64,000 bases of DNA from a virus. Below are positions 1-64,000 of the stretch, in pieces (the stretch's first letter is position 1; each line of letters starts with the position of its first letter). The notes under the pieces are model-generated. The model did no database searches. It had not been told where the DNA came from and was given only the letters and a program-made list of their open reading frames with translations. The stretch is from positions 1 to 64,000 of the IMG/VR virus record IMGVR_UViG_3300032180_000385. One strand, given 5' to 3'. The translations under genes and the position numbers were made by a program.

Positions 1-969
1 ATGGCTAAACTTCCGGCGAAGGCACTCGGAATCTACTGGCCGAGCTGGCAGGCGCCAGCCCTGTCCCGCATCCCGGCCGCGTACAACGTGGTCTACCTGT
101 TCGCGGCTGTTAACAGCGGCAGCAGCGGCGCGATCACGTGGGATCAGTCAGTGGAGAGCGCAACCCAGCTCAAGACCGACATCGCAGCTGTCCGAGCGGC
201 CGGGCGATGCGTGATGATGAGCGTGGGCGGTGGCGGGGTGCCCATCCAGCTCAGCACTACGTCGCAGGCGAACTCGTTCGTATCCAGCTTTGATCAGATT
301 TACACCGCGCTCGGCGGGGTGGACGGGGTGGACTGGGACCTGGAATCACAGGCCACTTTTACCGTGTCCGCCGTGGTCGTCGCGTCGCAGCAGCTCAAAG
401 CGAAATACGGTGCCAGCTTCGCGGTCACGTACTGCCCCGCACCATGGGACAGCACCGCTCGTGCTCTTACCGCTTCGTTGCACAGCGCTGGAGTACTAGA
501 CCTGGTATCTCCGCAGTACTACGACCTGTCCGGGCTCTCCGGCGAAACTGCCAAGATTTCCAACCTGGTATCCAGCATCGAAAACTCGTGGCTTCCGCAA
601 GTCGGCGGCGATGCCAGCAAGATCGGGTTCGGCTACGGTATCGCCAGCGTGGCAGGCGGCGAGACCATGACACAGGCGTCTGCGGTGACGTGTTGGAATA
701 CCCTGGTGGCCAAGTACCCGACGCTGCGCGGGATATTTGCGTGGGAGGCTAACGGAGACCTAGCGCAGAACTGGGCATTCGAGACAACCTTCGCACCGCT
801 CGTCATCGGAACCTCACCGCCACCGCCTCCGCCGCCCCCTCCGCCGCCGGGGACGTACACCGTCAAGACGGGGGACACGTGGTCTGGCATCGCTACCGCG
901 AACGGCCTCACGCTGACCGCTCTTATGCAGGCGAATCCGCCGGTGCCGGGGCAGGTTATCAAACTCTGA
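1..969 (+). CDS. GH18 chitinase-like hydrolase with C-terminal LysM
   Basis: Predicted glycan hydrolase of 322 residues. The N-terminal about 265 residues look like a GH18 barrel: an SVGGGG strand near residue 75 and the catalytic signature DGVDWDLE near residue 112, whose final Glu is the expected acid/base. A run of 11 prolines links it to a C-terminal LysM repeat (TYTVKTGDTWSGIA), which binds N-acetylglucosamine polymers such as peptidoglycan. There is no signal peptide, so it may act as an endolysin-type enzyme released with a holin, or as a virion hydrolase. The small membrane-protein gene follows after 26 nt. The ATG lies at the first base of the window, so an upstream start cannot be excluded. 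Domain calls are confident; substrate and role are inferred. Confidence 0.8.
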   Translation: MAKLPAKALGIYWPSWQAPALSRIPAAYNVVYLFAAVNSGSSGAITWDQSVESATQLKTDIAAVRAAGRCVMMSVGGGGVPIQLSTTSQANSFVSSFDQIYTALGGVDGVDWDLESQATFTVSAVVVASQQLKAKYGASFAVTYCPAPWDSTARALTASLHSAGVLDLVSPQYYDLSGLSGETAKISNLVSSIENSWLPQVGGDASKIGFGYGIASVAGGETMTQASAVTCWNTLVAKYPTLRGIFAWEANGDLAQNWAFETTFAPLVIGTSPPPPPPPPPPPGTYTVKTGDTWSGIATANGLTLTALMQANPPVPGQVIKL

Positions 970-995
970 GTAGAGAGAAAATCGGGGGAAACATC

Positions 996-1196
996 ATGAA
1001 AATGTCGCGCTGGGGTACTGTCATCCTTGAAACTACCCTGGCAGCCCTGGTTACCGGCGCAGCTTGGCAGGCAGCCAGCTCCCCCGCAGGATCTCCTCCC
1101 CAGCACGCTGTTCATCAGCCCTATCAGCAAGACTGGCTGGGTAGCCCTTGTCCTCCGACTCATCCCGACTGCCTGGTTTACCATCACGGAGGTTAA
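996..1196 (+). CDS. Small single-span membrane or secreted protein
   Basis: A 66-residue protein. Residues 5-28 form one hydrophobic segment (WGTVILETTLAALVTGAAW), followed by a Pro/His-rich tail with two Cys. ATG at 996 follows a GGGGGA ribosome site. Lying directly after the LysM hydrolase it could be a holin- or spanin-like lysis accessory, but one span and no recognised family make this only a positional guess. Confidence 0.5.
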   Translation: MKMSRWGTVILETTLAALVTGAAWQAASSPAGSPPQHAVHQPYQQDWLGSPCPPTHPDCLVYHHGG

Positions 1197-1200
1197 CACC

Positions 1201-1455
1201 ATGAAAAGGTTCTTCCCGCGGCGGCAGCCATCACACGAGCATGACCTGCATGTCACCGGGATCCAGGCGCCGCACGCCCGGCTGTACTCCGTGCTGCTGT
1301 TCGGCTGCCGAACCTGCACGCACACCGAAACAGTACCGCTGGACGGCGACTGGAGCATCGAGCAGCTTGCCCGGCTGCGCAGCGATGACAACGGCAAGCT
1401 GTACGACCCCGGACCGGACCCCGCAGAAAGCACGGAGCAAGATGATGGTGCTTAA
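1201..1455 (+). CDS. Hypothetical protein with CxxC
   Basis: An 84-residue protein beginning 5 nt after the previous stop, with a strong GGAGG site 9 nt before ATG. It contains HEHDLH and a single FGCRTCTH knuckle that could take part in metal binding. The C-terminus is acidic. No family recognised. Confidence 0.55.
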   Translation: MKRFFPRRQPSHEHDLHVTGIQAPHARLYSVLLFGCRTCTHTETVPLDGDWSIEQLARLRSDDNGKLYDPGPDPAESTEQDDGA

Positions 1456-1654
1456 GAAGTACTTCTGCGACTGCGGGCACGCACCTGAAACGCACCAGCA
1501 CTGGCGATCCGGCACGGCGTGCGCGACCTGCTCCTGCCGCTACCTGTGCCAGCCCTGGGTCAACCCGCTCGCGCTGCTCGTCGGCCGGTGGCAGGTACGG
1601 CGGCTGACCAGGATTTCCTCTGTGGAGAAGCGGCGGATCCCTCATGGCGGATAA
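1442..1654 (+). CDS. Small zinc-ribbon-like protein
   Basis: A 70-residue protein overlapping the previous stop by 14 nt, which suggests translational coupling. The N-terminal half has CDCGH, H-x-H and CATCSC clusters, consistent with a zinc-binding knuckle. The C-terminal half is basic. One of many Cys-rich microproteins in this genome; function unknown. Confidence 0.5.
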   Translation: MMVLKKYFCDCGHAPETHQHWRSGTACATCSCRYLCQPWVNPLALLVGRWQVRRLTRISSVEKRRIPHGG

Positions 1655-1856
1655 ACCCCCGTACACCGGCCGGGACCTGGAGATGTTCAGCGCCGGGTAC
1701 ACCACTGCGCTGCGCGACATCCGGCTGATGCACGACATTCTCCGGAACGACGAACGGCTGATGAAGTGGATTTTCGCCCAGATCAAGACGCATGAGGATC
1801 TTTCCGTTACAGCCGGGCGTACCGTAGAGAGTAACGAAGGCGATGAGGCCACATGA
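1644..1856 (+). CDS. Hypothetical alpha-helical protein
   Basis: A 70-residue, mostly helical protein overlapping the preceding gene by 11 nt and the next by 4 nt (ATGA). No motif recognised. Position inside a chain of coupled small genes supports it being real. Confidence 0.5.
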   Translation: MADKPPYTGRDLEMFSAGYTTALRDIRLMHDILRNDERLMKWIFAQIKTHEDLSVTAGRTVESNEGDEAT

Positions 1857-2023
1857 CTACCCCCGGTAAGTCCGAACATGAGTTCAGCGTCGATTTCCAG
1901 TGCCGGCACAGCGCTGAGGAGCTGCCCGACGACCGCACCCTGCACGACCGGCAGGAATCCTGGCGGGAGTTTGCCGATCACTGTTTCGATCACGATCCGC
2001 TACCCTGGCACGCGCCATCATGA
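1853..2023 (+). CDS. 56-residue hypothetical protein
   Basis: Starts at ATG 1853 with a 4-nt ATGA overlap and ends with another ATGA overlap into the gene at 2020. Rich in His and Asp (CRHSAEELPDDRT, ADHCFDHDPLPWH). No family recognised. Supported by perfect coupling on both sides and GC-rich third codon positions. Confidence 0.5.
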   Translation: MTTPGKSEHEFSVDFQCRHSAEELPDDRTLHDRQESWREFADHCFDHDPLPWHAPS

Positions 2024-2196
2024 CCGACCACGGTACCCTTGCCGAGCAGCTTTATACGGCCTACGGTGAAAGCTCAGACTGGCTGAACTTCCAGGAGACG
2101 CGGATGCCGCCCTGGGACGAGCTGCCGGAGAAGATTCAAGACCATTGGTGTGCAGCGGCTAGGAAAGCCGTAGAATTGCTCATCCTGCCCATGTAA
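2020..2196 (+). CDS. 58-residue hypothetical protein
   Basis: ATG at 2020 overlaps the previous stop (ATGA). The protein is helical, with a PPWDELPEKIQDHWCAAARKAV segment of the type common in small actinophage proteins (W-x-x-L-P-x-x-x-Q-x-x-W). Function unknown. Confidence 0.5.
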   Translation: MTDHGTLAEQLYTAYGESSDWLNFQETRMPPWDELPEKIQDHWCAAARKAVELLILPM

Positions 2197-2229
2197 GCCC
2201 GTACAGCCACAACCCAGGAGGTTCCTTCC

Positions 2230-2601
2230 ATGCCTAGTTCGCCCGGACGTCCCCGTTCCGCGTCAGCCGCTGACCTTGCCGCTCTCGAGGAGCGCGTTCA
2301 GGCGCTAGAAGCCATCGTAAACGAAGCCATCGTCAACGCCGCACCCGCCGAGTGGATCACCTACGCCGCTCCGCCCGAGGCTCTCGCCCATCCGAACGGT
2401 ACCGCTCCAGTACTCCCCCAGGTTCCCGTTGACCGCATCGAGCAACTGAATGAGGACCAGCTTCGCCGGGCGCTGTGCTTCGCGGCGGAGATCGCACCGG
2501 AGGCGGTCGACCGGGCCATCGCGCTCGTGGTTCCGCAACCGTCGATCGAGGCTTTCTTCAGCCAGCCCACCGACCAGGAAGAGTTCGCGGATGAAGGATA
2601 A
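2230..2601 (+). CDS. Acidic hypothetical protein
   Basis: A 123-residue protein behind a perfect AGGAGG site. Residues 12-35 (DLAALEERVQALEAIVNEAIV) form a short coiled coil, after which the protein is acidic. No family recognised. Its stop overlaps the start of the next gene at 2591. Confidence 0.55.
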   Translation: MPSSPGRPRSASAADLAALEERVQALEAIVNEAIVNAAPAEWITYAAPPEALAHPNGTAPVLPQVPVDRIEQLNEDQLRRALCFAAEIAPEAVDRAIALVVPQPSIEAFFSQPTDQEEFADEG

Positions 2602-2833
2602 CGACCCCCAAAACCCGCGCGACTTCGACGTCGAGATCTGGGACACCGCCTTCACCAGTGGCAAATGGCGATCAGTTGACAGTCAAATTCGGCGGTTTTT
2701 CGCTCTCCCGCTCGACGGCCTGCTTACCAAGACAGAGGCCCAGCGGCTAGCACTAGCCTGCCCCGGACGGACCAGAATCGTACGACGGATCACCGAGGTC
2801 ATCGAAGAGCACGACCCCGCAGAAGACACCTGA
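2591..2833 (+). CDS. Hypothetical protein, paralogue of the gene at 58290
   Basis: An 80-residue protein whose ATG overlaps the previous stop. The C-terminal half (LLTKTEAQRLALACPGRTRIVRR) resembles the C-terminal half of the protein at 58290-58556 (LTLDEAKQLARACRGAPCRVV). The two copies lie 55 kb apart, so this is a small duplicated family. Its stop codon is immediately followed by hairpin array I. Confidence 0.55.
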   Translation: MKDNDPQNPRDFDVEIWDTAFTSGKWRSVDSQIRRFFALPLDGLLTKTEAQRLALACPGRTRIVRRITEVIEEHDPAEDT

Positions 2834-2836
2834 GCC

Positions 2837-3026
2837 GGTGGCCCGGTTCATGGGTGAAACGAGAGCCAAAAGTGCTACGGCCGGGCCGCCTTTGACAACT
2901 CCACAGACTTCCCCGCGGGTCCAAGAATGCGACGACAGCCAGAAGTCATACGGCTCGCGGGGAGACAAACGAGCGGCCCGGTCCATGGTCATGACGGTAG
3001 CCACGTAGCAGACGGCCGGGCCGCTC
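2837..3026 (+). repeat. Hairpin array I (elements A-B-A)
   Basis: Three tandem hairpin elements: A1 2837-2890, B1 2910-2963, A2 2971-3026. Each reads stem, GGTCCA (GGTTCA in A1), N8, ACGANAGCCA, N8, ACGGC, stem. The A stem is GGCCCGG with CCGGGCC and the B stem is CCCCGCGGG with CTCGCGGGG. Variable octamers (first / second): A1 TGGGTGAA / AAAGTGCT; B1 AGAATGCG / GAAGTCAT; A2 TGGTCATG / CGTAGCAG. The A-to-B linker is about 19 nt (core ACAACTnnACAGACTT), the B-to-A linker about 7 nt. The array fills the whole gap between the genes at 2591 and 3050. Seen directly; an RNA role is inferred. Confidence 0.9.
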
Positions 3027-3049
3027 CTGAACAGAAAAGGGAAAAATAA

Positions 3050-3595
3050 ATGACAGTAAAGACTAAGGCTTTCAAGACCGCTGATGAGTATATTGCCCAG
3101 CGGCTCGACGGCGGCGTTCGTGATCCGGGCGTTATCGCGAAAGAGATGCTCGGCGATCCGGATCTGCGGAGGCTGCTCGTCGCGGTGGTGCGCTCGTACG
3201 TGTCCAACAGGATCCGCAGCCGGGTGCGGGCGATCGAGAACTCGGCCGGGCGGGGGGATGAGGTCCAGGCCCATTACGATAGCCAAAGACGCCACGGCCT
3301 CATCTCCCCCTCTGGTCGGCAAGACCCCGGTCGGCCAATCAACGCCGCTTTGCACCAGCGCGACCTTCTGGGTGAGCGCCTCTCCATCCCGAATCACGGG
3401 TACGTGCTGTACGCCGACCTGACCGTGGAGATGCTGGAACTGCGCATCGAATGGCTGGAGTCGATTAACCGCGGTAACGAACGGTCGATTCGTTACTACC
3501 GCTTGCTTATCGCGGAAATTCAGGCGGCCGGCGTGCAGACCCTGGGTGAGGCGGTAGCGGCCGGCGTCGTGCTCCGCGACGAGGGAGCCGCCTAG
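3050..3595 (+). CDS. Hypothetical protein between hairpin arrays
   Basis: A 181-residue, charged, mostly helical protein starting 23 nt after array I, with AAAAGGG upstream of ATG. Residues 1-60 (TADEYIAQRL, GVIAKEMLGD, VVRSYVSNRIRSRVR) resemble short DNA- or RNA-binding helices. The rest includes a helical LTVEMLELRIEWLESI segment. I do not recognise a family. Arrays I and II abut it on both sides (array II begins 5 nt after its stop), so it is a candidate component of the same system, possibly the RNA-binding or regulatory partner. Confidence 0.6.
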   Translation: MTVKTKAFKTADEYIAQRLDGGVRDPGVIAKEMLGDPDLRRLLVAVVRSYVSNRIRSRVRAIENSAGRGDEVQAHYDSQRRHGLISPSGRQDPGRPINAALHQRDLLGERLSIPNHGYVLYADLTVEMLELRIEWLESINRGNERSIRYYRLLIAEIQAAGVQTLGEAVAAGVVLRDEGAA

Positions 3596-3599
3596 AGCC

Positions 3600-4044
3600 G
3601 GAGCGGTCCGGTCCATCGGGTGAACGAAAGCCATGGGTCCAGCGGCCGGGTCGCTCCTTAACAACTGAACAGACTTCCCCGCAGGTCCAAAACGCCGACG
3701 ATAGCCATCGCCGTAACGGCTCGCGGAGAACAAGAACAGCCCGGTCCAAGGTGGCCACGAAAGCCATTGAATCTACGGCCGGGCTGACAACTGAACAGAC
3801 TTCCCCGCGGGTCCATTGGTGAAACGACAGCCACACTTCGAACGGCCTGCGGGGAACAAGAACAGCCGGGTCCAACCCCTTTACGACAGCCAATCACCCT
3901 ACGGCTCGGCTGCACAACTCAATAGACTTCCCCGCGGGTCCATCAGCGTGACGATAGCCAGTGAGCGAACGGCCTGCGGGGAACTAAGACGAGCGACCCG
4001 GTCCACCGTTCCTACGATAGCCATGGCTCAAACGGCCGGGTCGC
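3600..4044 (+). repeat. Hairpin array II (A-B-A-B-A-B-A)
   Basis: Seven elements: A1 3600-3657, B1 3675-3730, A2 3737-3786, B2 3801-3856, A3 3863-3912, B3 3928-3983, A4 3993-4044. Octamer pairs in order: TCGGGTGA/TGGGTCCA, AAACGCCG/TCGCCGTA, AGGTGGCC/TTGAATCT, TTGGTGAA/CACTTCGA, ACCCCTTT/ATCACCCT, TCAGCGTG/GTGAGCGA, CCGTTCCT/TGGCTCAA. All are exactly 8 nt. A stems vary in a paired way: A1 GCGGTCCGG with CCGGGTCGC, A2 CAGCCCGG with CCGGGCTG, A3 CAGCCG with CGGCTG, A4 GCGACCCGG with CCGGGTCGC. The repeat period is 126-137 bp per A-B pair. There is no room for a coding gene in the stretch. Confidence 0.9.
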
Positions 4045-4092
4045 CCCATAACTTAATAACCATCGTTCATGAAACAGGAAAAGGTAATCACG

Positions 4093-4905
4093 ATGAGCAG
4101 GGCATGGGGTAATATCGCTGATCTGCGGATGGCAGCCGAGACGCTGGCCGACGCGAAAAAGGCCAGGATATCCGCTGATAACCGGGTGAAGCGTGGTCGG
4201 ACAGTCGGCTGCCAGCTGGAAGCAGCGGAGATCCTCGACCCGGCGAAATTCCTGGAAGAGCAATACAAGGGCGTGCTCCTTTCTCAATATCAGGCGACGG
4301 TTCCGGAGCACATCAGGAAGTGGGCGGAATGCATTCCCGGCCTGGCCAGCGGCCCGCTGTTCGCCCGCATGCTGGGGGTGATCGGCAACCCGCGGATCGC
4401 CACCCCGTACCGCCGCGAGAAAGAAGACGGCAAGGTCATCCTCGTAGCCGACGGCAAGCCGTATGAGCGCACCGTCCGCCAGCTCTGGCAGTATTGCGGC
4501 TGCGGTGACCCGCGCACCATTCCGACCCGCAGCATACTCGGTGAGAGCCCAACCCAGGAGCAGCTGCTGAGGGGCGGCCAGCGCACCACCATGCTCCCGC
4601 TGCTGTATACGTTCAGCTCGTACCTGGTGCTGCAGCACACCCGGTCGGAGGCCGTCGCTGACAGCAAGTACTACCTCACCTATGTGGGCGCGAAGGCGGA
4701 CTGCGAGCTGCTCGGGAGGGTGCACGAGTTCGAGTGCCGGAACCGGAAGCGCCCGCCGATGGGGCCGAATGGCTGCGGTACGAGCCTGCATCCAGAATGG
4801 GGTGCGCCGGGGTCACCGTGGCGGCCAGGTCACATCAACGCGCACGCTCACCGCCTCGTGTGGAAGGCTTTTCTGAAAGACTTGTGGATTATTTCCGGAG
4901 AGTGA
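4093..4905 (+). CDS. Helix-hairpin-helix protein resembling the C-terminal domain of IS110 transposases
   Basis: A 270-residue protein. ATG 4093 is chosen because AAGGAAAAGG lies just upstream; the ATG at 4069 has none. Residues 78-98 (WAECIPGLASGPLFARMLGVI) form a helix-hairpin-helix like the IPGIG motif of the Transposase_20 domain in IS110/IS116/IS902 transposases. The same order of landmarks follows: RQLWQYCGCGDP, then LLRGGQRTTMLPLLYTFSSYL, then a Tyr-rich ADSKYYLTYVGAKA, and finally AHRLVWKAFLKDLW. The N-terminal DEDD RuvC-like catalytic domain of IS110 is absent, so it should not be a transposase by itself. Arrays II and III flank it on both sides (49 nt and 9 nt). The family call rests on motif order and needs profile comparison; a role in binding the hairpin RNAs is inference. 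Confidence 0.6.
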   Translation: MSRAWGNIADLRMAAETLADAKKARISADNRVKRGRTVGCQLEAAEILDPAKFLEEQYKGVLLSQYQATVPEHIRKWAECIPGLASGPLFARMLGVIGNPRIATPYRREKEDGKVILVADGKPYERTVRQLWQYCGCGDPRTIPTRSILGESPTQEQLLRGGQRTTMLPLLYTFSSYLVLQHTRSEAVADSKYYLTYVGAKADCELLGRVHEFECRNRKRPPMGPNGCGTSLHPEWGAPGSPWRPGHINAHAHRLVWKAFLKDLWIISGE

Positions 4906-4913
4906 CATGAGCT

Positions 4914-5241
4914 GGGCGGCCCGGTCCAGAGCTGCAACGAAAGCCAAGATCGACACGGCCGGGCCGCCCTTTATAACTACATAAGCTTCCCCGCAGGTCC
5001 AAGCGCTCGACGATAGCCAGAAACCCAACGGCTCGCGGGGGACTAGACGGGAGTGGCTCGGTCCATCGTCATGACGATAGCCAGCCCTCGTACGGCTGGG
5101 CCGCTCCTTGACAACTACACAGATTTCCCTGCGGGTCCAAAAGGGACACGAAAGCCATGGGGAACACGGCTCGCGGGGAACAAGACGAGCGGCCCGGTCC
5201 ATTCAGGAGACGATGGCCATGGAAGGCACGGCCGGGCCGCT
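4914..5241 (+). repeat. Hairpin array III (A-B-A-B-A)
   Basis: Five elements: A1 4914-4969, B1 4989-5040, A2 5051-5106, B2 5125-5180, A3 5188-5241. Octamer pairs: GAGCTGCA/AGATCGAC, AGCGCTCG/GAAACCCA, TCGTCATG/GCCCTCGT, AAAGGGAC/TGGGGAAC, TTCAGGAG/TGGAAGGC. A1 has an 11-bp perfect stem. A2 keeps pairing through G-T wobbles (GAGTGGCTCGG with CTGGGCCGCTC), which only helps an RNA helix. As in arrays I and II it begins and ends with an A element. It starts 9 nt after the HhH gene stop and ends just before the converging gene at 5269. Confidence 0.9.
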
Positions 5242-5268
5242 TCTTACCCCGCAGAAGACACGGGGCGG

Positions 5269-6120
5269 TTATGGCAGCGGGTTGTCCCACTCGCGCTCGT
5301 CGAGCAGCTGCTGCATCACCGCGGGGTTCCCAGTTGCCCCGTAGTACCGCTCGGCGAGCTTCTGCGACATCAGCGGATTTTCCTGGCCTGGCCACATCTT
5401 GACGTTTTTCCGGGCGTACACGATCGGGTGCCAGAGGTGCAGGATGTCACCTTTAAGCGTCTTGTGCTTCCCGTAGAGCGTATCGAGCGCACGCATCACA
5501 GCAACATCATCAAACCCCCAGCCCGACATGCGGCCGTCGAGTCCACCGACCCGCTCAAACGCCTCTTTAGGCAGCACGATGGCCATCGCCGCGAACCAGT
5601 GCCCGCGCCCCGGGGTGTTATCTCCGTACGGGCCGTTCTCGCTGTAGGAGCGACGCGGCGGCGGACTGGAAAAACGCAGCGGGTGAGCCGGATCTGACGA
5701 CAGCACCAGCTCGGTCGCCGTGTGCGTCATCCGGTACAGGTGCCGGTACGGAATGAGCCACAGCTTCCGGCCTTCCGCGCGAGCCTCACGGATCTCATCG
5801 GCCGCCTTAGTGATCTGAGCCCCGTACAGGTAGGCATCAGCATCCAGAACAACGTAAATGTCTCCGGTTGCCCGGCTGGCCGCGTCATTGACCGCAGCTG
5901 TTTTGGAAAATGGTACTTGACTGTTCGTGCCGACGATGATCTCCGCACCGGGTAGCTCGTGCTTCCAGTAATCGCGAAGCCAGGTCCAGCTTCGTTCCCG
6001 GTCGCTGCCCGGAGGTGCTCGGAACGGCACTAGCAGCGAGATGCCTGTACCCGGGGGAGACTGAGGCAGTGGCTTTGGCTTACGGCGAAAAAGGCGCATG
6101 ATCCAGGACAGCCAGCTCAT
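5269..6120 (-). CDS. Family 2-type glycosyltransferase
   Basis: A 283-residue predicted sugar transferase. After a short hydrophobic/basic N-terminus it has the GT-A fold landmarks: ISLLVPFRAP, a nucleotide-binding VVLDADAYL (DxD near residue 93), an acceptor-side GWGFDDVAVMRAL (near residue 200) as in galactosyltransferase C-terminal domains, and DILHLWHP. The stop codon of the pyruvyltransferase-like gene overlaps its start by 4 nt, so the two are co-transcribed. The likely role is modification of a phage or host surface glycan; the acceptor is unknown. Confidence 0.75.
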   Translation of the reverse strand: MSWLSWIMRLFRRKPKPLPQSPPGTGISLLVPFRAPPGSDRERSWTWLRDYWKHELPGAEIIVGTNSQVPFSKTAAVNDAASRATGDIYVVLDADAYLYGAQITKAADEIREARAEGRKLWLIPYRHLYRMTHTATELVLSSDPAHPLRFSSPPPRRSYSENGPYGDNTPGRGHWFAAMAIVLPKEAFERVGGLDGRMSGWGFDDVAVMRALDTLYGKHKTLKGDILHLWHPIVYARKNVKMWPGQENPLMSQKLAERYYGATGNPAVMQQLLDEREWDNPLP

Positions 6121-6872
6121 GTCTTCACCATCTTTCCGTAGTCCCGCATAACGTCATAGATCGCATGCTGCAAGTCCCAGACCTTGCCTTCCACCGGGCG
6201 GCCGGTCACGCCTGGCTCGAATGGCATCTCCAGCGAGGCGTGATAATCCCGCAGCTTGAACGTGCCGTGCTCGACGGGGTGCATGTTCTCCTGGGGCGGG
6301 AACTCGAACCGCCGCGGAACGCCCATCGCATCGGCGATGATCAGGCCGTGCAGCGAGCTGGTGACCAGCTTCCGGCAGGCGGAGATTTGCCGCATCACGA
6401 TGAACGGTGAAGCCAGGGGGTTCATGATCAGCGGATCATATTTCAGGAATTCCGGGCGCTGGGTCAGGTCGGGGTCGCTCCAGTGCGGCAGCAGCCCCAG
6501 CTCGTAGGCTTTCGGCATCGAGTCAATCAGCTCGGGGGCGAGCAGCGCCGGGTCCCCGGTCACGGTAGCGTCGGTGCCGGCATGCTGAGCGGTCAGCGGG
6601 CCGCGTACCGCGAGGACATTAGCCGCGAGGGGGAAGTCGTCGGTTTCCTGCAGCAGCCCGGCGCCGAGAACCGTCCCGCGCCAGGGGACCGGCATGTGGC
6701 CGAGAACGGATCCGGTAACAATGACGTCGGCGTGATCGGGAAGTGACCAGACCGGGTTGACCCCGCTAAAATGCTGGAGCAACAGTGGAGTCAGTGCGTC
6801 ACCCCAGTTGCTTGTGCCCCTCCACCAGTATGCACGAACCATCTGACCACCCGTCTGTTCGGCGTACCTCAT
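6117..6872 (-). CDS. Polysaccharide pyruvyl transferase-like protein
   Basis: A 251-residue protein with the features of the PS_pyruv_trans family (CsaB/WcaK type): an N-terminal RGTSNWGDALTP, a central VTGSVLGHM, then LAVRGPLTAQHAG and VTGDPALLAP, and a late TSSLHGLIIADAMGVP. These enzymes transfer ketal pyruvate to cell-wall sugars, and the GT-B-like fold is also used for related sugar transfers. It is the first gene of a two-gene operon with the glycosyltransferase at 5269. Length is slightly short for the family, but the key motifs are present. Confidence 0.7.
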   Translation of the reverse strand: MRYAEQTGGQMVRAYWWRGTSNWGDALTPLLLQHFSGVNPVWSLPDHADVIVTGSVLGHMPVPWRGTVLGAGLLQETDDFPLAANVLAVRGPLTAQHAGTDATVTGDPALLAPELIDSMPKAYELGLLPHWSDPDLTQRPEFLKYDPLIMNPLASPFIVMRQISACRKLVTSSLHGLIIADAMGVPRRFEFPPQENMHPVEHGTFKLRDYHASLEMPFEPGVTGRPVEGKVWDLQHAIYDVMRDYGKMVKT

Positions 6873-6900
6873 ACCTTAACAGCGGCGACGGCTCGCTGTC

Positions 6901-7146
6901 TCATGGTGTCTTAACTACGTAGGCGTTCGCGCTCGCTCGCAGACCGCCGATCCCGGTCAGGCTGCCCGACGGGGGAAGCTCGTTGCGGCTGATGCCGATG
7001 CTCTCAGCGGTCTCACCACTAGTGATCCCCCCGCCCACCGAGCCGTTGATGGTGTAAACGCCGTCAGGAGGCGCACCTGGACCTTCGGTCTGCGAGGAGA
7101 CCTGGGCCTGGCCGCCCTGGACGACGATGTGAATTGCGTAGGTCAT
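6901..7146 (-). CDS. Small beta-rich hypothetical protein
   Basis: An 81-residue protein starting MTYAIHIVVQGG. The ATG at 7146 is preferred over an upstream TTG; GGAG lies 12 nt upstream. It alternates Gly/Ser-rich loops with beta-type segments (GVYTINGSVGGGITSGE). No family recognised. Confidence 0.5.
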   Translation of the reverse strand: MTYAIHIVVQGGQAQVSSQTEGPGAPPDGVYTINGSVGGGITSGETAESIGISRNELPPSGSLTGIGGLRASANAYVVKTP

Positions 7147-7174
7147 ACTGCCAGGGTACTCCGAGAGGAACGGC

Positions 7175-7212
7175 AAAGCGCCCGCTACCTGTGAGGCAAC
7201 GGGCGCTTTTTA
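7175..7212. terminator. Hairpin terminator between 6901 and 7232 genes
   Basis: Perfect 8-bp stem AGCGCCCG / CGGGCGCT around a 15-nt loop. A T5 run follows on the + strand and only T3 on the - strand. Both flanking genes run on the - strand, so it would end the Lsr2 transcript there even though the better T-tract faces the other way. Confidence 0.6.
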
Positions 7213-7231
7213 CCCTGTGTTTTTTGCAGGG

Positions 7232-7591
7232 TCACGGACCGACGGAGAGCCGGTACTGCTCGACGACGTTGGCCGGGATCCGGCCGCGGGCCTTGATGCC
7301 GAGCTGCTGCTTCTGCGCCCACTCGCGAACCTTGGCGGTGTCGATGACGCCGCTGTCGCTGCCGCTGCCGTTGGCTGCCTTGCGGGCACTGCCGCGGATC
7401 GTCTTGCGGGCGGTTCCGGTCGCCTTGCGGGCGTGCTCGATGTACGGCGCGAGGGCCGCACGGAATTCCTTGGCGTGCGCGGCGTTCAGGTCGATCTCGT
7501 AGTCGGTGCCGTCGAGGCTGAAAGGAACGGTGCCTTCCGCGTCCCCGCCGTCGAGGTCGTCAATAAATAGGGTGGTGATCCTCTGGGCCAT
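7232..7591 (-). CDS. lsr2: Lsr2-like nucleoid-associated protein
   Basis: A 119-residue Lsr2 homologue, normal family length. The N-terminal dimerisation domain is clear (ITTLFIDDLDGGDAEGTVPFSLDG, YEIDLN). After a basic Ser/Lys/Arg linker comes the C-terminal DNA-binding domain (VREWAQKQQ ... KARGRIPANVVEQY) with the RGR minor-groove hook of Lsr2. Lsr2 is the actinobacterial H-NS analogue that silences AT-rich DNA; phage copies may counter or mimic host silencing. ATG 7591 follows AGGAGAAC. A second, divergent copy lies at 17457. Confidence 0.9.
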   Translation of the reverse strand: MAQRITTLFIDDLDGGDAEGTVPFSLDGTDYEIDLNAAHAKEFRAALAPYIEHARKATGTARKTIRGSARKAANGSGSDSGVIDTAKVREWAQKQQLGIKARGRIPANVVEQYRLSVGP

Positions 7592-7693
7592 CGAAGTTCT
7601 CCTGATAACTGGCTGATGAGTGACTGAGATTGAAGCATATGACATCAGGAACAAGAAAGCAAAGAGCGGGAACCGGTATCCGTTTTGCGAGGA

Positions 7694-8551
7694 TCATGCC
7701 CGCCGAGTGACGGTTCCCGGACAGCCAGGTCCGTTATCGTACGCTGCCTGGGGTCGGTACAAGGGACACCAGAGACATTCAGTGGCATCCGGGGTAGCAG
7801 CGACCTGGTTGATAGTCAGGTACCCGTCTCGTATCATCTGTGCAGCAGCCTGCCGGGCAGCCATTTGGTCCAGGACTTCCGCGATCAAAATTTCATCTGC
7901 GGGAGTGCAGACATGTTCCCAGACGTACATCCCGTCTAGCGTCGAGGCAGTTCGAGGCCACGCAGCAAGGACTACTCGCGTCACCGGTAGCCCGGCTGCA
8001 CGCACGCCTGCTGCGTAGAGCAGAAGCTGGACAACGTATCGCCGGGATGGTCCTTCAACTGATTTTACTTTAGACAGCGATGTCGGGCCGAGGCACTTGT
8101 GATCTACGACACAGCGCTCAAGGGCATCGTAGAGGTCAGCATGTCCCGGATAATCTGGATGGGGAACAACCTTAGTCTCGGTAACCCATCGGAGGATGTG
8201 CTCTCGCGCGTTATCTCCTTCAAACGCGTCAGCAAGCCAGGCGTGAATAGCGGTTCCGCAGATACTAGGCCAGGGGTCCGAGACGTGGTTGGTTCGCGGG
8301 ATGCCAGCTAGCTTTCCGATCACCTGCCTGTCGCATGCAGCTCCGATTTCGCTCGGCCCGAGATGTACTTGCAGCGAACGCGGTGCACGATTTGCCTGTC
8401 GAACAACAACACCTCGCAACTCCCTAGCGTAACGACTTGCCCACTCTGAGTTTCCATCTACCCCTCGAGGCGCGGTGGCCATGTATTGCTGTGGAGAGAT
8501 GTGCTGCGGAGAAGAAGCCATGAACTCGTCAGGGCTGATACGGGGCGCCAT
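7694..8551 (-). CDS. Cas4/RecB-like PD-(D/E)XK exonuclease
   Basis: A 285-residue nuclease of the Cas4/RecB type. Visible landmarks: GTAIHAWLADAF near residue 98, the metal-binding GHADLYDA (D), the catalytic VVDHKCLG (D-x-K) near residue 148, and YVVQLLLYA (Q-x-x-x-Y) near residue 170. Four cysteines could hold an iron-sulfur cluster as in Cas4: one in EIGAACDRQ before the core, then CLWC and a final Cys near the C-terminus. No cas1/cas2 or CRISPR array is visible, so it is more likely a recombination or DNA-processing nuclease, as in many phages. A TACACT box 6 nt before the ATG suggests a leaderless transcript. Confidence 0.75.
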   Translation of the reverse strand: MAPRISPDEFMASSPQHISPQQYMATAPRGVDGNSEWASRYARELRGVVVRQANRAPRSLQVHLGPSEIGAACDRQVIGKLAGIPRTNHVSDPWPSICGTAIHAWLADAFEGDNAREHILRWVTETKVVPHPDYPGHADLYDALERCVVDHKCLGPTSLSKVKSVEGPSRRYVVQLLLYAAGVRAAGLPVTRVVLAAWPRTASTLDGMYVWEHVCTPADEILIAEVLDQMAARQAAAQMIRDGYLTINQVAATPDATECLWCPLYRPQAAYDNGPGCPGTVTRRA

Positions 8552-8557
8552 CTCAGT

Positions 8558-8590
8558 AGTGTAGGTCTCATTTTCGGCCTACGCTATACT
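8558..8590. promoter_or_regulatory. Divergent pair of leaderless promoters
   Basis: On the + strand TATACT (8585-8590) lies 7 nt before GTG 8598. On the - strand TACACT (8563-8558) lies 6 nt before ATG 8551. Both fit the actinobacterial TANNNT -10 box and would place the transcript start at the start codon. No convincing -35 box is seen. Confidence 0.5.
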
Positions 8591-8597
8591 AGCTTCC

Positions 8598-8990
8598 GTG
8601 GCCAACAATTTTCCATCCCAGCCATCCGGCTTGGCGCTCGCCTCACTGAACTACGTCGTCAAGTTCGCCCCGCTGAGCGGACTTCCGCCGGTCAGCCCGT
8701 TCGCGTTCACAGGGGTGGCAACCGCCCTGGTGACGCAGTTCGCGGCCGGGCAATGGGGGATAAACTTCGACTTCACGGTGCCGGGCCAGACGGGCTCGTT
8801 CGATCAGGATGCCGTTGAGGCGGGAATGAAAGTATGGCTGGAACTAGTCGCACAGGCACTGGCCGCCATTCTCGGCGTTACCCAGGCGCAGGCATCAGCC
8901 GGGATTACCGTGACGCGAATCTGGACGTGGCAGGACGACAGCGCGAGCAACGTCAGCAGCATGAGCGAGAGCTGGCCTTGGACGGCTTAA
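8598..8990 (+). CDS. Hypothetical protein, leaderless GTG start
   Basis: A 130-residue protein read from GTG 8598, with a TATACT box placed so that the mRNA would have no leader. It is moderately hydrophobic with Ala/Gly-rich helices (VWLELVAQALAAILGVTQAQ) but no clear membrane span. No family recognised. It is an isolated + strand gene between - strand blocks and overlaps the converging gene by 4 nt. Confidence 0.55.
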   Translation: MANNFPSQPSGLALASLNYVVKFAPLSGLPPVSPFAFTGVATALVTQFAAGQWGINFDFTVPGQTGSFDQDAVEAGMKVWLELVAQALAAILGVTQAQASAGITVTRIWTWQDDSASNVSSMSESWPWTA

Positions 8991-9670
8991 CCCACGACCC
9001 TGCTCACGATGATCAGCACAGTAAGAAAGAAAGTAAAGACAAGAACACTCCACATGAGCTGCCGCTGGACCAGCGATACTTTGTCCGAACAAATGCTACT
9101 GGCGAGCGGCGGGTTATCTGGAGTGACGAAACTGAGCATCCGCTCCCGATCAACGCTTGCCCCCGTTCTGGCAAAGTCATTTCGCGCATGCCGCCAGCCG
9201 TGGTAGCTTTCCTCGCCACCGTCCACATCACCCAGCGGGCCGAGGTAGAACGGAGACCGGTAGTCGCTATCGTCGTCGCTAATCGTTTCCCTAATGACGA
9301 AGGGCTCGTCGAGTCGCGTGATATCCTGTTCCTCAGCTGCCTCGACGGAATTTTCCGCAGGATCTACCCGAGCCCGGTGCACACCAGAAAGGATGCCGTT
9401 CTTATGACAGGCTCGGCACCATCGCTCCGTCCTGAGGGCTATCGGATCCGATACCTTCCCGCAAACCTCGCACTGCCACAGGTACTCACTCATCGCCGTC
9501 TCCTCCTGCGCTGAATGTACGCCTCCATCAGGATCGGCCCTAACTCGGTGCATGCCCGTGACGATGCCGTCCTCATGGCAGTTCCGGCACCATCGCGTTG
9601 TTGCCTCAGCCTGCGTCCAGCATTTGATTCCGCAAACCTCGCACTGCCACATCTTCCAGTCTCTGCTCAT
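8987..9670 (-). CDS. Tandem zinc-ribbon protein with C-terminal membrane span
   Basis: A 227-residue protein with two similar zinc-ribbon units at residues 8-46 and 66-105, each W-Q-C-E-V-C-G ... R-W-C-R-x-C-H-x-x-G-I-(V/L)-x-G-x-H-R. An acidic middle region precedes a hydrophobic C-terminal anchor (LMWSVLVFTFFLTVLIIVSRVV). The spacer between the ribbons is a duplicated piece of the neighbouring small gene read in a different frame, so the gene arose by tandem duplication and fusion. An internal ATG before the second ribbon keeps its own AGGAGGAGA site, so a shorter product is possible. Confidence 0.65.
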   Translation of the reverse strand: MSRDWKMWQCEVCGIKCWTQAEATTRWCRNCHEDGIVTGMHRVRADPDGGVHSAQEETAMSEYLWQCEVCGKVSDPIALRTERWCRACHKNGILSGVHRARVDPAENSVEAAEEQDITRLDEPFVIRETISDDDSDYRSPFYLGPLGDVDGGEESYHGWRHARNDFARTGASVDRERMLSFVTPDNPPLASSICSDKVSLVQRQLMWSVLVFTFFLTVLIIVSRVVG

Positions 9671-9801
9671 CGTCTCCTCCTGCGCTGAATGTACGCCTCC
9701 ATCAGGATCAGCAGGACGAGGATCAGGCAGCTGACTCCGATGAGGATCCTCACGACCGGGCTGTACGGGAGGTCACCCAGCGGAAACGGCGGGCCGGTCA
9801 T
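9667..9801 (-). CDS. 44-residue single-span membrane protein
   Basis: Starts at ATG 9801 in an ATGA overlap with the gene before it and ends in an ATGA overlap with the gene at 8987. One hydrophobic segment (VVRILIGVSCLILVLLILM) is followed by a tail of five arginines, as in type I/III microproteins. Short, but the coupling on both sides makes it credible. Confidence 0.55.
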   Translation of the reverse strand: MTGPPFPLGDLPYSPVVRILIGVSCLILVLLILMEAYIQRRRRR

Positions 9802-9974
9802 GATGGCTGCCACGGCACGATGATCAACTGGTAGCGGCCGATCGGGATGATCCGCTGCATGTAAGCGAAATGCGTGTAGTGGACGGACAGCTTCAGGCAG
9901 GGACAGAGAACGTTAAATGTTATGTCTGACGTCGTCGCCACGTCCCCGCACCGCGGGCACTGCCAGCGGATCAC
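9798..9974 (-). CDS. Zinc-ribbon microprotein (copy 5 of a chain)
   Basis: A 58-residue protein read from GTG 9974 (GTGA overlap). W-Q-C-P-R-C-G and CPC form the Cys pairs, and the C-terminus ends IVPWQPS like its neighbours. It belongs to a chain of five coupled copies (9798-10720). Confidence 0.55.
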   Translation of the reverse strand: MIRWQCPRCGDVATTSDITFNVLCPCLKLSVHYTHFAYMQRIIPIGRYQLIIVPWQPS

Positions 9975-10150
9975 GATGGCTGCCATAGCACAATGACAAT
10001 GCGGTAGGGAGCGAGCACTTCACGCATGGTCGGGGTGGCCAGCAAATACGGGTCGCAGGCAAGACAGAAGTCAGGGATCGCAGGATAACTCGTCTTAATC
10101 CGGTGCCCGCAGACTGTGCACTCCCAGTCCCAGAGCTGGAAATCGCTCAT
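9971..10150 (-). CDS. Zinc-ribbon microprotein (copy 4)
   Basis: A 59-residue protein from ATG 10150 in an ATGA overlap. W-E-C-T-V-C-G plus CLACDPYLL form a four-Cys ribbon, then TMREVLAPYRIVIVLWQPS. Very close to copy 3, so the duplication is recent. Confidence 0.6.
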   Translation of the reverse strand: MSDFQLWDWECTVCGHRIKTSYPAIPDFCLACDPYLLATPTMREVLAPYRIVIVLWQPS

Positions 10151-10323
10151 GATGGCTGCCACACTACGATGACAATGCGGTAGGGAGCAAGCACTTCACG
10201 CAGGGTCGGGGTGCGCAGCCAGTACGGGTCGCAGGCAAAGCAAAATCTATAAGCCATAGGTCCCGTCGTGAGCCGGTAGCCGCAGTCTGTGCACTCCCAG
10301 TTCCGGGCAAAGAAATCGCTCAC
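10147..10323 (-). CDS. Zinc-ribbon microprotein (copy 3)
   Basis: A 58-residue protein from GTG 10323 (GTGA overlap). W-E-C-T-D-C-G plus CFACDPYWL, then LREVLAPYRIVIVVWQPS. Shares most of its C-terminal half with copy 4. Confidence 0.6.
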   Translation of the reverse strand: MSDFFARNWECTDCGYRLTTGPMAYRFCFACDPYWLRTPTLREVLAPYRIVIVVWQPS

Positions 10324-10559
10324 GATGGCCGCCACGGTACGATTACCAAACGATACGGGTGCTCGGGTGTCAGCGGTGGCGTTCCCCACGGAATCTTCTT
10401 CATGAACGTAGTCTGCGTGAACGTTTCATAAGGATCAAACGTCTCCCAGGGCACGGGTATCTTCTGCAAGGAAGAGCAGCCGCAGACCGCTTGGCAGTAA
10501 TAACCCGGAGTAACGAACTGACTTCCGCATCTCGGGCATTCCCACAGAATATCGCTCAC
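10320..10559 (-). CDS. Zinc-ribbon microprotein (copy 2)
   Basis: A 79-residue protein from GTG 10559 (GTGA overlap). W-E-C-P-R-C-G and CGC are the ribbon, with a longer insert before the common ending YRLVIVPWRPS. Confidence 0.55.
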   Translation of the reverse strand: MSDILWECPRCGSQFVTPGYYCQAVCGCSSLQKIPVPWETFDPYETFTQTTFMKKIPWGTPPLTPEHPYRLVIVPWRPS

Positions 10560-10720
10560 GATGGCTGCCACGGCACGACTACCAGGCGAACATTTACAAG
10601 ACGCATGACTGTGAACGGAAATTCAGGGCCGAGGCAGCCGCAGACCCAGATGAGATTGAACTCAGAATTATCCGAGCCAGTTGCTTCACTCCCGCATTTC
10701 GGGCATTTCCAGATATTCAC
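10556..10720 (-). CDS. Zinc-ribbon microprotein (copy 1, first of the chain)
   Basis: A 54-residue protein from GTG 10720, chosen because GGGGAG lies 8 nt upstream and it gives the same layout as the other copies (start, a few residues, W-x-C). W-K-C-P-K-C-G and VCGC form the ribbon; it ends VRLVVVPWQPS. As the only copy with a normal ribosome site it may feed ribosomes into the chain. Confidence 0.55.
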   Translation of the reverse strand: MNIWKCPKCGSEATGSDNSEFNLIWVCGCLGPEFPFTVMRLVNVRLVVVPWQPS

Positions 10721-10724
10721 CGCG

Positions 10725-10985
10725 TTACTCCCCGACCGGCCGTCCGCCTCGCCCGGAGCTATCACAGAGCCCCATGATCAGATCGTGCATGAAAATCAGC
10801 ACCCGGCTGCCGTCATCGCGGACAATGATCGCCGCCGCGTACGGGCCGTTGCCCTTGCGTCCCGGGTGCGGACCCTCCCAGATAAACCAGCGGTGGCGGC
10901 TGACTAGGTCGTAGTCTTCGTCGTCTACTTTCGCAGTGCGAGTGTCGAGCGTACCGCGGGGGCCGTAAAGCGGGATTTCTTTCAC
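10725..10985 (-). pseudogene. Truncated HNH homing-type endonuclease, N-terminal part
   Basis: An 86-residue reading frame that matches only the N-terminal half of the neighbouring HNH-AP2 genes (K-V-D-D-E-D-Y-D-L-V, W, PYA, MHDLIMG). It then runs into unrelated sequence (SSGRGGRPVGE) where the HNH core should be. The His-Asn active-site region and AP2 domain are missing, so nuclease activity is unlikely. Probably the remnant of a decayed or displaced homing gene next to the intact copy at 10990. Confidence 0.65.
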
Positions 10986-10989
10986 TGTT

Positions 10990-11514
10990 TTAATTCCCTT
11001 CGCCGAGCGCTGATTGTTCGTTAGGGCCAGCGAAGTTCAGTCGGGCAAACTCTCCCCATGCCTTTCTCGCAGCAGTATCGTAAGCACAAGCAGCATCTTC
11101 TTCAACAGTAAAGCTTCCAATATAATAAGTCTTGCCGTTTATTCTTATTGTTGCGATCCATCTGTATTTGCTTCGATAAACACCCTTAAATTTAGACGTT
11201 CCAGATCGAGAATATCCATTCGCCTTATTCTGAGTATCTGTAGCGATACGAAGATTACTGCGCTGATTATTAAGGCCATTTCCATCACGGTGATCGATGT
11301 TTGTAGCACCTAGAATGAGGCAGTGCATCCGAATTGTAGTTCCAGAGCCGTCCGCGCGCTTTATGGAAGAAACTGCATAAGGACCATGGAGGCGTCCAGG
11401 ACGTTTTTCTTCAAGGATATGCCACTTGTATTGACTAACTAGCTGATAATCTTCATCATCGACGAGAGCAACGCGACCTGCTGCTTTTTTGCCGTTAAGT
11501 ATTATTTCTTTCAT
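10990..11514 (-). CDS. HNH endonuclease with AP2 DNA-binding domain
   Basis: A 174-residue homing-type nuclease. The N-terminal KVALVDDEDYQLV/W module is followed by the HNH core IDHRDGNGLNNQRSNLR (residues 73-90). The C-terminal AP2/ERF-like DNA-binding domain runs from FKGVYRSKYRWIATI to YDTAARKAWGEFARLNF. Codon use is distinctly AT-richer than the neighbours, which suggests recent arrival. It shares its stop/start with the gene at 11514. Confidence 0.85.
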   Translation of the reverse strand: MKEIILNGKKAAGRVALVDDEDYQLVSQYKWHILEEKRPGRLHGPYAVSSIKRADGSGTTIRMHCLILGATNIDHRDGNGLNNQRSNLRIATDTQNKANGYSRSGTSKFKGVYRSKYRWIATIRINGKTYYIGSFTVEEDAACAYDTAARKAWGEFARLNFAGPNEQSALGEGN

Positions 11515-11852
11515 TATATTTTCCTGATCTCCCAGAATCCGATCTTCTTCTCGTAGCGTACATACATTTCCGGCTGCTCTTCCTTGAACCTCTTGCTGTC
11601 AAATCTGTACGGTGTCATCCAGGCCAGCTTCAGCTTCGGCAGACCCGGTGTCCCGGTGATGCTGGCGCGAGTCGTTCCCTCCGGGCATGCCGCAGTAGTC
11701 TCCGCCTTGATCGCATCCTTGATCGCCTCGAACCGGCTCGCTGCTTCTTCGGCGGCGGCCTTCGCGCTCTCATACGAGGCCAGTAGCTCCTCGAGACGGC
11801 TCCCCGGCTGCGCGGAAACCTGAAACGGCGGCTCCTTCGGCTGCTCGGTCAC
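11514..11852 (-). CDS. Coiled-coil hypothetical protein
   Basis: A 112-residue protein. Residues 18-52 (SRLEELLASYESAKAAAEEAA...) form a helical coiled-coil segment followed by a short beta-rich C-terminus (LKLAWMTPYRFDSKRFKEE). This layout is common in actinophage proteins of unknown function. It overlaps the deoxyribosyltransferase-like gene by 4 nt. Confidence 0.55.
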   Translation of the reverse strand: MTEQPKEPPFQVSAQPGSRLEELLASYESAKAAAEEAASRFEAIKDAIKAETTAACPEGTTRASITGTPGLPKLKLAWMTPYRFDSKRFKEEQPEMYVRYEKKIGFWEIRKI

Positions 11853-12235
11853 TGCACCAGTCCTCTCGCGACGGCGCGCTCCCGTGCCTCCGGGGTCATG
11901 AACTGCACTGGCTTGCCGAGCTTCTCCGCGTGCGCGATCTCGCCGGCTGTGCTCGGTCCGAAGTAGCCGCTCTCGTCTGACACGACAAACACCCAGTCGG
12001 CCAGGGCGATCTTGTGCCGGTGCAGTTCGTCGAGCCGGATCTTGTCATCGTCGGTGATGTGCAGGTACGCGTCCGACTTGGTGTCGCAGCCGATCGACAG
12101 CACGATCTCGCCCGCCAGAGTCAGTCGGAAGTTCGCCTCCCTGAAAAGATCGTAGAAGCGAGTGCTTCCGCACAGGCATACGATGCGCGGCCGGGTGGGT
12201 GGCCACAGACCGTTATCCTCGAGCTGGTCGGTCAC
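11849..12235 (-). CDS. Nucleoside 2-deoxyribosyltransferase-like protein
   Basis: A 128-residue protein of the nucleoside deoxyribosyltransferase / TIR-like fold. The N-terminal IVCLCGSTRFYDLF is the typical first strand-loop; DDDKIRLDELHRHKIALADWVFVVS and GPSTAGEIAHAEKLGKPV (catalytic-type Glu in the S-T-A-G-E-I-A-H-A segment) complete the fold. Family members exchange or cleave N-glycosidic bonds of nucleosides, and related proteins hydrolyse NAD or nucleotides in phage-host conflict. Substrate not predictable here. Confidence 0.65.
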   Translation of the reverse strand: MTDQLEDNGLWPPTRPRIVCLCGSTRFYDLFREANFRLTLAGEIVLSIGCDTKSDAYLHITDDDKIRLDELHRHKIALADWVFVVSDESGYFGPSTAGEIAHAEKLGKPVQFMTPEARERAVARGLVQ

Positions 12236-12353
12236 AGCGGTGCTCCCTCGTGTCTGGCGGTACGATCGTTGTGAGTATAGAACCTATGTTGCGTCAGGGG
12301 GAAGCCTGACTTAGACTCTTAGAGACTCAACGGAGCCTGTACTAAGGGGGCAC
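12236..12353. promoter_or_regulatory. Divergent intergenic region with a short hairpin
   Basis: Separates leftward and rightward gene blocks and must hold promoters for both. A TATAGA / TATACT box (12277-12283 region) reads on either strand but no good -35 is seen. GTCAGG-GGGAAG-CCTGAC (about 12294-12311) is a perfect 6-bp inverted repeat that may be an operator or hairpin. Confidence 0.35.
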
Positions 12354-12734
12354 ATGTTCATCACAGGTGTTGATGATGACATAGTTTCATGCCGAGCCTA
12401 CGGCCACCGCTGGCCCTCGAAGAACCTGCGATCCGGTCGGAAGCTGCCCAGGGGCTTCGTTCCGCGGGCGGTTCATAATGGCAGCGTGGAGATCACCGAG
12501 ATATGCCCTGACTGCGGGAAGAAGCGGGTCACCGTGACGCTGCCTGGCGGAGCCTTCAACAAGGAGGTCATCCGGAACTACGTCGACCCGCCGAACTGGC
12601 CGGTGTTCAAGGGCGATGATCGCAAGACGCCACGGGACTTCCAGGCAGAGATGTATCGTAGGGTGAACGAAGAGCTGATGGCCGAAGCGCGCAGGAACCC
12701 GCTACCCCACGACGGGGATGCTTCGGGTGACTGA
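12354..12734 (+). CDS. Hypothetical protein with CxxC, invaded at its 3' end
   Basis: A 126-residue protein, possibly zinc-binding (ICPDCGKK near residue 51, with HRW and Cys upstream). Its last 20 residues (RRVNEELMAEARRNPLP) recur, at protein and DNA level, at the end of the HNH gene just downstream. This shows that the HNH gene arrived together with a second copy of this gene's 3' end. Function unknown. Confidence 0.65.
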   Translation: MFITGVDDDIVSCRAYGHRWPSKNLRSGRKLPRGFVPRAVHNGSVEITEICPDCGKKRVTVTLPGGAFNKEVIRNYVDPPNWPVFKGDDRKTPRDFQAEMYRRVNEELMAEARRNPLPHDGDASGD

Positions 12735-12819
12735 CCTTCAAGGTAGCCTGAGGAGCAGAGAATGCCCTGGCACCGCGCCAACGGCCCAGGGCTGGCCACT
12801 GCCCCCGGAGAACAGCGAC

Positions 12820-13401
12820 ATGAAAACTATACCGCTGTATGGTAAGAAGGCTGCTGGGCGTGTCGCACTAGTCGACGACGAAGACTACGAGCTAGCTATG
12901 AGGTACAGGTGGCACGTTTTTGAAAGAAAACAACCATCGGGTAACACAAATGGCCCTTATGCCTCCACCAACGTCAGAAAGCCTGACGGCTCCAAGCGTA
13001 TTATCCGCATGCATCAACTGCTCATGGGGTTTCCCGCATGCGACATAGACCACAGTAATCACAATAGTCTAGACAACCAGCGCAGTACTAATCTGCGCTT
13101 GGCCACTCGCAGCCAAAACAACGCAAATCAGATACCTCGATCAGGAAAAACTTCTGTATACAAGGGTGTTTCCTGGCATAAAGGCGCTAAAAAATGGACA
13201 GCTAATATCACTGTATACAGTAAACAGTGCTACCTCGGACTCTTCCTTAGCGAAGAAAATGCCGCCAGAGCGTACGATAAGGCTGCACTTGAGACATGGG
13301 GCGATCGAGCGCTGCTTAACTTTCGCCGGGTGAACGATGAGCTGATGGCCGAGGCGCGCAGGAACCCGCTGCCTAGCGACGAGCCTGAGGAGCCCGAATG
13401 A
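12820..13401 (+). CDS. HNH-AP2 endonuclease fused to a copy of the neighbour's C-terminus
   Basis: A 193-residue homing-type nuclease from ATG 12820 (CCGGAG upstream). It has the N-terminal VDDEDYELAMRYRW module, an HNH core (IDHSNHNSLDNQRSTNLR) and an AP2 domain (YKGVSWHKGAKKW ... YDKAALETWGDRALLNF). The nuclease should end there, but the frame continues into RRVNDELMAEARRNPLP, a near copy of the C-terminus of the gene at 12354. Middle codons are AT-rich; the tail returns to the local GC-rich use. Confidence 0.8.
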   Translation: MKTIPLYGKKAAGRVALVDDEDYELAMRYRWHVFERKQPSGNTNGPYASTNVRKPDGSKRIIRMHQLLMGFPACDIDHSNHNSLDNQRSTNLRLATRSQNNANQIPRSGKTSVYKGVSWHKGAKKWTANITVYSKQCYLGLFLSEENAARAYDKAALETWGDRALLNFRRVNDELMAEARRNPLPSDEPEEPE

Positions 13402-13637
13402 CAACCGAGACGGAGCCGGCTGCTTCCTCCCTGCACGATCGCATCATCGGTCTGCTGTCGGCCGGCGGACCGGAGCAGATCCGGGCGGCCCTCGTCACGG
13501 TGCTGGAACGCCACGCCCCCCTACGCGATGACTGGGGCAGCATCTCGTGTGCATGCTGGTCGAAGCTCGGGCACCCAGCCTGGCCCTGCTCGGAACTGAA
13601 GCAGATCATCATGGCGCTATCGGAGGAGACGGAATGA
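13398..13637 (+). CDS. Hypothetical protein
   Basis: A 79-residue protein in an ATGA overlap with the HNH gene. Helical, with CACWSKLGHPAWPC that could hold a metal or disulfide. No family recognised. Confidence 0.5.
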   Translation: MTTETEPAASSLHDRIIGLLSAGGPEQIRAALVTVLERHAPLRDDWGSISCACWSKLGHPAWPCSELKQIIMALSEETE

Positions 13638-13975
13638 CGACCACGGCAGAAAACCTGCGGAAGGCCGCGAGCCTGCTCCGCGAGCGCGGGCACTGCAAGA
13701 ACGCCCTGGAAGACGATGACGGCCGGCTGTGCATGATCGGCGCCTGGAATCTGGCCGTTCTGGGCCACAGCAAGAGCACCCCCAGTCGTCACGGCTGCGC
13801 GGACGTAATCATGGACATTGTCGGCGAGCAGTTCCCCGACCGAGTTCCGAATTACATACTGTGGTCCTGGGCGACATTCAACAACCATGACGACACCACC
13901 GCTGATGACGTGATCATGGTGCTGGAGAAGGCTGCTGCCCGGCTGGAGGAGAACGATGAAAATCCTCGGGCGTAA
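13634..13975 (+). CDS. DUF6197-like hypothetical protein
   Basis: A 113-residue protein starting at ATG 13634 (ATGA overlap). It has the pattern LRKAASLLRERGHCKN ... GRLCMIGAWNLAV and a later NYILWSWATFNNHDDTTADDVIMVLEKAA. This arrangement recurs in actinobacterial and phage proteins of unknown function; the family name is given from memory and is tentative. The gene at 15587 has a loosely similar TTSCGTAACLAGH segment. Confidence 0.55.
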   Translation: MTTTAENLRKAASLLRERGHCKNALEDDDGRLCMIGAWNLAVLGHSKSTPSRHGCADVIMDIVGEQFPDRVPNYILWSWATFNNHDDTTADDVIMVLEKAAARLEENDENPRA

Positions 13976-14180
13976 TGCTGTGCAATCAGCGCAGGCTATT
14001 ATCCTCGCCGTGAAATCATGGGATGAGCTGACGCAAACCATTATGAATGCTCAGGATGAGGCAGCCCGCAAACGAGATGATCCTTTCTTCAAGGGGGCAT
14101 CGGCTGCCTACGCTAGCGTGCTCGACTGGATGCAGGAGCTAGAAAAAAGAAATGGCCCGCTCGGAGGAAGAATCCGATGA
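13956..14180 (+). CDS. Hypothetical helical protein
   Basis: A 74-residue helical protein overlapping the gene before by 20 nt and the next by 4 nt. SAAYASVLDWMQELEKRNG is the most ordered part. Function unknown. Confidence 0.5.
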   Translation: MKILGRNAVQSAQAIILAVKSWDELTQTIMNAQDEAARKRDDPFFKGASAAYASVLDWMQELEKRNGPLGGRIR

Positions 14181-14398
14181 GTGAGTTCATCCTGACCACC
14201 TGCGGATGCAATGAGCCCCAGGTAACCCCTCCCCCGCGATGCACAAACTGCGGCCGGTACAGCCACCGCGTAGATGACGGCTACAAGATTCCTCCCCGGG
14301 AAGGCCTGCTAACCGAGTGGTTTTTCCGGCGCTGGGCACGGCATAGGAACCAGCAGCCGCCGAAGCTGTCGGGTCGGATAACGACGGACTCATCATGA
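14177..14398 (+). CDS. Zinc-ribbon-like hypothetical protein
   Basis: A 73-residue protein in an ATGA chain. CGCNEPQVTPPPRCTNCG gives two Cys pairs for a zinc ribbon, followed by a basic, aromatic C-terminus. Function unknown. Confidence 0.5.
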   Translation: MSEFILTTCGCNEPQVTPPPRCTNCGRYSHRVDDGYKIPPREGLLTEWFFRRWARHRNQQPPKLSGRITTDSS

Positions 14399-14799
14399 CC
14401 ACTATTTACCTGGCTGTCAGCGGTGAGTATAGCGACTCCCGGGTCTGCCACGCGTTCAGCCGCCGGGAAGACGCCGAGAGCTACAAATTGGGCGTTGACG
14501 TGAGGGAGCTGGAGCTGCATGACGGCCCCGTCGAAGTGCGAGAATGGCACATGCTCTGGTGGCGGACAGATCTTCCCGACAGGGAGACGATACCGGGTTT
14601 CGCGAACGCCAATCCATACGAGTCATTTTTGCTCCAGGACTTTAACGGCGACGAGCGGTACTGCCGTCATGACTGGAAAGGTGCGCCTGCCACATCTGCG
14701 GGTGTTCTTACCGTCCAGGGCTGGAATCTCGATCAGGTTCGCAAGGTCTACTCAGAGCAGCGGGCACAGTACCTCGCAGGGAAAGAAGGCATCGCGTGA
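14395..14799 (+). CDS. Hypothetical protein, ferredoxin-like alpha/beta
   Basis: A 134-residue protein starting MTTIYLAVSGEYSDSRVCHAFSRREDAESY, a beta-strand followed by a helix typical of small phage proteins that begin with a 'Y-x-V-x-x-x-x-Y-S-D' strand. No biochemical function known. Coupled by 4-nt overlaps on both sides. Confidence 0.55.
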   Translation: MTTIYLAVSGEYSDSRVCHAFSRREDAESYKLGVDVRELELHDGPVEVREWHMLWWRTDLPDRETIPGFANANPYESFLLQDFNGDERYCRHDWKGAPATSAGVLTVQGWNLDQVRKVYSEQRAQYLAGKEGIA

Positions 14800-15392
14800 C
14801 CGAGCCGAAAATGCCTGAGCACATCCATGACGATGACGGAACCGTCGAGGGCTGCCCCGGCTGCTTCGCGGAACCTCCTCTCGGAACGCGGCTATTCTAT
14901 GAAGCGATGAAACGCGATGAGGCGATCGAAGCAGAAAGACGGGAATCGGCCATCGTCCAGAGCCCGGACATGATCACCGAACTGCGGCCAGGCCAGATCA
15001 TCGTAGTGGGAACGAACATCCGCGGGCTGCACGCCAGTGGCGCGGCCTGGTACGCGCACCAGCATTTCGGGCTCCGCTGGGGTGTCGGCCAGGGGCTGTC
15101 CGGACAGACGTACGCGCTGCCCACCATGGAAGGCTGGAACGAGCTGCGCCTTGCTGCCGCCCTGTTCTGCAGCTACGCCGCGCTGTCCCACGACCTGACC
15201 TTCCTGCTGACCAAGGTGGGCTGCGGCATCGCCGGCTACGAGGAAGAGAAGGTCAGCGCGCTGTTCGCGAAAGCCCCGGTCAACGTGCTGCGCCCGACTG
15301 GGTGGCCGCCGTTCAAAGGTAAGCCCATTGTTCATCCGGAACCTTACCAAGGCACTCTCCTGAAGCCGAAGCAGGCAAAGAAACATGACTGA
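14796..15392 (+). CDS. Macrodomain-like protein
   Basis: A 198-residue protein. From residue 68 it follows the macrodomain-like pattern: IIVVGTNIRGLHASGAAWYAHQHFG, then GVGQGLSGQTYALPT, and later LTKVGCGIAGYEEEKVSALF. Macrodomains bind or hydrolyse ADP-ribose derivatives. In a genome that also has ADP-ribosyltransferase-like domains (in the tape measure protein) and a deoxyribosyltransferase-like protein, a role in ADP-ribose chemistry is attractive but unproven. The N-terminal CPGC may bind metal. Confidence 0.6.
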   Translation: MTEPKMPEHIHDDDGTVEGCPGCFAEPPLGTRLFYEAMKRDEAIEAERRESAIVQSPDMITELRPGQIIVVGTNIRGLHASGAAWYAHQHFGLRWGVGQGLSGQTYALPTMEGWNELRLAAALFCSYAALSHDLTFLLTKVGCGIAGYEEEKVSALFAKAPVNVLRPTGWPPFKGKPIVHPEPYQGTLLKPKQAKKHD

Positions 15393-15594
15393 CAGCGAAG
15401 ACGACGAGCCTGTCGACTGGACTGGTGTGACTGGGCGCCTGCTGCTGAATTTCGTTCCCGAGGATAAACGCGAAGAGGCTGCGGGCTTTCTCGAAGTTTA
15501 CCGGCAGGATGTCCGTGCCGCCACCGTTCATGATGTCGAAGTATGGCTGCGGGCAATCATTGAGCAAGCTAAAAAGGAGAACAACAATGGATAA
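15385..15594 (+). CDS. Hypothetical acidic protein
   Basis: A 69-residue acidic helical protein overlapping the macrodomain-like gene by 8 nt. No family recognised. Confidence 0.5.
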   Translation: MTDSEDDEPVDWTGVTGRLLLNFVPEDKREEAAGFLEVYRQDVRAATVHDVEVWLRAIIEQAKKENNNG

Positions 15595-15937
15595 CCCACA
15601 ACTTGGCCGCAAGATCCTCGACATCGCCGACTTCGAGACAGAGCGGTTCGACATGCTCGTCTGGGGGATGACGACAAGCTGCGGAACTGCTGCCTGCCTA
15701 GCCGGGCATACTCTGCTGCAATCTGGCTACAAGCTTGACGGCGGCGAGAACTTCCTTCGCCCCGATGGCACCCCCATTCCAAACAACCCAGGGGAAGAAG
15801 CGCGGCAGCTGCTCGGGATGACCAGGGGAGAAGTAACCTTTTCCGACATGGAGCTGCCCCTGTGGGTGGATTTCAATCACGGGCTGGAGCGGTTCCGGGC
15901 AATCGTCGAGCGAGCCGAGAAGGAGGGGAGCGAATGA
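15587..15937 (+). CDS. Hypothetical protein with CGTAACLAG motif
   Basis: A 116-residue protein from ATG 15587 behind AAAAAGGAGAA. It has MTTSCGTAACLAGHTLLQSGYKL near residue 29 and ARQLLGMTRGEV later. This Cys-Gly-Thr-x-x-C-L-A-G pattern is frequent in actinobacterial phage proteins of unknown function. Confidence 0.6.
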   Translation: MDNPQLGRKILDIADFETERFDMLVWGMTTSCGTAACLAGHTLLQSGYKLDGGENFLRPDGTPIPNNPGEEARQLLGMTRGEVTFSDMELPLWVDFNHGLERFRAIVERAEKEGSE

Positions 15938-16155
15938 CTGACCCTAGCCAGCGCGAAATCCGACACCCAGACGTGACCGTGCACCTCTCGACGGGATGCG
16001 ACGGCAACATCGGCGCGGTCATGGCCAGGATCACCGAGGGGCTGCGCCGGGGCGGGTACGCCAACGAGCAGGACGCCTTCCGGAAAGAGATCTTCAACGC
16101 AGAGAGCTACGATCACGCCCTGCGGATCTGCATGCGATGGGTACACGTGACATGA
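15934..16155 (+). CDS. Hypothetical protein
   Basis: A 73-residue protein in an ATGA overlap. The pattern DVTVHLSTGCDGNIGAVMARITEGLRRGG followed by a short helix-rich end recurs in actinophage genomes. Function unknown. Confidence 0.55.
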   Translation: MTDPSQREIRHPDVTVHLSTGCDGNIGAVMARITEGLRRGGYANEQDAFRKEIFNAESYDHALRICMRWVHVT

Positions 16156-16406
16156 CAGACAGGCCATCGATCTTCGGGTTGCCGCTGGACGTGAAAGACA
16201 CTGACCGGATCATCACCTGTACGCCACTAGCCGGGTTCGTTGTCCTCAAGGCTCTCGACAAAGAAGGCGAGATCGTGTACCTGGGCGGCGCCACCGATGG
16301 CCTGAAATCCATTGAATGCCTGGGCATGGCCCGGTATGCGGTGCTGAGGCTGGAGCACGGACTTCTGCAAGAACTAGAGGAAGAAGACGAGGAAAACGAT
16401 GAATGA
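16152..16406 (+). CDS. Hypothetical protein
   Basis: An 84-residue protein, beta-rich first half (IITCTPLAGFVVLKALDKEGEIVYLG), acidic C-terminus. Coupled by 4-8 nt overlaps. No family recognised. Confidence 0.5.
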   Translation: MTDRPSIFGLPLDVKDTDRIITCTPLAGFVVLKALDKEGEIVYLGGATDGLKSIECLGMARYAVLRLEHGLLQELEEEDEENDE

Positions 16407-16857
16407 CGAGGAGCGCATGATGGGCACGGCAGAGCCTTTTTCCTTCTCCTGGACTATCACCTCTGTTGTCGACCGGAACGCGACGACAACCGCGATCGAG
16501 GCAGATTTCAACGGGGAGCAGTACGTTGTCACCGGATCGGCCAAGCGGGAAAAAGGCGACGTCTGGGATCCGGCCATCGGGCTCACCCTCTCCTTGTCTC
16601 GCGCCCTGAGCGAGCTGTCAGCAGAACTGAAAACGGACGGCCAAGCTCTCGTTCAGGCTGCCGAGCAAGCGAAGCAGGAGCGCATCAGCAGGCACATCAA
16701 GCGCGTGGAACGGAAGGTACTGAACGAGCCGGGGCAGCGCCAAACCCTTTCCATCACTGCCATCCGGGAGAAGTACGGCAATGAGGCCGCCAAGCGGGCA
16801 AGCGAGAGGCGTACCCGTACCCGATGGACCCCGATCGGACGAGACACTTTCGCCTGA
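16399..16857 (+). CDS. DUF1876-like protein with basic C-terminal extension
   Basis: A 152-residue protein. Residues 15-72 resemble the small actinobacterial DUF1876 fold: an antiparallel sheet (FSWTITSVVDRNATTTAIEADFNG) and GLTLSLSRALSELSAELKT. A long helical, very basic C-terminus follows (HIKRVERKVLN ... ASERRTRTRW) that could bind nucleic acid. Mycobacterial relatives are stress-linked with unknown biochemistry. Confidence 0.55.
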   Translation: MNDEERMMGTAEPFSFSWTITSVVDRNATTTAIEADFNGEQYVVTGSAKREKGDVWDPAIGLTLSLSRALSELSAELKTDGQALVQAAEQAKQERISRHIKRVERKVLNEPGQRQTLSITAIREKYGNEAAKRASERRTRTRWTPIGRDTFA

Positions 16858-17042
16858 TGTCCATGCCCGACGAAACCCGCGAGATAGCCCCCAACCTGAA
16901 CGGACGGCAGAGGCTCCTAGCCGACGCGATCCTGCTAGAACGAACGGCTGTGGTGCTGCTGCGGCGGGGTGGAGCTGCGGCCACCGTCACCTATCTTAAG
17001 TCAACTGCACGTTACTGGCGAGACTTGGCGGAGGAAGAATGA
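16857..17042 (+). CDS. Hypothetical helical protein
   Basis: A 61-residue protein from ATG 16857 overlapping the previous stop. LNGRQRLLADAILLERTAVVLL and a final helix suggest a small four-helix or dimeric protein. Function unknown. Confidence 0.5.
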   Translation: MSMPDETREIAPNLNGRQRLLADAILLERTAVVLLRRGGAAATVTYLKSTARYWRDLAEEE

Positions 17043-17464
17043 ATCGGGCGATGCGAATCAGATGGCAGGCGGCACCAGACGACTTGATCGGCGGCTGGTG
17101 TGTGCAGATGGAAGGCGAGCTGACACCATCAGAAGGCGGAATTCAGATTGCGAACTTCGTCAGCCAGGAGGTCGCCGAGCACACCACTCTACTGCATAAC
17201 CAGTGGCTGGAAGCGCAGGCCGAAGGCACCGCGGGGAGTATCAGGCCGGGGCAAGTGTGGGCGGATCTCACACCTGACCTGAGAGGCCGGACTGTAGAAA
17301 TCCTGAGCATCGAAAAAGGCAGAGCTGTCTGCAAGGTTCTGACCAATAGCAAATGGTCTGCTAAATCGGCCGGACGTACGGTAAAGATCAGCCTGTCCAG
17401 GTTCCGGGAAACTAATCATGGATTTCGGCTCGTCGAGCAATCTGGGGGAAAGAATTATGCGTGA
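17039..17464 (+). CDS. Hypothetical protein with a small beta-barrel domain
   Basis: A 141-residue protein. Residues 67-135 (IRPGQVWADLTPDLRGRTVEILSIEKGRAVCKV ... RTVKISLSRFRE) look like a small KOW/SH3-type barrel that recurs in actinophage proteins (DUF6354-like, named from memory). Possible nucleic-acid binding. Overlaps the next gene by 8 nt. Confidence 0.55.
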   Translation: MNRAMRIRWQAAPDDLIGGWCVQMEGELTPSEGGIQIANFVSQEVAEHTTLLHNQWLEAQAEGTAGSIRPGQVWADLTPDLRGRTVEILSIEKGRAVCKVLTNSKWSAKSAGRTVKISLSRFRETNHGFRLVEQSGGKNYA

Positions 17465-17852
17465 GATAGTTACCCAGATCCGGATTTATGACGACCTGGA
17501 TCATGCCCGGGACAAGAGCAAGAACGAGGCTGCGCACACGGTCACCGTCGGGCTGAACGGCGTCTGGCGCGAGCTGGACCTGTCGGAGGATCACCACAAG
17601 GAGCTGATAGCGCTGCTGCAGCCGTACCAGGACGCCGGGCACGTGCCGGCCGAGGCACCAAAGCCGAATGATCCGCTGCGCGGGAAGCGGTCGAGCCCGG
17701 AGTTCGCGTACATGCAAGGAATGCGGGAATTCGCGAAGGCGAACAACCTCCGGTATGTCACCTCGACGGGTAAGTTCTATTATAGTACCAGCCTGAGGAA
17801 GGCATATGCCGAACACCTGGCGAAGGAAGCGAGAGGGGAGACAACGCTATGA
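17457..17852 (+). CDS. Divergent Lsr2-like protein (second copy)
   Basis: A 131-residue protein that follows the Lsr2 plan: IVTQIRIYDDLDHARDK ... HTVTVGLNGVWRELDLSEDHHKELIALLQPY matches the dimerisation domain, and MREFAKANNLRYVTSTGKFYYSTSLRKAYAEHL aligns with the DNA-binding domain. The RGR hook is replaced by STGKF, so DNA recognition should differ from the Lsr2 at 7232. It may form mixed dimers or act as a dominant-negative partner of host Lsr2. ATG 17457 follows GGGGGAAAG. Confidence 0.7.
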   Translation: MREIVTQIRIYDDLDHARDKSKNEAAHTVTVGLNGVWRELDLSEDHHKELIALLQPYQDAGHVPAEAPKPNDPLRGKRSSPEFAYMQGMREFAKANNLRYVTSTGKFYYSTSLRKAYAEHLAKEARGETTL

Positions 17853-18016
17853 TGGGGACTATGATACTCATGAGACACGGAGTGAAGGCCGGGGACATAG
17901 GTCGTACTGTGAAAAAGCGCGAACTAGAACCCCTGAGCGTGCCCGCCGAAGAGCCGCTGACAGCTCCTGCCGAGGAACCGGCACCTGTTCTCGTGCCCGA
18001 ACCGCAGCCTGCTTAA
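17849..18016 (+). CDS. 55-residue Pro/Glu-rich hypothetical protein
   Basis: Starts in an ATGA overlap at 17849. A short basic N-terminus (MILMRHGVKAGDIGRTVKKRE) leads into Pro/Glu/Ala-rich repeats (VPAEEPLTAPAEEPAPVLVPEP). Low-complexity; function unknown. Confidence 0.45.
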   Translation: MMGTMILMRHGVKAGDIGRTVKKRELEPLSVPAEEPLTAPAEEPAPVLVPEPQPA

Positions 18017-18019
18017 ACG

Positions 18020-18544
18020 ATGCAGCTTACCTTGCTGGCACTGCTCGTCCCCTGGGTTGTCGCGATCACAGCAGTCACCATCGCTTGGCGGGGGAATCAG
18101 GCCTGGAAAAAGAAACAGGCAGCCGAAAAAGAGAGAAGAAGGGTTATCCCGAGAGTGAGCACCAGCGCCTGCCCAGGAGCGTACAACCTCAGTTGCACCT
18201 GCACCGGTAACTGCGGTTTCAGTCAGCCACAGCCGTTCATGTTTTACGGGAAACCCGCCTGCGATTGCCTATCCTGCATAATTGCCATGTCCGGCGGATT
18301 TTCGGCGGGCAGCGGGGGCGGTGGCAGTGCGGGCAGCAGCTTCGCATCGGGAGGCAACGGAGTATATATGGGTAACGTCAGCGGAGGAGGAGGAGCGGGC
18401 GGTGGCAGTGCGGGCAGCAGCTTCGCATCGGGAGGCAACGGAGTATATATATGGGTAACGTCAGCGGAGGAGGAGGAGGAGCGGGCGGCAGCACGGGAAT
18501 CAGCAGTACCGGATTTAGCGTCGGCAGCAACGGAAAAAGCATAG
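18020..18544 (+). CDS. Membrane-anchored Gly-rich protein, probably frameshifted
   Basis: A 174-residue frame: an N-terminal membrane span (LLALLVPWVVAITAVTIAW), a basic patch, a Cys-rich region (CPGAYNLSCTCTGNCG ... CDCLSC) and a Gly/Ser-rich stretch with a 78-80 bp tandem duplication (18318-18475). After the second repeat the frame turns into an unnatural TSAEEEEERAAARE tail. The Gly-rich pattern continues instead in the frame of the gene at 18451. The two repeats differ by one TA unit, so the frames were probably once continuous. Confidence 0.6.
   Translation: MQLTLLALLVPWVVAITAVTIAWRGNQAWKKKQAAEKERRRVIPRVSTSACPGAYNLSCTCTGNCGFSQPQPFMFYGKPACDCLSCIIAMSGGFSAGSGGGGSAGSSFASGGNGVYMGNVSGGGGAGGGSAGSSFASGGNGVYIWVTSAEEEEERAAARESAVPDLASAATEKA
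18318..18475 (+). repeat. Tandem duplication with variable (TA)n tract
   Basis: Two near-identical units encoding GGGSAGSSFASGGNGVY followed by GNVSGGGG. Unit 1 has GTATATATGGG, unit 2 has GTATATATATGGG. The 2-nt difference changes the reading frame at the end of unit 2. Confidence 0.75.
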
Positions 18545-19221
18545 TCGGAAACGGAGTTCTTGGCAGCATGAGCGGGCAGGGTCGAGCCGGACGCGCAGGT
18601 ATGGCGGGCTTTGGCGAGCAGGATTACGCGTTCGCCGTCGGAAGCGTCCGCGGGTTTCGTATCTGGCGGATGACATCACCGCCACTGCACCAGAACCCGC
18701 ATGAGGCCTCCTGGGTGCCTACCTTGCTCCGAGGCCAGGCAAGCATGGAGTGGCGTCCCGGTGTGCAGGAAGCCTTGTGCAAGTACGTTCCCTCTCACAA
18801 GCCTCCTGTTGAATATGATACAAACGAGAAAGCCGAATGTGGCTGCGGCTATTGGGCGTATTGGAGCATGAGTGAACTCGGCTCGATGGTTACCGCCGAC
18901 AGCAGTTCTCTCCCGATCGCCGGGATCATCGAAGGTACCGGACGAGTCATCATCGGCGAGAAAGGCTTCCGCAGCCAGCGCGCAGCCATCCTCGCGCTCG
19001 CGCCCGCGTTCAGCATCCAGATCCAGGGCGGAGCTTCCGGGCAATCCGAAGAAACCGACCGATCTGACGAAGACCGCGAGCTGAGAGAAGCGCAGGAAAA
19101 CGGCGATAGCTGGAGCGGCATCATTCAGGTCAAGCTGATGGAAATGTACCCAGACGCGCAGGTCTTCAGTACCGTCGACGGAATGCTAGCAACCATTAAA
19201 ACCGGTGAAATGAGCGAGTAA
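18451..19221 (+). CDS. Hypothetical protein with CGCGYWAYW motif
   Basis: A 256-residue frame that begins with the Gly-rich repeat (MGNVSGGGGGAGGSTG) and continues to a globular domain: VRGFRIWRM, LLRGQASMEWRPGVQEALC and CGCGYWAYW near residue 130. Proteins with this layout occur in actinobacteria, function unknown. No strong ribosome site precedes ATG 18451, and the frame overlaps 18020-18544 in a different phase. It may be reached by frameshifting from the membrane-anchored upstream frame, or be part of one gene split by a (TA)n change. Confidence 0.6.
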   Translation: MGNVSGGGGGAGGSTGISSTGFSVGSNGKSIVGNGVLGSMSGQGRAGRAGMAGFGEQDYAFAVGSVRGFRIWRMTSPPLHQNPHEASWVPTLLRGQASMEWRPGVQEALCKYVPSHKPPVEYDTNEKAECGCGYWAYWSMSELGSMVTADSSSLPIAGIIEGTGRVIIGEKGFRSQRAAILALAPAFSIQIQGGASGQSEETDRSDEDRELREAQENGDSWSGIIQVKLMEMYPDAQVFSTVDGMLATIKTGEMSE

Positions 19222-19223
19222 CT

Positions 19224-19601
19224 GTGGGGGATCATCACTACTTCGTCACCTCTCCGGCCTGGGGGTACAACGACGAAACTGAAATCCGGGATTTTGAACG
19301 CGTGCTTCGGGACCACTTCCGCGACGTCCTGCTGTTTTTCGGCGCGTACGCCATGCACGATAAGGATTTGGATAATTGCGGGGTAGAATTTGATATGCCG
19401 GATAGGGTCGATGCGCTCAGCGGCATCCTGAAAGAGAATATAGCGATCGTGGCCGCCTGGGATCATCCGTGGCAGCTAGAGGAGTACGCAAAACGTGAGC
19501 GGCTGTGGATCGTACCTGGCTGGAAGACGATGGGGCTGGACAAATCGCAGCGTCCGAAGCCGAAACTAACCATTACCCCCTGGGAGCCAAAGAAACCATG
19601 A
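19224..19601 (+). CDS. Hypothetical protein, GTG start
   Basis: A 125-residue protein from GTG 19224, 2 nt after the previous stop. Aromatic-rich (HHYFVTSPAWGYND, VVAAWDHPWQLEEYAKRERLWIVPGW). The C-terminus resembles a nucleotide-sugar or lyase-like fold only vaguely; I do not recognise a family. Confidence 0.5.
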   Translation: MGDHHYFVTSPAWGYNDETEIRDFERVLRDHFRDVLLFFGAYAMHDKDLDNCGVEFDMPDRVDALSGILKENIAIVAAWDHPWQLEEYAKRERLWIVPGWKTMGLDKSQRPKPKLTITPWEPKKP

Positions 19602-19870
19602 CGGAACAGCTGGACGACGAGCCGGGTCGCGCCTACTGCCGAGTGCCCGACTGTAGATGGGTTAGCAGGGAGTTCCAGTTCCGGGACATGGCAGGCTGCG
19701 CTGCTTCGTGGCACATATATGAAAAGCACCCGGAAACCTGGCGAGACCTTTTCGGTGATCGCCCGCCGAATGACCCTGACCCGCGTACCGATGCTGGGCT
19801 TGCTGAGATCTTCCTGCGGAACGTACTGGTATTATGGAGACCGACCGGAGATGCTGGTGGTGCGGGATAG
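19598..19870 (+). CDS. Small C2H2-like zinc-binding protein
   Basis: A 90-residue protein from ATG 19598 (ATGA overlap). YCRVPDCRWVS ... CAASWHIYEKHPE has the C-x4-C ... H-x4-H spacing of a zinc finger. The rest is Asp/Pro-rich. Possible nucleic-acid or protein binder. Confidence 0.5.
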   Translation: MTEQLDDEPGRAYCRVPDCRWVSREFQFRDMAGCAASWHIYEKHPETWRDLFGDRPPNDPDPRTDAGLAEIFLRNVLVLWRPTGDAGGAG

Positions 19871-20013
19871 CCGTAACCGTGGACATAGATCTACCGGAGA
19901 GCAACGGCCTGATCCGTGATGACAGTACCCTCGACGGAAGTGAATCGTGGATCTGCGCCGATCATGAAGCATGCCTGCGCCGGGCACGGGAGATCAAGTG
20001 GGGAATGGGGTAA
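19834..20013 (+). CDS. 59-residue zinc-ribbon-like protein
   Basis: Read from ATG 19834, overlapping the previous gene by 37 nt in another frame. RCWWCGIAV and WICADHEACLRRAREIKWG provide two Cys pairs typical of the small actinophage proteins with a C-x2-C ... C-x-D-x-x-x-C-x4-R ending. Next gene starts 2 nt after its stop. Confidence 0.5.
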   Translation: METDRRCWWCGIAVTVDIDLPESNGLIRDDSTLDGSESWICADHEACLRRAREIKWGMG

Positions 20014-20015
20014 CG

Positions 20016-20354
20016 ATGGCTCGGTACGGACGACGGCTGACGTCCGCCGAGGCACGCGAGCTGCGGATCATCCGGGTAACCACCCGCGCGAAAGTGGCTG
20101 ATCTCGCCAAGCTGTATAACGTATCGCAAACCACAGTGCTGTCTGTCATCCGCGGGCTGAGCTACCTCGACGCGGGCGGCCCGGCCGATGACGTTATCCT
20201 GCACAAGGACGTCCGACGGGAACACGGTACCGCTGCGTGCTACGCGACCGGATGTCGACTGCCGGCGTGCGTGCAGGCCAACAAGGACCGGAGCCGCGAG
20301 TACCGGCAGCGGAAAAAGAAGGAACGGCAGCAAGAGGGGACAGACCGGTCGTGA
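20016..20354 (+). CDS. HTH DNA-binding protein with Cys/His C-terminal motif
   Basis: A 112-residue protein. Residues 25-47 (AKVADLAKLYNVSQTTVLSVIRG) form a helix-turn-helix. The C-terminal REHGTAACYATGCRLPACVQANKDRSREYRQRKKKE is the HGT-x-x-x-Y-x-x-G-C-R-x-x-x-C-x-x-A motif seen in many actinophage small proteins, often joined to DNA-binding modules. Likely a phage regulator or DNA-processing accessory. Confidence 0.65.
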   Translation: MARYGRRLTSAEARELRIIRVTTRAKVADLAKLYNVSQTTVLSVIRGLSYLDAGGPADDVILHKDVRREHGTAACYATGCRLPACVQANKDRSREYRQRKKKERQQEGTDRS

Positions 20355-20551
20355 GTGAGGGTGCCGTAACGTATCCGAAAGAACCCTATGAAGCCGCGCG
20401 CCCGTGCCCATACTGCCAGGGTGCCGGGAAAGAACTGGTCATCGTGCAGGTGAAGGTAATCGTGTTCAGTCCGACGGTGATTGGCTACGCGGGAAGATGC
20501 GGCCACATCTGGGATCTCGCCGCTTACCGAATTCAAAAGCAGACAGCATGA
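20351..20551 (+). CDS. Zinc-ribbon microprotein
   Basis: A 66-residue protein from GTG 20351 (GTGA overlap). CPYCQGAGKELV ... CGHIWDL is a split Cys ribbon. Function unknown. Confidence 0.5.
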   Translation: MSEGAVTYPKEPYEAARPCPYCQGAGKELVIVQVKVIVFSPTVIGYAGRCGHIWDLAAYRIQKQTA

Positions 20552-20771
20552 ACCAGGACGAGCACCTACCTGAAAGATCAAAATGCCTAAGCTAAACGAG
20601 CTAACCCTCAAGCAGGTCAGTGAAGCAGCCTCTGACGTCCGGCGGAACGTTCGCGGGGCAGTTGACGCGGCCAAATCCGGAAACCGGACGGAAGCATACG
20701 CGGCAGCTGAGCGCGCCCAGCACGCAGCCTTTGAACTGAAGCAGTTGTTTGCATGAACCAGGACGAGCACC
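20546..20771 (+). repeat. 21-bp direct repeat flanking a small gene
   Basis: GCATGAACCAGGACGAGCACC occurs at 20546-20566 and again at 20751-20771 (compared in two halves of under 20 bases). The first copy opens a 15-residue dead-end frame MNQDEHLPE; the second opens the real gene at 20753. The gene 20583-20756 lies between. Confidence 0.65.
20583..20756 (+). CDS. 57-residue hypothetical helical protein
   Basis: Starts at ATG 20583 and ends in an ATGA overlap with the gene at 20753. Helical, Ala/Arg-rich (LKQVSEAASDVRRNVRGAVDAAKSG). It sits between the two copies of a 21-bp direct repeat, so it may have been inserted by duplication. Function unknown. Confidence 0.5.
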   Translation: MPKLNELTLKQVSEAASDVRRNVRGAVDAAKSGNRTEAYAAAERAQHAAFELKQLFA

Positions 20772-20962
20772 CGCCTGGCTCGATGGCTGTCTGCCGGCAC
20801 TGCGGAAAGCTGATCACCCGGCTGGTTGCTGGCTGGACCGACCTCGACGGCTTCTTCGCCTGCGTCAAGTCACCGACCTACTCCGTTCGCGACGCGGTGC
20901 TGCACGTTCCCATGCCGGACGGGCTCATCGGCGCAGCCTTCGCATCGATCGTGCCAGACTGA
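20753..20962 (+). CDS. Small zinc-binding protein
   Basis: A 69-residue protein. VCRHCGKLITR gives one Cys pair and FFACVKSP a further Cys; PDGLIG follows. Probably a degenerate zinc ribbon. Its first codons duplicate the dead-end frame at 20548. Confidence 0.5.
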   Translation: MNQDEHPPGSMAVCRHCGKLITRLVAGWTDLDGFFACVKSPTYSVRDAVLHVPMPDGLIGAAFASIVPD

Positions 20963-20987
20963 ACGGCATCTAGTATGGTAGGGAATC

Positions 20988-21338
20988 ATGACTAATGACC
21001 CTGTGACCCAGATGGCCAGGCGCCCGGGAGCCGGAGTAGCCATTGACCGGGACAAGCTGCTTCGCATGCGCCAGACCATGCTGCTGTCTCGTTCCCAGCT
21101 GGCCGCGAAGATGAGCGATGACGGGGAAACCCCGGAGTTTACGATCACCGCAGACGCGATCGCCAAGATAGAGAACGGCTGGCGAAAGCCGAAAACCGCT
21201 ACCTTTGGCCGGCTCTGTGATGCTCTCGACTGTAAGCCGGAAGATCTCCTGCCCGATATAGGCTCCACCCGGCCGAAACCATGTCCGCATTGCCAGGGGA
21301 TCTTCGGCCATGAAAGCGGCTGCCCTGATGCAACCTGA
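20988..21338 (+). CDS. XRE/Cro-type regulator with zinc-knuckle tail
   Basis: A 116-residue transcription regulator. Residues 21-86 form the Cro/C1-type HTH: LLRMRQTMLLSRSQLAAKM ... ITADAIAKIENGWRKPKTATFGRLCDALDCKPEDLL. The C-terminus adds CPHCQGIFGHESGC, a Cys/His knuckle unusual for the family. A TAGTAT box (20973 region) and TAGGGAA ribosome site precede ATG 20988. Could be a repressor of lytic genes or a general phage regulator. Confidence 0.75.
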   Translation: MTNDPVTQMARRPGAGVAIDRDKLLRMRQTMLLSRSQLAAKMSDDGETPEFTITADAIAKIENGWRKPKTATFGRLCDALDCKPEDLLPDIGSTRPKPCPHCQGIFGHESGCPDAT

Positions 21339-21615
21339 CGCCACGCTTCTTCCCTATGATGACGAGTACGATAACGAGTACAACGACGAATCTGAGTACA
21401 TACGCCAGCTTGCCCAGTACTATCCGCGCCTGGATAAATACCGAACAGAGGTAACCGAGCTTTCCGACGATCGGGGGTTTTACTGGCATCTCTATTCCCG
21501 CGATAACGGACGGCGCGTCAACGGAGGCCTCGCCGGAACCTGGTCGGGTGCCCTGCATGCCGCCCGCCTAGCAGCAGCATACGGACACGGGAGCGGTGCT
21601 CATGAACGCTACTAG
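21310..21615 (+). CDS. Acidic hypothetical protein
   Basis: A 101-residue protein with a Tyr/Asp/Glu-rich N-terminus (YDDEYDNEYNDESEY) and a later GFYWHLYSRDNGRRVNGGLAGTWSGALHAARLA. No family recognised. Overlaps the regulator gene by 29 nt. Confidence 0.5.
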   Translation: MKAAALMQPDATLLPYDDEYDNEYNDESEYIRQLAQYYPRLDKYRTEVTELSDDRGFYWHLYSRDNGRRVNGGLAGTWSGALHAARLAAAYGHGSGAHERY

Positions 21616-22126
21616 ATATCACGTCACTATATTTAACACTATGAAACCAGTCAAAGTTCTACGGATGCCAAGTGGTGAGATAGCGCTGATAGATCCGGAA
21701 AACTGGGCTAAGGTTCAGGAACGTGGATCTTGGCACATTAATAAAACTCCAAGTGGAAAAACATATGTGCGCAGTAGCTCCAATAAAGGACGCCCTAAAG
21801 TACTGCTGCATGTATTCCTTACTGGTTTTCAGGAGACAGATCATATAAATGGTAATGCGCTGGATAACCGAATTGACAATCTAAGATCCGCAACCCGTAA
21901 GCAAAACATGGCTAACCAAAGAATGAAACGTACAAATAGATCAGGCTATAAAGGTGTAAGCTGGAATAGTGATACGGGTAAATGGCGAGCAGATATATCA
22001 AGAGGACCCGCTCACTACCTGGGACAGTTCACTGATCCTGTAGAAGCTGCCAAGGCTTATGACATAGCAGCGCTTAACCTCTACGGAGAGTTTGCTCTAA
22101 CTAACGAAAGGATGGGCTTGCTATGA
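21602..22126 (+). CDS. HNH-AP2 endonuclease inserted at the start of a membrane-protein gene
   Basis: A 174-residue homing-type nuclease. HNH core TDHINGNALDNRIDNLRSATRKQN near residue 80 and AP2 domain YKGVSWNSDTGKW ... YDIAALNLYGEFAL. The best ribosome site (GGGAGCGG) precedes ATG 21602, giving an N-terminal MNATRYHVT that is not part of the nuclease; its own N-terminus is MKPVKVL at 21641. RYHVT reappears at the start of the broken gene at 22123, so the nuclease seems to use the start of the gene it invaded. Codons are strongly AT-rich. Confidence 0.8.
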   Translation: MNATRYHVTIFNTMKPVKVLRMPSGEIALIDPENWAKVQERGSWHINKTPSGKTYVRSSSNKGRPKVLLHVFLTGFQETDHINGNALDNRIDNLRSATRKQNMANQRMKRTNRSGYKGVSWNSDTGKWRADISRGPAHYLGQFTDPVEAAKAYDIAALNLYGEFALTNERMGLL

Positions 22127-22372
22127 GGTACCACGTTACCCCATGGGGTTTTTTACTGGCTTGTCATCCTGATAGCTATTGTCGGACCGGAGGTTTACTG
22201 GGTTTTCGTCAATGGTGCCAACACTATTTCAGATAACACCTGGGCGGTCGAGCGCCTGGACTCGCATCCGTTCGACATGTCCGACTGGACCTGGCTGCAC
22301 TGGACTATCGCGCTCCTGCTCTGGTCTCTCTTCGGATGGCTCTCGCTGCACCTCCCCTTCCATATCCTTTAG
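22123..22372 (+). pseudogene. Membrane protein, frameshifted at a T6 run
   Basis: ATG 22123 opens MRYHVTPWGF and then hits a GGGGTTTTTT run. If one T is removed the frame joins to FYWLVILIAIVGPEVYWVF, NGANTISDNTWAVERLD and a second span LHWTIALLLWSLFGWLSLHLPF, ending at 22372: a two-span actinophage membrane protein of about 82 residues. As written, the frame is broken. The HNH gene just upstream carries a duplicate of its first codons. Either a real inactivating indel, programmed slippage or a homopolymer error. Confidence 0.6.
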
Positions 22373-22442
22373 CACAAAATAATTATCCCGCGGCTGGTTT
22401 CTGTCCGGAACTGGAGCCGGGTCTTTCTTAGAAAGGCACGGC

Positions 22443-23144
22443 ATGCGGAAGATAAAGAAATTCTCACTCACGATCCTCGTCTTTTCTGGTCTGCTCACTC
22501 TACTGGCTTTTACAGGTAACCAGGCTCCTGCTGTATCAGCGCTCCCCGCCCCACCGCACGGCTACCATCTGACCTATAGCCATGACTTTGCAACCCAGGG
22601 CTGGGGCGACTGGTCAATTACCTCGCAGAACGGCGCAACAGAAGCTGTTACCAGTCAGGGACTCGGTTCAACCCTGACAGCCACGATGCAGAATGTTGGC
22701 GCAAGTTCAGCCTTTGCGTTCAAGCCAGGCTCGTTTATCCAGGGATACGTGTATCTGGACCCGATTAACGGGGTAATTGCTAACTGGCCCGCGTTCTGGT
22801 CAGTCGGCCCGAACTGGCCGTATGGCGGGGAGATCGATTTCGTGGAAGGGCTGGGCGGATCCGCCTGCTGGCACACGCATTACCCAAACGACCCTAACCC
22901 GGGTGGTTGCGCCCCGGCCGGGCAGTTCACCGGCTGGCACGTCTTCTCCGCGCTCTGGACGCACGGGAAGGTTACCTTCTGGTACGACAGCCAGCAAGTA
23001 GGGACCGAACCGCTGACGACAGATAAAAATCTTCAGCTTGAGTTCGGTTCCACGTCAAACGATTTCGGCTGCTCGATCTGTCTCGGACCTCCGAAGTACC
23101 CGTCAACGGTTTATCTTCAGTGGGTGAAGGTCTGGCATAAGTAG
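22443..23144 (+). CDS. Secreted GH16-type glycosidase
   Basis: A 233-residue secreted enzyme. The signal peptide ([21 protein letters not shown]) is followed by a beta-jelly-roll with the GH16 catalytic motif [11 protein letters not shown] near residue 129 (E-x-D-x-x-E, nucleophile and acid/base Glu). Conserved [17 protein letters not shown] and [10 protein letters not shown] complete the fold. GH16 enzymes cleave beta-1,3/1,4-glucans or related polymers. Secretion by an infected cell could clear exopolysaccharide or feed the host. It ends head-to-head with the holin-like gene, with no spacer. Confidence 0.8.
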
Positions 23145-23516
23145 TCAGGGGGCAGGCGTTTTCGCGGGCAGTTTCGCCAGTGGCGTGAGGTTCTGCCGGA
23201 GCAGCAAGCCGAGAACGATGCTAACGGCCGCCGTAGTCGATCCGATCGCTGATGGAGAGAAATGCAAGTGGAAGGCGCCGAGCGCGATCAGCACGGACGT
23301 GAGACCGCCCTTGATCACCGGAAGGGACACTTCGCGAACGAGCACGGCGGTGAGAATCGAGAGCACAGCAGTAGTAATAACGGTGATCGCTCCGGTCTGG
23401 TCGGCGGTGAGATGCCAGCCCCAGGACACGGCTAGCGCTACCGCAGTGTTAACGCCGAACAGGATGACGGCCGGCTCCGTCCGGATGAGGTTCAGCAGCT
23501 GCTTGAGGTAATTCAC
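23145..23516 (-). CDS. Holin-like membrane protein
   Basis: A 123-residue protein with about three to four hydrophobic helices (VILFGVNTAVALAVSWGW, GAITVITTAVLSILTAVL, GLTSVLIALGAFHLHF, AAVSIVLGLLL) and a short basic C-terminus. Size, topology and position at the end of the tail operon, next to a cysteine peptidase, fit a phage holin. No sequence family recognised with certainty. Confidence 0.55.
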   Translation of the reverse strand: MNYLKQLLNLIRTEPAVILFGVNTAVALAVSWGWHLTADQTGAITVITTAVLSILTAVLVREVSLPVIKGGLTSVLIALGAFHLHFSPSAIGSTTAAVSIVLGLLLRQNLTPLAKLPAKTPAP

Positions 23517-23518
23517 GG

Positions 23519-24412
23519 TCAGGCCTTTCGGTTACGGGTCAGCAGGGTTACCAGGGCGAGAAGGCACCCGGATGGAGAAGGCGCCGAAGACGGCGGAGTA
23601 GAAGACGAACTCGGTGCGAGCGGCGGTGACGATGCGGGGGCGGGAAAGGGATTCTGCCCGGTAATCGCATTAAATTCGGAGCCGAGCGTCACCAGATCGA
23701 CACCATCCGGATCCTTCCCGCTCGTTTTGTTTACCCAGTTAAGGCTGACCGGCGCCCAGGCTTCGCTGCTGAAGGTGGACCAGAAATTCCAGTCCATGTG
23801 CCAGAGTTTCCCCCAGGTGAGCAGCAGGAAACCAGCCGCGTCGTACCCGCAAATCAAAACGCAGTGCCCGCCGGCCAGCGAAGTGTCAGTGGTAACGATC
23901 CACGGCTGACCGTTATCGAATTGCGTGATGGCACTGTTCGGCAGGTTCAGCGCGACGGACAGGCAGCCGAACTCCCAGATCGCGGTCTTCATCTTCTCGA
24001 TGGCGGTAATGTCCACCTCGCCGTAAGCCGCGATCATCACGCCCGCCATGCCGGGGTTTTTCAGGTAGCTGAGGCCGTCCGGGATCTGCGCTCCGTTATC
24101 GGTCGGGTTGCGGCCTGGCGGCCCTGCGTTCGGGTCGAAGCCGCCAACCACCTCGTACGCTGTCAGCACCGCATCGTCGGGGACGGTAACCTCGGAGCCC
24201 TGACCGAACCAGGTCTGCTGCTGTATGATATTCGCATCACTCGCGAGTACACAGCACCCGTACGTATCATTCAGGTGCATTCCTATCACAGGGATACCTG
24301 AGCCCCAGTTAACGCTCGGCGGGGCCACGTTCTCACGTAGGGAGGCGGTCAGCCGGACTCGGGGGCGTTCCGATGGTGTCGGGACTAGTCCGCCCCGGAA
24401 TACGGTTGTCAT
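23519..24412 (-). CDS. Papain-like cysteine peptidase
   Basis: A 297-residue protein with a papain-type active site: Cys in DTYGCCVLASDAN (near residue 53), His in GGHCVLICGYD (near 190) and the later LLTWGKLWHMD. A Pro/Ser-rich tail and a final hydrophobic CLLALVTLL follow. Such C1A-like peptidases are common at the distal end of actinophage tail operons, where they may cut peptide cross-links in the wall or process tail proteins. Last-but-one gene of the tail operon. Confidence 0.7.
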   Translation of the reverse strand: MTTVFRGGLVPTPSERPRVRLTASLRENVAPPSVNWGSGIPVIGMHLNDTYGCCVLASDANIIQQQTWFGQGSEVTVPDDAVLTAYEVVGGFDPNAGPPGRNPTDNGAQIPDGLSYLKNPGMAGVMIAAYGEVDITAIEKMKTAIWEFGCLSVALNLPNSAITQFDNGQPWIVTTDTSLAGGHCVLICGYDAAGFLLLTWGKLWHMDWNFWSTFSSEAWAPVSLNWVNKTSGKDPDGVDLVTLGSEFNAITGQNPFPAPASSPPLAPSSSSTPPSSAPSPSGCLLALVTLLTRNRKA

Positions 24413-24421
24413 AGGGCCATC

Positions 24422-24580
24422 CTATCGTGCTTCCGGTTTCTTCTCTTCCGGCCGGTACTCCCAGGTTCGCCAGCCAGTCCGTCGGAAGCCCTCGCGCTTC
24501 AGCCGCCGAACCTGCCACGGCCAGGAGATCGCAATCCAGATCCGCAGGAAGAAACGGCTGCGCCGGGGAACACCCTCCAT
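24422..24580 (-). CDS. Small basic protein or displaced 3' end of the tail-fibre gene
   Basis: A 52-residue Arg/Trp-rich protein (PRRSRFFLRIWIAISWPWQVRRLKREGF) from ATG 24580. Upstream the same frame stays open through TIAISSTWGSSVASQTVSCGG, a copy of the C-terminus of the tail protein at 25440. It is therefore either a separate small gene or the original C-terminal end of the tail protein, cut off by the HNH insertion. Confidence 0.5.
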   Translation of the reverse strand: MEGVPRRSRFFLRIWIAISWPWQVRRLKREGFRRTGWRTWEYRPEEKKPEAR

Positions 24581-24587
24581 GCCTAAC

Positions 24588-24698
24588 GGACCTTTCCGGG
24601 TAATCTGGGAGCCACCGCACGATACGGTCTGGCTGGCCACGCTGCTCCCCCAAGTGCTGGAGATGGCGATAGTCTGCGGACTCGTTGTGTCGAAGTTT
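24588..24698. repeat. Direct repeat copy 1 flanking the HNH gene
   Basis: About 111 bp nearly identical to 25444-25555 (same strand). In the - strand it encodes IAISSTWGSSVASQTVSCGGSQ; the other copy encodes the same with few changes. Together they bracket the HNH gene at 24749. Confidence 0.8.
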
Positions 24699-24713
24699 AC
24701 CCCGGTAGCTTGG

Positions 24714-24742
24714 TTGTCGAACAAAGTATTACATGTTATGCT
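24714..24742 (+). promoter_or_regulatory. Leaderless promoter of the HNH gene
   Basis: TTGTCG (24714-24719), 17-nt spacer, TATGCT (24737-24742), then 6 nt to ATG 24749. A good -35/-10 pair whose predicted start coincides with the start codon; no ribosome site is present. Confidence 0.65.
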
Positions 24743-24748
24743 AAAACC

Positions 24749-25459
24749 ATGAGCGGACCAGCAGGCGTTACCTACCCGCCCGGCTATCGTTTCGGCCGGG
24801 GCACCGTCATTGAAGAAGTCAGGTTTCCCACAACAGACCCCCGGTACCGGAGCGGCGTTCGCGGCATAAGACTGAGGTGTGACTGCGGAAACGTTTACGA
24901 AGTTCGGCTCGCAGCGCTGACTAAAAAGTATAAGCCAACCCAATCGTGCGGATGCCTGATGCGGGAAGTAGCACAAACAGCCTCCATAACGCATGGTCTT
25001 ACTTATCACCCTCTTTACGAAGAATGGAGTAACATCAAACAGCGATGTTATAACCCGGATAATACCTCGTTCAGGTGGTATGGAGGGAGAATCACCCTGT
25101 GCAAGCGCTGGCACGATCCTGAGCTTTTCATAAAGGATATATTGGCCGAAATCGGTCCGAGACCTAAGGGGCGCACCCTGTCGGGAAAGATGCCAGCTTG
25201 GTGGATCGACCGTATCGATAATGATGGTGACTATAAACAAGGTAACGTCCGCTGGGTCACGCCAACTAAATCGACTCATAATCAACGTAGACACTGGGAT
25301 ACTAAACTTGATCCCGAGAAGATAATTGATATTAAGCGACGGCTCATTGCAGGTGAGAGCGGGATTTCGATAGCCAGATCTTACGGTGTATCGAAAGGGC
25401 ATATTAGCCGAATTAAAACCGGTAAAGCATGGTCTCATATCAAGGACCTTTCCGGGTGA
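24749..25459 (+). CDS. HNH-type homing endonuclease, antisense in the tail operon
   Basis: A 236-residue protein. LRCDCGNVYEVRL and SCGCLMRE are a Cys4 knuckle; LYEEWSNIKQRCYNPDNTSFRWYGGRITLCKRW and WWIDRIDNDGDYKQGNVRWVT form the HNH-like core of a known phage homing family; the C-terminal KIIDIKRRLIAGESGISIARSYGVSKGHISRI is a helix-turn-helix. Expressed from its own leaderless promoter against the direction of the tail operon. Flanked by 111-bp copies of the tail gene it interrupts. Confidence 0.8.
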   Translation: MSGPAGVTYPPGYRFGRGTVIEEVRFPTTDPRYRSGVRGIRLRCDCGNVYEVRLAALTKKYKPTQSCGCLMREVAQTASITHGLTYHPLYEEWSNIKQRCYNPDNTSFRWYGGRITLCKRWHDPELFIKDILAEIGPRPKGRTLSGKMPAWWIDRIDNDGDYKQGNVRWVTPTKSTHNQRRHWDTKLDPEKIIDIKRRLIAGESGISIARSYGVSKGHISRIKTGKAWSHIKDLSG

Positions 25460-27695
25460 GCTGACTGCCACCGCACGATACGGTCTGGCTGGCAACGCTG
25501 CTCCCCCAGACGCTAGAAATGGCGATAGTCTGCGCGCTAGTCGTATCGAATGCTACGGACGTACTTTGTGAGCTTAGGTATGCGTTGTTATTATTTGATC
25601 CCGATGAGCGATTGGCGTTGATTCCGATCCCGCCATCGATAAAAAGGCTTACCTTACCCGAAGATCCGGCAGTAGTTATCATTGCTTTCAACGTGATATG
25701 CCCGGAAAATGCCTGACCAGCACTGAAGAATCCTCCGCCGATTGTGTCGCCTCCGCTAGTCGTCTCAACGGTGCCCGACAGGTTCGGCTTAAACCCGAGC
25801 GTAGCTGTTTCGAAGGTACCATTAAACTCCGCTTCCACCTCATAAATGGTACCGACTACCGCGTCATTCGCCGGAATGGCCCAGGCGACTGTCATCAACT
25901 GCGTGCCATTATTGGCGTTAGTCTTGGCAGTCGTGTCCGTCTGCACGATCGGGAAGGTTCCGGAAAATGCAGCGTTAGTCAGTCCAGACGGCCTGCCAGA
26001 GAGCGTTACCGTTCCTCCGATAGCCTGAATCTCAACACCTTCCGTACCTGCCTGGATCAGGAAACCGGTCGTCGGGTTCCACCATTGAAGTGCCCCTATG
26101 GCAGACCACGGGCTGACGCTCCCGGTCATCGCACTGGCCTTGTACCAGTTGATCGCACCGCCTTGCTGGAGCTGCATCGCAATGTAACCAGATCCAGTAA
26201 TCGTGTCAGGCCCGTAGGTTACCAGCCCGGGGAGCAGCCAGTTACCGTACTGATCCTGAGCTTCCGACGGCGCGACGTTGCTTGCCAGCAGGGTATTCGC
26301 ACCTCCGACGGACAAGTACTGGCCGCTCACGGTACCGTCCGCCCCGTTACCGCCCTTTGGCGGGGCCGCAGCGGTGTGCCCGTACACGGTAAGAACCGGC
26401 GCCTGGGTACCGCCGCCGGCTCCGGCGAAAGAACAGCGATAGCTCGTATCCAGAGCAGGAGCGAGGCCGAAGGTTAGCGCGGTGGCGGTCCCGGCCTTCA
26501 AGGCGGTAAGAAAGCCGGTGGCCGCGGTGAGATCGATCACCGTGGTAACGCCCGCAAAGGCAGTGAAACTCTGGATTTGCGTGATGGCCGGAGACAGGCC
26601 GGTCCAGGATGGTCCGATGCCCGGCCCAAAGGTCGCGTACCCAAGCTTGACGGTCGCCCAGGCGCTGTACGTGGTCAGGCAGGTCAAGGTTAGCGTTACC
26701 CGGTCGATGGTCACGGTTGCCAGGTCGCTGGCTATCGACGACGGCAGGATCATGCCAGATTTCTGGGTGCCGTACAAGTTCCCCGGGCTGCCGGAAACGC
26801 CACCCTGATGCAGGGTGCCATCCGAGGGCGTAGAATTAGCCAGCTGATTGGCGCCACCTCCGATCGCGTCACTGCCATTCCAGGTTCCAGACAACGTTGG
26901 GTTGTAGACATGCGTGACCTGACCCGCTGCCGAGGCCGCCCCCGCACCGCCGCCGCCCGCACCAGGCGACGCACCGTTGCTGCCGCTAACGCCCGCATTA
27001 CCGCCGGCACCGCCCGCGCCGCCGCCAATCGAGCCTGCTAGGCCACCCAGGGCTCCACCGCTCCCGCCAGACGTAGCACCATCGCCGCCATCGTCGGCGT
27101 TTCCCGCGCTCCCGCCGCCACCGCAGCCGCCCGTTGACTGAGTGCCGTCACCGCCGCCGATGCCGCCGTCCTGCCCGTTACTGCTGAGACCGGATGGAGC
27201 GCTGCCGCCCGTTCCGCCAGATCCCCCGATGAGGTTACTTCCGGCGTTACCTCCATTAGCTGATATTCCCCCGAGGGCGCTGCCGAGATCAAAGGAGGAA
27301 GCCGTGCCAGGCTGACCAGGATTTCCGGTTGTACCGCCGCTGCCGCCCGCGCCAACGGTATATGAATATATTTGACCTGGGGTTACTGGATAAGCTGGGC
27401 AGGAAAAGTACTCGCCTCCGCCGCCGCCTTCCCCGCCTTTCGCCGATGTTCCGCCGCCACCGCCCGCTCCCGCACCCCAGCACTGCATCAGAAGCGACGT
27501 TACACCGGCCGGGCAGGTCCAGGTATACGTTCCCGCAGCGGTGGCTGGCATTCCGGCGGGACTGTTAGCCGTAATTTCCCAGACAATGCTTCCGTTCGGC
27601 GGCGGCTGCGCGACAAGCGCGTTGAACCGCTGTTCCAGTCCCTGCAGCTTCGCGAGGCCCTTGGGCAGAAGCTGTGCTCTCGAAGGGGTGGGCAT
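25440..27695 (-). CDS. Gly-rich minor tail / fibre protein
   Basis: A 751-residue tail protein, ATG 27695 after AGAGGACGG. After a short coiled start, residues 40-280 are a Gly-rich domain opening with YTWTCPAGVTSLLMQCWGAG and continuing in Gly-Gly-Ser/Ala repeats, as in adhesin-type fibre tips. Beta-rich domains follow, the last (AFSGTFPIVQTDTTAKTNANNG ... IAISSVWGSSVASQTVSCGG) carbohydrate-binding-like. It ends at LTRKGP where an HNH insertion begins; the likely original end lies at 24422-24587. Probable receptor-binding protein. Confidence 0.7.
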   Translation of the reverse strand: MPTPSRAQLLPKGLAKLQGLEQRFNALVAQPPPNGSIVWEITANSPAGMPATAAGTYTWTCPAGVTSLLMQCWGAGAGGGGGTSAKGGEGGGGGEYFSCPAYPVTPGQIYSYTVGAGGSGGTTGNPGQPGTASSFDLGSALGGISANGGNAGSNLIGGSGGTGGSAPSGLSSNGQDGGIGGGDGTQSTGGCGGGGSAGNADDGGDGATSGGSGGALGGLAGSIGGGAGGAGGNAGVSGSNGASPGAGGGGAGAASAAGQVTHVYNPTLSGTWNGSDAIGGGANQLANSTPSDGTLHQGGVSGSPGNLYGTQKSGMILPSSIASDLATVTIDRVTLTLTCLTTYSAWATVKLGYATFGPGIGPSWTGLSPAITQIQSFTAFAGVTTVIDLTAATGFLTALKAGTATALTFGLAPALDTSYRCSFAGAGGGTQAPVLTVYGHTAAAPPKGGNGADGTVSGQYLSVGGANTLLASNVAPSEAQDQYGNWLLPGLVTYGPDTITGSGYIAMQLQQGGAINWYKASAMTGSVSPWSAIGALQWWNPTTGFLIQAGTEGVEIQAIGGTVTLSGRPSGLTNAAFSGTFPIVQTDTTAKTNANNGTQLMTVAWAIPANDAVVGTIYEVEAEFNGTFETATLGFKPNLSGTVETTSGGDTIGGGFFSAGQAFSGHITLKAMITTAGSSGKVSLFIDGGIGINANRSSGSNNNNAYLSSQSTSVAFDTTSAQTIAISSVWGSSVASQTVSCGGSQLTRKGP
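25444..25555. repeat. Direct repeat copy 2 flanking the HNH gene
   Basis: Partner of 24588-24698. Forms the present 3' end of the tail gene at 25440. The two copies differ at scattered positions, mostly third codon positions, as expected of homologues from two phages. Confidence 0.8.
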
Positions 27696-27717
27696 CGTTT
27701 GTCGGTCCGTCCTCTGA

Positions 27718-29205
27718 TTAGAATTTTTCAGGATACATACTGGAAACCAGTGAAGCCATGTCCATCCGAACTCCAGCGAACGGCGTAATTGTTGCCGTAT
27801 CCGTATCATTATCGAATTCATAAGAGCCAACGAGGAAAGTGATGGGGCCGGGGGTTACCTCGCCGCCAAGGCTCGCGTCGGTGCAGATCAGCTGGGCTAC
27901 TTCCCCCGCGTGCTCGCAGCCGAGATCAACCGGAACGCCACCCGGATTCAGGTACTGTCCCGGCCCGACGGTGAACGGCCCCGCCCAGTTGGCCCTTATA
28001 TAACGAGACAGTATATTATTCCCGATCGCCTGCGCCTGCGTGGCTGTAAGCGTGCCAGCCGAGGTAATGTCCTGGTAATATTCCAGCACCCCGTGTTTCT
28101 GCGCTGATGCTGTATTCTGCACGGTAGTCGTCGTAAATGTCGCGAGAACTTCTGCTACGAGCACCGCTCCGCTAGGCCCGGTTACTGCGGGGATATCCGG
28201 GGTCTCCTGATAACGCAGCACCAGGGTATTAATGTCCAGCGCGATGGTGCGCGCGACGGGCGTGGTGGCAACCAGCATGCGGGTGGGCTTCCCGTTCGGA
28301 TTGCCTGCCGCGTCGGTGGGATACGGGAAGACCCGCAACTGCCACGGACCGCTCGGCAATGTTGACCCCTGGCCTTCTTGCACATCCCAGAGCAAACTAC
28401 CGCCCGTGCAAATCAAAGTGAGATAATCCGTAATGGTCTGGCTACCGGAATCCTGCTCTTGAAGAAGATAAACACCAGCCGGAGTGCCAATGCCGTGATT
28501 TACCCAGCGGAGTCCTCGGGTGATCGCTTCGTTGACATGGTCGTCGGGGTTACCCCACGTGGTGTACATGCTGGCGAAGTTCGTGCCAAGGGTGCCAGCT
28601 CCGTGTGCTGTGCAAGTCCAGCCGGCCGACGTGGGCTGCGGCTCGTCGAGGATGCCCTCCCATACGCATCCGGCACCGCGGAAGATCTGTATCACCCGTC
28701 CGGGATCAAGGGCATCGGTACGGGTTTCCGGTGGGATCTGCAATGTCCAGCTGGCCGCGTCCGGGCCACCAGGGCAGGTGAAAGAGTACTTGAGGCCACC
28801 GACGTGACCGATCGCGCCCAGCCAGCGGGGGTTTTTTGGCCGGGGCAGGATGTTTATCTCATCGGTCGCCACGGGCGTGACCGCAGGCAGCGGCGTGAAC
28901 GATATTGTGTAGTTCGCTCCCGCACCTGGTGTTACCGTGCTGACCCGGAACACTGTCGGCTCTTTCAGCGATCCGCCTCCCGTTTGAAGCTGAAAAGCAT
29001 CACCGGGCTGCGGAACATACCCGAAAAGCGTTCCCGTTACAAACGGCTGAACAACCACATAGGGAAGATAAAGACCTCCTGACTGTGAAGTCCCGGCCGA
29101 CGTGATGGCGATAACGGTGCTCAGGCTCGGGCTTGTCGGCGAATAAGCCGGCCAAGCGGGTGCAAGGGAACATATCTGCGAACGACTTCGTGACTCCAAT
29201 GGCAT
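27718..29205 (-). CDS. Minor tail protein (baseplate/hub-like)
   Basis: A 495-residue protein in the distal part of the tail operon. Beta-rich, with SFTCPGGPDAASWTLQIPPETRTDALDPGRVIQIFRG and VWEGILDEPQP, a pattern of siphovirus hub proteins where a barrel is followed by a 'strand-strand-W-x-G-x-L' motif. It overlaps the upstream gene by one base. Specific role inferred from position. Confidence 0.6.
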   Translation of the reverse strand: MPLESRSRSQICSLAPAWPAYSPTSPSLSTVIAITSAGTSQSGGLYLPYVVVQPFVTGTLFGYVPQPGDAFQLQTGGGSLKEPTVFRVSTVTPGAGANYTISFTPLPAVTPVATDEINILPRPKNPRWLGAIGHVGGLKYSFTCPGGPDAASWTLQIPPETRTDALDPGRVIQIFRGAGCVWEGILDEPQPTSAGWTCTAHGAGTLGTNFASMYTTWGNPDDHVNEAITRGLRWVNHGIGTPAGVYLLQEQDSGSQTITDYLTLICTGGSLLWDVQEGQGSTLPSGPWQLRVFPYPTDAAGNPNGKPTRMLVATTPVARTIALDINTLVLRYQETPDIPAVTGPSGAVLVAEVLATFTTTTVQNTASAQKHGVLEYYQDITSAGTLTATQAQAIGNNILSRYIRANWAGPFTVGPGQYLNPGGVPVDLGCEHAGEVAQLICTDASLGGEVTPGPITFLVGSYEFDNDTDTATITPFAGVRMDMASLVSSMYPEKF

Positions 29206-29546
29206 TAGCTAATCACCCATCTTCCGTTTATTAGCTGACCATGATCACCGCAATGACAGAGCAGCGATGGTGAAAGTGTCAGTGGTTCCCAGGACAGTAC
29301 CTGCCAGAACGGGCCTCCTAGAAGCTGTCGTTGCACCGGGCCGTCAAAGGTAATCGATCCTTCGCAGAATCCGTTCTTCTGGCAGAACTCGTTACCGTCA
29401 TCCGGACGCAAATCATGTCCGACTATTGCCCCCCATTTTTCTACATCCGGAAATTTCGCGTACTGCGGGTTCAGCTTCCGGTCCGGTCCCCATGAGGTAA
29501 AATGGAGCCAGTGGGCGCTGCCGAGATCAAGCCGTGGGCTAGTCAT
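29205..29546 (-). CDS. DUF6527-like small protein
   Basis: A 113-residue protein from ATG 29546, in an ATGA overlap with the tail gene upstream. NEFCQKNGFCEGSITFDGP and LTLSPSLLCHCGDHGQLINGRWV carry paired Cys and His; the second motif is typical of a small phage family placed between tail genes (name from memory). Metal binding is likely; role unknown. Confidence 0.6.
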   Translation of the reverse strand: MTSPRLDLGSAHWLHFTSWGPDRKLNPQYAKFPDVEKWGAIVGHDLRPDDGNEFCQKNGFCEGSITFDGPVQRQLLGGPFWQVLSWEPLTLSPSLLCHCGDHGQLINGRWVIS

Positions 29547-32500
29547 AAGACGAGACGCTCCAAGAACCAACGATTCACAAAAGTTACACCGAGCGAGGGT
29601 GCCCCGGAGGGACTGTACGCGAACAACAGGTTGTCGGTTTTGTTCTGTCCGCCATCCAGGTAGAAGGGACCACCACTGGGGATTGCCGAATCGAGTACGC
29701 TGACGGCCTGGCTCCTGTCCAGGTCGCTGCCCAGGATCCGGCCGAGGTCTCTGTCAGTTGACGGCTCGTCGATGTAGAAGTTGGTGTACACTCCGCCAGA
29801 CGGGATATTAACGATAACGGTCTGTCCCTGAGTGTCGATAAACAGCACGTCAAGGAACTGATCTTCCAAATCAGTATCGGTGATGGACACCGTAAAGTAT
29901 CCCGACGTGTTACTGAAATCGATATCCTTGACGGGCAGTGTCATCTCACCCATCATCACGATTCCATTCACGATATCAGTGGCTGGCGTAAAGGTACGAT
30001 TAATCGTAGTCTGAAAAGGTGCCTTCGACTTCCCAAGGTACTCATACTGGTTGACAGTAATGGTCATTCGCCGTGATGCGGTGGGGTTGTCCCAGTTGTA
30101 CGCTACGGCTATTACACTGTACGTACCGTCGAATAGAGCATTCTGACCTGCTATGAGGGTCGGAACTTTATATTCAATGCCCGTGGGGAGGTCTGCAGTG
30201 TTCAAGATTGGCACACAGGGGTTAAGTGACGGCGGAGCATTATGCCCGGGTCGGTGTACGATGAGGGTGCCGAATGGTGCGAGTGGCGGAGTATGCGTCA
30301 GGGTGATAGAACCTTGCCCGCCGAGACCGCCCGCGACGGCATTACCGGAAGAGTAATCCGCACCGCCTCCGCCACCGCCGGGTGCTGAACCAGATAGGCC
30401 CACTGTATTCGCGACGGTTGCGCCATTCCCGCCCTTGCCACCACCTTTTACTGCGGGTGCGCCGGTTCCGCCTGACGCTCCGGCCGTCCCCGCAGTGCCT
30501 GTCGCTGCAGATCCGCCAGAGCCGCCGCCGCCACCACCATTCGTGCCGCCGAGGCCGCCCGCGCCGCCATCGTGATGTGTGGTGGCCGAGCTTCCGGTAC
30601 CACCAAGACCACCCGTCGTGCTGTTCAGCAAAGTTGCCTTGCCGCCGTGCGCGGTCACCGTGACGCCAGCCGTGCCGGAGGCCCCAGTCCAGCCCGGATA
30701 GGTCCCGAAGGTAGTACTTCCGCCGTCTACCGGGCTCCCGGATGCCACCGTATAGGTGAGCACGATCTGCCCGGTACTACCATTCGCACCAGGGTTGTTC
30801 ACGCCAGTGTTAGGATTGGTGTAACCGCCGCCCCCGCCTCCGCCAGGCGCCCCGCCAGCTGTCGGCCAGCCGGGCGAACTCGCGCCATTGCCGCCCGCAC
30901 CGCCGCCAGTCACCGCAGTAGCGCCCGTGCCACCAGTCATGCCCGACGCGTTGTTACCGGTGTTCCCGCCGGCCGCGCTCCCGCCAGACCCGCCGCCGCC
31001 GCCGGCGCCGTAAGAGGGAGATGTTCCGCCGGCACCGCCGTCGTGATGCGTTGTGTTTGCGCTGCCTGTACCGCCCACGCCACCGAGAGTGCCGCCGGGC
31101 TTCTCGGTCAGTCCGCCGTTCGCGGTCACGGTCTGATGCGCGGTGGCGGGCGTATCGCCAGCGAACGTAGTGGTGCCGCCAACAGCGCCCTGGAAGCCAG
31201 CGAGACCCCAGTTACCACCCAGCCCGCCCACGCCAACGGTAAACGGATAAGAGGTTCCCGGTGTAACGGCTACGGCTGGTTCCGCCGCGTATTCTCCGCC
31301 TCCGCCGCCACCGCCGCCCGCCGCTCCGCCCGACCCGCCGCCCCAGCATTCAGCTTTAACCGCGGTCACCCCGGCGGGGCAGGTCCACGACCCGTTACCT
31401 GCCTGATTGAAGGTCACTACAACCGGGGCTGCACCGGACTGGCCGCCCGTCCCGCATGCGTAAGGCACCGGGGTACCCGCTGCGACGGTCAGCACCTGTG
31501 AGGCGTACTCGCCGCCGCCTCCACCGCCACCGAGACCTGCTGTTGACCTGGCACCGCCGGATCCGCCAGCGCCCACGCATTCAGCCGTTACCGATGTTAC
31601 TCCGTTAGGCGGCCACCACAGGCCGGTGCTGCCGGTTAGCGTCTGGGTAATGACTGCCTGACTGGGCAGCTGGAACTGAGCCGAGAACGGGGTTCGGGCA
31701 GTACCGGGTACGCCCATAATATTGTAGTTAACACCGCGCACCGAGGCCGGAGTCGAGATCGACGGCGGATTGGCCACGATATTATCGAGCCAGGCGTTCA
31801 TCAGTCGCCACTCGGACCAGCCGCCGCTAACCCGATGGTTGGAGATCACGAGTTTGTAGGCTGTTATCCCGTTATAATTGAATCCGGCAGTTCCCTGCGG
31901 AATAGCCGCAGTCAGCCGAGTCCATTTAGGAGCTTCTGAACTGACAGACCAGGGCGTTTTCTTTCCGGTGACGTGAAAGGACAGTGTATGGCCACTGTTG
32001 TCAGTGAGCGTCCAGTTTAGTGTTACGTCAGAAGCGAACGGCACCCACGGCTTCCCGTGCGGCGCATCAAAACTCTGCCCGAACCAGACGGACAGCGCGG
32101 TCAGGCCAGCGATGCTCAGCGACAACCCGGTTCTGGTATATACGGCGGTTACGTTCGCGTTCGCAGACGGCTGGGTGTACCGCGCTGAATGCGGTCCGAC
32201 GACGAACTGCGTTGCCGACTGCGTCCAATTGGTACCGGAGACCGATGAGAAATTGTCGAGCGTGACGGCAGGCGGCGGAGCGGACTGGCCGGTCAGCGGG
32301 GAAGCAAAGTTAACGGTAGTCTGTCCTGCTGGATCGGTCCGCCCGTAGGGCAGCGCCTGGAAGCTCAGCGTGATCCCGGCGATGGGCGTAACTGCTTCCG
32401 GCGCGAATCCGTAACTGTTAACCGTCGGCAGCGCCCGGAAACAATCAAAAACCTGCGTGAGCCCGGTGCTCGCCGGAGTCCAGGATAGCGTCCAGGTTTG

Positions 32501-32845
32501 CGCGTCTACCGTCGCCATCAATAGTTCTTTTGCCGCAGCAAGAGTTACGTAATCAGGCGCACGGATAATAATCGGCAGCGTGATCGTCCGGTTGCTGGCC
32601 CGGTAACCGAAAGGACGCTCGCCATCCAGCAGCAGGCTCTGGACTAGGTCAGTAGTCGGCTGTGGTGTCCCCAGGTCATAGTTAGCAGGAGCGCCTACCG
32701 TTGTGCCCCCGCCGGCCGGATTGTACAGCCGGAAGGTAGCACCAACACCATTGGCATTCATTAGCTCTGGTATGTCACTTTGAACAGGTGTATTCCCGCC
32801 AAGCAACTCAAACAAATCAGCAATTACAAGCGAGTCACTTGACAT
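29543..32845 (-). CDS. Distal tail protein with Gly-rich modules
   Basis: An 1100-residue tail protein just downstream of the tape measure gene. The N-terminal 180 residues (LLLDGERPFGYRASNRTITLPIII ... LTLSFQALPYGRTDP) resemble distal tail (Dit-like) proteins. A jelly-roll follows, then two Gly-rich modules each starting from a W-(T/W)-C/P-x-G-V-T-x-V-x-A-E-C motif and ending in Gly-Gly repeats, similar to the fibre at 25440. The C-terminal domain holds TINRTFTPATDIVNGIVMMGEM. An HNH gene is inserted right at its start codon. Confidence 0.65.
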   Translation of the reverse strand: MSSDSLVIADLFELLGGNTPVQSDIPELMNANGVGATFRLYNPAGGGTTVGAPANYDLGTPQPTTDLVQSLLLDGERPFGYRASNRTITLPIIIRAPDYVTLAAAKELLMATVDAQTWTLSWTPASTGLTQVFDCFRALPTVNSYGFAPEAVTPIAGITLSFQALPYGRTDPAGQTTVNFASPLTGQSAPPPAVTLDNFSSVSGTNWTQSATQFVVGPHSARYTQPSANANVTAVYTRTGLSLSIAGLTALSVWFGQSFDAPHGKPWVPFASDVTLNWTLTDNSGHTLSFHVTGKKTPWSVSSEAPKWTRLTAAIPQGTAGFNYNGITAYKLVISNHRVSGGWSEWRLMNAWLDNIVANPPSISTPASVRGVNYNIMGVPGTARTPFSAQFQLPSQAVITQTLTGSTGLWWPPNGVTSVTAECVGAGGSGGARSTAGLGGGGGGGEYASQVLTVAAGTPVPYACGTGGQSGAAPVVVTFNQAGNGSWTCPAGVTAVKAECWGGGSGGAAGGGGGGGGEYAAEPAVAVTPGTSYPFTVGVGGLGGNWGLAGFQGAVGGTTTFAGDTPATAHQTVTANGGLTEKPGGTLGGVGGTGSANTTHHDGGAGGTSPSYGAGGGGGSGGSAAGGNTGNNASGMTGGTGATAVTGGGAGGNGASSPGWPTAGGAPGGGGGGGYTNPNTGVNNPGANGSTGQIVLTYTVASGSPVDGGSTTFGTYPGWTGASGTAGVTVTAHGGKATLLNSTTGGLGGTGSSATTHHDGGAGGLGGTNGGGGGGSGGSAATGTAGTAGASGGTGAPAVKGGGKGGNGATVANTVGLSGSAPGGGGGGADYSSGNAVAGGLGGQGSITLTHTPPLAPFGTLIVHRPGHNAPPSLNPCVPILNTADLPTGIEYKVPTLIAGQNALFDGTYSVIAVAYNWDNPTASRRMTITVNQYEYLGKSKAPFQTTINRTFTPATDIVNGIVMMGEMTLPVKDIDFSNTSGYFTVSITDTDLEDQFLDVLFIDTQGQTVIVNIPSGGVYTNFYIDEPSTDRDLGRILGSDLDRSQAVSVLDSAIPSGGPFYLDGGQNKTDNLLFAYSPSGAPSLGVTFVNRWFLERLVL

Positions 32846-32867
32846 CGCAACCAGCTCCTAGCATCAT
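32839..32867 (+). promoter_or_regulatory. Leaderless promoter of the HNH gene at 32874
   Basis: TTGACA (32839-32844), 17-nt spacer, CATCAT (32862-32867), then 6 nt to ATG 32874. The consensus -35 lies inside the first codons of the tail gene on the other strand. Confidence 0.55.
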
Positions 32868-32873
32868 GGAATC

Positions 32874-33620
32874 ATGAGTGAATCGAAGGAGCGCTGGCTC
32901 CCTGTTCCAAGGTACGAAGGCCTGTATGAGGTATCCGATCTCGGCCAAGTTCGCAGTCTTGATCGTTACATACGAGGAAAGTACGGATCTCGTTTCCTTC
33001 GCGGACGAGTTCTTCACCCAGGTTCCCCTCGAAATGCGCGTCGAACTGTATCGCTGTGCCGCGATGGTGAACGTGAGACTCGTCTCGTAGGTAATCTGGT
33101 CCTGGAGGCATTCGTCAGCCCGCGCCCCGTAGGACAGGTAATACGCCATGGCCGGGCTGGAGGCGGTGCGCTTAATGACAGCCTGGATAATCTTGAATGG
33201 GGTACCCCAGAAGAGAACATGGGAGCGGACTGCCTTCGTGACGGCACAGATCGCAGGGGTGAAAAATGTGGAATGGCAAAGCTGACTGCAGCTATCGTCA
33301 CGGAGATGCGCATCAGGTACCTGGCTGGAGAAACAGTAACTTCTCTCGCAGCAGAATTCGGAGTTAGCGAATCGACGGCAAGTAATGCGATAACCGGAAA
33401 GAGATGGAGCTGGCTGCCCGGTGCTGTGCCGATTGACAATAAACGTCGTGGAAAACAAGGAGAAAATCATCACGCTGCAAAGCTTACGGCCGAGATAGTC
33501 CGGGAATGCAGAATTCGTTACGCAGCAGGCGAAACTACATACGCACTTGCCGAAGAGTTCGGAGTAAAACAGCCAACCATGCAAAAGGCCATCTCGGGTA
33601 AAACCTGGAAGAACATTTAG
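32874..33620 (+). CDS. NUMOD4-HNH homing endonuclease with two HTH repeats
   Basis: A 248-residue protein. The N-terminal RWLPVPRYEGLYEVSDLGQVRSLDR is NUMOD4; RHGRAGGGALNDSLDNLEWGTPEEN is the HNH-type core. Two related DNA-binding repeats follow: KLTAAIVTEMRIRYLAGETVTSLAAEFGVS and KLTAEIVRECRIRYAAGETTYALAEEFGVK. It is antisense to the tail operon, between the tape measure gene and the distal tail gene, with its own leaderless promoter. Confidence 0.85.
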   Translation: MSESKERWLPVPRYEGLYEVSDLGQVRSLDRYIRGKYGSRFLRGRVLHPGSPRNARRTVSLCRDGERETRLVGNLVLEAFVSPRPVGQVIRHGRAGGGALNDSLDNLEWGTPEENMGADCLRDGTDRRGEKCGMAKLTAAIVTEMRIRYLAGETVTSLAAEFGVSESTASNAITGKRWSWLPGAVPIDNKRRGKQGENHHAAKLTAEIVRECRIRYAAGETTYALAEEFGVKQPTMQKAISGKTWKNI

Positions 33621-33650
33621 CCCCGCGATCACCAAACTGTCCGCAGTCAT
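33615..33650 (-). pseudogene. 5' remnant of the distal tail gene
   Basis: Starts ATG-ACT-GCG-GAC at 33650 and reads MTADSLVIAGL, almost the same as MSSDSLVIADL at the start of the gene at 29543. The match stops after about 11 codons. It is a second copy of the invaded gene's 5' end on the far side of the HNH gene. Confidence 0.65.
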
Positions 33651-33654
33651 TTAA

Positions 33655-36600
33655 TTACCACCCGCCATAATTTCCGCGGCTTGCCGCCCGATGTGCCGAT
33701 CCGGTGAGCGCTTGGCTGAAGGCCGGTCCCTGCCGGTTGACCGCCGCCGTGTTCGCGTCCATCGACGCCCGCAGGGCACGCATCTCGTTGAGACTTTCCC
33801 GCTCGTAGGCAGTCATTCCGTCAGGAGAAACCGGCCGCGACGATCTGCTGTCACCGTGCCCTCGTGGCGAGATCCAGCCGCTGCGGCTCGGGGTGAGCAT
33901 TTCCGGAGCGCCGGTCTGGTTGTTGATCAGGTTCAGGCCTGGCTGGACGAGACCGCCCTGGTCGAAACGACGGCCGTGCTCGTCTATCCCGTGAATGCCG
34001 GTTGCCTTGCCTGCCAGCTTCAGCGCCTTCGTCTGTCCCTTGTCCATGAGGAACTGCTGCACGGCAAGCTGAGCGGCATCGTAGTTAGCTTGCATGCCCG
34101 CGTACAGCCCGCCATTCTGAGTCGCGGACTTGCCCACCCAGGAGGCGGGGTTGAAGACGTTCGCCACCATCAGGTCGCCGAGTTCCGGCTGCATCGCCCA
34201 GCCGAGCGGCGTAACCGAGCCCGGTCCGGAGATCAGGTATTTTAGCATCGGGTTGGTGGTCAGCGCCCGGACGAGCTGCAGCACGGGCGTGTTCGCCGTC
34301 GGCAGCTGCAACCCAGCACCGCCGGGCAGGGCACCGAGCTTCTGCTCCAGCCCCCGCAGGACCCCTTGGTCACCGGTCACCCTGTTTCCGGCATTGAGGT
34401 AGGCCCGGAGCGCCCGCTGGTAATGCCAGTTGTCGGTTTTCCACTTTTTCGAACCCTTTCTGTCATGCCCCAGGATCCGCTGGTCTGTTTCTGCCACACC
34501 GTAAGCGATGTTCGCTGCCTTCTCCGCGGCGGCGATCTTCTTCTCTTCTGAGGAGATCTGCCGGACCAGAGCGGCCCGCTCCTGCTCGGGAATGGCGGCG
34601 AGAACCGCCTCACGGTGCTTAATCGCCAGCTGGTCTTTCCCGATCGCGAATTCGGCACCCTTGTAAAGCTTGCTGTCCCGGAAGTACCCGGCGTCGTCGT
34701 GGTGCTTGCTGTCGTTGGCCATCCCGGCGGCGGCTTTCGCTGCGGCTGCCTGATCGCGAGTCAGTTTCGCCAGCAGTCCCCGCAGGTACCTGTCGTTGCC
34801 CGGGTTCTGCTGGTACTGCGCCACCTGTTTCGCCGCAGCATTGTAAGCAGCCTGGTCGCCCTTCTCAACCTGCCCGGCATGGAACAGCGCGGCCTGCGCC
34901 TTCTGGTAATTTTTCAGCTCGAGACGGTAAGCCGGGCTGGTCTTGCTGCCCTTGAACCGAGATAGGGTGCCGCCGAGCGACTCCACATTAGCCAGCGCCG
35001 CCGCAACGGCGTCTTTTGCATGCGTCAGGGCCAGGTCGTCGCGCTGGACGGTCTGCTGCGCCTTCTGCAACGGAGTTAGCGCCATCCACGCCTTGTATGC
35101 CTTGATGTTCGCCTGCTCGGTCGCGGCGGCAAACAGCGCGTTCTGCGCCTTGACGCTGTCAGCGGAGTACGCGCCGGTCAGCCCGTGCGCCAAGTCGTAA
35201 TTCATCTTATTGCCGTAGCGAGTCTCGGCGCGCTGGTCAGCTGCCAGCGCGGCTTCCATCCCGGCTAGGGTCTGCTTCGGGGTTTTCGGCTTCGGTTTCT
35301 GGCCTGGTTTTCTGTTCCGCTGATGCCCCCCGTGGCCGCCGCTCATGCCGGGGATGCCCAGCCGCTCGCCAACCGTGAGAAGGTTCGGGTTCCCGCCAAT
35401 CACCGAGCGGTTGGCGTCCCAGATCTCCGCCCAGTCACCCGCGTTACCGAGGAACCGCGCCGCGATGCCAGAGAGCGTGTCACCCGCCTTCACGTTATAG
35501 ACTAGGCCACCCTTACTCTTCATGAAACTAGCCGCGAGTGATAGTCCGGTAGAGTGCACGTCATTAATGCCATACCGTTCGACACCCTTACCCCAAAGAT
35601 TAGCTGCCTCTAGTACTGACGTTGTTGATTTCATCTGACTGATAACTCCCTGATCGCCAGATGAATTGACGAATTCTATAATGGCGGGAAGCTGCGTTTT
35701 CATTCCGCCCTTAAAGGCAGCATCAGAGATAGTACCCGCCGGCGTCCAGCCAATGAGCCCTCGTCCGCCAGTGCCAGCAGCAAACGGGTTCCAGTTCGAC
35801 TCTCCCCAAATTGATGCCGTAGCGCCAGCAGCAGCGAACTTTTGTCCGCCGAACAAATTTGTCAGCAGATAGTTATACAGCTCCCTGCCGTTAGCCATTT
35901 CCGAGCCAGTAGCACCGCCCGCCGGGCCGGTCCCAACTCCGCCTGCCAGCGCCGACGCTCCGGCCTTCGCGATGTGCGCAACCGCCTCTTGCGCTAGCTT
36001 GGGCGGCATGCCGCTCAGAATCCCGGCCAGGTTGCGCGTGCCGGTACCTTTCGCCGGATTACCGGTACCTTTCAGCAGGTCAACGACGGCCTTCGCGTTT
36101 CCGGCACTCGTTTGCAGCAGCAGATCGGTACCGACAGCGGAGAGCTTGCCCAGCGCGGAGGGATCCGGCCCGGTCGGAACGGTACTCACGCCGCCGCTGG
36201 CCGCGACGGACCCGCCCATGTTCGTTGGAGTCTGCTTCGTGCCCAGGCTCTTTAGAAATGACCAGAACTCTGCGCCCCCTGCGGTCAGTCCGCCGCCCTG
36301 GGTCAGCGGATGGGTGCCGGAAGGATCAGCAAAGCCAGTTTCTATCGAGCTGCCATTCATCACGCCGATAACCTGACCGGCAGTGAGGCTTCCGCCTACT
36401 TTGAGACCGGGTACCAGCGGAACACCTTCAGCAAGATAAACAACACTGCCAGCCTTAGGACCGTCATTCAGACGGTAGGTGAAGAAGGTGCCCGGACTTG
36501 GTCCAGCGGGCGGACCCCAGCCGCCTTCTGATGTGCGGAGAATAGTTCCGTTACCAATAGCGAGCACCGGACCTGCACCGGTGAAGTCGACTCCTTGGTC

Positions 36601-39600
36601 AATCCTTGAACTTCCGGCACTTGAGGGAATCGGGTTAACATAGCCACCACCGACCACACCGCCCTTGGCGAACCCCGGAACGCCCATCGCCTTCAGCGCG
36701 CTTGCGTGCTTCCGGACGGTCATCTTGTCAACGACGGCTTCGCCGGGCTCGAGAAGCGCGGGTACGGAGTCGCCGCCGCCGAAGCCGTCGAGTCGGCCAC
36801 CGCGGGCCATCGTAGCAATCTTCGGGATGCTGCCCGAGACGCTTGCCCACGAGCCAATCGAGTTGATGCCAGTCACCAGGTTGTTCAGCCCGCCGATCGA
36901 CGTGTTAACGGGAGGCTTGATGACACTGGTCAGGCGCCCCCAGGCCCCGCCGACGTTGCTGACTCCGGTGGCGAATGCCTGCGGCACCTGGCTCGTGTAG
37001 ATGGTGGTCATGGTGCTCAGGAACGGGCTCTTCTGCCAGGCGAGGTGACCGGTCATGATGCCGCGCACCGGCGTGTCGTACTGCGTCGAAGACGTTTTCG
37101 CTGATGCGTTGTAGACGCCCGGTATCGCCTGGGTGTACAGGTTGCTGATACCGGTGCCGAAGGTGCCCTGCTGCCAGTTCAGGTGCTGAGCCATCGTTGT
37201 GCGGACCGGCTTGTCATACCTGGACGAGGCAGCCTGCGCGCTGTTGTCGTAGACCGCTGGCAGCGCCTTGGTGTAGAGCTTGTCCATAGCGGTGCCGAAC
37301 GTATTCTGCTGCCAGCCGAGATGACCGGTCAGCGTCTTCTGCACTGGCTTGGCAAACTTATCGCGAGTGCTTGCGGCTGACTTGTCGAGGCTGGCGGGGA
37401 GATCCTTGGTGAACACCCTGCTCAGTCCGTTACTGAACTGTCCCCTGACAAAACCTAGCGCGTCATTCAGGTTCTTTTTCACGGACTTGCCGAGCTTGCC
37501 CGTGCCCCCGTCACCGAGTTCGGCATGCTTAGCGCTACCACCACCGGTGCTTGTCAGCGTAATTGCATGCGCGGGATGACCCGCTCCGCCGCCACCAACC
37601 GATCCGCCGGTCGCATACTTGTTGAGCCCGTCCAGGAATCCCGGTCCGTACATCTTCTTCAGGTGCGCGGCAGCGGTCTTGGTGAGCACGAACTCGCCGG
37701 GGGTGAGCATGGCCGGAACGGTATCACCGTGTCCGGTGCCGCCGATGTGACCGCCCTTAGCGTGACCCGGCAGGCCGTACATCAACGCATTGAGTCCCGC
37801 CGCGCCAAGCTTTCCGAGGTGCATGGTATCCGGAACGAGGGTGATCGGGATCCTGAGGGGAGGTGGCTGCTGCACCGTTGGCTTGATGGGCGGCGGCTGC
37901 TGCACCTGCGGCTTGATCAGCGTTGAGTTGATAATGGCGATTTGGTTACTGTTCAACCCGAGATGATGTAGTAGGGCATCAACTTGTCCGGGATCACTGC
38001 CAGGCTTGATCTTCAGCTTATTAACGTCCGCTATCTGCGTGGAATTCAGCCCGATAAGTCCCAGCATTTTGTTCACGTCACGCGGATCACTGCCGGGGTG
38101 AATCTTCAGCGCGTTTACTTCGTTGATCTTATGCTGGTTCAACTTGAGCCCTTGCAGAAGACCGGTAAGTCCCGCCCGCGCAATAGCCGAGCTGAGCTTG
38201 ACAGATGGCGGAACCGCATGAATCTTTCCGGTAAGATCCTTTACACTGGCTGTGGCTTGATTAATCGGGACGTGCGCGTCTGTCAGGATTTTGATGAGCT
38301 TTCGCTGATTAGTGCCAATCGCGGTCTTGTTGTTACTAGCAACAGCCTGCGTCAGGTTATCAATGACAGCTTTCGCCTTTGGCGTCGTGGCGACCATGTC
38401 CTTGGTGTACTCAACCGCCTGTGCTTGAGAATGCTGCTGGTCCTGGATGACACCTGTGTACTTAGAAACCGACGCGGTCGCCTGCGCCTGAGTAGAAAGC
38501 CCGTCCTTCACGAGTGAATTGGCCAGCGCTGTCCGGTCAGCAACTAGCTTCTGTGCGGAAGCGTTGTTGTTCAGGTCCCGCGTGTAGGTGACAAGCGCCC
38601 TGCCGATGTCCGGTGGCGTGCCCGTCGTGCCCGGCTTGGTGATGTCGGCGTACCCCGCAGCAAGATTGACCGGACTCCTGCCCCCGCCCGGTGGCGTGCT
38701 GTACATGTCCCCCTTCGGACCTCGTGCGGGGACATAACCCGCCGGTGATGTGAATCCAGGATGAGGAGGCTGATCAACCGCAGGACGGCCCCGGCTGTCA
38801 GTCGGCGGAACATAACCGCCTCGGGTCACGTGCCCCGGCTGATTAGGCTTCGGTGGCGCTGGCTTGGGCGTCGTCGCAGTAGTGATTGTTGCTGCAGCCG
38901 TTGTCGCCGCTCCCGTCGTTATCCCCGCCGCAGTTGTCGCCGCCCCCGTTGTCGTGCCCGCTGCAGTCGTTGCTGCTCCCGTAAGTGCCGCTCCTGCCTT
39001 ATTCGCCGCCGTATTTACCGCAGATACTCCGGCATTGTTCAGCCTGTTCTGAGCATTTTGGGCAGCAGCCTGAGCGTTCGCGGCAGCAAGAAGCTGCGCC
39101 TGGGTAGCCTTGTGCTGGCCGTACACCTTGTTCAGGTTCGTCATCTGAGCGACAGCCCCGGCCTGAGCATTATTCAGGGTCTTGTGTGCGGCGGCGAGCT
39201 GCGCGGAGGTAGCCGTACCGCTGGCCAGAAGTTTGTTCAGGTTCAGCTGGGCCGCAGCCGCCGACGCGTTGGCTCCCGTCAGGCCGCTCTGTGCTGCTTT
39301 TTTCTGCGCTGTTGTTGCCGGTCCCTGTGCCATCAAAGCGGTCAGCTTGTTCGTCGCCGCAGTTAGCTTGTTCTGCGCGTAAATCCCCGCGAGGATGGAG
39401 GCCCCGGTGACCAGTGGAGTGCCGCTCGCGCCCGTAGCCGCAGGAGAGACTGCCTTCGCCGCCTTCGCAGGAGAGACGCCCGCTTTTTTCTGCGCTGCCG
39501 CGATTGAAGCAGGTGTAGCACTGTACGTCCCCGCCGGAACTGTAACTCCCGGCGCACCGAACTGATCGAAAACCGAACCGCCAGCTGCGAACTTATTCAT

Positions 39601-42600
39601 TTTATGCAGGACGTCCGGCCCAAATTTATTCTCTAGCTTCTTCCGGGCATTCTTGTTGATCACGAACTCGCCGGGAGTCAGCAGCGCTGGCACTGTATCG
39701 CCACTGCCGCTACCGGGAACATGACCGCCCTTAGCGTAAGTAAATTCGAAGCTCAGGCCGAACGGAAGCGAAACGTGGACATGATGGCCGGTAAGCGCAT
39801 TGTTAATAACATTGAAGAGAGTATTGCCGAGACCCGCGAGCCCGCTGATAGCCTCATCCCAGAGGTGCGCGGCCTCATGGCGCATCCCGTCGAAGATGAC
39901 CGCGCCTTCCTGAAGGGCGGTGCTCACCAGCCCGCTGAGCCCGCTGATCGCCTCGTCCCAGAGATGGGCACCTTCATGACGCATCCCGTCGAAGATGACC
40001 GCGCCTTCCTGGATAGCGTTGTTCACCAGCCCGCTGAGCCCGCTGATCGCCTCGTCCCAGAGATGGGCACCTTCATGACGCATCCCGTCGAAGATGACCG
40101 CGCCTTCCTGGATAGCCCTGTTCACGAGGCCGTTGAGCCCGCTGATCGCGTCGTCCCAGAGATGTGCGCCCTCGTGCCGCGCTCCGTCGAAGACCACGGC
40201 CATCTCGTGCGGGAAAGAGTCACCGATCGCGTGCACGAACCGGTTATGGAACCCCTGGGCGATGATGCTCCAGAAACCGTCGAACAGCTTCAGCGTGTTG
40301 GACAGGAATCCCTTCAGGTCGCTGCCCTTGCTCCCGACGAAGAAATCGTAGATCTTGTCGGCGACGTCGTGCTGGAATCCAGTGAAGACCCCAGCCCACG
40401 CCGTATGGAACACTCCGCCGATCGTTTTGCTTGAACTGCCCAGGGCTCCGACGACCGAGTTCGGGTCACGCGGACCGCCCTGCCCGGAATCTGACGTCCG
40501 GTGACCGGTAAAGAACCCTGTCACGGCATTGGCACCGCCAACAGAGATATTCGCCGCGCCCTGCCTAGTGAACAGCAGGTTGGCGATCGGCTGGAACCAG
40601 CCGGGGACCGTTTTGTTGTACGTTGCCAAGTTAGACGCCTGCGTTGGCTTGCCCACCACAGCATTGCTGACGCGACCGAGCACCTGACCGATGATCGCGG
40701 CGATAAGTGCAGTCCCGCCCGCGCCCCGCAGCAGCCCTTCCCCGCCCGCTCCTTCAGCTCCCCCGCCTGCCTTGCCGAACAAGCCCTTGAACCAGGTGCC
40801 AAACCGGGAGAAGAAGCCACCGGCCGCCAGCTCGCCGCCCTGCACGACATCGGATGTGCCGCGGGCACCGGGGATGCCAGTGGGCGGGCCGAACTTGCCC
40901 CCAGTCGCTGCTCCGGCTGTTTCTTCAGTCGCAACAGTCGCTCCGCCCGAAACCAGCGCTTCCCTGATCATAGCTGCGGCACTAGTGCCTCCTTCCTCGA
41001 ACGCCGTTCTCATCAGGGCAGCTGCGTTTGAACCATCAACTTTCCCGCCGAGAAGACCACCGGTAAGCCTACCCAGAAGACTGCTACCGCTGAGAGCTTT
41101 GAAAAGGCTAGTAACACCAGTGAATTTCAGCAGTGCAATACCAGCAAGCGTGACCGCGATGCTCTCCAGAAATAGTTTGCCAGCCGTGTTCTTACTGATG
41201 TCCTTGACCCAGCCAGCGAAAAGGTTCAGCCCGTGCATAAGCGGAATGCCAACAACATCGATGATCTGCTTCAGGTTAAGCCGCAGGCTCTGGATCGTAT
41301 CCGAAAAGCTGCTGGTGCCTGGTTTGGCGGCAGTCGTTGCCTTTCCCAGGTTCAGCGTGTAATTTGCCAGGTCATTAACGTACTTCGCGGCGTCCGGCCC
41401 GTAGATGCCTACTGATTTCAGGTCGGCGAGAAGCTGTACGCGATCCTTGCTGGCTGCGGCCTTATTGCCTTTTCCAAGGTCCGTAGTAAACTTAGCAAGA
41501 GCTGTCTGCACCTTACCGGTACTGCCAACGAGGGCCTGCTGCGCCGGAGTCAGGTCGGATTGCAAGGTATGCGCGAGCGCGGCGGCCTTGCCCGTCAGGT
41601 TGCTGTTGCCGATGGTGACCGCGTTCTGATTCCCCTGAAGTTTAGTCAGGCTGCCACCCATCTGGCTGATCCAGTTCGTCGCCTGCTGGAAGGTAGTTAC
41701 GTACGGAGCGGCCCGTTGCACCCAGGAAACTACCTCAGCTTGCCAGGTCTTGTTGTTTCCGGCGGCCGTAACCATCGCCGCACCCGTATCAGCGATAGAA
41801 CTCGTCAACTGTGGACCGGAGGCTCCTGCCTTCATGTTGGCGTCGACGAGAGAGTTAGCGTTGGTCAACAGCGACTGAAAATCAGTGTTCACTGTGTCGT
41901 AGGTGCTCGTGCCAGACGCAATGTCCGTGTTGAAAGTCTTCATGCTCTGGCCGAAGGTAGCCATCGACGTCTGGGTGCCAGTAACGATGCCGTACCAAGT
42001 GTCCCAGGCGCTCGTCAAGTTGTTAATCGCTGTCACCTGGTCGTTGGCAGTTACCGACAGCACGTTCATGTCGCTGCCGACCATGCCCATCGTCTGGCCC
42101 ATGTTCAGGTAACCGGTTACCAGGGACGCGATCATTTGCATGGAGGTAGCCCACGCTTTGTTGTCCGCATTGGTGAAATCAGATACCTTGACTCCGGCTG
42201 TCTGTGCCAACTGCATTGCTGCGGGCAGACTGATTCCGTAGAGCTTCGAAATCTGAACAAGGCGCTCGGATTCAAGGGTGAAGTCCCCGAGGAGTTGCTG
42301 ACGCGACTGGCCGAGCGTTCTCGCATCAGCGCTGCCCGACGCTACTGCCTGCCGCCATGCGGCGGTAACATTCTTCAGCGAATTTTCTGTCGTGCTGAGC
42401 ATAGTAATGGGTGTCGAATTAGCAACGGCTGCAATTTGCGCGGATGCGTACTTCTGCATGGCATCCTGTGCCTTGACAGCCCAGACAACTACGGCAGCCA
42501 GTGCTGCTGCGATAAAGATGGCACCGCTTACCGCAGCCGGACCGAGTCCTTTCAGGACTTCACCAAATCTGGCGATCCGGCCACCCAGTGCTTCAAACAT

Positions 42601-45600
42601 CGGTCCAACGACAGCCCAGCCTTTAGCCGCTGCGAGCCCGATGCCAAGACGTTCAACCAAATTCAAAAGGGCAGTAGCAGCAAGTCCGCTCCAGGCGTAG
42701 AGGGCATGCAGCCCGATTGCCCAGGCTGCCAGGGCGCCGCCAAACGGCGTATGGATAAAGTCAGCGACTACTCGAAACAGCTTGGTGACAGCGACGCCGA
42801 TTCCTAGCATAATCTCAGCAATATGCGTTCGCTGGGTGATCCCGGCCAGAGCCCCCAGGAGCGCTCCAAGGTTAGCAAACGCTGTTGCCAGACCGGCGAT
42901 GTCGCGCTGTCCCATCTTGATAAAGTTTGACAGGCCGGTACCAGAGCTGGCTTTATTCATGTCCACGGCAATGCGGGCGGCTGTCCTGTCTAGTGCCGTT
43001 CCGGTGTCCGTGATCAGCTTTTGCATCACACCGCCACTCTTGCTGGCCATTGCGGTGAGCGCACTTCCGTATAGTTCGAATACCTGCGGGCGAACTTGAT
43101 CCTGCAGCGCACTGAAAGAATTACCTAGTGAACTTACCTTTGTCGTAACGCCACCTGCTTGAGCGCCTAGCTTCTGAAGACTACCGCCTGCCGACACCAC
43201 CATGAAATTCATCTGCGTGCCCATAGCCGTCGTCACAGTACCCAGATTTTTCACATATGTGGTAACCTGCGTAACCGCATCTTTGGCAGCAAGAGCAAAT
43301 CCGCCGAGACCGAGCGCCAGCGTAGCCAGCGCCGGAATCCAGACGGCAAAAATTTCAACAGCCAGTTCCATGGCGATATGCCAGAGCTTGACGCTTTTCG
43401 CCGCACCATTAAATGCCTGAACCTGCTGCTGCATCCAGCCGAACCAGCCACCCGCACCCTTTGTGAGGAACGGGGTAATACCACCTCCGCCGGCTGCACC
43501 TGCCGCACCTGCTGCAGCGGCTGCAAGAACTCCACCCCCTCCACCGCCCTTGCCCCCGCCTGCACTCCCAGCCATAGTAGTGGCCATGACGGAACGCAAT
43601 CTCCCGTACGCAGAGGCGAGATCTTTCACCCGGGCGATGTCTCCGGCGGTAGCCTTACTGAGGTCTATACTAGCTATATCTTTCAGTTCATCCTGAAGTC
43701 TTATCGCTTCGACAGCAATATCAGCTAGTACCCTCTTGGCGGAATCGCTGTCAACATGAGTTGCAAGGCTTATCAGGGTTTCCTTTATCTTCTTCGACTC
43801 AGCATCAAGCATAAATAGCTTATTCATCGCCTCCGTAATGTCAATATTAGCGGCTGCGGTCTGCGGTGCAAGAAACTTCTGATATTCTTTAAGTGCAGCT
43901 TCCTGAAGTTTGCCGAGATCATTCCAGTCTTTCGTCATTTTCCGGGCTAGGTCATCCCAGGCTTTCCGCTGGTCCGCGTCAAACTTAAGATTATCCTTAT
44001 TAGCGGACGCTTGCAGCTTACTGAGATCATTCCAGTCTTTTGTCATTTTCCGGGCTAGGTCATCCCAGGTCTTCTGCTGATCCGCACCACCAGCAGCGCC
44101 ACTCGCCGTATGCGCGGCTTTGACCCGCTTCAGTTCCTTTTCTGCCTGACTTAGCAGGGTTACCATCCGGATAACAGTGTCCGCCGCTGCCGCCTGGCTC
44201 ATGAGGTCGACAGTCGACTGCTTCATCTCATTCGATAGCTTGCTCTGCTCAATCCGGAGAATCATGGCCTGAGCAGCAGAATAACCGGCCTTCTCACCGA
44301 GATCAGACGTTGCAGCGTCAAGTTCCTTTAGTTTTGCTATCATATCAGCAGGAATAATAGTATTAAGCGGTTCGAATGCCTTTGCTGACTTTGCTGCCTG
44401 CGCTGCTGTTGCCGCCATAGTCGCGCCCAGTCCGCCGGTACTATCGGCTGCGGCATCTGCTGCCTTTTCCTGTACTTTTTCCGCAGCAGCAGCCAGGTAC
44501 TCAGCCGCAGCCATCCCGCCTATCGCAGCGGTGGTGACAGTATATCCCTTATCAGCATAACCCCTAACGCCACCCTGACTTGACTCCCCGTATCCCTTGG
44601 CGTAAATAGCCCGGACGCGCTCAACCTCAGCAGCAGTCGTTTCAACTGTGTTCTTGAGCTTACCCCACTTACTAATTTGCAAGGTGATCGAAGTGTCCGC
44701 TGCTGCCGTTACCCGCTGATACTCCTGAAGGAAGCCTTTGCCCGTACCTACTTTCTCCGTCCAAGTGACTAGCTCCGCTGTTGCTTTCTCCATCGCCGGT
44801 GCCAGATTAACTTCCGGGGTGATCTTTGGCTTTTCCGTTGCGATTTTTTCGTCGAGCGCTGCTGCTTCCGCTAGTGCCGGTTTTTCATCAAGCTTCGGAG
44901 TAACAACCGGCGTATCAGCTTGATTGAAAGCAGCTTTCGCAGCCGTAGCAGCCTCTTTACTGCCATTCTCTATCGCCGTCCTGAACTCCCGGGTCGCGGC
45001 TTCCTTATTTACAGTTAGCGGCACCGCGACGGGCTTCATGACCTCCCCTACCCGGGCCTTAGCCGCCGTCATCATCATGTCCTGATACAGCTTATCGCGT
45101 GCTGCTTCCGACATCTTCGGCTCAACAGGCACCTCGACTGGCTTACTGATCTTCGCGTCAAGCGCTGCCACCTCCGCCGTCGCCGGTCCCAGATCAACCT
45201 TCGGCTGAATGAATTCTTGCGACGATACTCGGTGCTTGTATTCCCCGCCGACAAACATGGCCTGCTGCCGCTGAAGATCTGTCAATGTCTGCTGGTTATG
45301 CTGCGGGACAAGGTTAACTTTCTGATCCCGGTAAAGCTGGACTAGTGCTGCATCTAGATTCTTAACACCACTGAGCGCCGCCCGCAGATCCGTCAGGTTG
45401 ATGTATCCTCCGGGCCTGTCCCCGCCTGCGGTTGCCATACTGCGGATCGTGGTCATAATCAGCTTGTCGAGCGCCATAACTTCCGTCATGGCCGGAGCCG
45501 TGTCCGCAGTAATCGACACCTCGGGCTTCTCTGCTTCTATAGCTTTGTCAAGCGCTGTGCATTCTGCCATGGCAGGAGCTGTGTTCAGTTCGGGGGTAAC

Positions 45601-48600
45601 GACGGGCTTAGCTGCGGTAAGAGCAGCCTGAAATTTTTCCTGAACCTTGCGCATAAGAGCGGATGACTCGAAAGCTGCAAGGAACTCATTTATATCCGGA
45701 ACAGCTTCGACAGGAACGGTTAGCTTAGTACTACTCCATTGTGCGCCAAGTGCCTGTGCGGCGGCAAGATTAGCATCCTCAACTTCTGTTCTATAGGTAT
45801 CAAAAAATTTCTTCTGTGCCTTCGTCAGCGGAACCGTGATCGCCTCAGCAGTTGCGTCACCCGCACCCTTCATCGTTGTCCGGACCTTGTCGGCAAACCC
45901 GGTTAGCGCTGTCTCCGACTCTTCTATGCTCGGCCCGAGATCAACCGGTATCTCAACAGGATTGGCCTTCACCTCCGCAACAGCCGCGGTAACAGCCGTT
46001 GCGACCTCCGGCATGACCTTCGACGTGTCCGCAGTGAACGGAACGCTTGCCGCCGCCGCCGCTGCCGCCTCTTGCGCGGCCTTCTTCAGCCTGGCTTTCA
46101 TCACCATGTCGGCCTGCTTCTCCGACAGCCCGGCCGCGATCAGCTCCGGTATCCCTCCCGCGACGGGCTTGTACTCTTCCCGCCCGACCGACATCTGCAC
46201 GCTCTTCATAAAGTCGGCCATATTGGCTTTAACCGGGATTGTCCGGCTCTGAGTTATCCGCGCCATCTCCGCCTGGATCTCGGCTTCGCTGAACTTAGCC
46301 TTCATTTCGACTGGATGAGCTGCAATCTCGGCATCCGCCACCGCGACTACCTTAGCTACCTCCGGGGTAATCACCGTTGTGTCTGTCTTGATTTGTTCCA
46401 CAATCGGATTAGCCGCTGCCCAGGCGCTTGCTGCTTTTTTCGCTTTATCTAGATCATCATCCAGGTCTTCCAGGTAGTCAGCCGCAGGCCGAACAGATAC
46501 CGTAGCAATAATCTTATAACCGGTTTTTGATGCATAGCTACCAGAACTTGGGTAGGCTGACGCATGAGGGGCATTATCTGCCGGATTTACGGGGGCGACC
46601 TGGTACGTATATCGACCAAGCAGGTTAGCCGCATTTGGTTTCTCATTAGCCCACGCCAGTCCGCTCCTACCGGGGTTAATGATATCTCCGACATCTAGCT
46701 TCGCATTAGTTGCGTGAAACAGGTCCTTTACCTCAGTGACGGCAGCAGTGGCCTCTGAGATAATTTTTTCTGTGTCAAGTTCTACCGGAATTTTAGTGTT
46801 CCTGTACTTAGCCTTTATGGCGGCTAGCTGCGCCTCAATCGGATCTTTATTTATATCTGGCGTGAACTCCATCTTCATCGACTTCATAATCTCGGCGACC
46901 GACTTGTCCGGCACCGGTACTGCGTTCTCCGGCTTATACAGGACCTGAGTAGCGCCCTTAAATACATCCTTCGAAGGGACGTCGAACGACCGGACAACGA
47001 AACCAAGCTCTTTCAGCTTAGGCAGCCATTCATCAAACCAGGTGTTCAACTGCTTCATGTCCTCGAATGCGCTGCGAGCACCTTCGCTGAAAAGCTTTAT
47101 TGCCTTGTCTTCACTGACGATGTTTCCAAGAAGCGAGTCTTCCCAGACAGGAGGGTGCTCCCAATCTCGGGCGTTGTGCGTTGATGGTGCCGTCTCGGAC
47201 ACGCCAGGACTGCCCGCGTACGGCCCCCTGCCGGTCTCTGCATGCTCAACGCGGAAGATGCGAGTCATCTCCTGCTTTACTGCGGCTTCAGCAGCTTTGT
47301 CCATAACAGGCTCAACCGTAACCGGCAGGGCTTCAAGGTGAATATTCCGAACGCCCTCAATAATTTGATCTTTAAGTACCTTAAACGGCTGATTTCTCGG
47401 GAAGGTAAATTCATGTGCGTCGTCCGGGAGATCCCCCAGGGCTATACTCTGCCTATTCAGGGCCTTGACTCCCGGTCCTGCAGTAATTTTCATCAAGGTG
47501 GTGCCGAATGTTTTTGCTACATCCTCCGACACTGCGGCGCTAGTGTAGCCCTTATCCTGGATTATCTGACCGGTCTTACTCCCAACACTACCGAGAATCT
47601 CATCAGGCTTATTAACACCCCGAAACAAAGTAACCTGCTGAGTAAAATCTGATACTTTATTAATCAGGGAGTCAATATCTGAGACAATACTAGCAACACC
47701 ATTATCCTGAGTACTTCCAGCACCCCCGACTGATAGACCCCTTAGTTGATCCTGTATTGTCTTGAAAGACCACTCGTAATACCTTTTCATAGCAAACAGG
47801 TCGTCTTCAGTCGTGCTGCTAGGAGTCCCTTCGCTGGACTTAGCTAGTTTCATTCCTGACAAAGCCTGCTTCATCTCCCGGGAGGCATCCCTGAACTCCC
47901 CAGCAGACATCTGCACGCTTCGCATAAAGTCGGCCATTGACGATCCAGCGCTCGCGGTCGGGCCAGGCCCTGCAACCCCCGCTCCCGCAACCCCCGCTCC
48001 CTCAAGCCCAGAAGAATCAACCCGGATCTTGACCGTCCGGTCCCGGGTGACGATCTTCAGCATCTCTTCGGCCACATCGATCGAACGGTCATCCAGGTCG
48101 GCCCGTATCCTCACCATGCGCTCGGCGGTCAGCGCGTCCAGTGCCGCCTGCGCCGCAGCCGAGTCCAGGACGACGTCGATCTCAAGGTCCTGTCCCGGCG
48201 GGAGTACGAGCTTTCCAACGTCAAACGTCACCGGAATCTGGGTAGTAAGGCTGCGAAGCTCCGCCAGCTTCCGGTCCAGATCAGCCGTGTTGATATCGAT
48301 GCTCAGGTAGTCGGACAGACCGGTTTGCGCGATCAGCTTCTTGATCAGCATGAGCTGGCTGCGGATCTTCGACTGAGGCACGTTAACATCAGCGAAGTCC
48401 GCCAGGCCAGACTGGGCTGCCAAAGTCTTCAGCTTCGCGAACGCCGCAGGAGCGCCCTCAACATTGACGCCGACATCAACCGTCCGGTCCGCCGTCAGGG
48501 CATTCAGCTCCGTTTTCGCCGCCGTCACAGAACCAGGCTTCAGGTAAAACTCGACCGGAATATCCGCCACGACATCCTGAGTAACGGCGGCAACCTTAAC

Positions 48601-49185
48601 CTGCAAGCCAATTGCGGTACCCAGATTGAACTCAGCCGGAATATCCGCCTTAACGCCTTCGGTAACCGCATCAACCTGAGCCTGCAGTCCGCCCGAGCCA
48701 CCGCGGACACCAAGATCGACAGGAACGAGTGCGCTGGCGCCTTCCGCCATGGCATCAATCTTTACCTGAAACTCGGCCCGAGATGGCATGTTAAGGTCAA
48801 CCGGTATCTTGGCTCCGATACCCGCAGTCAGCGTCTCAACCTGAGCCTTCATTCCTGTTTTAGTTCCAGTCAGGTCAACAGGTACCTTCGCCTTGATTCC
48901 TGCAGTCAGCGTCTCAACCTGAGTCTTTACGGCTGCCTTTGAAGGAAGCTTAAATTCGACTGGTATCTTTGCCTGAATCCCCGCGGTCAGCGTCTTAACC
49001 TGGCCTTGCAATTTAGTCTTAGTCCCAGTCAGCTCAATTGGAACCTTTACCTGCAAGTCATGATCAGTAAGAGCCAGCTTGTTAACTTCCCCCACCGCAG
49101 TTTTTACCTGCTTGGTAAGATCAGCAAAAAAACCGTCATCATTTGGTTTAATGTTAACGTAGGCCTCTCCCAAAAGACGGGCCAC
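33655..49185 (-). CDS. Giant tape measure protein with enzymatic domains
   Basis: A 5176-residue tape measure protein (GTG 49185). It sets tail length during assembly and is ejected on infection. Residues 40-290 are 30-35 residue beta repeats (TLTAGIxAKIPVDL). Residues 466-605 look like an ADP-ribosyltransferase: R522 in LFRGV, T548-S549 in GYTSAA, E592 in HEFTFPR. Residues 815-905 resemble a rifampin-type (Arr) ADP-ribosyltransferase: LFHATN with H824, DVGDIINPG. Long helical regions and hydrophobic segments (near 1935, 2215, 2670) follow. Near the C-terminus are a degenerate M23-like domain (4180-4315, RIDQGVDF lacking the usual His), a lysozyme/transglycosylase-like domain (4430-4555, E4462 in GESNWNP) and a LysM (4561-4612). 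Several internal tandem repeats suggest growth by duplication. Confidence 0.9.
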   Translation of the reverse strand: MARLLGEAYVNIKPNDDGFFADLTKQVKTAVGEVNKLALTDHDLQVKVPIELTGTKTKLQGQVKTLTAGIQAKIPVEFKLPSKAAVKTQVETLTAGIKAKVPVDLTGTKTGMKAQVETLTAGIGAKIPVDLNMPSRAEFQVKIDAMAEGASALVPVDLGVRGGSGGLQAQVDAVTEGVKADIPAEFNLGTAIGLQVKVAAVTQDVVADIPVEFYLKPGSVTAAKTELNALTADRTVDVGVNVEGAPAAFAKLKTLAAQSGLADFADVNVPQSKIRSQLMLIKKLIAQTGLSDYLSIDINTADLDRKLAELRSLTTQIPVTFDVGKLVLPPGQDLEIDVVLDSAAAQAALDALTAERMVRIRADLDDRSIDVAEEMLKIVTRDRTVKIRVDSSGLEGAGVAGAGVAGPGPTASAGSSMADFMRSVQMSAGEFRDASREMKQALSGMKLAKSSEGTPSSTTEDDLFAMKRYYEWSFKTIQDQLRGLSVGGAGSTQDNGVASIVSDIDSLINKVSDFTQQVTLFRGVNKPDEILGSVGSKTGQIIQDKGYTSAAVSEDVAKTFGTTLMKITAGPGVKALNRQSIALGDLPDDAHEFTFPRNQPFKVLKDQIIEGVRNIHLEALPVTVEPVMDKAAEAAVKQEMTRIFRVEHAETGRGPYAGSPGVSETAPSTHNARDWEHPPVWEDSLLGNIVSEDKAIKLFSEGARSAFEDMKQLNTWFDEWLPKLKELGFVVRSFDVPSKDVFKGATQVLYKPENAVPVPDKSVAEIMKSMKMEFTPDINKDPIEAQLAAIKAKYRNTKIPVELDTEKIISEATAAVTEVKDLFHATNAKLDVGDIINPGRSGLAWANEKPNAANLLGRYTYQVAPVNPADNAPHASAYPSSGSYASKTGYKIIATVSVRPAADYLEDLDDDLDKAKKAASAWAAANPIVEQIKTDTTVITPEVAKVVAVADAEIAAHPVEMKAKFSEAEIQAEMARITQSRTIPVKANMADFMKSVQMSVGREEYKPVAGGIPELIAAGLSEKQADMVMKARLKKAAQEAAAAAAASVPFTADTSKVMPEVATAVTAAVAEVKANPVEIPVDLGPSIEESETALTGFADKVRTTMKGAGDATAEAITVPLTKAQKKFFDTYRTEVEDANLAAAQALGAQWSSTKLTVPVEAVPDINEFLAAFESSALMRKVQEKFQAALTAAKPVVTPELNTAPAMAECTALDKAIEAEKPEVSITADTAPAMTEVMALDKLIMTTIRSMATAGGDRPGGYINLTDLRAALSGVKNLDAALVQLYRDQKVNLVPQHNQQTLTDLQRQQAMFVGGEYKHRVSSQEFIQPKVDLGPATAEVAALDAKISKPVEVPVEPKMSEAARDKLYQDMMMTAAKARVGEVMKPVAVPLTVNKEAATREFRTAIENGSKEAATAAKAAFNQADTPVVTPKLDEKPALAEAAALDEKIATEKPKITPEVNLAPAMEKATAELVTWTEKVGTGKGFLQEYQRVTAAADTSITLQISKWGKLKNTVETTAAEVERVRAIYAKGYGESSQGGVRGYADKGYTVTTAAIGGMAAAEYLAAAAEKVQEKAADAAADSTGGLGATMAATAAQAAKSAKAFEPLNTIIPADMIAKLKELDAATSDLGEKAGYSAAQAMILRIEQSKLSNEMKQSTVDLMSQAAAADTVIRMVTLLSQAEKELKRVKAAHTASGAAGGADQQKTWDDLARKMTKDWNDLSKLQASANKDNLKFDADQRKAWDDLARKMTKDWNDLGKLQEAALKEYQKFLAPQTAAANIDITEAMNKLFMLDAESKKIKETLISLATHVDSDSAKRVLADIAVEAIRLQDELKDIASIDLSKATAGDIARVKDLASAYGRLRSVMATTMAGSAGGGKGGGGGGVLAAAAAGAAGAAGGGGITPFLTKGAGGWFGWMQQQVQAFNGAAKSVKLWHIAMELAVEIFAVWIPALATLALGLGGFALAAKDAVTQVTTYVKNLGTVTTAMGTQMNFMVVSAGGSLQKLGAQAGGVTTKVSSLGNSFSALQDQVRPQVFELYGSALTAMASKSGGVMQKLITDTGTALDRTAARIAVDMNKASSGTGLSNFIKMGQRDIAGLATAFANLGALLGALAGITQRTHIAEIMLGIGVAVTKLFRVVADFIHTPFGGALAAWAIGLHALYAWSGLAATALLNLVERLGIGLAAAKGWAVVGPMFEALGGRIARFGEVLKGLGPAAVSGAIFIAAALAAVVVWAVKAQDAMQKYASAQIAAVANSTPITMLSTTENSLKNVTAAWRQAVASGSADARTLGQSRQQLLGDFTLESERLVQISKLYGISLPAAMQLAQTAGVKVSDFTNADNKAWATSMQMIASLVTGYLNMGQTMGMVGSDMNVLSVTANDQVTAINNLTSAWDTWYGIVTGTQTSMATFGQSMKTFNTDIASGTSTYDTVNTDFQSLLTNANSLVDANMKAGASGPQLTSSIADTGAAMVTAAGNNKTWQAEVVSWVQRAAPYVTTFQQATNWISQMGGSLTKLQGNQNAVTIGNSNLTGKAAALAHTLQSDLTPAQQALVGSTGKVQTALAKFTTDLGKGNKAAASKDRVQLLADLKSVGIYGPDAAKYVNDLANYTLNLGKATTAAKPGTSSFSDTIQSLRLNLKQIIDVVGIPLMHGLNLFAGWVKDISKNTAGKLFLESIAVTLAGIALLKFTGVTSLFKALSGSSLLGRLTGGLLGGKVDGSNAAALMRTAFEEGGTSAAAMIREALVSGGATVATEETAGAATGGKFGPPTGIPGARGTSDVVQGGELAAGGFFSRFGTWFKGLFGKAGGGAEGAGGEGLLRGAGGTALIAAIIGQVLGRVSNAVVGKPTQASNLATYNKTVPGWFQPIANLLFTRQGAANISVGGANAVTGFFTGHRTSDSGQGGPRDPNSVVGALGSSSKTIGGVFHTAWAGVFTGFQHDVADKIYDFFVGSKGSDLKGFLSNTLKLFDGFWSIIAQGFHNRFVHAIGDSFPHEMAVVFDGARHEGAHLWDDAISGLNGLVNRAIQEGAVIFDGMRHEGAHLWDEAISGLSGLVNNAIQEGAVIFDGMRHEGAHLWDEAISGLSGLVSTALQEGAVIFDGMRHEAAHLWDEAISGLAGLGNTLFNVINNALTGHHVHVSLPFGLSFEFTYAKGGHVPGSGSGDTVPALLTPGEFVINKNARKKLENKFGPDVLHKMNKFAAGGSVFDQFGAPGVTVPAGTYSATPASIAAAQKKAGVSPAKAAKAVSPAATGASGTPLVTGASILAGIYAQNKLTAATNKLTALMAQGPATTAQKKAAQSGLTGANASAAAAQLNLNKLLASGTATSAQLAAAHKTLNNAQAGAVAQMTNLNKVYGQHKATQAQLLAAANAQAAAQNAQNRLNNAGVSAVNTAANKAGAALTGAATTAAGTTTGAATTAAGITTGAATTAAATITTATTPKPAPPKPNQPGHVTRGGYVPPTDSRGRPAVDQPPHPGFTSPAGYVPARGPKGDMYSTPPGGGRSPVNLAAGYADITKPGTTGTPPDIGRALVTYTRDLNNNASAQKLVADRTALANSLVKDGLSTQAQATASVSKYTGVIQDQQHSQAQAVEYTKDMVATTPKAKAVIDNLTQAVASNNKTAIGTNQRKLIKILTDAHVPINQATASVKDLTGKIHAVPPSVKLSSAIARAGLTGLLQGLKLNQHKINEVNALKIHPGSDPRDVNKMLGLIGLNSTQIADVNKLKIKPGSDPGQVDALLHHLGLNSNQIAIINSTLIKPQVQQPPPIKPTVQQPPPLRIPITLVPDTMHLGKLGAAGLNALMYGLPGHAKGGHIGGTGHGDTVPAMLTPGEFVLTKTAAAHLKKMYGPGFLDGLNKYATGGSVGGGGAGHPAHAITLTSTGGGSAKHAELGDGGTGKLGKSVKKNLNDALGFVRGQFSNGLSRVFTKDLPASLDKSAASTRDKFAKPVQKTLTGHLGWQQNTFGTAMDKLYTKALPAVYDNSAQAASSRYDKPVRTTMAQHLNWQQGTFGTGISNLYTQAIPGVYNASAKTSSTQYDTPVRGIMTGHLAWQKSPFLSTMTTIYTSQVPQAFATGVSNVGGAWGRLTSVIKPPVNTSIGGLNNLVTGINSIGSWASVSGSIPKIATMARGGRLDGFGGGDSVPALLEPGEAVVDKMTVRKHASALKAMGVPGFAKGGVVGGGYVNPIPSSAGSSRIDQGVDFTGAGPVLAIGNGTILRTSEGGWGPPAGPSPGTFFTYRLNDGPKAGSVVYLAEGVPLVPGLKVGGSLTAGQVIGVMNGSSIETGFADPSGTHPLTQGGGLTAGGAEFWSFLKSLGTKQTPTNMGGSVAASGGVSTVPTGPDPSALGKLSAVGTDLLLQTSAGNAKAVVDLLKGTGNPAKGTGTRNLAGILSGMPPKLAQEAVAHIAKAGASALAGGVGTGPAGGATGSEMANGRELYNYLLTNLFGGQKFAAAGATASIWGESNWNPFAAGTGGRGLIGWTPAGTISDAAFKGGMKTQLPAIIEFVNSSGDQGVISQMKSTTSVLEAANLWGKGVERYGINDVHSTGLSLAASFMKSKGGLVYNVKAGDTLSGIAARFLGNAGDWAEIWDANRSVIGGNPNLLTVGERLGIPGMSGGHGGHQRNRKPGQKPKPKTPKQTLAGMEAALAADQRAETRYGNKMNYDLAHGLTGAYSADSVKAQNALFAAATEQANIKAYKAWMALTPLQKAQQTVQRDDLALTHAKDAVAAALANVESLGGTLSRFKGSKTSPAYRLELKNYQKAQAALFHAGQVEKGDQAAYNAAAKQVAQYQQNPGNDRYLRGLLAKLTRDQAAAAKAAAGMANDSKHHDDAGYFRDSKLYKGAEFAIGKDQLAIKHREAVLAAIPEQERAALVRQISSEEKKIAAAEKAANIAYGVAETDQRILGHDRKGSKKWKTDNWHYQRALRAYLNAGNRVTGDQGVLRGLEQKLGALPGGAGLQLPTANTPVLQLVRALTTNPMLKYLISGPGSVTPLGWAMQPELGDLMVANVFNPASWVGKSATQNGGLYAGMQANYDAAQLAVQQFLMDKGQTKALKLAGKATGIHGIDEHGRRFDQGGLVQPGLNLINNQTGAPEMLTPSRSGWISPRGHGDSRSSRPVSPDGMTAYERESLNEMRALRASMDANTAAVNRQGPAFSQALTGSAHRAASRGNYGGW
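37010..37430 (-). repeat. Three 46-residue repeats in the tape measure protein
   Basis: Period 138 bp. Each unit reads about S-x-x-(R/Q)-(D/Y)-x-x-P-V-x-x-x-(L/M)-x-x-H-L-x-W-Q-x-x-x-F then a T-x-x-x-x-x-Y-T segment. Confidence 0.7.
37920..38170 (-). repeat. Three 28-residue repeats in the tape measure protein
   Basis: Units read G-L-N-x-x-(K/Q)-I-x-x-(V/I)-N-x-L-K-I-(H/K)-P-G-S-D-P, with conserved PGSDP. Followed by a Pro/Gln-rich KPxVQQPPPxK stretch. Confidence 0.7.
39815..40210 (-). repeat. Four 99-bp repeats in the tape measure gene
   Basis: AAGATGAC-type landmarks fall at 39893, 39992, 40091 and 40190, exactly 99 bp apart. They encode 33-residue units E-G-A-V-I-F-D-G-M-R-H-E-G-A-H-L-W-D-E-A. 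High DNA identity between the middle copies points to recent unequal exchange. Confidence 0.85.
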
Positions 49186-49186
49186 A

Positions 49187-49582
49187 TCACACCGTCCCTT
49201 CTAGATCGAACAAGCCGGTGGTAAGGAACGGATAAGAGTTAGCCTCGGAACCTGGGCCGCCCGGCCCGTGCATCTGGATAGCAGGATGTTCCAGGAACAC
49301 GGTGGGATTCGTCGGTGCTGCCGCGCTGCCGTAAATATGGCCGGTGTCATCCCAGCCGACGTACGGGTGCGTGAGTTCCTTGGTAAATCCCGGAGGCCTA
49401 GCGTTACTGCCCCGTCCAGTCCGGGCCGAAGCAGGCGTCCCTGGGCGAACATGCACCACAGCGATCGCGACTGCCGCAGCCCGGTCCGCGAGATCGAGCA
49501 TCAAAGGTGCGACGAGACCCGTAGGAGAATTCAACATCTCAAATACCGCCTCTTCTGAGATATGAACGTCATCCACGTCCAA
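49187..49582 (-). CDS. Small tail protein between chaperone and tape measure genes
   Basis: A 131-residue protein starting 9 nt after the chaperone stop, with GGAGG upstream of the ATG. APLMLDLADRAAAVAIAVVHVRPGTP resembles the N-terminal helix of HK97 gp10-type connector proteins; the C-terminal half is Pro/Gly-rich. A separate gene here is uncommon, since the tape measure gene usually follows the chaperones directly. Role inferred only from position. Confidence 0.55.
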   Translation of the reverse strand: MDVDDVHISEEAVFEMLNSPTGLVAPLMLDLADRAAAVAIAVVHVRPGTPASARTGRGSNARPPGFTKELTHPYVGWDDTGHIYGSAAAPTNPTVFLEHPAIQMHGPGGPGSEANSYPFLTTGLFDLEGTV

Positions 49583-49591
49583 GCGCCTCCT

Positions 49592-50634
49592 TTACATCCC
49601 CATAAAAGACCCGGGGATCTCCTCGTCCTTGCCTTCTGCTTCCCAGGGCACAAGATTGCCGTCGGCTCCCTTGCGGAACCCACTGACAGGGGCGTCCGGG
49701 TTCTCGACCACCATTCCCGCTGCCTCCTGGAAGGCTTTCAGTGCCTTCAGCGCCTCCTTCTCCGGATCGACGCGCTGGCCGATCGTTTCCTCGAACGCTT
49801 CCAGCTGGTCGGCGTCCATGCCGTCCGTGCAGATCGCGTACACCATGTTGAGCAGCTGGCGCGGGGTTAGCGCCTCGATGCCTTTTTCCGTGTGCCGGAG
49901 CCGTTCCCCGTCGAGACGCGCTGAGTGGTGGGCGGCGTAACTGAGGAGCCATCGCGCGGCTTGGTAGGGCGCCCGGAGACGATCTCCATCACCTGCGAGA
50001 TCACCGGCAGAAGCTCTTCCGCGTCAGCCTTGGTCTCGATGGCATGATTCTCGAAGGCCTGCCAGTCGCCCGTGTCGAACGACTTGCACATGGCCTCCCG
50101 GCCGGCCTTGCAGTGCTCGCAGTTGCCGCATGCCTTCGAGCCCGCATAAATGCAGTCTCGCAACATCATGTAGACCGCTCCCAGGGCGCGCGGGTCGTCG
50201 GATGACATATCCGCCGCGGACGCGTACTTGAGCAGGGGCATCAGGCCGATCTTCTCCGCGATGCGGAACTTCTTCCCGAGCAGCTCGATCGTGTCGTGGT
50301 TCTCGATGACCGCACCCTCGGTGATCATCGGCGCCCCCTCGGCCTTCGCGGCCCTGGCGTGCACGACGGCGAGATCCCGGTCGTCCTCGTTCGAGATGCC
50401 GTTCGCGGCTGCCGTAGCGGCTGCCTGAGGGGGCGTCACCGGTGCGGGCACAGAGGCGGGTGCGGAAGACTCCTCTTCCTCATCATCATCATCGTCGTAG
50501 TCGTCGACCGGAGTCGGCGTAGGGGTAGCGCGTGCGGCTGGGCTCCGGTACGCAGGAGGCGGTGTCGGGGTAGGCACATTGTCGGCTTCATTCCAGTCGA
50601 TCTCGATATCGTAATCGGCTTCCTGAGCAGGCAT
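49592..50634 (-). CDS. Tail assembly chaperone fusion (G-T type, -1 frameshift)
   Basis: The long form of the tail chaperone, about 347 residues. The 0-frame gene ends GTRKKASRR; a -1 slip at CGGAAAAAGG (+ strand 49881-49890) moves ribosomes into a frame reading TEKGIEALTPRQLLNMVYAICTDGMDADQLEAFEETIGQ, a typical C-terminal chaperone half, ending at 49592. Programmed -1 slippage at this place is conserved across long-tailed phages and sets the G to G-T ratio. The C-terminal half has no good start of its own (ATG 49846 lies inside it). Confidence 0.75.
49867..50634 (-). CDS. Tail assembly chaperone (G type)
   Basis: A 255-residue short form of the tail chaperone. The N-terminus is a low-complexity Pro/Thr/Asp/Glu region (TPTPVDDYDDDDDEEEESS). 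The core is IELLGKKFRIAEKIGLMPLLKYASAA ... AVYMMLRDCI, and a CGNCEHCKAGREAMC cluster may hold zinc, which is unusual for this family. DGSSVTPPTTQR lies before the slippery site. Position after the major tail gene and before the tape measure gene supports the call. Confidence 0.75.
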   Translation of the reverse strand: MPAQEADYDIEIDWNEADNVPTPTPPPAYRSPAARATPTPTPVDDYDDDDDEEEESSAPASVPAPVTPPQAAATAAANGISNEDDRDLAVVHARAAKAEGAPMITEGAVIENHDTIELLGKKFRIAEKIGLMPLLKYASAADMSSDDPRALGAVYMMLRDCIYAGSKACGNCEHCKAGREAMCKSFDTGDWQAFENHAIETKADAEELLPVISQVMEIVSGRPTKPRDGSSVTPPTTQRVSTGNGSGTRKKASRR

Positions 50635-50635
50635 T

Positions 50636-50663
50636 TTAACTTCTCTCTATTGTCTGATAGTGT
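50636..50663 (+). promoter_or_regulatory. Candidate promoter for the lone hairpin RNA
   Basis: TTAACT (50636-50641), 16-nt spacer, TAGTGT (50658-50663). The predicted start, 7 nt on, is 50670, which is the first base of the hairpin stem. It reads rightwards, opposite to the flanking tail genes. Confidence 0.4.
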
Positions 50664-50669
50664 CTGAAA

Positions 50670-50721
50670 GCGGTCCGGTCCACTTAGGGAACGTGAGCCA
50701 TAGATGCAACGGCCGGATCGC
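50670..50721 (+). ncRNA. Lone A-type hairpin element (16th copy), candidate small RNA
   Basis: Stem GCGGTCCGG with CCGGATCGC (9 bp, one G-U), then GGTCCA, CTTAGGGA, ACGTGAGCCA, TAGATGCA, ACGGCC. Octamer lengths are again exactly 8. It matches the A elements of the arrays 46 kb away but has its own stem sequence. It lies in the gap between the major tail and chaperone genes, antisense to both. A candidate promoter ends 7 nt before it and a terminator begins 16 nt after it. Seen: sequence and pairing. Inferred: an independent + strand RNA of roughly 50-115 nt. Confidence 0.75.
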
Positions 50722-50736
50722 ATTTTCTTTGAGGAA

Positions 50737-50786
50737 CTCCCCCGGCCAGGACCCTTTCGCAGCCGGGGGAGCTTCTTTCTTGTTTT
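50737..50786 (+). terminator. Rho-independent-type terminator after the lone hairpin
   Basis: Perfect 10-bp stem CTCCCCCGGC / GCCGGGGGAG (50737-50746 and 50762-50771) followed by CTTCTTTCTTGTTTTG on the + strand. On the - strand the following sequence is not T-rich, so it fits rightward transcription from the hairpin, not the leftward tail operon. Confidence 0.65.
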
Positions 50787-50811
50787 GTTACGGATGGTGC
50801 TAGCGATACGG

Positions 50812-51560
50812 TTACGTACCGGAGATGCCCGTGGTGGGATAGCGCATTATCGCGCTTGCTGCGCTGAACGTGCTCTTCATGGAGACCGCTGCCGCAACGC
50901 CGCCGGCGACGGCGTAGTCGGGAAGGATCTTGCCGAAGAAGTACTGGCCTGGCCCGGCTCCCTGCACGCCGACCGTGGACGGGTAGAGGTAAAAGTTCCG
51001 GGGCTGGCCGTCGGTCGCCGCGACGTAGGTCTGCGCAGTGGCAGTGTCGTAGAAGCCGGTAAAGTCACCGGATGCGTCCGGCAGGCCGGCCACCCAGATC
51101 AAGTTAGAGTCTCCCATGGTGGTGACGTCTACCTTGGCGACGGTGAAGTTGAGGCTCCAGTCTGACAGAAACGCCATCGGGCTTGCTGAGTCGGTCGGGT
51201 TTACGCCAATGTAAGCGATCGTTCTGTTACCTCTCGTCCTTTTTACAGGGCGAGCGGGCTGGTCATTTCTGCCAGCCTCTGCATGTCTCCATGCAGTCCG
51301 GACTATACCTTCACCCACAAGGGGTGCCACGTACCTAGTCTCTGAACCATCCCGTCGAGACCTTTCAGTTCAGGCGGGCTCGGCTGCTGATTACCCCTGC
51401 TAATCTCTTTTTGAACCATCGCGCTCGCGTTTTCACGCCACGCTGTGGTGCGATCAGGTGACTCGGGCGTCCCAGCAATTCTCGCAGTTTGCACTGAGTG
51501 ATTGCTCTCTCAGGCGGCCAGTCGACCGTTGCGTCCATGAATTCTCGAGATGGTACTCAT
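50812..51560 (-). CDS. Major tail protein, split by a group I intron
   Basis: Exon 1 (51560-51520) encodes MSTISRIHGRNGR, the typical start of lambda-type major tail proteins of actinophages. Exon 2 (about 51229-50812) continues TIAYIGVN ... PMAFLSDWSLNFTVAKVDVTTMGDSNLIWVAGLPDASGDFTGFYD. Joining after CGACT and before TAACAG gives 459 nt, 152 residues, in frame and the usual family size. AAGGAG directly abuts the ATG. It is the first structural gene of the tail operon. The exact splice points are predicted from frame and the usual U/G rules and may be off by a few bases. Confidence 0.7.
51230..51519 (-). ncRNA. Group I intron in the major tail gene
   Basis: About 290 nt with no open frame. 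On the - strand it carries group I landmarks in order: GAGAATTGCTGGGA (P/P4 region), GGTAATCAGCAGCC (Q/P6-P4 region), GGTTCAGAGACTA (R/P7) and GGTGAAGGTATAGTCC (S/P7'). GACTA and TAGTC pair as P7. The flanking exons rejoin into a normal major tail protein, which is independent support. A homing endonuclease gene lies just upstream on the opposite strand, not inside the intron. Confidence 0.8.
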
Positions 51561-51652
51561 CTCCTTCTGTATCGGCGCCTTGACGCCATACGGGAGAGAC
51601 CGGCTCCAAGCGCATCGTGCCCGTGGCCGCGATCTAGTGCTGCTCCTGCCAT
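51557..51652 (-). CDS. Possible 31-residue leader ORF of the major tail gene
   Basis: ATG 51652 opens MAGAALDRGHGH... and ends in an ATGA overlap with the major tail start. It may couple translation to the major tail gene, or be a broken remnant. Support is weak; no family. Confidence 0.3.
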   Translation of the reverse strand: MAGAALDRGHGHDALGAGLSRMASRRRYRRR

Positions 51653-51851
51653 AGTAACTGTCTCGGAGGCGGATTGAAAGCTGCGCCGGATGCACTTACC
51701 AATCTGGCGGGAGATTACTTCTCGGAGGACTTCCAATCTCCTTTACAGAAGGGACCGAGTGGATGGCTAGATGACACTCTCCCTGTTGTGATAGGATTTT
51801 CTTATCTACAATCGCGCCAAAAGCTAGTCAACCCCAAAGAGGTGCCTGATT

Positions 51852-52967
51852 ATGAAAGAGAAAATCTGCATCGATTGTGGCAGAACTTACACACACGGCG
51901 GACGGGGGCTGTGCCCGAACGACTACGCAAAAAGGAAGCGCTACGGAACACTTCCGCCCCTGAAAACAAGAGGCCCCGACGCTCAGTGCAAAGCTCCCGA
52001 AGGATGCACGAACATGGTAGGGCGCTCCGGCGCCAGAGGGCTGTGCCCTAAGCACTACCAGCGACTTGTCAAGTCAGCTGGAGGGCTGGAGCAACCGGTG
52101 CGAACGGCTCCACTAGCGGCGAGGTTTCGCGCGAAAATAAGTACCGAGCCATGCCCGTGCGGTTGCGATTGCGAACTGTGGACGGGAGGGATTCAGCCTA
52201 AAACCGGGTACGGTAATTTCTCGATCAAGAACAAGACTTATCTAGCACATCGCGTCGCGTGGGAGCTGGAGAAAGGCGAGATACCGGACGATTTCGATAT
52301 CGATCACGTCCAGGAGCGCGGCTGCCGTCATAGGCATTGTGTTAAGATTACGCACCTGGAACCTGTTCCGACGGTGCTGAACAATCGGCGTATACCAATG
52401 ACGGAGCAGCGAAGAGACGGACTTTCGGAAGCAGGAAAGAGGGGATCTGCCATCCGCTGGGCAAGAGTCCGGGCCGGTGAGGCTGAAGTCGATCAGGCAA
52501 TCTGCTCCCGGGTTCTCGCTTTCGTTCTTGCCCATCCCGATGGTAGTCGTGCGCGGCAGATAGCAGAGGCGCTGGATATGTCTATCCACAACGCAAGGCA
52601 AGGTCTTACCCGTCTCGCTAAACGCAAGATGATTCTCGGTAATGGTTCCGGGCTTTACCAGCCGCTACCTGCTGAAGAATGCTGGCGTCCTGTGCGAGGC
52701 TATGCCGCGTTTTATGAAATCTCTGACCGGGGGAACGTCTCTGCCCTGGCCCGGCCGCGAACGCACGGCGGACTGCTGATTCCCCAGCTCAACTCCGCAG
52801 GCTTCCGGGTTGTTCGGCTGTCTAAGTACGGTCAAGTGACAACATGGACTGTAGGACGACTCGTGCTCGAAACGTTCTGCTGGCCACCTCCGCATCCGAA
52901 GGCGAGAGCGAAGCATGGCCTAAACGGTAAGCTAGATGACGCACTGTCAAATCTTCACTGGAGTTAA
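51852..52967 (+). CDS. HNH homing endonuclease with Cys knuckles and NUMOD4
   Basis: A 371-residue protein behind AGAGGTG. The N-terminus has repeated Cys knuckles (ICIDCGRTYTHGGRGLCPNDYAKR, then a similar C ... RGLCPKHYQRL). The HNH core is YLAHRVAWELEKGEIPDDFDIDHVQERGCRHRHCVKITHLEPVPTVLN. A winged-helix-like segment follows (VLAFVLAHPDGSRARQIAEALDMSIHNARQGLTRLAKR), then NUMOD4 (ECWRPVRGYAAFYEISDRGNVSALA). Its position beside the intron-containing tail gene suggests it drives homing at that locus. The 200 bp upstream (51653-51851) holds no other gene I can support. Confidence 0.8.
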   Translation: MKEKICIDCGRTYTHGGRGLCPNDYAKRKRYGTLPPLKTRGPDAQCKAPEGCTNMVGRSGARGLCPKHYQRLVKSAGGLEQPVRTAPLAARFRAKISTEPCPCGCDCELWTGGIQPKTGYGNFSIKNKTYLAHRVAWELEKGEIPDDFDIDHVQERGCRHRHCVKITHLEPVPTVLNNRRIPMTEQRRDGLSEAGKRGSAIRWARVRAGEAEVDQAICSRVLAFVLAHPDGSRARQIAEALDMSIHNARQGLTRLAKRKMILGNGSGLYQPLPAEECWRPVRGYAAFYEISDRGNVSALARPRTHGGLLIPQLNSAGFRVVRLSKYGQVTTWTVGRLVLETFCWPPPHPKARAKHGLNGKLDDALSNLHWS

Positions 52968-52975
52968 ATAAAACC

Positions 52976-53212
52976 ATGACTGACTACAGGGATGCTCACC
53001 GCGACGCGATGGCCGCCGTGCAATGCGAGGTCAACGACGACACCGAGGGCGTAATGGCGGTGCTGAACAACGCGAGCAACCTGGCTGCCACGGCACAGAT
53101 CCTCGCCATCTGGCAGGCAGGCTTCCTCCGGTACATAGCCTCAGAAAGCGGTGCCCCCGTGCAGGAAGTGCTCGCCGCCTGGCGAAGGAACGAGGAGACG
53201 AGGAGCACCTGA
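52976..53212 (+). CDS. Hypothetical helical protein
   Basis: A 78-residue Ala-rich helical protein (AVLNNASNLAATAQILAIWQAGFLRYIA) ending in a charged tail. Starts 8 nt after the HNH stop. No family recognised. Confidence 0.5.
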   Translation: MTDYRDAHRDAMAAVQCEVNDDTEGVMAVLNNASNLAATAQILAIWQAGFLRYIASESGAPVQEVLAAWRRNEETRST

Positions 53213-53323
53213 TCCTGGCCGGAAAGCGATGGCGCAACGAACCGGTGCCTGGTAAATTTCTTGCGTCGAGCCCCCGCACCTCCGGTTCCCGAAGCCTCGC
53301 TAGGCAGTGGAACGGGAGGAATC

Positions 53324-53440
53324 ATGGTTCAGGCGGTACCAGAAGGTCGTGAAAGCGGGTACGGATCGCACGTCAGAGAAGCCGCGGAGACAAGGGCAGG
53401 GCGGCCCTGCCGGCTAGGGATGAGGCCGGCACCTTCCTGA
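53324..53440 (+). CDS. Possible 38-residue protein
   Basis: ATG 53324 with a strong GGGAGGAA site 4 nt upstream. Encodes MVQAVPEGRESGYGSHVREAA and a short basic end. Nothing else is seen in 53213-53470 apart from this frame, so it is a weak call based on the ribosome site. Confidence 0.35.
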   Translation: MVQAVPEGRESGYGSHVREAAETRAGRPCRLGMRPAPS

Positions 53441-53455
53441 TCGGGATCCCTGGTT

Positions 53456-53480
53456 GCGTGCCCTCCTACTCTGTTATACT
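53456..53480 (+). promoter_or_regulatory. Promoter upstream of the endonuclease VII gene
   Basis: TATACT (53475-53480) is a near-perfect -10 box; GTTGCG/TTGCGT about 15-16 nt upstream is a weak -35. Predicted start near 53487, giving a leader of about 57 nt. Confidence 0.5.
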
Positions 53481-53543
53481 CTAAGCGTAGATAGAAACGA
53501 AGGAAGCAGAGTCACGGCCGACCGCTACACGGGGAGTAACCAG

Positions 53544-54188
53544 ATGAGCGCAAATGTCGACGGAGGTGGTAAAAAATTTACCTGCTCGCGCTGCCATCGA
53601 GACGATCTAACGGAAGACGACTTCCCGATCGACTTGCGTCGAACATCAGGTCGATACCCCTGGTGCAAGCCTTGCAAGGCTGCATACATGCGAGAGAAAT
53701 ATCCTGAACGATACTCTGATGAGCATCCAGGCCCACCTCTGTCTCCTGTCTGCACAGGATGCGGTGGACCACGGGGGGCTAAGCGTGCCCGTTGCAATGA
53801 ATGTGAAGCAAAATACCAACGAGAATACCGCCATGGTGTAGTAATTAAGGAGTCGCCACTGACACTTGAACAACGAACTGAAAGACGTAAACAGAGTCAA
53901 CGAGAGTCAAAAAGGCGCACAGAACTTCGACGCTACGGAACAACCCCAGAAGAATGGGATCGAGTACTTGTAGCTCAAGGAAATTGTTGCGCTATCTGTC
54001 GTACGAATACGCCTACAGGCGCTGGAGCTAAATACGGGCACTGGCATACAGATCACGACCACGCAACAGGAAAACTGCGCGGACTACTATGTTCATCATG
54101 CAATCTTCTCCTTGGACATGCTGAAGATAATCCCGCACGACTGCGAGCAGCAGCAAATTACCTAGAAAAATACCTAGAAAAGGATTAA
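53544..54188 (+). CDS. Endonuclease VII-type HNH nuclease
   Basis: A 214-residue protein from ATG 53544 (GGGGAG upstream). N-terminal Cys knuckles (FTCSRCHRDDLTEDDF, WCKPCKAAY; CTGCGGP, RCNECEAKY) lead to the recombination endonuclease VII domain: LVAQGNCCAICRT, HTDHDHATGKLRGLLCSSCNLLLGHAEDNP. T4 endonuclease VII resolves branched DNA; free-standing phage copies of this shape often behave as homing genes. Its codons are AT-richer than its neighbours, which favours recent insertion. Confidence 0.8.
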   Translation: MSANVDGGGKKFTCSRCHRDDLTEDDFPIDLRRTSGRYPWCKPCKAAYMREKYPERYSDEHPGPPLSPVCTGCGGPRGAKRARCNECEAKYQREYRHGVVIKESPLTLEQRTERRKQSQRESKRRTELRRYGTTPEEWDRVLVAQGNCCAICRTNTPTGAGAKYGHWHTDHDHATGKLRGLLCSSCNLLLGHAEDNPARLRAAANYLEKYLEKD

Positions 54189-54191
54189 ATT

Positions 54192-55262
54192 ATGCCTGCT
54201 GGTGAAATTCAAGAAATGTTCAGTGTCCGAGAGACGCCGTGGCACCGTCAGGGTCATGTTCTCGACGACTACCCGCAGACCTTCGAGGAGGCCCGCAAGC
54301 TTGCCGGGCTCGACTGGGATCCGATTGCTGTCCCCGTCTACCAGGGGCTGGACAAGGACAGGCTTCGTGAACGGATCGTTGAGGCCCTTAGAGAGGAGAG
54401 GCCGCTTGAGCAAGTCGATGCCCTTCTCGCAGCCTGCGATCAGTCACTCATCACCGACAAGGAGTTCCGACGCATCGCCCGCAGCGACGACGTGCCCAAG
54501 TCGCTCTCCTATCAGCGCGACAGTTACAACATCATCCCGAACAGCGTCTTCGGCGAGATCATCGACTCGATCACCGGCGCCGCGCCAGGCAAGATCCGGC
54601 TGGAAACAGGTGGCTGCCTGTCCGGGGGCCGCCAGGTCTGGATACTCGCCCGCCTCGACGAGCCCATCGAGTTCAAGGGCGACAAGTCGCTGACCTTCCC
54701 GCACCTGGGTATCACCAGTCGTAACGACGGCAAGGCATCCTGCGCCGCCCGACTCACTACCGTCAGAATCGTCTGCTGGAACACCTTCAGCGCTGCGGAA
54801 GCCGAGGGTGAGCGCACCGGCGCGGTGTACAGCTTCAGCCATCGCGGTAACTGGCGTGACCGGATCGGCGAGGCTCGCGAGGCACTGATGTTCGCCCGGC
54901 GTGAAGCTGCCGAATACGTCGAGACGATGACCGAACTGCTCGGCATCAAGGTCACCTCGGTCCAGGAGCAGCTGTTCCTGCAGGCGTTCATCCCGTCACC
55001 GCCCGAAGGCGTCATCTCCGACCGGGTAGCAAAGAACATCGACGAGGCACGGGCAGCCGTTGCGGGCTTCCTGAACAGCCCGACGGTGGAAGGTGCCGGC
55101 GTCCGCGGTACTGCCTACGGTCTGGTGCAGGCGGCAGGTGAGTACCTCGATCACGCACGCCGGGCGAACAGTTGGGAAACGAAGATGGGGAGGTCGATTT
55201 TGCGGCAAGAACCCTTGAAAGCAAAGGCTGCTCAGCTGGCCCGGCAGGCGGCGCTGGCGTGA
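54192..55262 (+). CDS. DUF932 phage/plasmid protein
   Basis: A 356-residue member of the DUF932 family (phage/plasmid-like protein). The N-terminal FSVRETPWHRQGHVLDDYP with AGLDWDP is the family signature; later SYNIIPNSVFGEIIDSI, LTFPHLGITSRNDGKASCAARLTTVRIVCWNT matches the conserved core. Found next to replication and DNA-processing genes in phages and plasmids; biochemical role not settled. Overlaps the next gene by 4 nt. Confidence 0.85.
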   Translation: MPAGEIQEMFSVRETPWHRQGHVLDDYPQTFEEARKLAGLDWDPIAVPVYQGLDKDRLRERIVEALREERPLEQVDALLAACDQSLITDKEFRRIARSDDVPKSLSYQRDSYNIIPNSVFGEIIDSITGAAPGKIRLETGGCLSGGRQVWILARLDEPIEFKGDKSLTFPHLGITSRNDGKASCAARLTTVRIVCWNTFSAAEAEGERTGAVYSFSHRGNWRDRIGEAREALMFARREAAEYVETMTELLGIKVTSVQEQLFLQAFIPSPPEGVISDRVAKNIDEARAAVAGFLNSPTVEGAGVRGTAYGLVQAAGEYLDHARRANSWETKMGRSILRQEPLKAKAAQLARQAALA

Positions 55263-55456
55263 CGAACACACCCGGTCCGATCCTGCTCGAAACCTCTTCC
55301 GCTGACGTTAGCCTCAGTCCGGTCACCCCAGAATCGTGCGATCGCTGCGGCCCAGCCGTCCGGGCGCTCTGGCAGGTCTCGGCCGGAACAGGAGTGCTGA
55401 CCTTCTGCGGGTCGTGCTACCGGAGGTTCCGGAAGATAGCAGCGAGCCGGGAATGA
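55259..55456 (+). CDS. Small zinc-ribbon protein
   Basis: A 65-residue protein from GTG 55259 (GTGA overlap). CDRCGPAVRALWQVSAGTG and LTFCGSCYRRFRKI form a C2C2 ribbon of the small type frequent in actinobacteria and their phages. Function unknown. Confidence 0.6.
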   Translation: MTNTPGPILLETSSADVSLSPVTPESCDRCGPAVRALWQVSAGTGVLTFCGSCYRRFRKIAASRE

Positions 55457-55547
55457 TCTGTTTCGTCCCTCGGTTACACCACCTCGTACCTCAGCACACC
55501 CCAGGCGAGACTCATCAGGAGTCGCCGAGAGAGCCGAGGAGAACAAG

Positions 55548-56021
55548 GTGCTATCAGCACTCGCAGCAATTTTCATCACAGTCCAGCCCGGAGACACGCT
55601 GTCCGGCATCGCCGTCAGTCACGGTGTGTCACTTGCCGCGGTGGAGGCGGCCAACCCCCAGATCGAGAACTTCAACCTGATCTACGCGGGCAACCGGGTC
55701 GCCATTCCGAAAGGGGGCAGCTACCAGGCGCAGCCTCAGCCGACCTACCGCCAGCCATCGCAGGCCCCGTCAAACAGTTACGGCGTTGCGGGCACAGGCG
55801 GCGGTTCCCTGTCGGATGTCCCGGGCGTCCCGTCGTCGTTCGCAGCATGCGTGGCCCTGCGAGAGTCGGGTGACGGGTCGGGCAGCTCGAACATCTACGG
55901 GATCATCCCTGGGAGCGGATACAGCGTCGCAGGTGACTCGCTAGCGCAGCAGAAGGCGGTGTTCGCCCAGATCTATCAGAGGTATGGAGTGACAGCCTGG
56001 CAGCCCTGGGACGGATGTTAG
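55548..56021 (+). CDS. LysM and Rpf-like muralytic protein
   Basis: A 157-residue protein read from GTG 55548. A LysM (FITVQPGDTLSGIAVSHGVSLAAVEAANP) at residues 9-55 is followed by a Pro/Gln linker and a resuscitation-promoting-factor-like catalytic domain: FAACVALRESGDGSGSSNIYGII with the probable catalytic Glu, and QQKAVFAQIYQRYGVTAWQPWDGC. Rpf domains are lysozyme/transglycosylase-like. Possible endolysin or host-reactivating factor. A terminator follows 67 nt later. Confidence 0.75.
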   Translation: MLSALAAIFITVQPGDTLSGIAVSHGVSLAAVEAANPQIENFNLIYAGNRVAIPKGGSYQAQPQPTYRQPSQAPSNSYGVAGTGGGSLSDVPGVPSSFAACVALRESGDGSGSSNIYGIIPGSGYSVAGDSLAQQKAVFAQIYQRYGVTAWQPWDGC

Positions 56022-56087
56022 AGTGGCCGAAAAGGCACTCCATCCGTTAACCTGTACCTGATGGGTCGTGGCTGACCCTGGGCAGAA

Positions 56088-56125
56088 GAACCACCGCTCC
56101 CCGTGTCAGGAGCGGTGGTTCTTTC
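56088..56125 (+). terminator. Rho-independent terminator
   Basis: 13-bp stem GAACCACCGCTCC with GGAGCGGTGGTTC and an 8-nt loop, followed by TTTC. Ends the 53.5-56 kb operon. Strong hairpin, short T-tract. Confidence 0.75.
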
Positions 56126-56147
56126 ACGCTCGGCCCTCCGGATGGGG

Positions 56148-56153
56148 TATTAT
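56148..56153 (+). promoter_or_regulatory. -10 box upstream of the gene at 56210
   Basis: TATTAT fits TANNNT and lies between the terminator and the gene; predicted leader about 50 nt with AAGGGGA ribosome site. No clear -35. Confidence 0.4.
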
Positions 56154-56209
56154 ATGTGTAGCGGGTTTAGAGTGAACAACTAGTAAAGAGAAGGGGACGG
56201 GAAAGTAGC

Positions 56210-56458
56210 GTGCTGATAAAGCAGAAATCTCATCCGATGCCCGATGAGGTCCTGCTGGTCGCCCGGATGGAAGCGGAAGACCGTCGCAAGACCCGGGAAG
56301 AGTACTATCACTGGCAGGAGCGGGATCTCAGGATCCGGCTGGCGATCTACACCGACATCGTGACCGGAAAGCGCTTTCCTGCCGAAGGTCGCACCTACTA
56401 CAAGGTCCGCATCGCGATGATCCGCAACGAGCTGAAGGCGCGGAAGGCGGGGCCATGA
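56210..56458 (+). CDS. Hypothetical basic helical protein
   Basis: An 82-residue protein from GTG 56210. Charged helices (RMEAEDRRKTREEYYHWQERDLRIRLAIYTDIVTGKRF). Ends one base before the stop of the converging gene. No family recognised. Confidence 0.5.
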   Translation: MLIKQKSHPMPDEVLLVARMEAEDRRKTREEYYHWQERDLRIRLAIYTDIVTGKRFPAEGRTYYKVRIAMIRNELKARKAGP

Positions 56459-56845
56459 CTAGTGCGGATACAGAGCCTTGCAGTCCCGCGGAGCGTCCTT
56501 GGCGTTCACGATCGCGCGCAGCTCGGTTACCTCCGCTATTATCTTCGGCGTCAGCTTTGCTCCCTTCGGCGTCGCATCAGAGAAAAATGCGCCCCAGAGA
56601 AGTTTATCTTGCGCTCGTGCACTATTATTTTCCACGCACTGACTGTACTGAACGACCGCTTCACCGCTGTTCCCGTGAATCTGCCCGATCGTCAGGAAAA
56701 CAACGATGATCGACAGTGCTACATCCAGGCAGATGGAAACAGCCAGCATCAGCGCGGTCTTCTTGCTGGCTTTGCCTCGCTGCAACTGCCCGATCAGCCT
56801 CATCGCCGTGCTGATCAGGGCCTCATCATCCTCTTCCGGCTTCAT
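56459..56845 (-). CDS. Single-span membrane protein, paralogue of the next gene
   Basis: A 128-residue protein: acidic N-terminus, LISTAMRLIGQLQRGKASKKTALMLAVSICLDVALSIIVVFLTIG (cytoplasmic helix then membrane span) and an extracytoplasmic domain with two Cys. The first 60 residues closely match the protein at 56842, so the pair arose by tandem duplication while the outer domains diverged. Role unknown; the pair belongs to the sensory-type cluster. Confidence 0.6.
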   Translation of the reverse strand: MKPEEDDEALISTAMRLIGQLQRGKASKKTALMLAVSICLDVALSIIVVFLTIGQIHGNSGEAVVQYSQCVENNSARAQDKLLWGAFFSDATPKGAKLTPKIIAEVTELRAIVNAKDAPRDCKALYPH

Positions 56846-57240
56846 CTCGTCCCCTGTCCGTATACTTGCTGGCAGTCCACAGGAATATAAAGAGCTTCAA
56901 CTACTTTCAGGAAAGATTTACCGAGCGCGTTACTATGAAAATCCTCAGTATTCAGTATCCACAGACTAACAAACTCCTGCTGAGTAGCATTGCTCTCATT
57001 GCAAATGGTCAGCTCCTGTGAGCGAAGTCGGTTTTCCTGATCAACAAGTCCGGAATTACTGTGCGACAACCCGACCCCGAGAAGTATCACCACAATGGAA
57101 AGCGTGACATCCAGAAAAATAGAAATAGCGAGCAACAGCACAGTTTTCTTGCTGGCCTTCGTCCGCTGAAGTTTCTTTATCAACTCCATCGCAGTGCCGA
57201 TCAGAACATCATCGGCGGGTTCCTCAGTTCTGTCCGGCAT
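56842..57240 (-). CDS. Single-span membrane protein, paralogue
   Basis: A 132-residue protein from ATG 57240, ATGA-coupled to the gene at 56459. DVLIGTAMELIKKLQRTKASKKTVLLLAISIFLDVTLSIVVILLG is the shared helix-plus-span region; two Cys in the outer domain (ICNESN, DCQQ) could form a disulfide, as in the paralogue. Confidence 0.6.
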   Translation of the reverse strand: MPDRTEEPADDVLIGTAMELIKKLQRTKASKKTVLLLAISIFLDVTLSIVVILLGVGLSHSNSGLVDQENRLRSQELTICNESNATQQEFVSLWILNTEDFHSNALGKSFLKVVEALYIPVDCQQVYGQGTR

Positions 57241-57445
57241 CCGATCGCTCCTGCTCGATAACGCGCAGCATAATAGCCGCTGCCATCTTATCCCGATTCG
57301 GTTTCTTCGCATCCTCGCGAATCGAGACCAGCAAGCTAATAAGCCGCAGCATATCTCCGTTCGTCAGTCGTCCTTCCTGATACCCTTCGAGCAGGCGATC
57401 AAGATCAGCCTTATCCGAATTAAGCTCGTCCACGATCACCGCCAT
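57224..57445 (-). CDS. Small helical protein (shared module)
   Basis: A 73-residue protein from ATG 57445. DLDRLLEGYQEGRLTNGDMLRLISLL and KMAAAIMLRVIEQE match the proteins at 58582 and the C-terminus of 59747. It may be a free-standing copy of a dimerisation or docking module used by the cluster. Confidence 0.55.
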   Translation of the reverse strand: MAVIVDELNSDKADLDRLLEGYQEGRLTNGDMLRLISLLVSIREDAKKPNRDKMAAAIMLRVIEQERSDAGQN

Positions 57446-58290
57446 TATTTCCGCCCCAGCCGCAGGTACCACATCCGTGCGGACATCTCCCTCTCCGGAG
57501 CGAGAAAGGCTAGCGCCCAGGTGCCGAACCAGATAAACCAGCCCGCATCCCCAACGGACGGCTGACTCCAGCTCCAGTGCAGGATGGCATACGCGAACAG
57601 CGAATCAGAGGCCAGTAGCCCCAGTGCGCCGATGCTAATCAGCCAGAAGGAATTCGACACCCTCGTTCCGTGACGAAAATGCCGCATGGCCAGAACGATG
57701 GTGACCAGCGCGCAGATCTGCAGCAGCAGTAGAATGTCCGCCGTCGGATAGGCGATGGATACTACCTTGGCGATGGTCGAGGCGCCACTGGCATGCGCGT
57801 TAGGACTGATGAGGAGAGGCCAGGAGAACAGCCCGAAAGTAAGACCTGTTACCGCCACTGCCACCGCTGCGGCACGCCGGTTCACGTGGATGTTGCCGCC
57901 GCTGGCCAGCATCACCAGTCCGGCCACGAAAAATACGTAGCTGCTCAGTTCCAGCGCGTCGGACAGCCCTGGATAAGGCACGCTGTCCGTGATCTTCGTG
58001 TAAGCGAGAGCCGTTCCAGCGCCCAGCAAGTTCAACGCCATCCCGACGAGCAGTAGCAGCCAGGCGAACTTCCGCCGACTGGGATTAAGCACGACGCCGA
58101 GGATCATCCCCGCTACGGCCAGTCCCAGAACCGGCATGAACCCCACCGTGATCCAGCCAGGCACTTTCGGCTGAATGTAGTAGGCGACGATGACCGCGAT
58201 GTAGCCGAGAAGGAACAGCGCCTGCGCCTGGCTCAGGAAACCGGGCCAGGGCGCAGCTGGCTTTCCGGTGTCCGATGCTGAAATAGCCAT
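57445..58290 (-). CDS. Multi-pass membrane sensor-like protein
   Basis: A 281-residue protein with about eight membrane spans (ALFLLGYIAVIVAYYI, WITVGFMPVLGLAVAGMILG, FAWLLLLVGMALNLLGAG and so on). PYPGLSDALELSSYVFFVAGLVML and SIAYPTADILLLLQICALVT resemble the N-terminal membrane regions of actinobacterial diguanylate cyclase/phosphodiesterase receptors. No catalytic domain is attached. With two PAS genes beside it, it may be a receptor whose output is a separate protein. Function inferred. Confidence 0.6.
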   Translation of the reverse strand: MAISASDTGKPAAPWPGFLSQAQALFLLGYIAVIVAYYIQPKVPGWITVGFMPVLGLAVAGMILGVVLNPSRRKFAWLLLLVGMALNLLGAGTALAYTKITDSVPYPGLSDALELSSYVFFVAGLVMLASGGNIHVNRRAAAVAVAVTGLTFGLFSWPLLISPNAHASGASTIAKVVSIAYPTADILLLLQICALVTIVLAMRHFRHGTRVSNSFWLISIGALGLLASDSLFAYAILHWSWSQPSVGDAGWFIWFGTWALAFLAPEREMSARMWYLRLGRK

Positions 58291-58556
58291 TACGATTCTC
58301 CATTCGCTTCCGGAACTACTCTTCTGGTGATCTGAACAACACGGCAGGGTGCCCCGCGGCAGGCTCTGGCGAGCTGTTTCGCCTCATCAAGCGTCAGCGG
58401 CCCCGTCAGTGAGAACCCGAGAAACGATCTCACCTCGAACCCGGCTCCTCGCCACGCACCGAGAAGAAACCACTCGACATCATATTCTTCAGCCCAGCCA
58501 GCATCCGGCTCGATCTCGCGATCATCTGAACTGTCGTCTTCTCTCCATGCCTCCAT
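58290..58556 (-). CDS. Hypothetical protein, paralogue of the gene at 2591
   Basis: An 88-residue acidic protein. VEWFLLGAWRGAGFEVRSFLG precedes LTLDEAKQLARACRGAPCRVVQITR, which is shared with the gene at 2591-2833. Shares a one-base junction with the membrane sensor gene. Confidence 0.55.
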   Translation of the reverse strand: MEAWREDDSSDDREIEPDAGWAEEYDVEWFLLGAWRGAGFEVRSFLGFSLTGPLTLDEAKQLARACRGAPCRVVQITRRVVPEANGES

Positions 58557-58581
58557 TGCGCACCTCCCCGCAGTTCTCTGC

Positions 58582-58797
58582 CTAGCTCAGCCATTTTTCC
58601 GTCTTCGCCTGCTCGATGAAACGTAGCATGATCGCCGCCGCAACCCTGTCCCCAGCGATAAAATCTTCTGCCACGCCGTTCATGATCCGCAGGAGCAGTC
58701 CTTTCAGCTCTTCCGTCTCCACAGGTATCAGCTCGTCCCGGCCGAATTTCTCTAGCAAAGTATCCAGGCGCAGACGACTCGACGGGATAGCTGTCAC
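58582..58797 (-). CDS. Small helical protein (shared module)
   Basis: A 71-residue protein, LDTLLEKFGRDELIPVETEELKGLLLRIM ... GDRVAAAIMLRFIEQAK, the same helical module as at 57224 and 59747. ATGA overlap with the PAS gene upstream. Confidence 0.55.
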   Translation of the reverse strand: MTAIPSSRLRLDTLLEKFGRDELIPVETEELKGLLLRIMNGVAEDFIAGDRVAAAIMLRFIEQAKTEKWLS

Positions 58798-59294
58798 GAC
58801 GAACCTGACTCGTCCTGGAAAAACTCTCTGCGCCTGACGGCAGCAATAACATACAACCCTCGCTCTGTCGGAATAGGGGCCAGTGTTATATCGACAGGAA
58901 GTTCCTGACCGCTCTTCGTCAGTAGCGAAAGAGCGAGGCCCGTGCCCATCGGGCGAATTACCGGGTTAGTCAGGTAAGCTTTCCGATGCGCCGCGTGCCC
59001 AGACCTCAGAACACTAGGTACCAGCATATCTATCGACTCTCCGCGCAGTTGTGATCGGTAATAACCAGTCAGCAGCTCCATCTGACGGTTAACCAGGAAA
59101 ATTTTTCCGGTCTCTCCCTCGACAATGGTAATAGCATCCGGAAAATCATCGAATATCTTGATAGTCAGATCAGCGACGAAAACTATGTCAGTGCGAGGAA
59201 TCTCCGGACGCAGCAGGAGATGCAGTACAGGCACAACATACGTTTCAACCGAATTATCCGCCAATTCACTGCCTCCCTGTTCACTATTTGTCAT
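58794..59294 (-). CDS. PAS-domain protein 1
   Basis: A 166-residue protein with one PAS domain (residues 45-155): KIFDDFPDAITIVEGETGKIFLVNRQMELLTGYYRSQLRGESIDMLVP, then a conserved H ... RPMGTGLALSLLTKSGQELPVDITLAPI. PAS domains sense small molecules, redox state or light and pass signals to an output domain, but no kinase, cyclase or DNA-binding part is attached. PAS proteins are rare in phages. Coupled by 4-nt overlap to its paralogue at 59291. Confidence 0.8.
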   Translation of the reverse strand: MTNSEQGGSELADNSVETYVVPVLHLLLRPEIPRTDIVFVADLTIKIFDDFPDAITIVEGETGKIFLVNRQMELLTGYYRSQLRGESIDMLVPSVLRSGHAAHRKAYLTNPVIRPMGTGLALSLLTKSGQELPVDITLAPIPTERGLYVIAAVRRREFFQDESGSS

Positions 59295-59746
59295 GGCGAA
59301 CCTGGCTTACCTGACGGACCATTTCGAGGCTCCCTGCGCCGAAGCGTAGCGATGACGAACAGGCCGTGCATTGTTGAAACGGGAGCGAGCATGATGTCCA
59401 CCGGAACCTCCCGCCCGCTCTTCGTCTGAATCGAAAGATTGAGGTTGGCGCCCATCTGCCGGACCTTAGGATCAACCATGTACCCGGTTCGGTGCTCGAG
59501 ATGCCGCGGACGGCGCTCTTGCGGCACGAGCATGTCCACCGTCTGGTTGCGCAACTCGCTACGGTGATAGCCGGTCAGGAACTCAGCCTGGTCATTGACG
59601 AGCCGGATCCGGCCGGTTTCCCCGTGCACGATGATGATCGCATCCGGTGACTGCTGGAAAATCTGAACAGCCAGGTCGGCGGTGAAGCGGATATCTTCGG
59701 CGATCTGACCGATTCCGCGCTCGTCCTGGTAACTCTCTGTGCTCAC
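59291..59746 (-). CDS. PAS-domain protein 2
   Basis: A 151-residue paralogue: QIFQQSPDAIIIVHGETGRIRLVNDQAEFLTGYHRSELRNQTVDMLVP, then RQMGANLNLSIQTKSGREVPVDIMLAPV. Roughly half identical to PAS protein 1, so the pair arose by duplication and could form heterodimers. It starts directly before the stop of the coiled-coil membrane protein gene. Confidence 0.8.
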   Translation of the reverse strand: MSTESYQDERGIGQIAEDIRFTADLAVQIFQQSPDAIIIVHGETGRIRLVNDQAEFLTGYHRSELRNQTVDMLVPQERRPRHLEHRTGYMVDPKVRQMGANLNLSIQTKSGREVPVDIMLAPVSTMHGLFVIATLRRREPRNGPSGKPGSP

Positions 59747-60472
59747 TTAAGTCTCGCCTTCTAGTACCCGGAGAATAATAACTGCTGCGATCCGGTTCCC
59801 CGTCGGTGCCTCCCGACTGTCCAGAATCTCCCGGAGCATATCGGCTAGCGCCGCTTTCTCATTCGACGTAATGATCTGCGCCTGGTACCTTTCTAGCAAA
59901 TTGTCCAGCTCCGGCGTATGCGGGCTGTGCAGAATGCGCGCGGCGTCATAGGCGACGTTCTTCCAGAACACGTCGATCTTGGTTTCCAGCACGCCAGTCC
60001 GGTCAGCAACCGTGCTCAGCCGGTCAGTAACTGACTGAAGCGAGGGCACGACCCGCCGGTTGATCTCGTCGACCTTGCCTTCCAGCGCTCCGGTTCGGTC
60101 AGAAACGAGATTGAGCTTGTCTGTTGCCGCAAGGAGTGCCGGAGCGACCCGGCTATTAATGTCGGCGATGTCCCGCTCGTTCTTCTCGATTTTGCTGATA
60201 AAGCCCTCTACCGAACTAGCCACTACATCCTTTGCGATGCCCTGTATCTGGGCAACACGATCCTTAGAGCTATCCCTTCTCCGAGAGTACAGAAAAGAGA
60301 TAACAGCGACAAGAACAGCAGCTATCGCAGAAAGTATCGTGAGGATCTCGTAAAAAGCTACACCGCCGGACGAAGAAGATGCTGCCGCATCAGCCACCGT
60401 CAGTATCAGACCGCCTGCCACGCCCAGATTCCCTTCGCTCGCAAGGGACCGGCTCCAGCAGGCCGCGGTCAT
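59747..60472 (-). CDS. Membrane-anchored coiled-coil protein with shared helical module
   Basis: A 241-residue protein: a membrane span (IAAVLVAVISFLYSRRR), then coiled-coil repeats (IADINSRVAPALLAATDKLNLVSDRTGALEGKVDEINRRVVPSLQSVTDRLSTVADRTGVLETKID), then DVFWKNVAYDAARILHSPHTPELDNLLERYQ ... GNRIAAVIILRVLE. The final part is the module found free-standing at 57224 and 58582. First gene of the cluster, so it probably forms the signalling scaffold. A TTAGAC/TACGCT promoter lies just upstream. Confidence 0.65.
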   Translation of the reverse strand: MTAACWSRSLASEGNLGVAGGLILTVADAAASSSSGGVAFYEILTILSAIAAVLVAVISFLYSRRRDSSKDRVAQIQGIAKDVVASSVEGFISKIEKNERDIADINSRVAPALLAATDKLNLVSDRTGALEGKVDEINRRVVPSLQSVTDRLSTVADRTGVLETKIDVFWKNVAYDAARILHSPHTPELDNLLERYQAQIITSNEKAALADMLREILDSREAPTGNRIAAVIILRVLEGET

Positions 60473-60480
60473 ATACGCTT

Positions 60481-60510
60481 AGCGTAGCGTACCTGTCTAG
60501 TACAGTCTAA
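60481..60510 (-). promoter_or_regulatory. Promoter of the PAS cluster
   Basis: On the - strand TTAGAC, an 18-nt spacer, TACGCT, then 8 nt to ATG 60472. This gives a leaderless or near-leaderless transcript. It overlaps the 3' end of the gene at 60507. Confidence 0.5.
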
Positions 60511-60647
60511 GCCTCGCTCGCGGGGGATGATCCTTCCGGCGGAACGGTGAAATCGCGGTCACGTACCCAGCCCTGCCGTTCGAGGAGGACGGCCATCTCC
60601 TCGCTTACCACCGGCTTCGCGTGCACCGGCCCGTCCCGGAAGTCCAT
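60507..60647 (-). CDS. 46-residue hypothetical protein
   Basis: Read from ATG 60647, 10 nt after the glycosyltransferase stop. Encodes MDFRDGPVHAKPVVSEEMAVLLERQGWVRDRDF and an acidic end. The VLLERQGWVRD helix is typical of phage small proteins. GC-rich third positions support it. Confidence 0.5.
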   Translation of the reverse strand: MDFRDGPVHAKPVVSEEMAVLLERQGWVRDRDFTVPPEGSSPASEA

Positions 60648-60657
60648 GCCTGGCAGT

Positions 60658-61738
60658 TTACAGGTCGTCTAGCGCCCGCAGCAGCTTCCTGGCGTTCGCT
60701 TCGAAAGTTCTGTCGGCAACAGCTTCCCGCGCCTGCTCCGCTATCTTGCCCCGTTCTGCCTCGTGCGTGATATACCAGTGCAGGATTTCGCTGGCATCTT
60801 CCGGGTCGGTGAACCGCGGCAGCATGTGCAGCACTTCGTCTCCTTCCGGGCGCGCGTCCCGAAGGAAGGGCAATCCGATGGCCGCCATCTCTACCTCGCG
60901 CGGCCCCATGGCCCAGCCCTGGCCAGCGTAGGCGTCTTCGGACTCACGCCGGTACAGATTGATCCCCATCTTTGCGTGCCGGTACAGCTCCGCCGTTTCC
61001 GTGTTGTCCACACAGGTATCGCGACCGTGCCCGATATACTTCCGCAGCCTGCTGTCCGGTGCCAGCTCCTCGTCCCAGTAATTGCCGCCAAGCAGCACGT
61101 CGAGGTTCCCCAGATCGAGGCGCTCGAAAAACTCGGCACGGCTCTTGAAGCAGGTTCCGATGAAGGTCAGATCGGCAGCCAGCTCCGGGTTCACCGGCCC
61201 GCGCCGAGGGTAGTGCACGTCCGGGCGGTACGCGTGCGGCATGTACAGCGCCGGGCCAAGTTCCCGGTACGCAGCGATATTAACTGGATCGTTGAGGAGG
61301 TTCAGGTCAGCATGCTGAGCCCGGTCCAGTTGCTCTCCGTCCTGATAAGTAAGGCGATTCTGTATGAAGGATCACTTGCTTCATTTTCCGTAGCTTGAAA
61401 AGCTGGAACATGCCCCCGGTAATAAAGAACCCGGACACGTACAGAATAACGTCAGGCCAGAAAGTCATCGCCGCGTGGGTCAGCCCCTGCATCGACATGA
61501 CGATGGCGTCCTTTTGACTCTTCACGGCCTGCTCGACGACAGGAAGCCCCTGTTCGTCCGTCACAATGTTGCCATGCTCATCTGTTTTCGGAAGAAGAGC
61601 CTTGGAATAAAACACGAGCCGATCGTTCAGGTTATACATAAGGACCTCATTGCCCAGCTCGCGCAATGCATCAGCCCATCCGTAGTAAACATCAGCAACC
61701 GAGAAGTCCGGGCCGGGGTGACATATCAGAATACGCAC
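60658..61738 (-). pseudogene. CgeB-like glycosyltransferase with a 1-nt frameshift
   Basis: Frame 1 starts at GTG 61738 after GGAGGAGGTGG and reads VRILICHPGPDFSVADVYYGWADAL ... LYVSGFFITGGMFQLFKLRKMKQVILHTESPY, then breaks. The other frame continues directly QDGEQLDRAQHADLNLLNDP ... ALYMPHAYRPDVHY ... IGTCFKSRAEFFERL ... GINLYRRESEDAYAGQGWAMGPREVEMAAIGLPFL. Together this is one GT-B glycosyltransferase of about 360 residues in the CgeB-like family. Deleting one T in TTACTTATCAG (about 61359) restores the frame. Real mutation or sequence error cannot be told apart here. Confidence 0.65.
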
Positions 61739-61847
61739 AAAACCACCTCCTCCCGATGACACACTCGAAATTTTATGGTACGATTTATTCGGCTCGGTAG
61801 CACCGGTCAGGGGTACTTCCGAGCCTGATCGCATCGGAGGTGCGACT

Positions 61848-62381
61848 ATGCCTGATCATACACAGGCGGAGCGCTGGCTGCCAGTGCCGGGGTACGAAGG
61901 ATTCTACGAGATCAGTAATCGCGGTCAGGTCCGCAGCATCCGCCACATGACGCAGGCCGGATGGCGCGGTGGCAAGCTGCTCTCACCGTTCCTCGATGCC
62001 GATGGGTACTTGCGTGTCAACCTCAGTCGTTATGGTGCTACTCGAAGTGTTACCATCCACACTCTCGTGCTGACAGCATTCGACCGTCCCCCTGCAAGCG
62101 GGGAGCAAGGCAGGCACGGACTCGGCGGGAAAACTGACAACCATCTAGAGAACCTGGAATGGGGAACGCCACAGGAAAACAGTGACGATAAATACAGAGA
62201 CGGCACGATGGCCTGTGGCGAGAAGCAGGGAAATTCAAAACTTACCGCTACTGATATAAAATCAATCAGAACTCGTCGTGCTGCCGGGGAGGAAGCAAGT
62301 TCACTAGCTCTTAACTTTAAAATAAGTGAGACACATGTAAACCGAATCGTAAAGCGTGAATCGTGGCGTCACATACCGTAG
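61848..62381 (+). CDS. NUMOD4-HNH homing endonuclease
   Basis: A 177-residue protein after ATCGGAGGTG. RWLPVPGYEGFYEISNRGQVRSIRH (NUMOD4) and RHGLGGKTDNHLENLEWGTPQEN (HNH-type core) with a C-terminal HTH (KLTATDIKSIRTRRAAGEEASSLALNFKISETHVNRI). It lies antisense between two - strand genes and is closely related to the enzyme at 32874. AT-rich second half. Confidence 0.85.
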   Translation: MPDHTQAERWLPVPGYEGFYEISNRGQVRSIRHMTQAGWRGGKLLSPFLDADGYLRVNLSRYGATRSVTIHTLVLTAFDRPPASGEQGRHGLGGKTDNHLENLEWGTPQENSDDKYRDGTMACGEKQGNSKLTATDIKSIRTRRAAGEEASSLALNFKISETHVNRIVKRESWRHIP

Positions 62382-62391
62382 CTCAGTACAT

Positions 62392-62814
62392 TTAAATCAC
62401 GCCGCACTGCACACCAATCCTGGCTCCAAAGAAAGTCACTCCATTAAAAAGCAATCGCCCGTAGCTCTCAATTGCGATAGGCTCAGCGAAATGACAGGCT
62501 CCGCCCAAGGTTGGATCAACCATAATGGCTTCTGGAATACTACTCGATGTTATATTTTCTCCTATACCGAGAAAACTATCCAGGGCGCGTTGGACAGCCT
62601 CGCTAGGCGCTGCATCACTGATCGCAATAAGCACCCTTAGATTACAGGTGAACGCCCCGTCCATCGTAGCACCATAGGTAACGTATGGTTGGCCTGGCAA
62701 AATCACCGCGACAGGAGGCTGGATCGAGTCTTTCGCCTCGGCCATAACCCGCAGACCCGTCTTCGCGGCGATCTGATTCGCCAGGGCTGCCCGAACCGCA
62801 CCAAGATCAGCCAC
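62392..62814 (-). CDS. Tail-terminator-like protein
   Basis: A 140-residue protein from GTG 62814 after GGAGGAGAG. The layout DLGAVRAALANQIAAKTGLRVMAEAKDSIQPPVAVILPGQ, then YGATMDGAFTCNLRVLIAIS and a late LGGACHFAEPIAIESYGRLLFNGVTFFGARI, is typical of tail terminator/completion proteins, which cap the tail and join it to the head. Its place far from the tail operon is unusual but fits with head-proximal genes lying just beyond the window. Confidence 0.65.
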   Translation of the reverse strand: MADLGAVRAALANQIAAKTGLRVMAEAKDSIQPPVAVILPGQPYVTYGATMDGAFTCNLRVLIAISDAAPSEAVQRALDSFLGIGENITSSSIPEAIMVDPTLGGACHFAEPIAIESYGRLLFNGVTFFGARIGVQCGVI

Positions 62815-63272
62815 TAGTTCTCTCCTCCGCTTGCTTGCTCTCCCGAATGGTGCCGCAGGCGCTCCTCGACGTGCGCGAGATGCCGGGCATGAACGTCCGC
62901 AACAAACGCGGCCGTTATCGATCGGGTACCGGGGTGATCTGGATGATGACGGCGGCACAGGTTATAGGTCATTCCGGTAATGGGATCAGTCAGGGCATGA
63001 TGTCCTAGCCGCCAGCACCAGCGCTGATGACAATTGTGTTTCTTATAGATGGCAATTAGACCACCGATAATTGTCACTTCCGCCAGATCGCTGCCGAAAC
63101 CCGAGAAAAACCCATAGTAGGGACCTGGCTCGTTAATGGTACCGGTATGAAACTGAAGCCAGTAGCCCAGGCCGAAATGAGTCACGTTCCACTGCCAGAT
63201 TCCGTACGCTAGTACGCCTAGCAAGGCAACCGGAACAAGATACCAGAAAGTTTTCACACAAGTATGTCCCAT
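62814..63272 (-). CDS. Small membrane protein with His/Cys-rich tail
   Basis: A 152-residue protein: N-terminal span (FWYLVPVALLGVLAYGIW), then FFSGFGSDLAEVTIIGGLIAIY, then HNCHQRWCWRLGHHALTDPITGMTYNLCRRHHPDHP. This His/Cys arrangement is common in actinophage membrane proteins placed among head-tail genes and may bind metal. Overlaps both neighbours. Confidence 0.6.
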   Translation of the reverse strand: MGHTCVKTFWYLVPVALLGVLAYGIWQWNVTHFGLGYWLQFHTGTINEPGPYYGFFSGFGSDLAEVTIIGGLIAIYKKHNCHQRWCWRLGHHALTDPITGMTYNLCRRHHPDHPGTRSITAAFVADVHARHLAHVEERLRHHSGEQASGGEN

Positions 63273-63877
63273 TCCAGCGCCCAGGCTTCTTCCCGCTGGC
63301 CTGTGAACGGCATTAGCCTGCCCCAGGACACCATCCCCGCCGGATGTGTCAGGACCGCATGCCCGTCGTGCGGCAGGGAAATACCCATAACCAGGCCGGG
63401 TACCGGAGCATCCTCCGCAACCCGGAAGAAATCTCGCAGTCGCACCCGGCAGCCGCCACTCCTTGCCGCTTCCAGCGCGGCCTCGATCGACGTACCGCTG
63501 TCTACGGTCCCGCCGGCTAGGCGGTGCAAGGCCAGGATCTCATCGTCGGCTAGGACAATGCCGGTCACGGTCGCGAGATGGTAGGCGATCGCCAGGGCAG
63601 AGCAGGTTGGATAGACGTCGTTGAAGCCAGGCACTTTCGACATCACATCGGATGCCATGGCAGCTCGCTTAGCCGCCGTGTTCGCGGTAACCAGCGGGGA
63701 GACACTCGCCTTGTACAACGCCGCCTGGTGCTTCTGCTGCGCGGTCTGCTTCGCCTGTAGTGCGGCAAACTGCTTCTGTCCCGTCGGCAGCAGCGTGCGG
63801 GTTACCCACGACCGGGATCTCCGCGGGGTGTAGACCCGCTGCCACGGCCCGCCGCCCCACCCTTTTCCCCGGGCCAT
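63254..63877 (-). CDS. Papain-like cysteine peptidase-type protein
   Basis: A 207-residue protein. After a basic N-terminus and coiled segment, PTCSALAIAYHLATVTG gives a candidate catalytic Cys (near residue 93), and DGHAVLTHPAGMVSWG a candidate His followed by the W-G of papain-like folds. LADDEILALHRLAGGTVDSGTSIEAALEAA matches the region between them in related phage proteins. May process virion proteins or be a remnant structural protein. Confidence 0.55.
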   Translation of the reverse strand: MARGKGWGGGPWQRVYTPRRSRSWVTRTLLPTGQKQFAALQAKQTAQQKHQAALYKASVSPLVTANTAAKRAAMASDVMSKVPGFNDVYPTCSALAIAYHLATVTGIVLADDEILALHRLAGGTVDSGTSIEAALEAARSGGCRVRLRDFFRVAEDAPVPGLVMGISLPHDGHAVLTHPAGMVSWGRLMPFTGQREEAWALEWDILV

Positions 63878-63987
63878 AACCGGCCCTTACCGCTGGTGCG
63901 AGGACCCGCTACCCGGAGCATGACCACTGTGCCCGACGGAGTGAGGATCTGCGGGACAATACCCCAGCAGTTGGTCGTCGTCAGCAC
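63802..63987 (-). CDS. Possible small protein at the window edge
   Basis: A 61-residue frame MLTTTNCWGIVPQILTPSGTVVMLRVAG... overlapping the next gene by 76 nt. An alternative is the 3' end of a gene entering from beyond 64000 in another frame, with its stop at 63887-63889 placed 9 nt before ATG 63877. Third-position GC slightly favours the first reading. Undecided. Confidence 0.3.
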   Translation of the reverse strand: MLTTTNCWGIVPQILTPSGTVVMLRVAGPRTSGKGRLWPGEKGGAAGRGSGSTPRGDPGRG

Positions 63988-64000
63988 AGGTCTCGTCCTG

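What the first reader, a model, noticed from the sequence alone, without database searches (positions are those of the whole stretch)
2837..5241. Three arrays of 15 hairpins with two invariant-length 8-nt variable segments
Every element has the form stem, GGTCCA, N8, ACGANAGCCA, N8, ACGGC, stem. In all 15 (and the lone 16th) both variable segments are exactly 8 nt although their bases differ almost completely. Conserved flanks, fixed length and free sequence are what a set of short guide or recognition segments in one RNA scaffold would look like. The arrays occupy all intergenic space around two genes. I know of no described phage RNA family with this layout.
Basis: partly seen in the sequence, partly recalled or inferred. 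Interest (0 to 1): 0.95.

Follow-up and report, generated by a model that had tools for sequence, protein, structure and literature searches.

The report
Phage TIGR-Tas guide-RNA hairpin array
These hairpins are a phage's store of paired 9-letter guide sequences for a known kind of RNA-guided DNA-binding protein (TIGR-TasA, described in 2025); in related laboratory mycobacteriophages only the guide letters change while the hairpin around them stays fixed, so the unknown targets and purpose of these guides can now be tested.

Summary
The motif occurs 17 times on the + strand against 0 expected: 15 units in three arrays, one inside an ORF, one missed at 50677. It is a stem-loop TIGR array with a nuclease-less TasA (ORF 4093-4905), the kind described by Faure et al. 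2025 (PMC12045711). Each unit reads stem, box C (CCA), spacer A, box D (CG), loop, CCA, spacer B, CG, stem. TasA hits solved TasR (3e-22) and TasH (3e-13) by sequence; Foldseek's best matches are TasH and TasR; NCBIfam TIGR_Tas matches all 23 aligned relatives. All 43 IMG/VR TasA loci carry units: 293 on the TasA strand, 9 on the other, 2 in shuffles.

Beyond the paper's text: (1) in A1 mycobacteriophages TasA third codon positions are 93% identical but spacers 29-48%, inside conserved stems; Omegaviruses show the same at one unit. (2) An uncharacterised companion gene (phrog_4604) precedes TasA in 54 of 55 loci. (3) Spacers match no own-genome site above chance, and 15 A+RC(B) 18-mers are absent from 50,697 phages.

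Targets, function and the spacer-change mechanism remain unknown.

The parts
2838..3023 (+). TIGR array 1: 3 stem-loop units (cores 2845-2881, 2918-2954, 2980-3016)
3050..3595 (+). companion gene (181 aa), PHROG 4604 family, function unknown, precedes TasA in 54 of 55 loci examined
3255..3305 (+). TIGR unit inside the companion ORF (core 3262-3298), read through in frame
3603..4043 (+). TIGR array 2: 7 units (cores start at 3610, 3684, 3743, 3810, 3869, 3937, 4000)
4093..4905 (+). TasA (270 aa from ATG 4093; alternative start 4069): Nop/IS110-type RNA-binding domain with coiled coil, no RuvC or HNH domain
4916..5239 (+). TIGR array 3: 5 units (cores start at 4923, 4996, 5060, 5134, 5196)
50670..50720 (+). 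lone distant TIGR unit (core 50677-50713; spacers CTTAGGGAA / TAGATGCAA) in an intergenic gap between minus-strand genes

Best explanation
This is a stem-loop TIGR-TasA locus of an actinobacteriophage-like virus. Inferred mechanism: the arrays are transcribed with the genes and cut between units into hairpins. Each hairpin binds a TasA dimer through its two box C (CCA) / box D (CG) pairs, one at the stem and one closing the tetraloop. Spacer A then pairs with one DNA strand and spacer B with the other, so the target reads 5'-A-(0-2 nt)-RC(B)-3'. TasA has no nuclease domain, so it would bind and bend the target rather than cut it. My best guess for the role is interference with, or control of, foreign or host DNA, because the spacers do not match the phage's own genome and, in related phages, change far faster than anything around them. 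Shown here: unit anatomy, stems, TasA identity, universal linkage, strand bias, spacer hypervariability in relatives, no self-targets. Shown by others for relatives: processing, RNP formation, two-strand targeting by TasR and TasH. Inferred: everything else. The confidence given is for the identification as a TIGR-TasA locus; for interference with rival mobile elements as its role I would say about 0.45.
For: 17 units, 0 expected; stems 9.7/10 paired with compensatory changes. TasA profile hits PDB 9mty TasR at 3.1e-22, from residue 120 on (after its N-terminal nuclease region), and TasH 21kl at 3.2e-13. AF2 model pLDDT 89; Foldseek ranks 1-9 are TasH and TasR, then ISCro4 and IS621. NCBIfam TIGR_Tas_endo matches all 23 members. 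Units lie by TasA in all 43 IMG/VR loci (293 on the TasA strand, 9 opposite, 2 shuffled), in Euphoria, Rich, LonelyBoi, Morrissey, prophiFSAT01-1 and in three bacterial loci. Layout and box motifs agree with the published stem-loop TIGR arrays (PMC12045711). A1 phages: spacer columns 39.5% identical, other array columns 87.8%, TasA third codon positions 93%. Omegaviruses: three different spacer pairs in one conserved unit.
Against: No RNA or target evidence for this virus. The window TasA scores 53 bits against NCBIfam's curated cut-off of 100. Box D here is CG, not UG (TG occurs in some relatives). No natural target found: own genomes show no excess, 0.86 Mb of phage DNA none, 15 exact 18-mers absent from 50,697 phages, one host genome none. 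One relative (Microcystis phage Mvi-JY20) has a TasA-like gene but no unit of this pattern.
Confidence: 0.9

Rival explanations
1. The hairpins are bridge RNAs of an IS110-type mobile element and the protein is a transposase, as PHROG 4285 and several mycobacteriophage records name it.
For: PHROG 4285 'transposase'; Transposase_20 and transpos_IS110 weak hits in some relatives; ISCro4 and IS621 among the structural matches.
Against: No N-terminal DEDD/RuvC domain; TasH and TasR rank above IS110 in every comparison. Many units per locus rather than one two-loop RNA. An Omegavirus without TasA is not a clean empty site: it keeps one unit.
Confidence: 0.04
2. TasA with its guides regulates the phage's own genome (RNA-guided repressor, replication or recombination aid).
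For: TasA lacks a nuclease; Faure et al. suggest regulation or aids to integrases among possible roles.
Against: 73 units searched in their own genomes in four arrangements gave no excess of close matches over re-paired decoys. Spacers change while the phage genome does not.
Confidence: 0.1
3. TasA and its guides act on host chromosomal sites (host take-over or integration-site choice) rather than on rival mobile elements.
For: No target found in phages; the host is the other DNA always present.
Against: All eight Actinomadura prophage pairs lack an exact 18-bp site in the host chromosome (one genome only). Very fast spacer change fits a fast-changing target better.
Confidence: 0.25
4. The units are DNA-level sites (recombination or replication sites), not RNA.
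For: Inverted repeats in tandem.
Against: Strict orientation with the TasA strand (293 to 9); internal box motifs shared with tigRNAs; asymmetric loop; TasA is an RNP protein by homology.
Confidence: 0.02

Closest known systems
Stem-loop TIGR arrays with TasA (Faure et al. 2025, PMC12045711, Fig. 7)
   Same: Nuclease-less Nop-domain TasA; hairpin units in separated subarrays beside the gene; two 8-12 nt spacers, each between box C and box D; variable palindromic stems; short intervening loop.
   Different: Box D mostly CG; ninth spacer base fixed as A in this clade; units also inside coding sequence; companion gene (phrog_4604) not mentioned in the paper's main text; one relative (G002) packs units every 38-42 nt with stems shared between neighbours, which looks intermediate to dual-repeat arrays.
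Dual-repeat TIGR arrays with TasR or TasH
   Same: Two short spacers per unit, CCA box, related protein fold.
   Different: Edge and loop repeats instead of stems; effectors carry nuclease domains.
IS110/IS1111 transposases with bridge RNA
   Same: Shared RNA-binding domain; guides on two sides of an internal loop.
   Different: Here no DEDD domain, no two-loop RNA, many independent units.
Box C/D snoRNPs
   Same: Nop-type protein, paired C and D boxes, two guides per RNA (by the paper's comparison).
   Different: Target is RNA; K-turns, L7Ae and fibrillarin; none seen here.
CRISPR arrays
   Same: Arrays of variable guides in conserved repeats.
   Different: Spacers change in place inside unit-specific stems; no adaptation genes seen; two split spacers.

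Membership tests
TIGR-Tas, stem-loop type | Tas protein with Nop/IS110-like RNA-binding domain | tested here: met
   PDB profile search, Foldseek, NCBIfam TIGR_Tas_endo (window protein below curated cut-off, all 23 members match)
TIGR-Tas, stem-loop type | array of units adjacent to the tas gene | tested here: met
TIGR-Tas, stem-loop type | two 8-12 nt spacers, each after box C (CCA) and before a D-box dinucleotide, pattern repeated twice per unit | tested here: met
   box D is CG (sometimes TG) rather than UG
TIGR-Tas, stem-loop type | palindromic stem flanking each unit, different between units | tested here: met
TIGR-Tas, stem-loop type | array transcribed and processed into single hairpin guides bound by the Tas protein | not testable with these tools
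   shown for a relative in PMC12045711 only
TIGR-Tas, stem-loop type | spacers direct binding to both strands of a DNA target | tested here: inconclusive
   target searches negative
TasR or TasH subtype | N-terminal RuvC or HNH nuclease | tested here: not met
   protein begins at the coiled coil; Pfam finds no nuclease domain
IS110 transposon | N-terminal DEDD/RuvC domain and catalytic C-terminal domain | tested here: not met
CRISPR-Cas | identical repeats and cas genes | tested here: not met
   stems differ between units; neighbours are TasA and the companion
Known Rfam family | match to a curated covariance model | tested here: not met
   only a group I intron at 51279-51534 in the window

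The most novel reading that the evidence does not exclude
Phage TIGR-TasA systems carry, or exploit, a mechanism that rewrites the two spacers of a unit in place while leaving stem, boxes and flanks untouched, together with a dedicated partner protein (phrog_4604), giving a rapidly adapting RNA-guided but cleavage-free interference system between mobile elements. The evidence (near-random spacers inside a conserved scaffold in two mycobacteriophage genera, half-unit exchange, no self-targets) does not exclude this; ordinary homologous recombination between conserved stems plus strong selection could also explain it.
Probability: 0.3. Interest if true: 0.9.

Novelty: new member of a known kind. 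Interest (0 to 1): 0.6.

Why it matters
Faure et al. left open what TasA does, what its spacers target and how TIGR arrays change. Here the system is placed in sequenced, culturable mycobacteriophages of M. smegmatis (about 74 A1 phages, Rich) and Gordonia phages, in which the gene is annotated 'transposase', 'DNA binding protein' or 'hypothetical protein'. Near-identical phages with different spacers and one natural deletion (Cueylyss) are a ready-made comparison. In-place spacer hypervariability and a linked companion gene are concrete, testable properties.

Tried and rejected
1) IS110 bridge RNA: rejected on domain content and rank of structural matches. 2) Self-targets: 73 units, four arrangements, gaps 0-2, no excess over re-paired spacers. 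3) Cross-phage targets: 319 spacer pairs against 0.86 Mb of held phage DNA gave 1 match with one mismatch and 63 with two; decoys 2.5 and 57.5. 4) Exact 18-mers of 15 pairs against 50,697 phages (gap 0 only): none; a control 18-mer was found, so the search was sensitive enough. The 18-bp hit in 19 mycobacteriophages spans the join of two targets in my query and is an artefact; several hits likewise. 5) Host target for the Actinomadura prophage: best hit E 2.2, out of register. 6) Convergent targets between lineages: identical or overlapping pairs only within the same array slot of near relatives or within one array. 7) Companion protein: no Pfam or PDB relative, AF2 pTM 0.47, Foldseek nothing. 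8) I asked whether the spacer base preferences (position 1 A/T about 70%, positions 3 and 6 G/C-rich) come from coding constraint; they persist, more weakly at 3 and 6, in units outside any long ORF.

Full report
OBSERVATION. The pattern GGTCCA-N8-ACGANAGCCA-N8-ACGGC occurs 17 times in the window, all on the + strand, none in 100 shuffles. Fifteen form three arrays in the gaps around ORFs 3050-3595 and 4093-4905, one lies in frame inside the first ORF, and one lies 45 kb away (50677) between two minus-strand genes. Units selected by the pattern alone, without asking for a stem, pair 9.7 of 10 stem positions against 6.9 for arms swapped between units, with GC, CG, AT and TA exchanges. The window's record (128,987 bp) is letter-for-letter part of IMG/VR contig 3300032180_000001.

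RELATIVES. A diverged virus (IMGVR_UViG_3300036828_000767, L003/G002) has at least 26 such units, including one lone unit 36 kb away. Neighbouring units are mostly 38-42 nt apart or multiples of that and share stem sequence. Some run in frame through the 5' parts of the homologues of both genes; in ORF L003:1138-2235 the period is 42 nt, i.e. 14 codons. The 270-codon ORF 4093-4902 matches PHROG 4285 'transposase', and tblastn finds relatives in mycobacteriophages. Reading the DNA beside those genes in Euphoria and Rich shows the same unit with a different scaffold sequence. Across clades the unit is stem-CCA-N9-CG-N4-CCA-N9-CG-stem; in the window's clade the ninth base is A in 94% of spacers.

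IDENTITY. This is the stem-loop array described with TIGR-Tas by Faure et al. (PMC12045711): two 8-12 nt spacers, each flanked by box C (CCA) and box D (UG), palindromic stems in place of edge repeats, solo Nop-domain TasA, subarrays, processed hairpins in a pull-down. A profile of 23 TasA sequences hits PDB 9mty (TasR) at 3.1e-22, starting at residue 120 of TasR, and TasH at 3.2e-13. The AF2 model (pLDDT 89) has TasH and TasR chains as Foldseek ranks 1-9, then ISCro4 and IS621. NCBIfam TIGR_Tas_endo matches all 23, the window protein at 4e-14 but below the curated cut-off. No nuclease domain is present, so it is TasA-like.

LINKAGE. A detector (boxes, spacer length, stem) finds units in all 43 IMG/VR loci fetched by TasA: 293 on the TasA strand, 9 on the opposite strand, 2 in shuffled sequence. 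They also occur in Euphoria, Rich, LonelyBoi, Morrissey, prophiFSAT01-1 and Peregrin and in Nocardioides, Frankiales and Actinomadura loci. The set is redundant: it includes the window's own virus, G002 and about a dozen near-identical A1 phages. Of 395 actinobacterial genomes drawn, 3 have TasA, one of them the seed, so it is mainly a phage gene.

COMPANION GENE. The 181-aa ORF 3050-3595 has relatives directly upstream of TasA in 54 of 55 loci (the profile was built from eight of them, and the set is redundant as above); 19 of 24 members match PHROG 4604, of unknown function. No Pfam or PDB relative was found. The text of Faure et al. names only a ParB-like partner; I could not read its supplement.

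SPACERS ARE HYPERVARIABLE IN A FIXED SCAFFOLD. In nine A1 mycobacteriophages the flanking gp71 CDS is 97.1% and the TasA CDS 97.5% identical on average, but the array between them only 76.0%. By column, spacers are 39.5% identical and the rest of the array 87.8% (37.7% against 91.1% for units 1-4). In three slots defined by their stems, distinct alleles share 29-48% of spacer bases while TasA third codon positions are 93% identical. Some units keep spacer A while B is wholly different (slot 4, TATCTCCGG with three B spacers), so halves can change separately; others are shared between phages that differ in neighbouring units. Omegaviruses repeat this: L094 (an IMG/VR contig of 110,865 bp, the length I recall for phage Omega) and Courthouse share flanks, stem and terminator around one unit, but both spacers differ. 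Eight Omegavirus sequences show three spacer pairs there, six of them the same. In Courthouse, TasA and the other units are missing and that one unit remains. Cueylyss, an A1 phage, has lost all but the end of TasA and has no unit.

TARGETS. By the published rule the target reads A-(0-2)-RC(B); I derived the orientation from the stated 8-nt 3' overhangs and the C-5 rule. No excess of matches was found in the phages' own genomes, in 0.86 Mb of phage DNA, for 15 exact 18-mers in 50,697 phages, or in one host genome. These searches are exact or small, so targets with mismatches or in unsequenced hosts remain possible.

MECHANISM AND NOVELTY. Most likely the hairpins are processed from a transcript and guide a TasA dimer to duplex DNA whose two strands pair with A and B; without a nuclease the effect would be binding and bending. 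That the targets are foreign or host DNA is inferred from the lack of self-targets and the rapid spacer change. The finding is a new member of a known kind. The in-place spacer change, the linked companion gene and the presence in culturable mycobacteriophages are what I add. Searches of the held library for TIGR, Tas and mycobacteriophage terms returned only the 2025 paper and a review on this topic; preprints and most subscription papers were not searchable.

Noticed in passing
window 51279-51534 (-): Group I intron (Rfam RF00028, 52.5 bits) near an ORF 51852-52967 (+) that looks by eye like an HNH-type homing endonuclease.
   Followed up: no
window 50670-50720 (+): A complete TIGR unit 45 kb from the locus, antisense to the surrounding minus-strand genes; the G002 virus also has a lone distant unit at 98611. 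Solitary units may act in trans.
   Followed up: partly
L003:1138-1410 and L003:629-895: TIGR units translated as an N-terminal 14-residue repeat of TasA and inside the companion protein; 126 of 293 units in IMG/VR loci lie in the open frame leading into TasA, almost never in frame 0.
   Followed up: partly
spacers of all clades: Spacer position 1 is A or T in about 70%, positions 3 and 6 are G/C-rich, in both spacers and both clades; cause unknown.
   Followed up: partly
L113:2680-2740 (Courthouse) and L114-L119: TasA-less Omegaviruses keep one TIGR unit with a terminator; six of the seven compared have the same spacers despite SNPs in the flanks, as if turnover stops without TasA.
   Followed up: partly
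A1 mycobacteriophage gp70-type genes: TasA is annotated variously as transposase, DNA binding protein, HTH protein or hypothetical protein in GenBank.
   Followed up: no
L039 (Microcystis phage Mvi-JY20): TasA-like gene with no unit of this pattern and no companion gene found; possibly another array type.
   Followed up: no
window 1-969: ORF of 322 aa resembling a glycoside hydrolase with a proline linker and a LysM-like end; judged by eye only.
   Followed up: no
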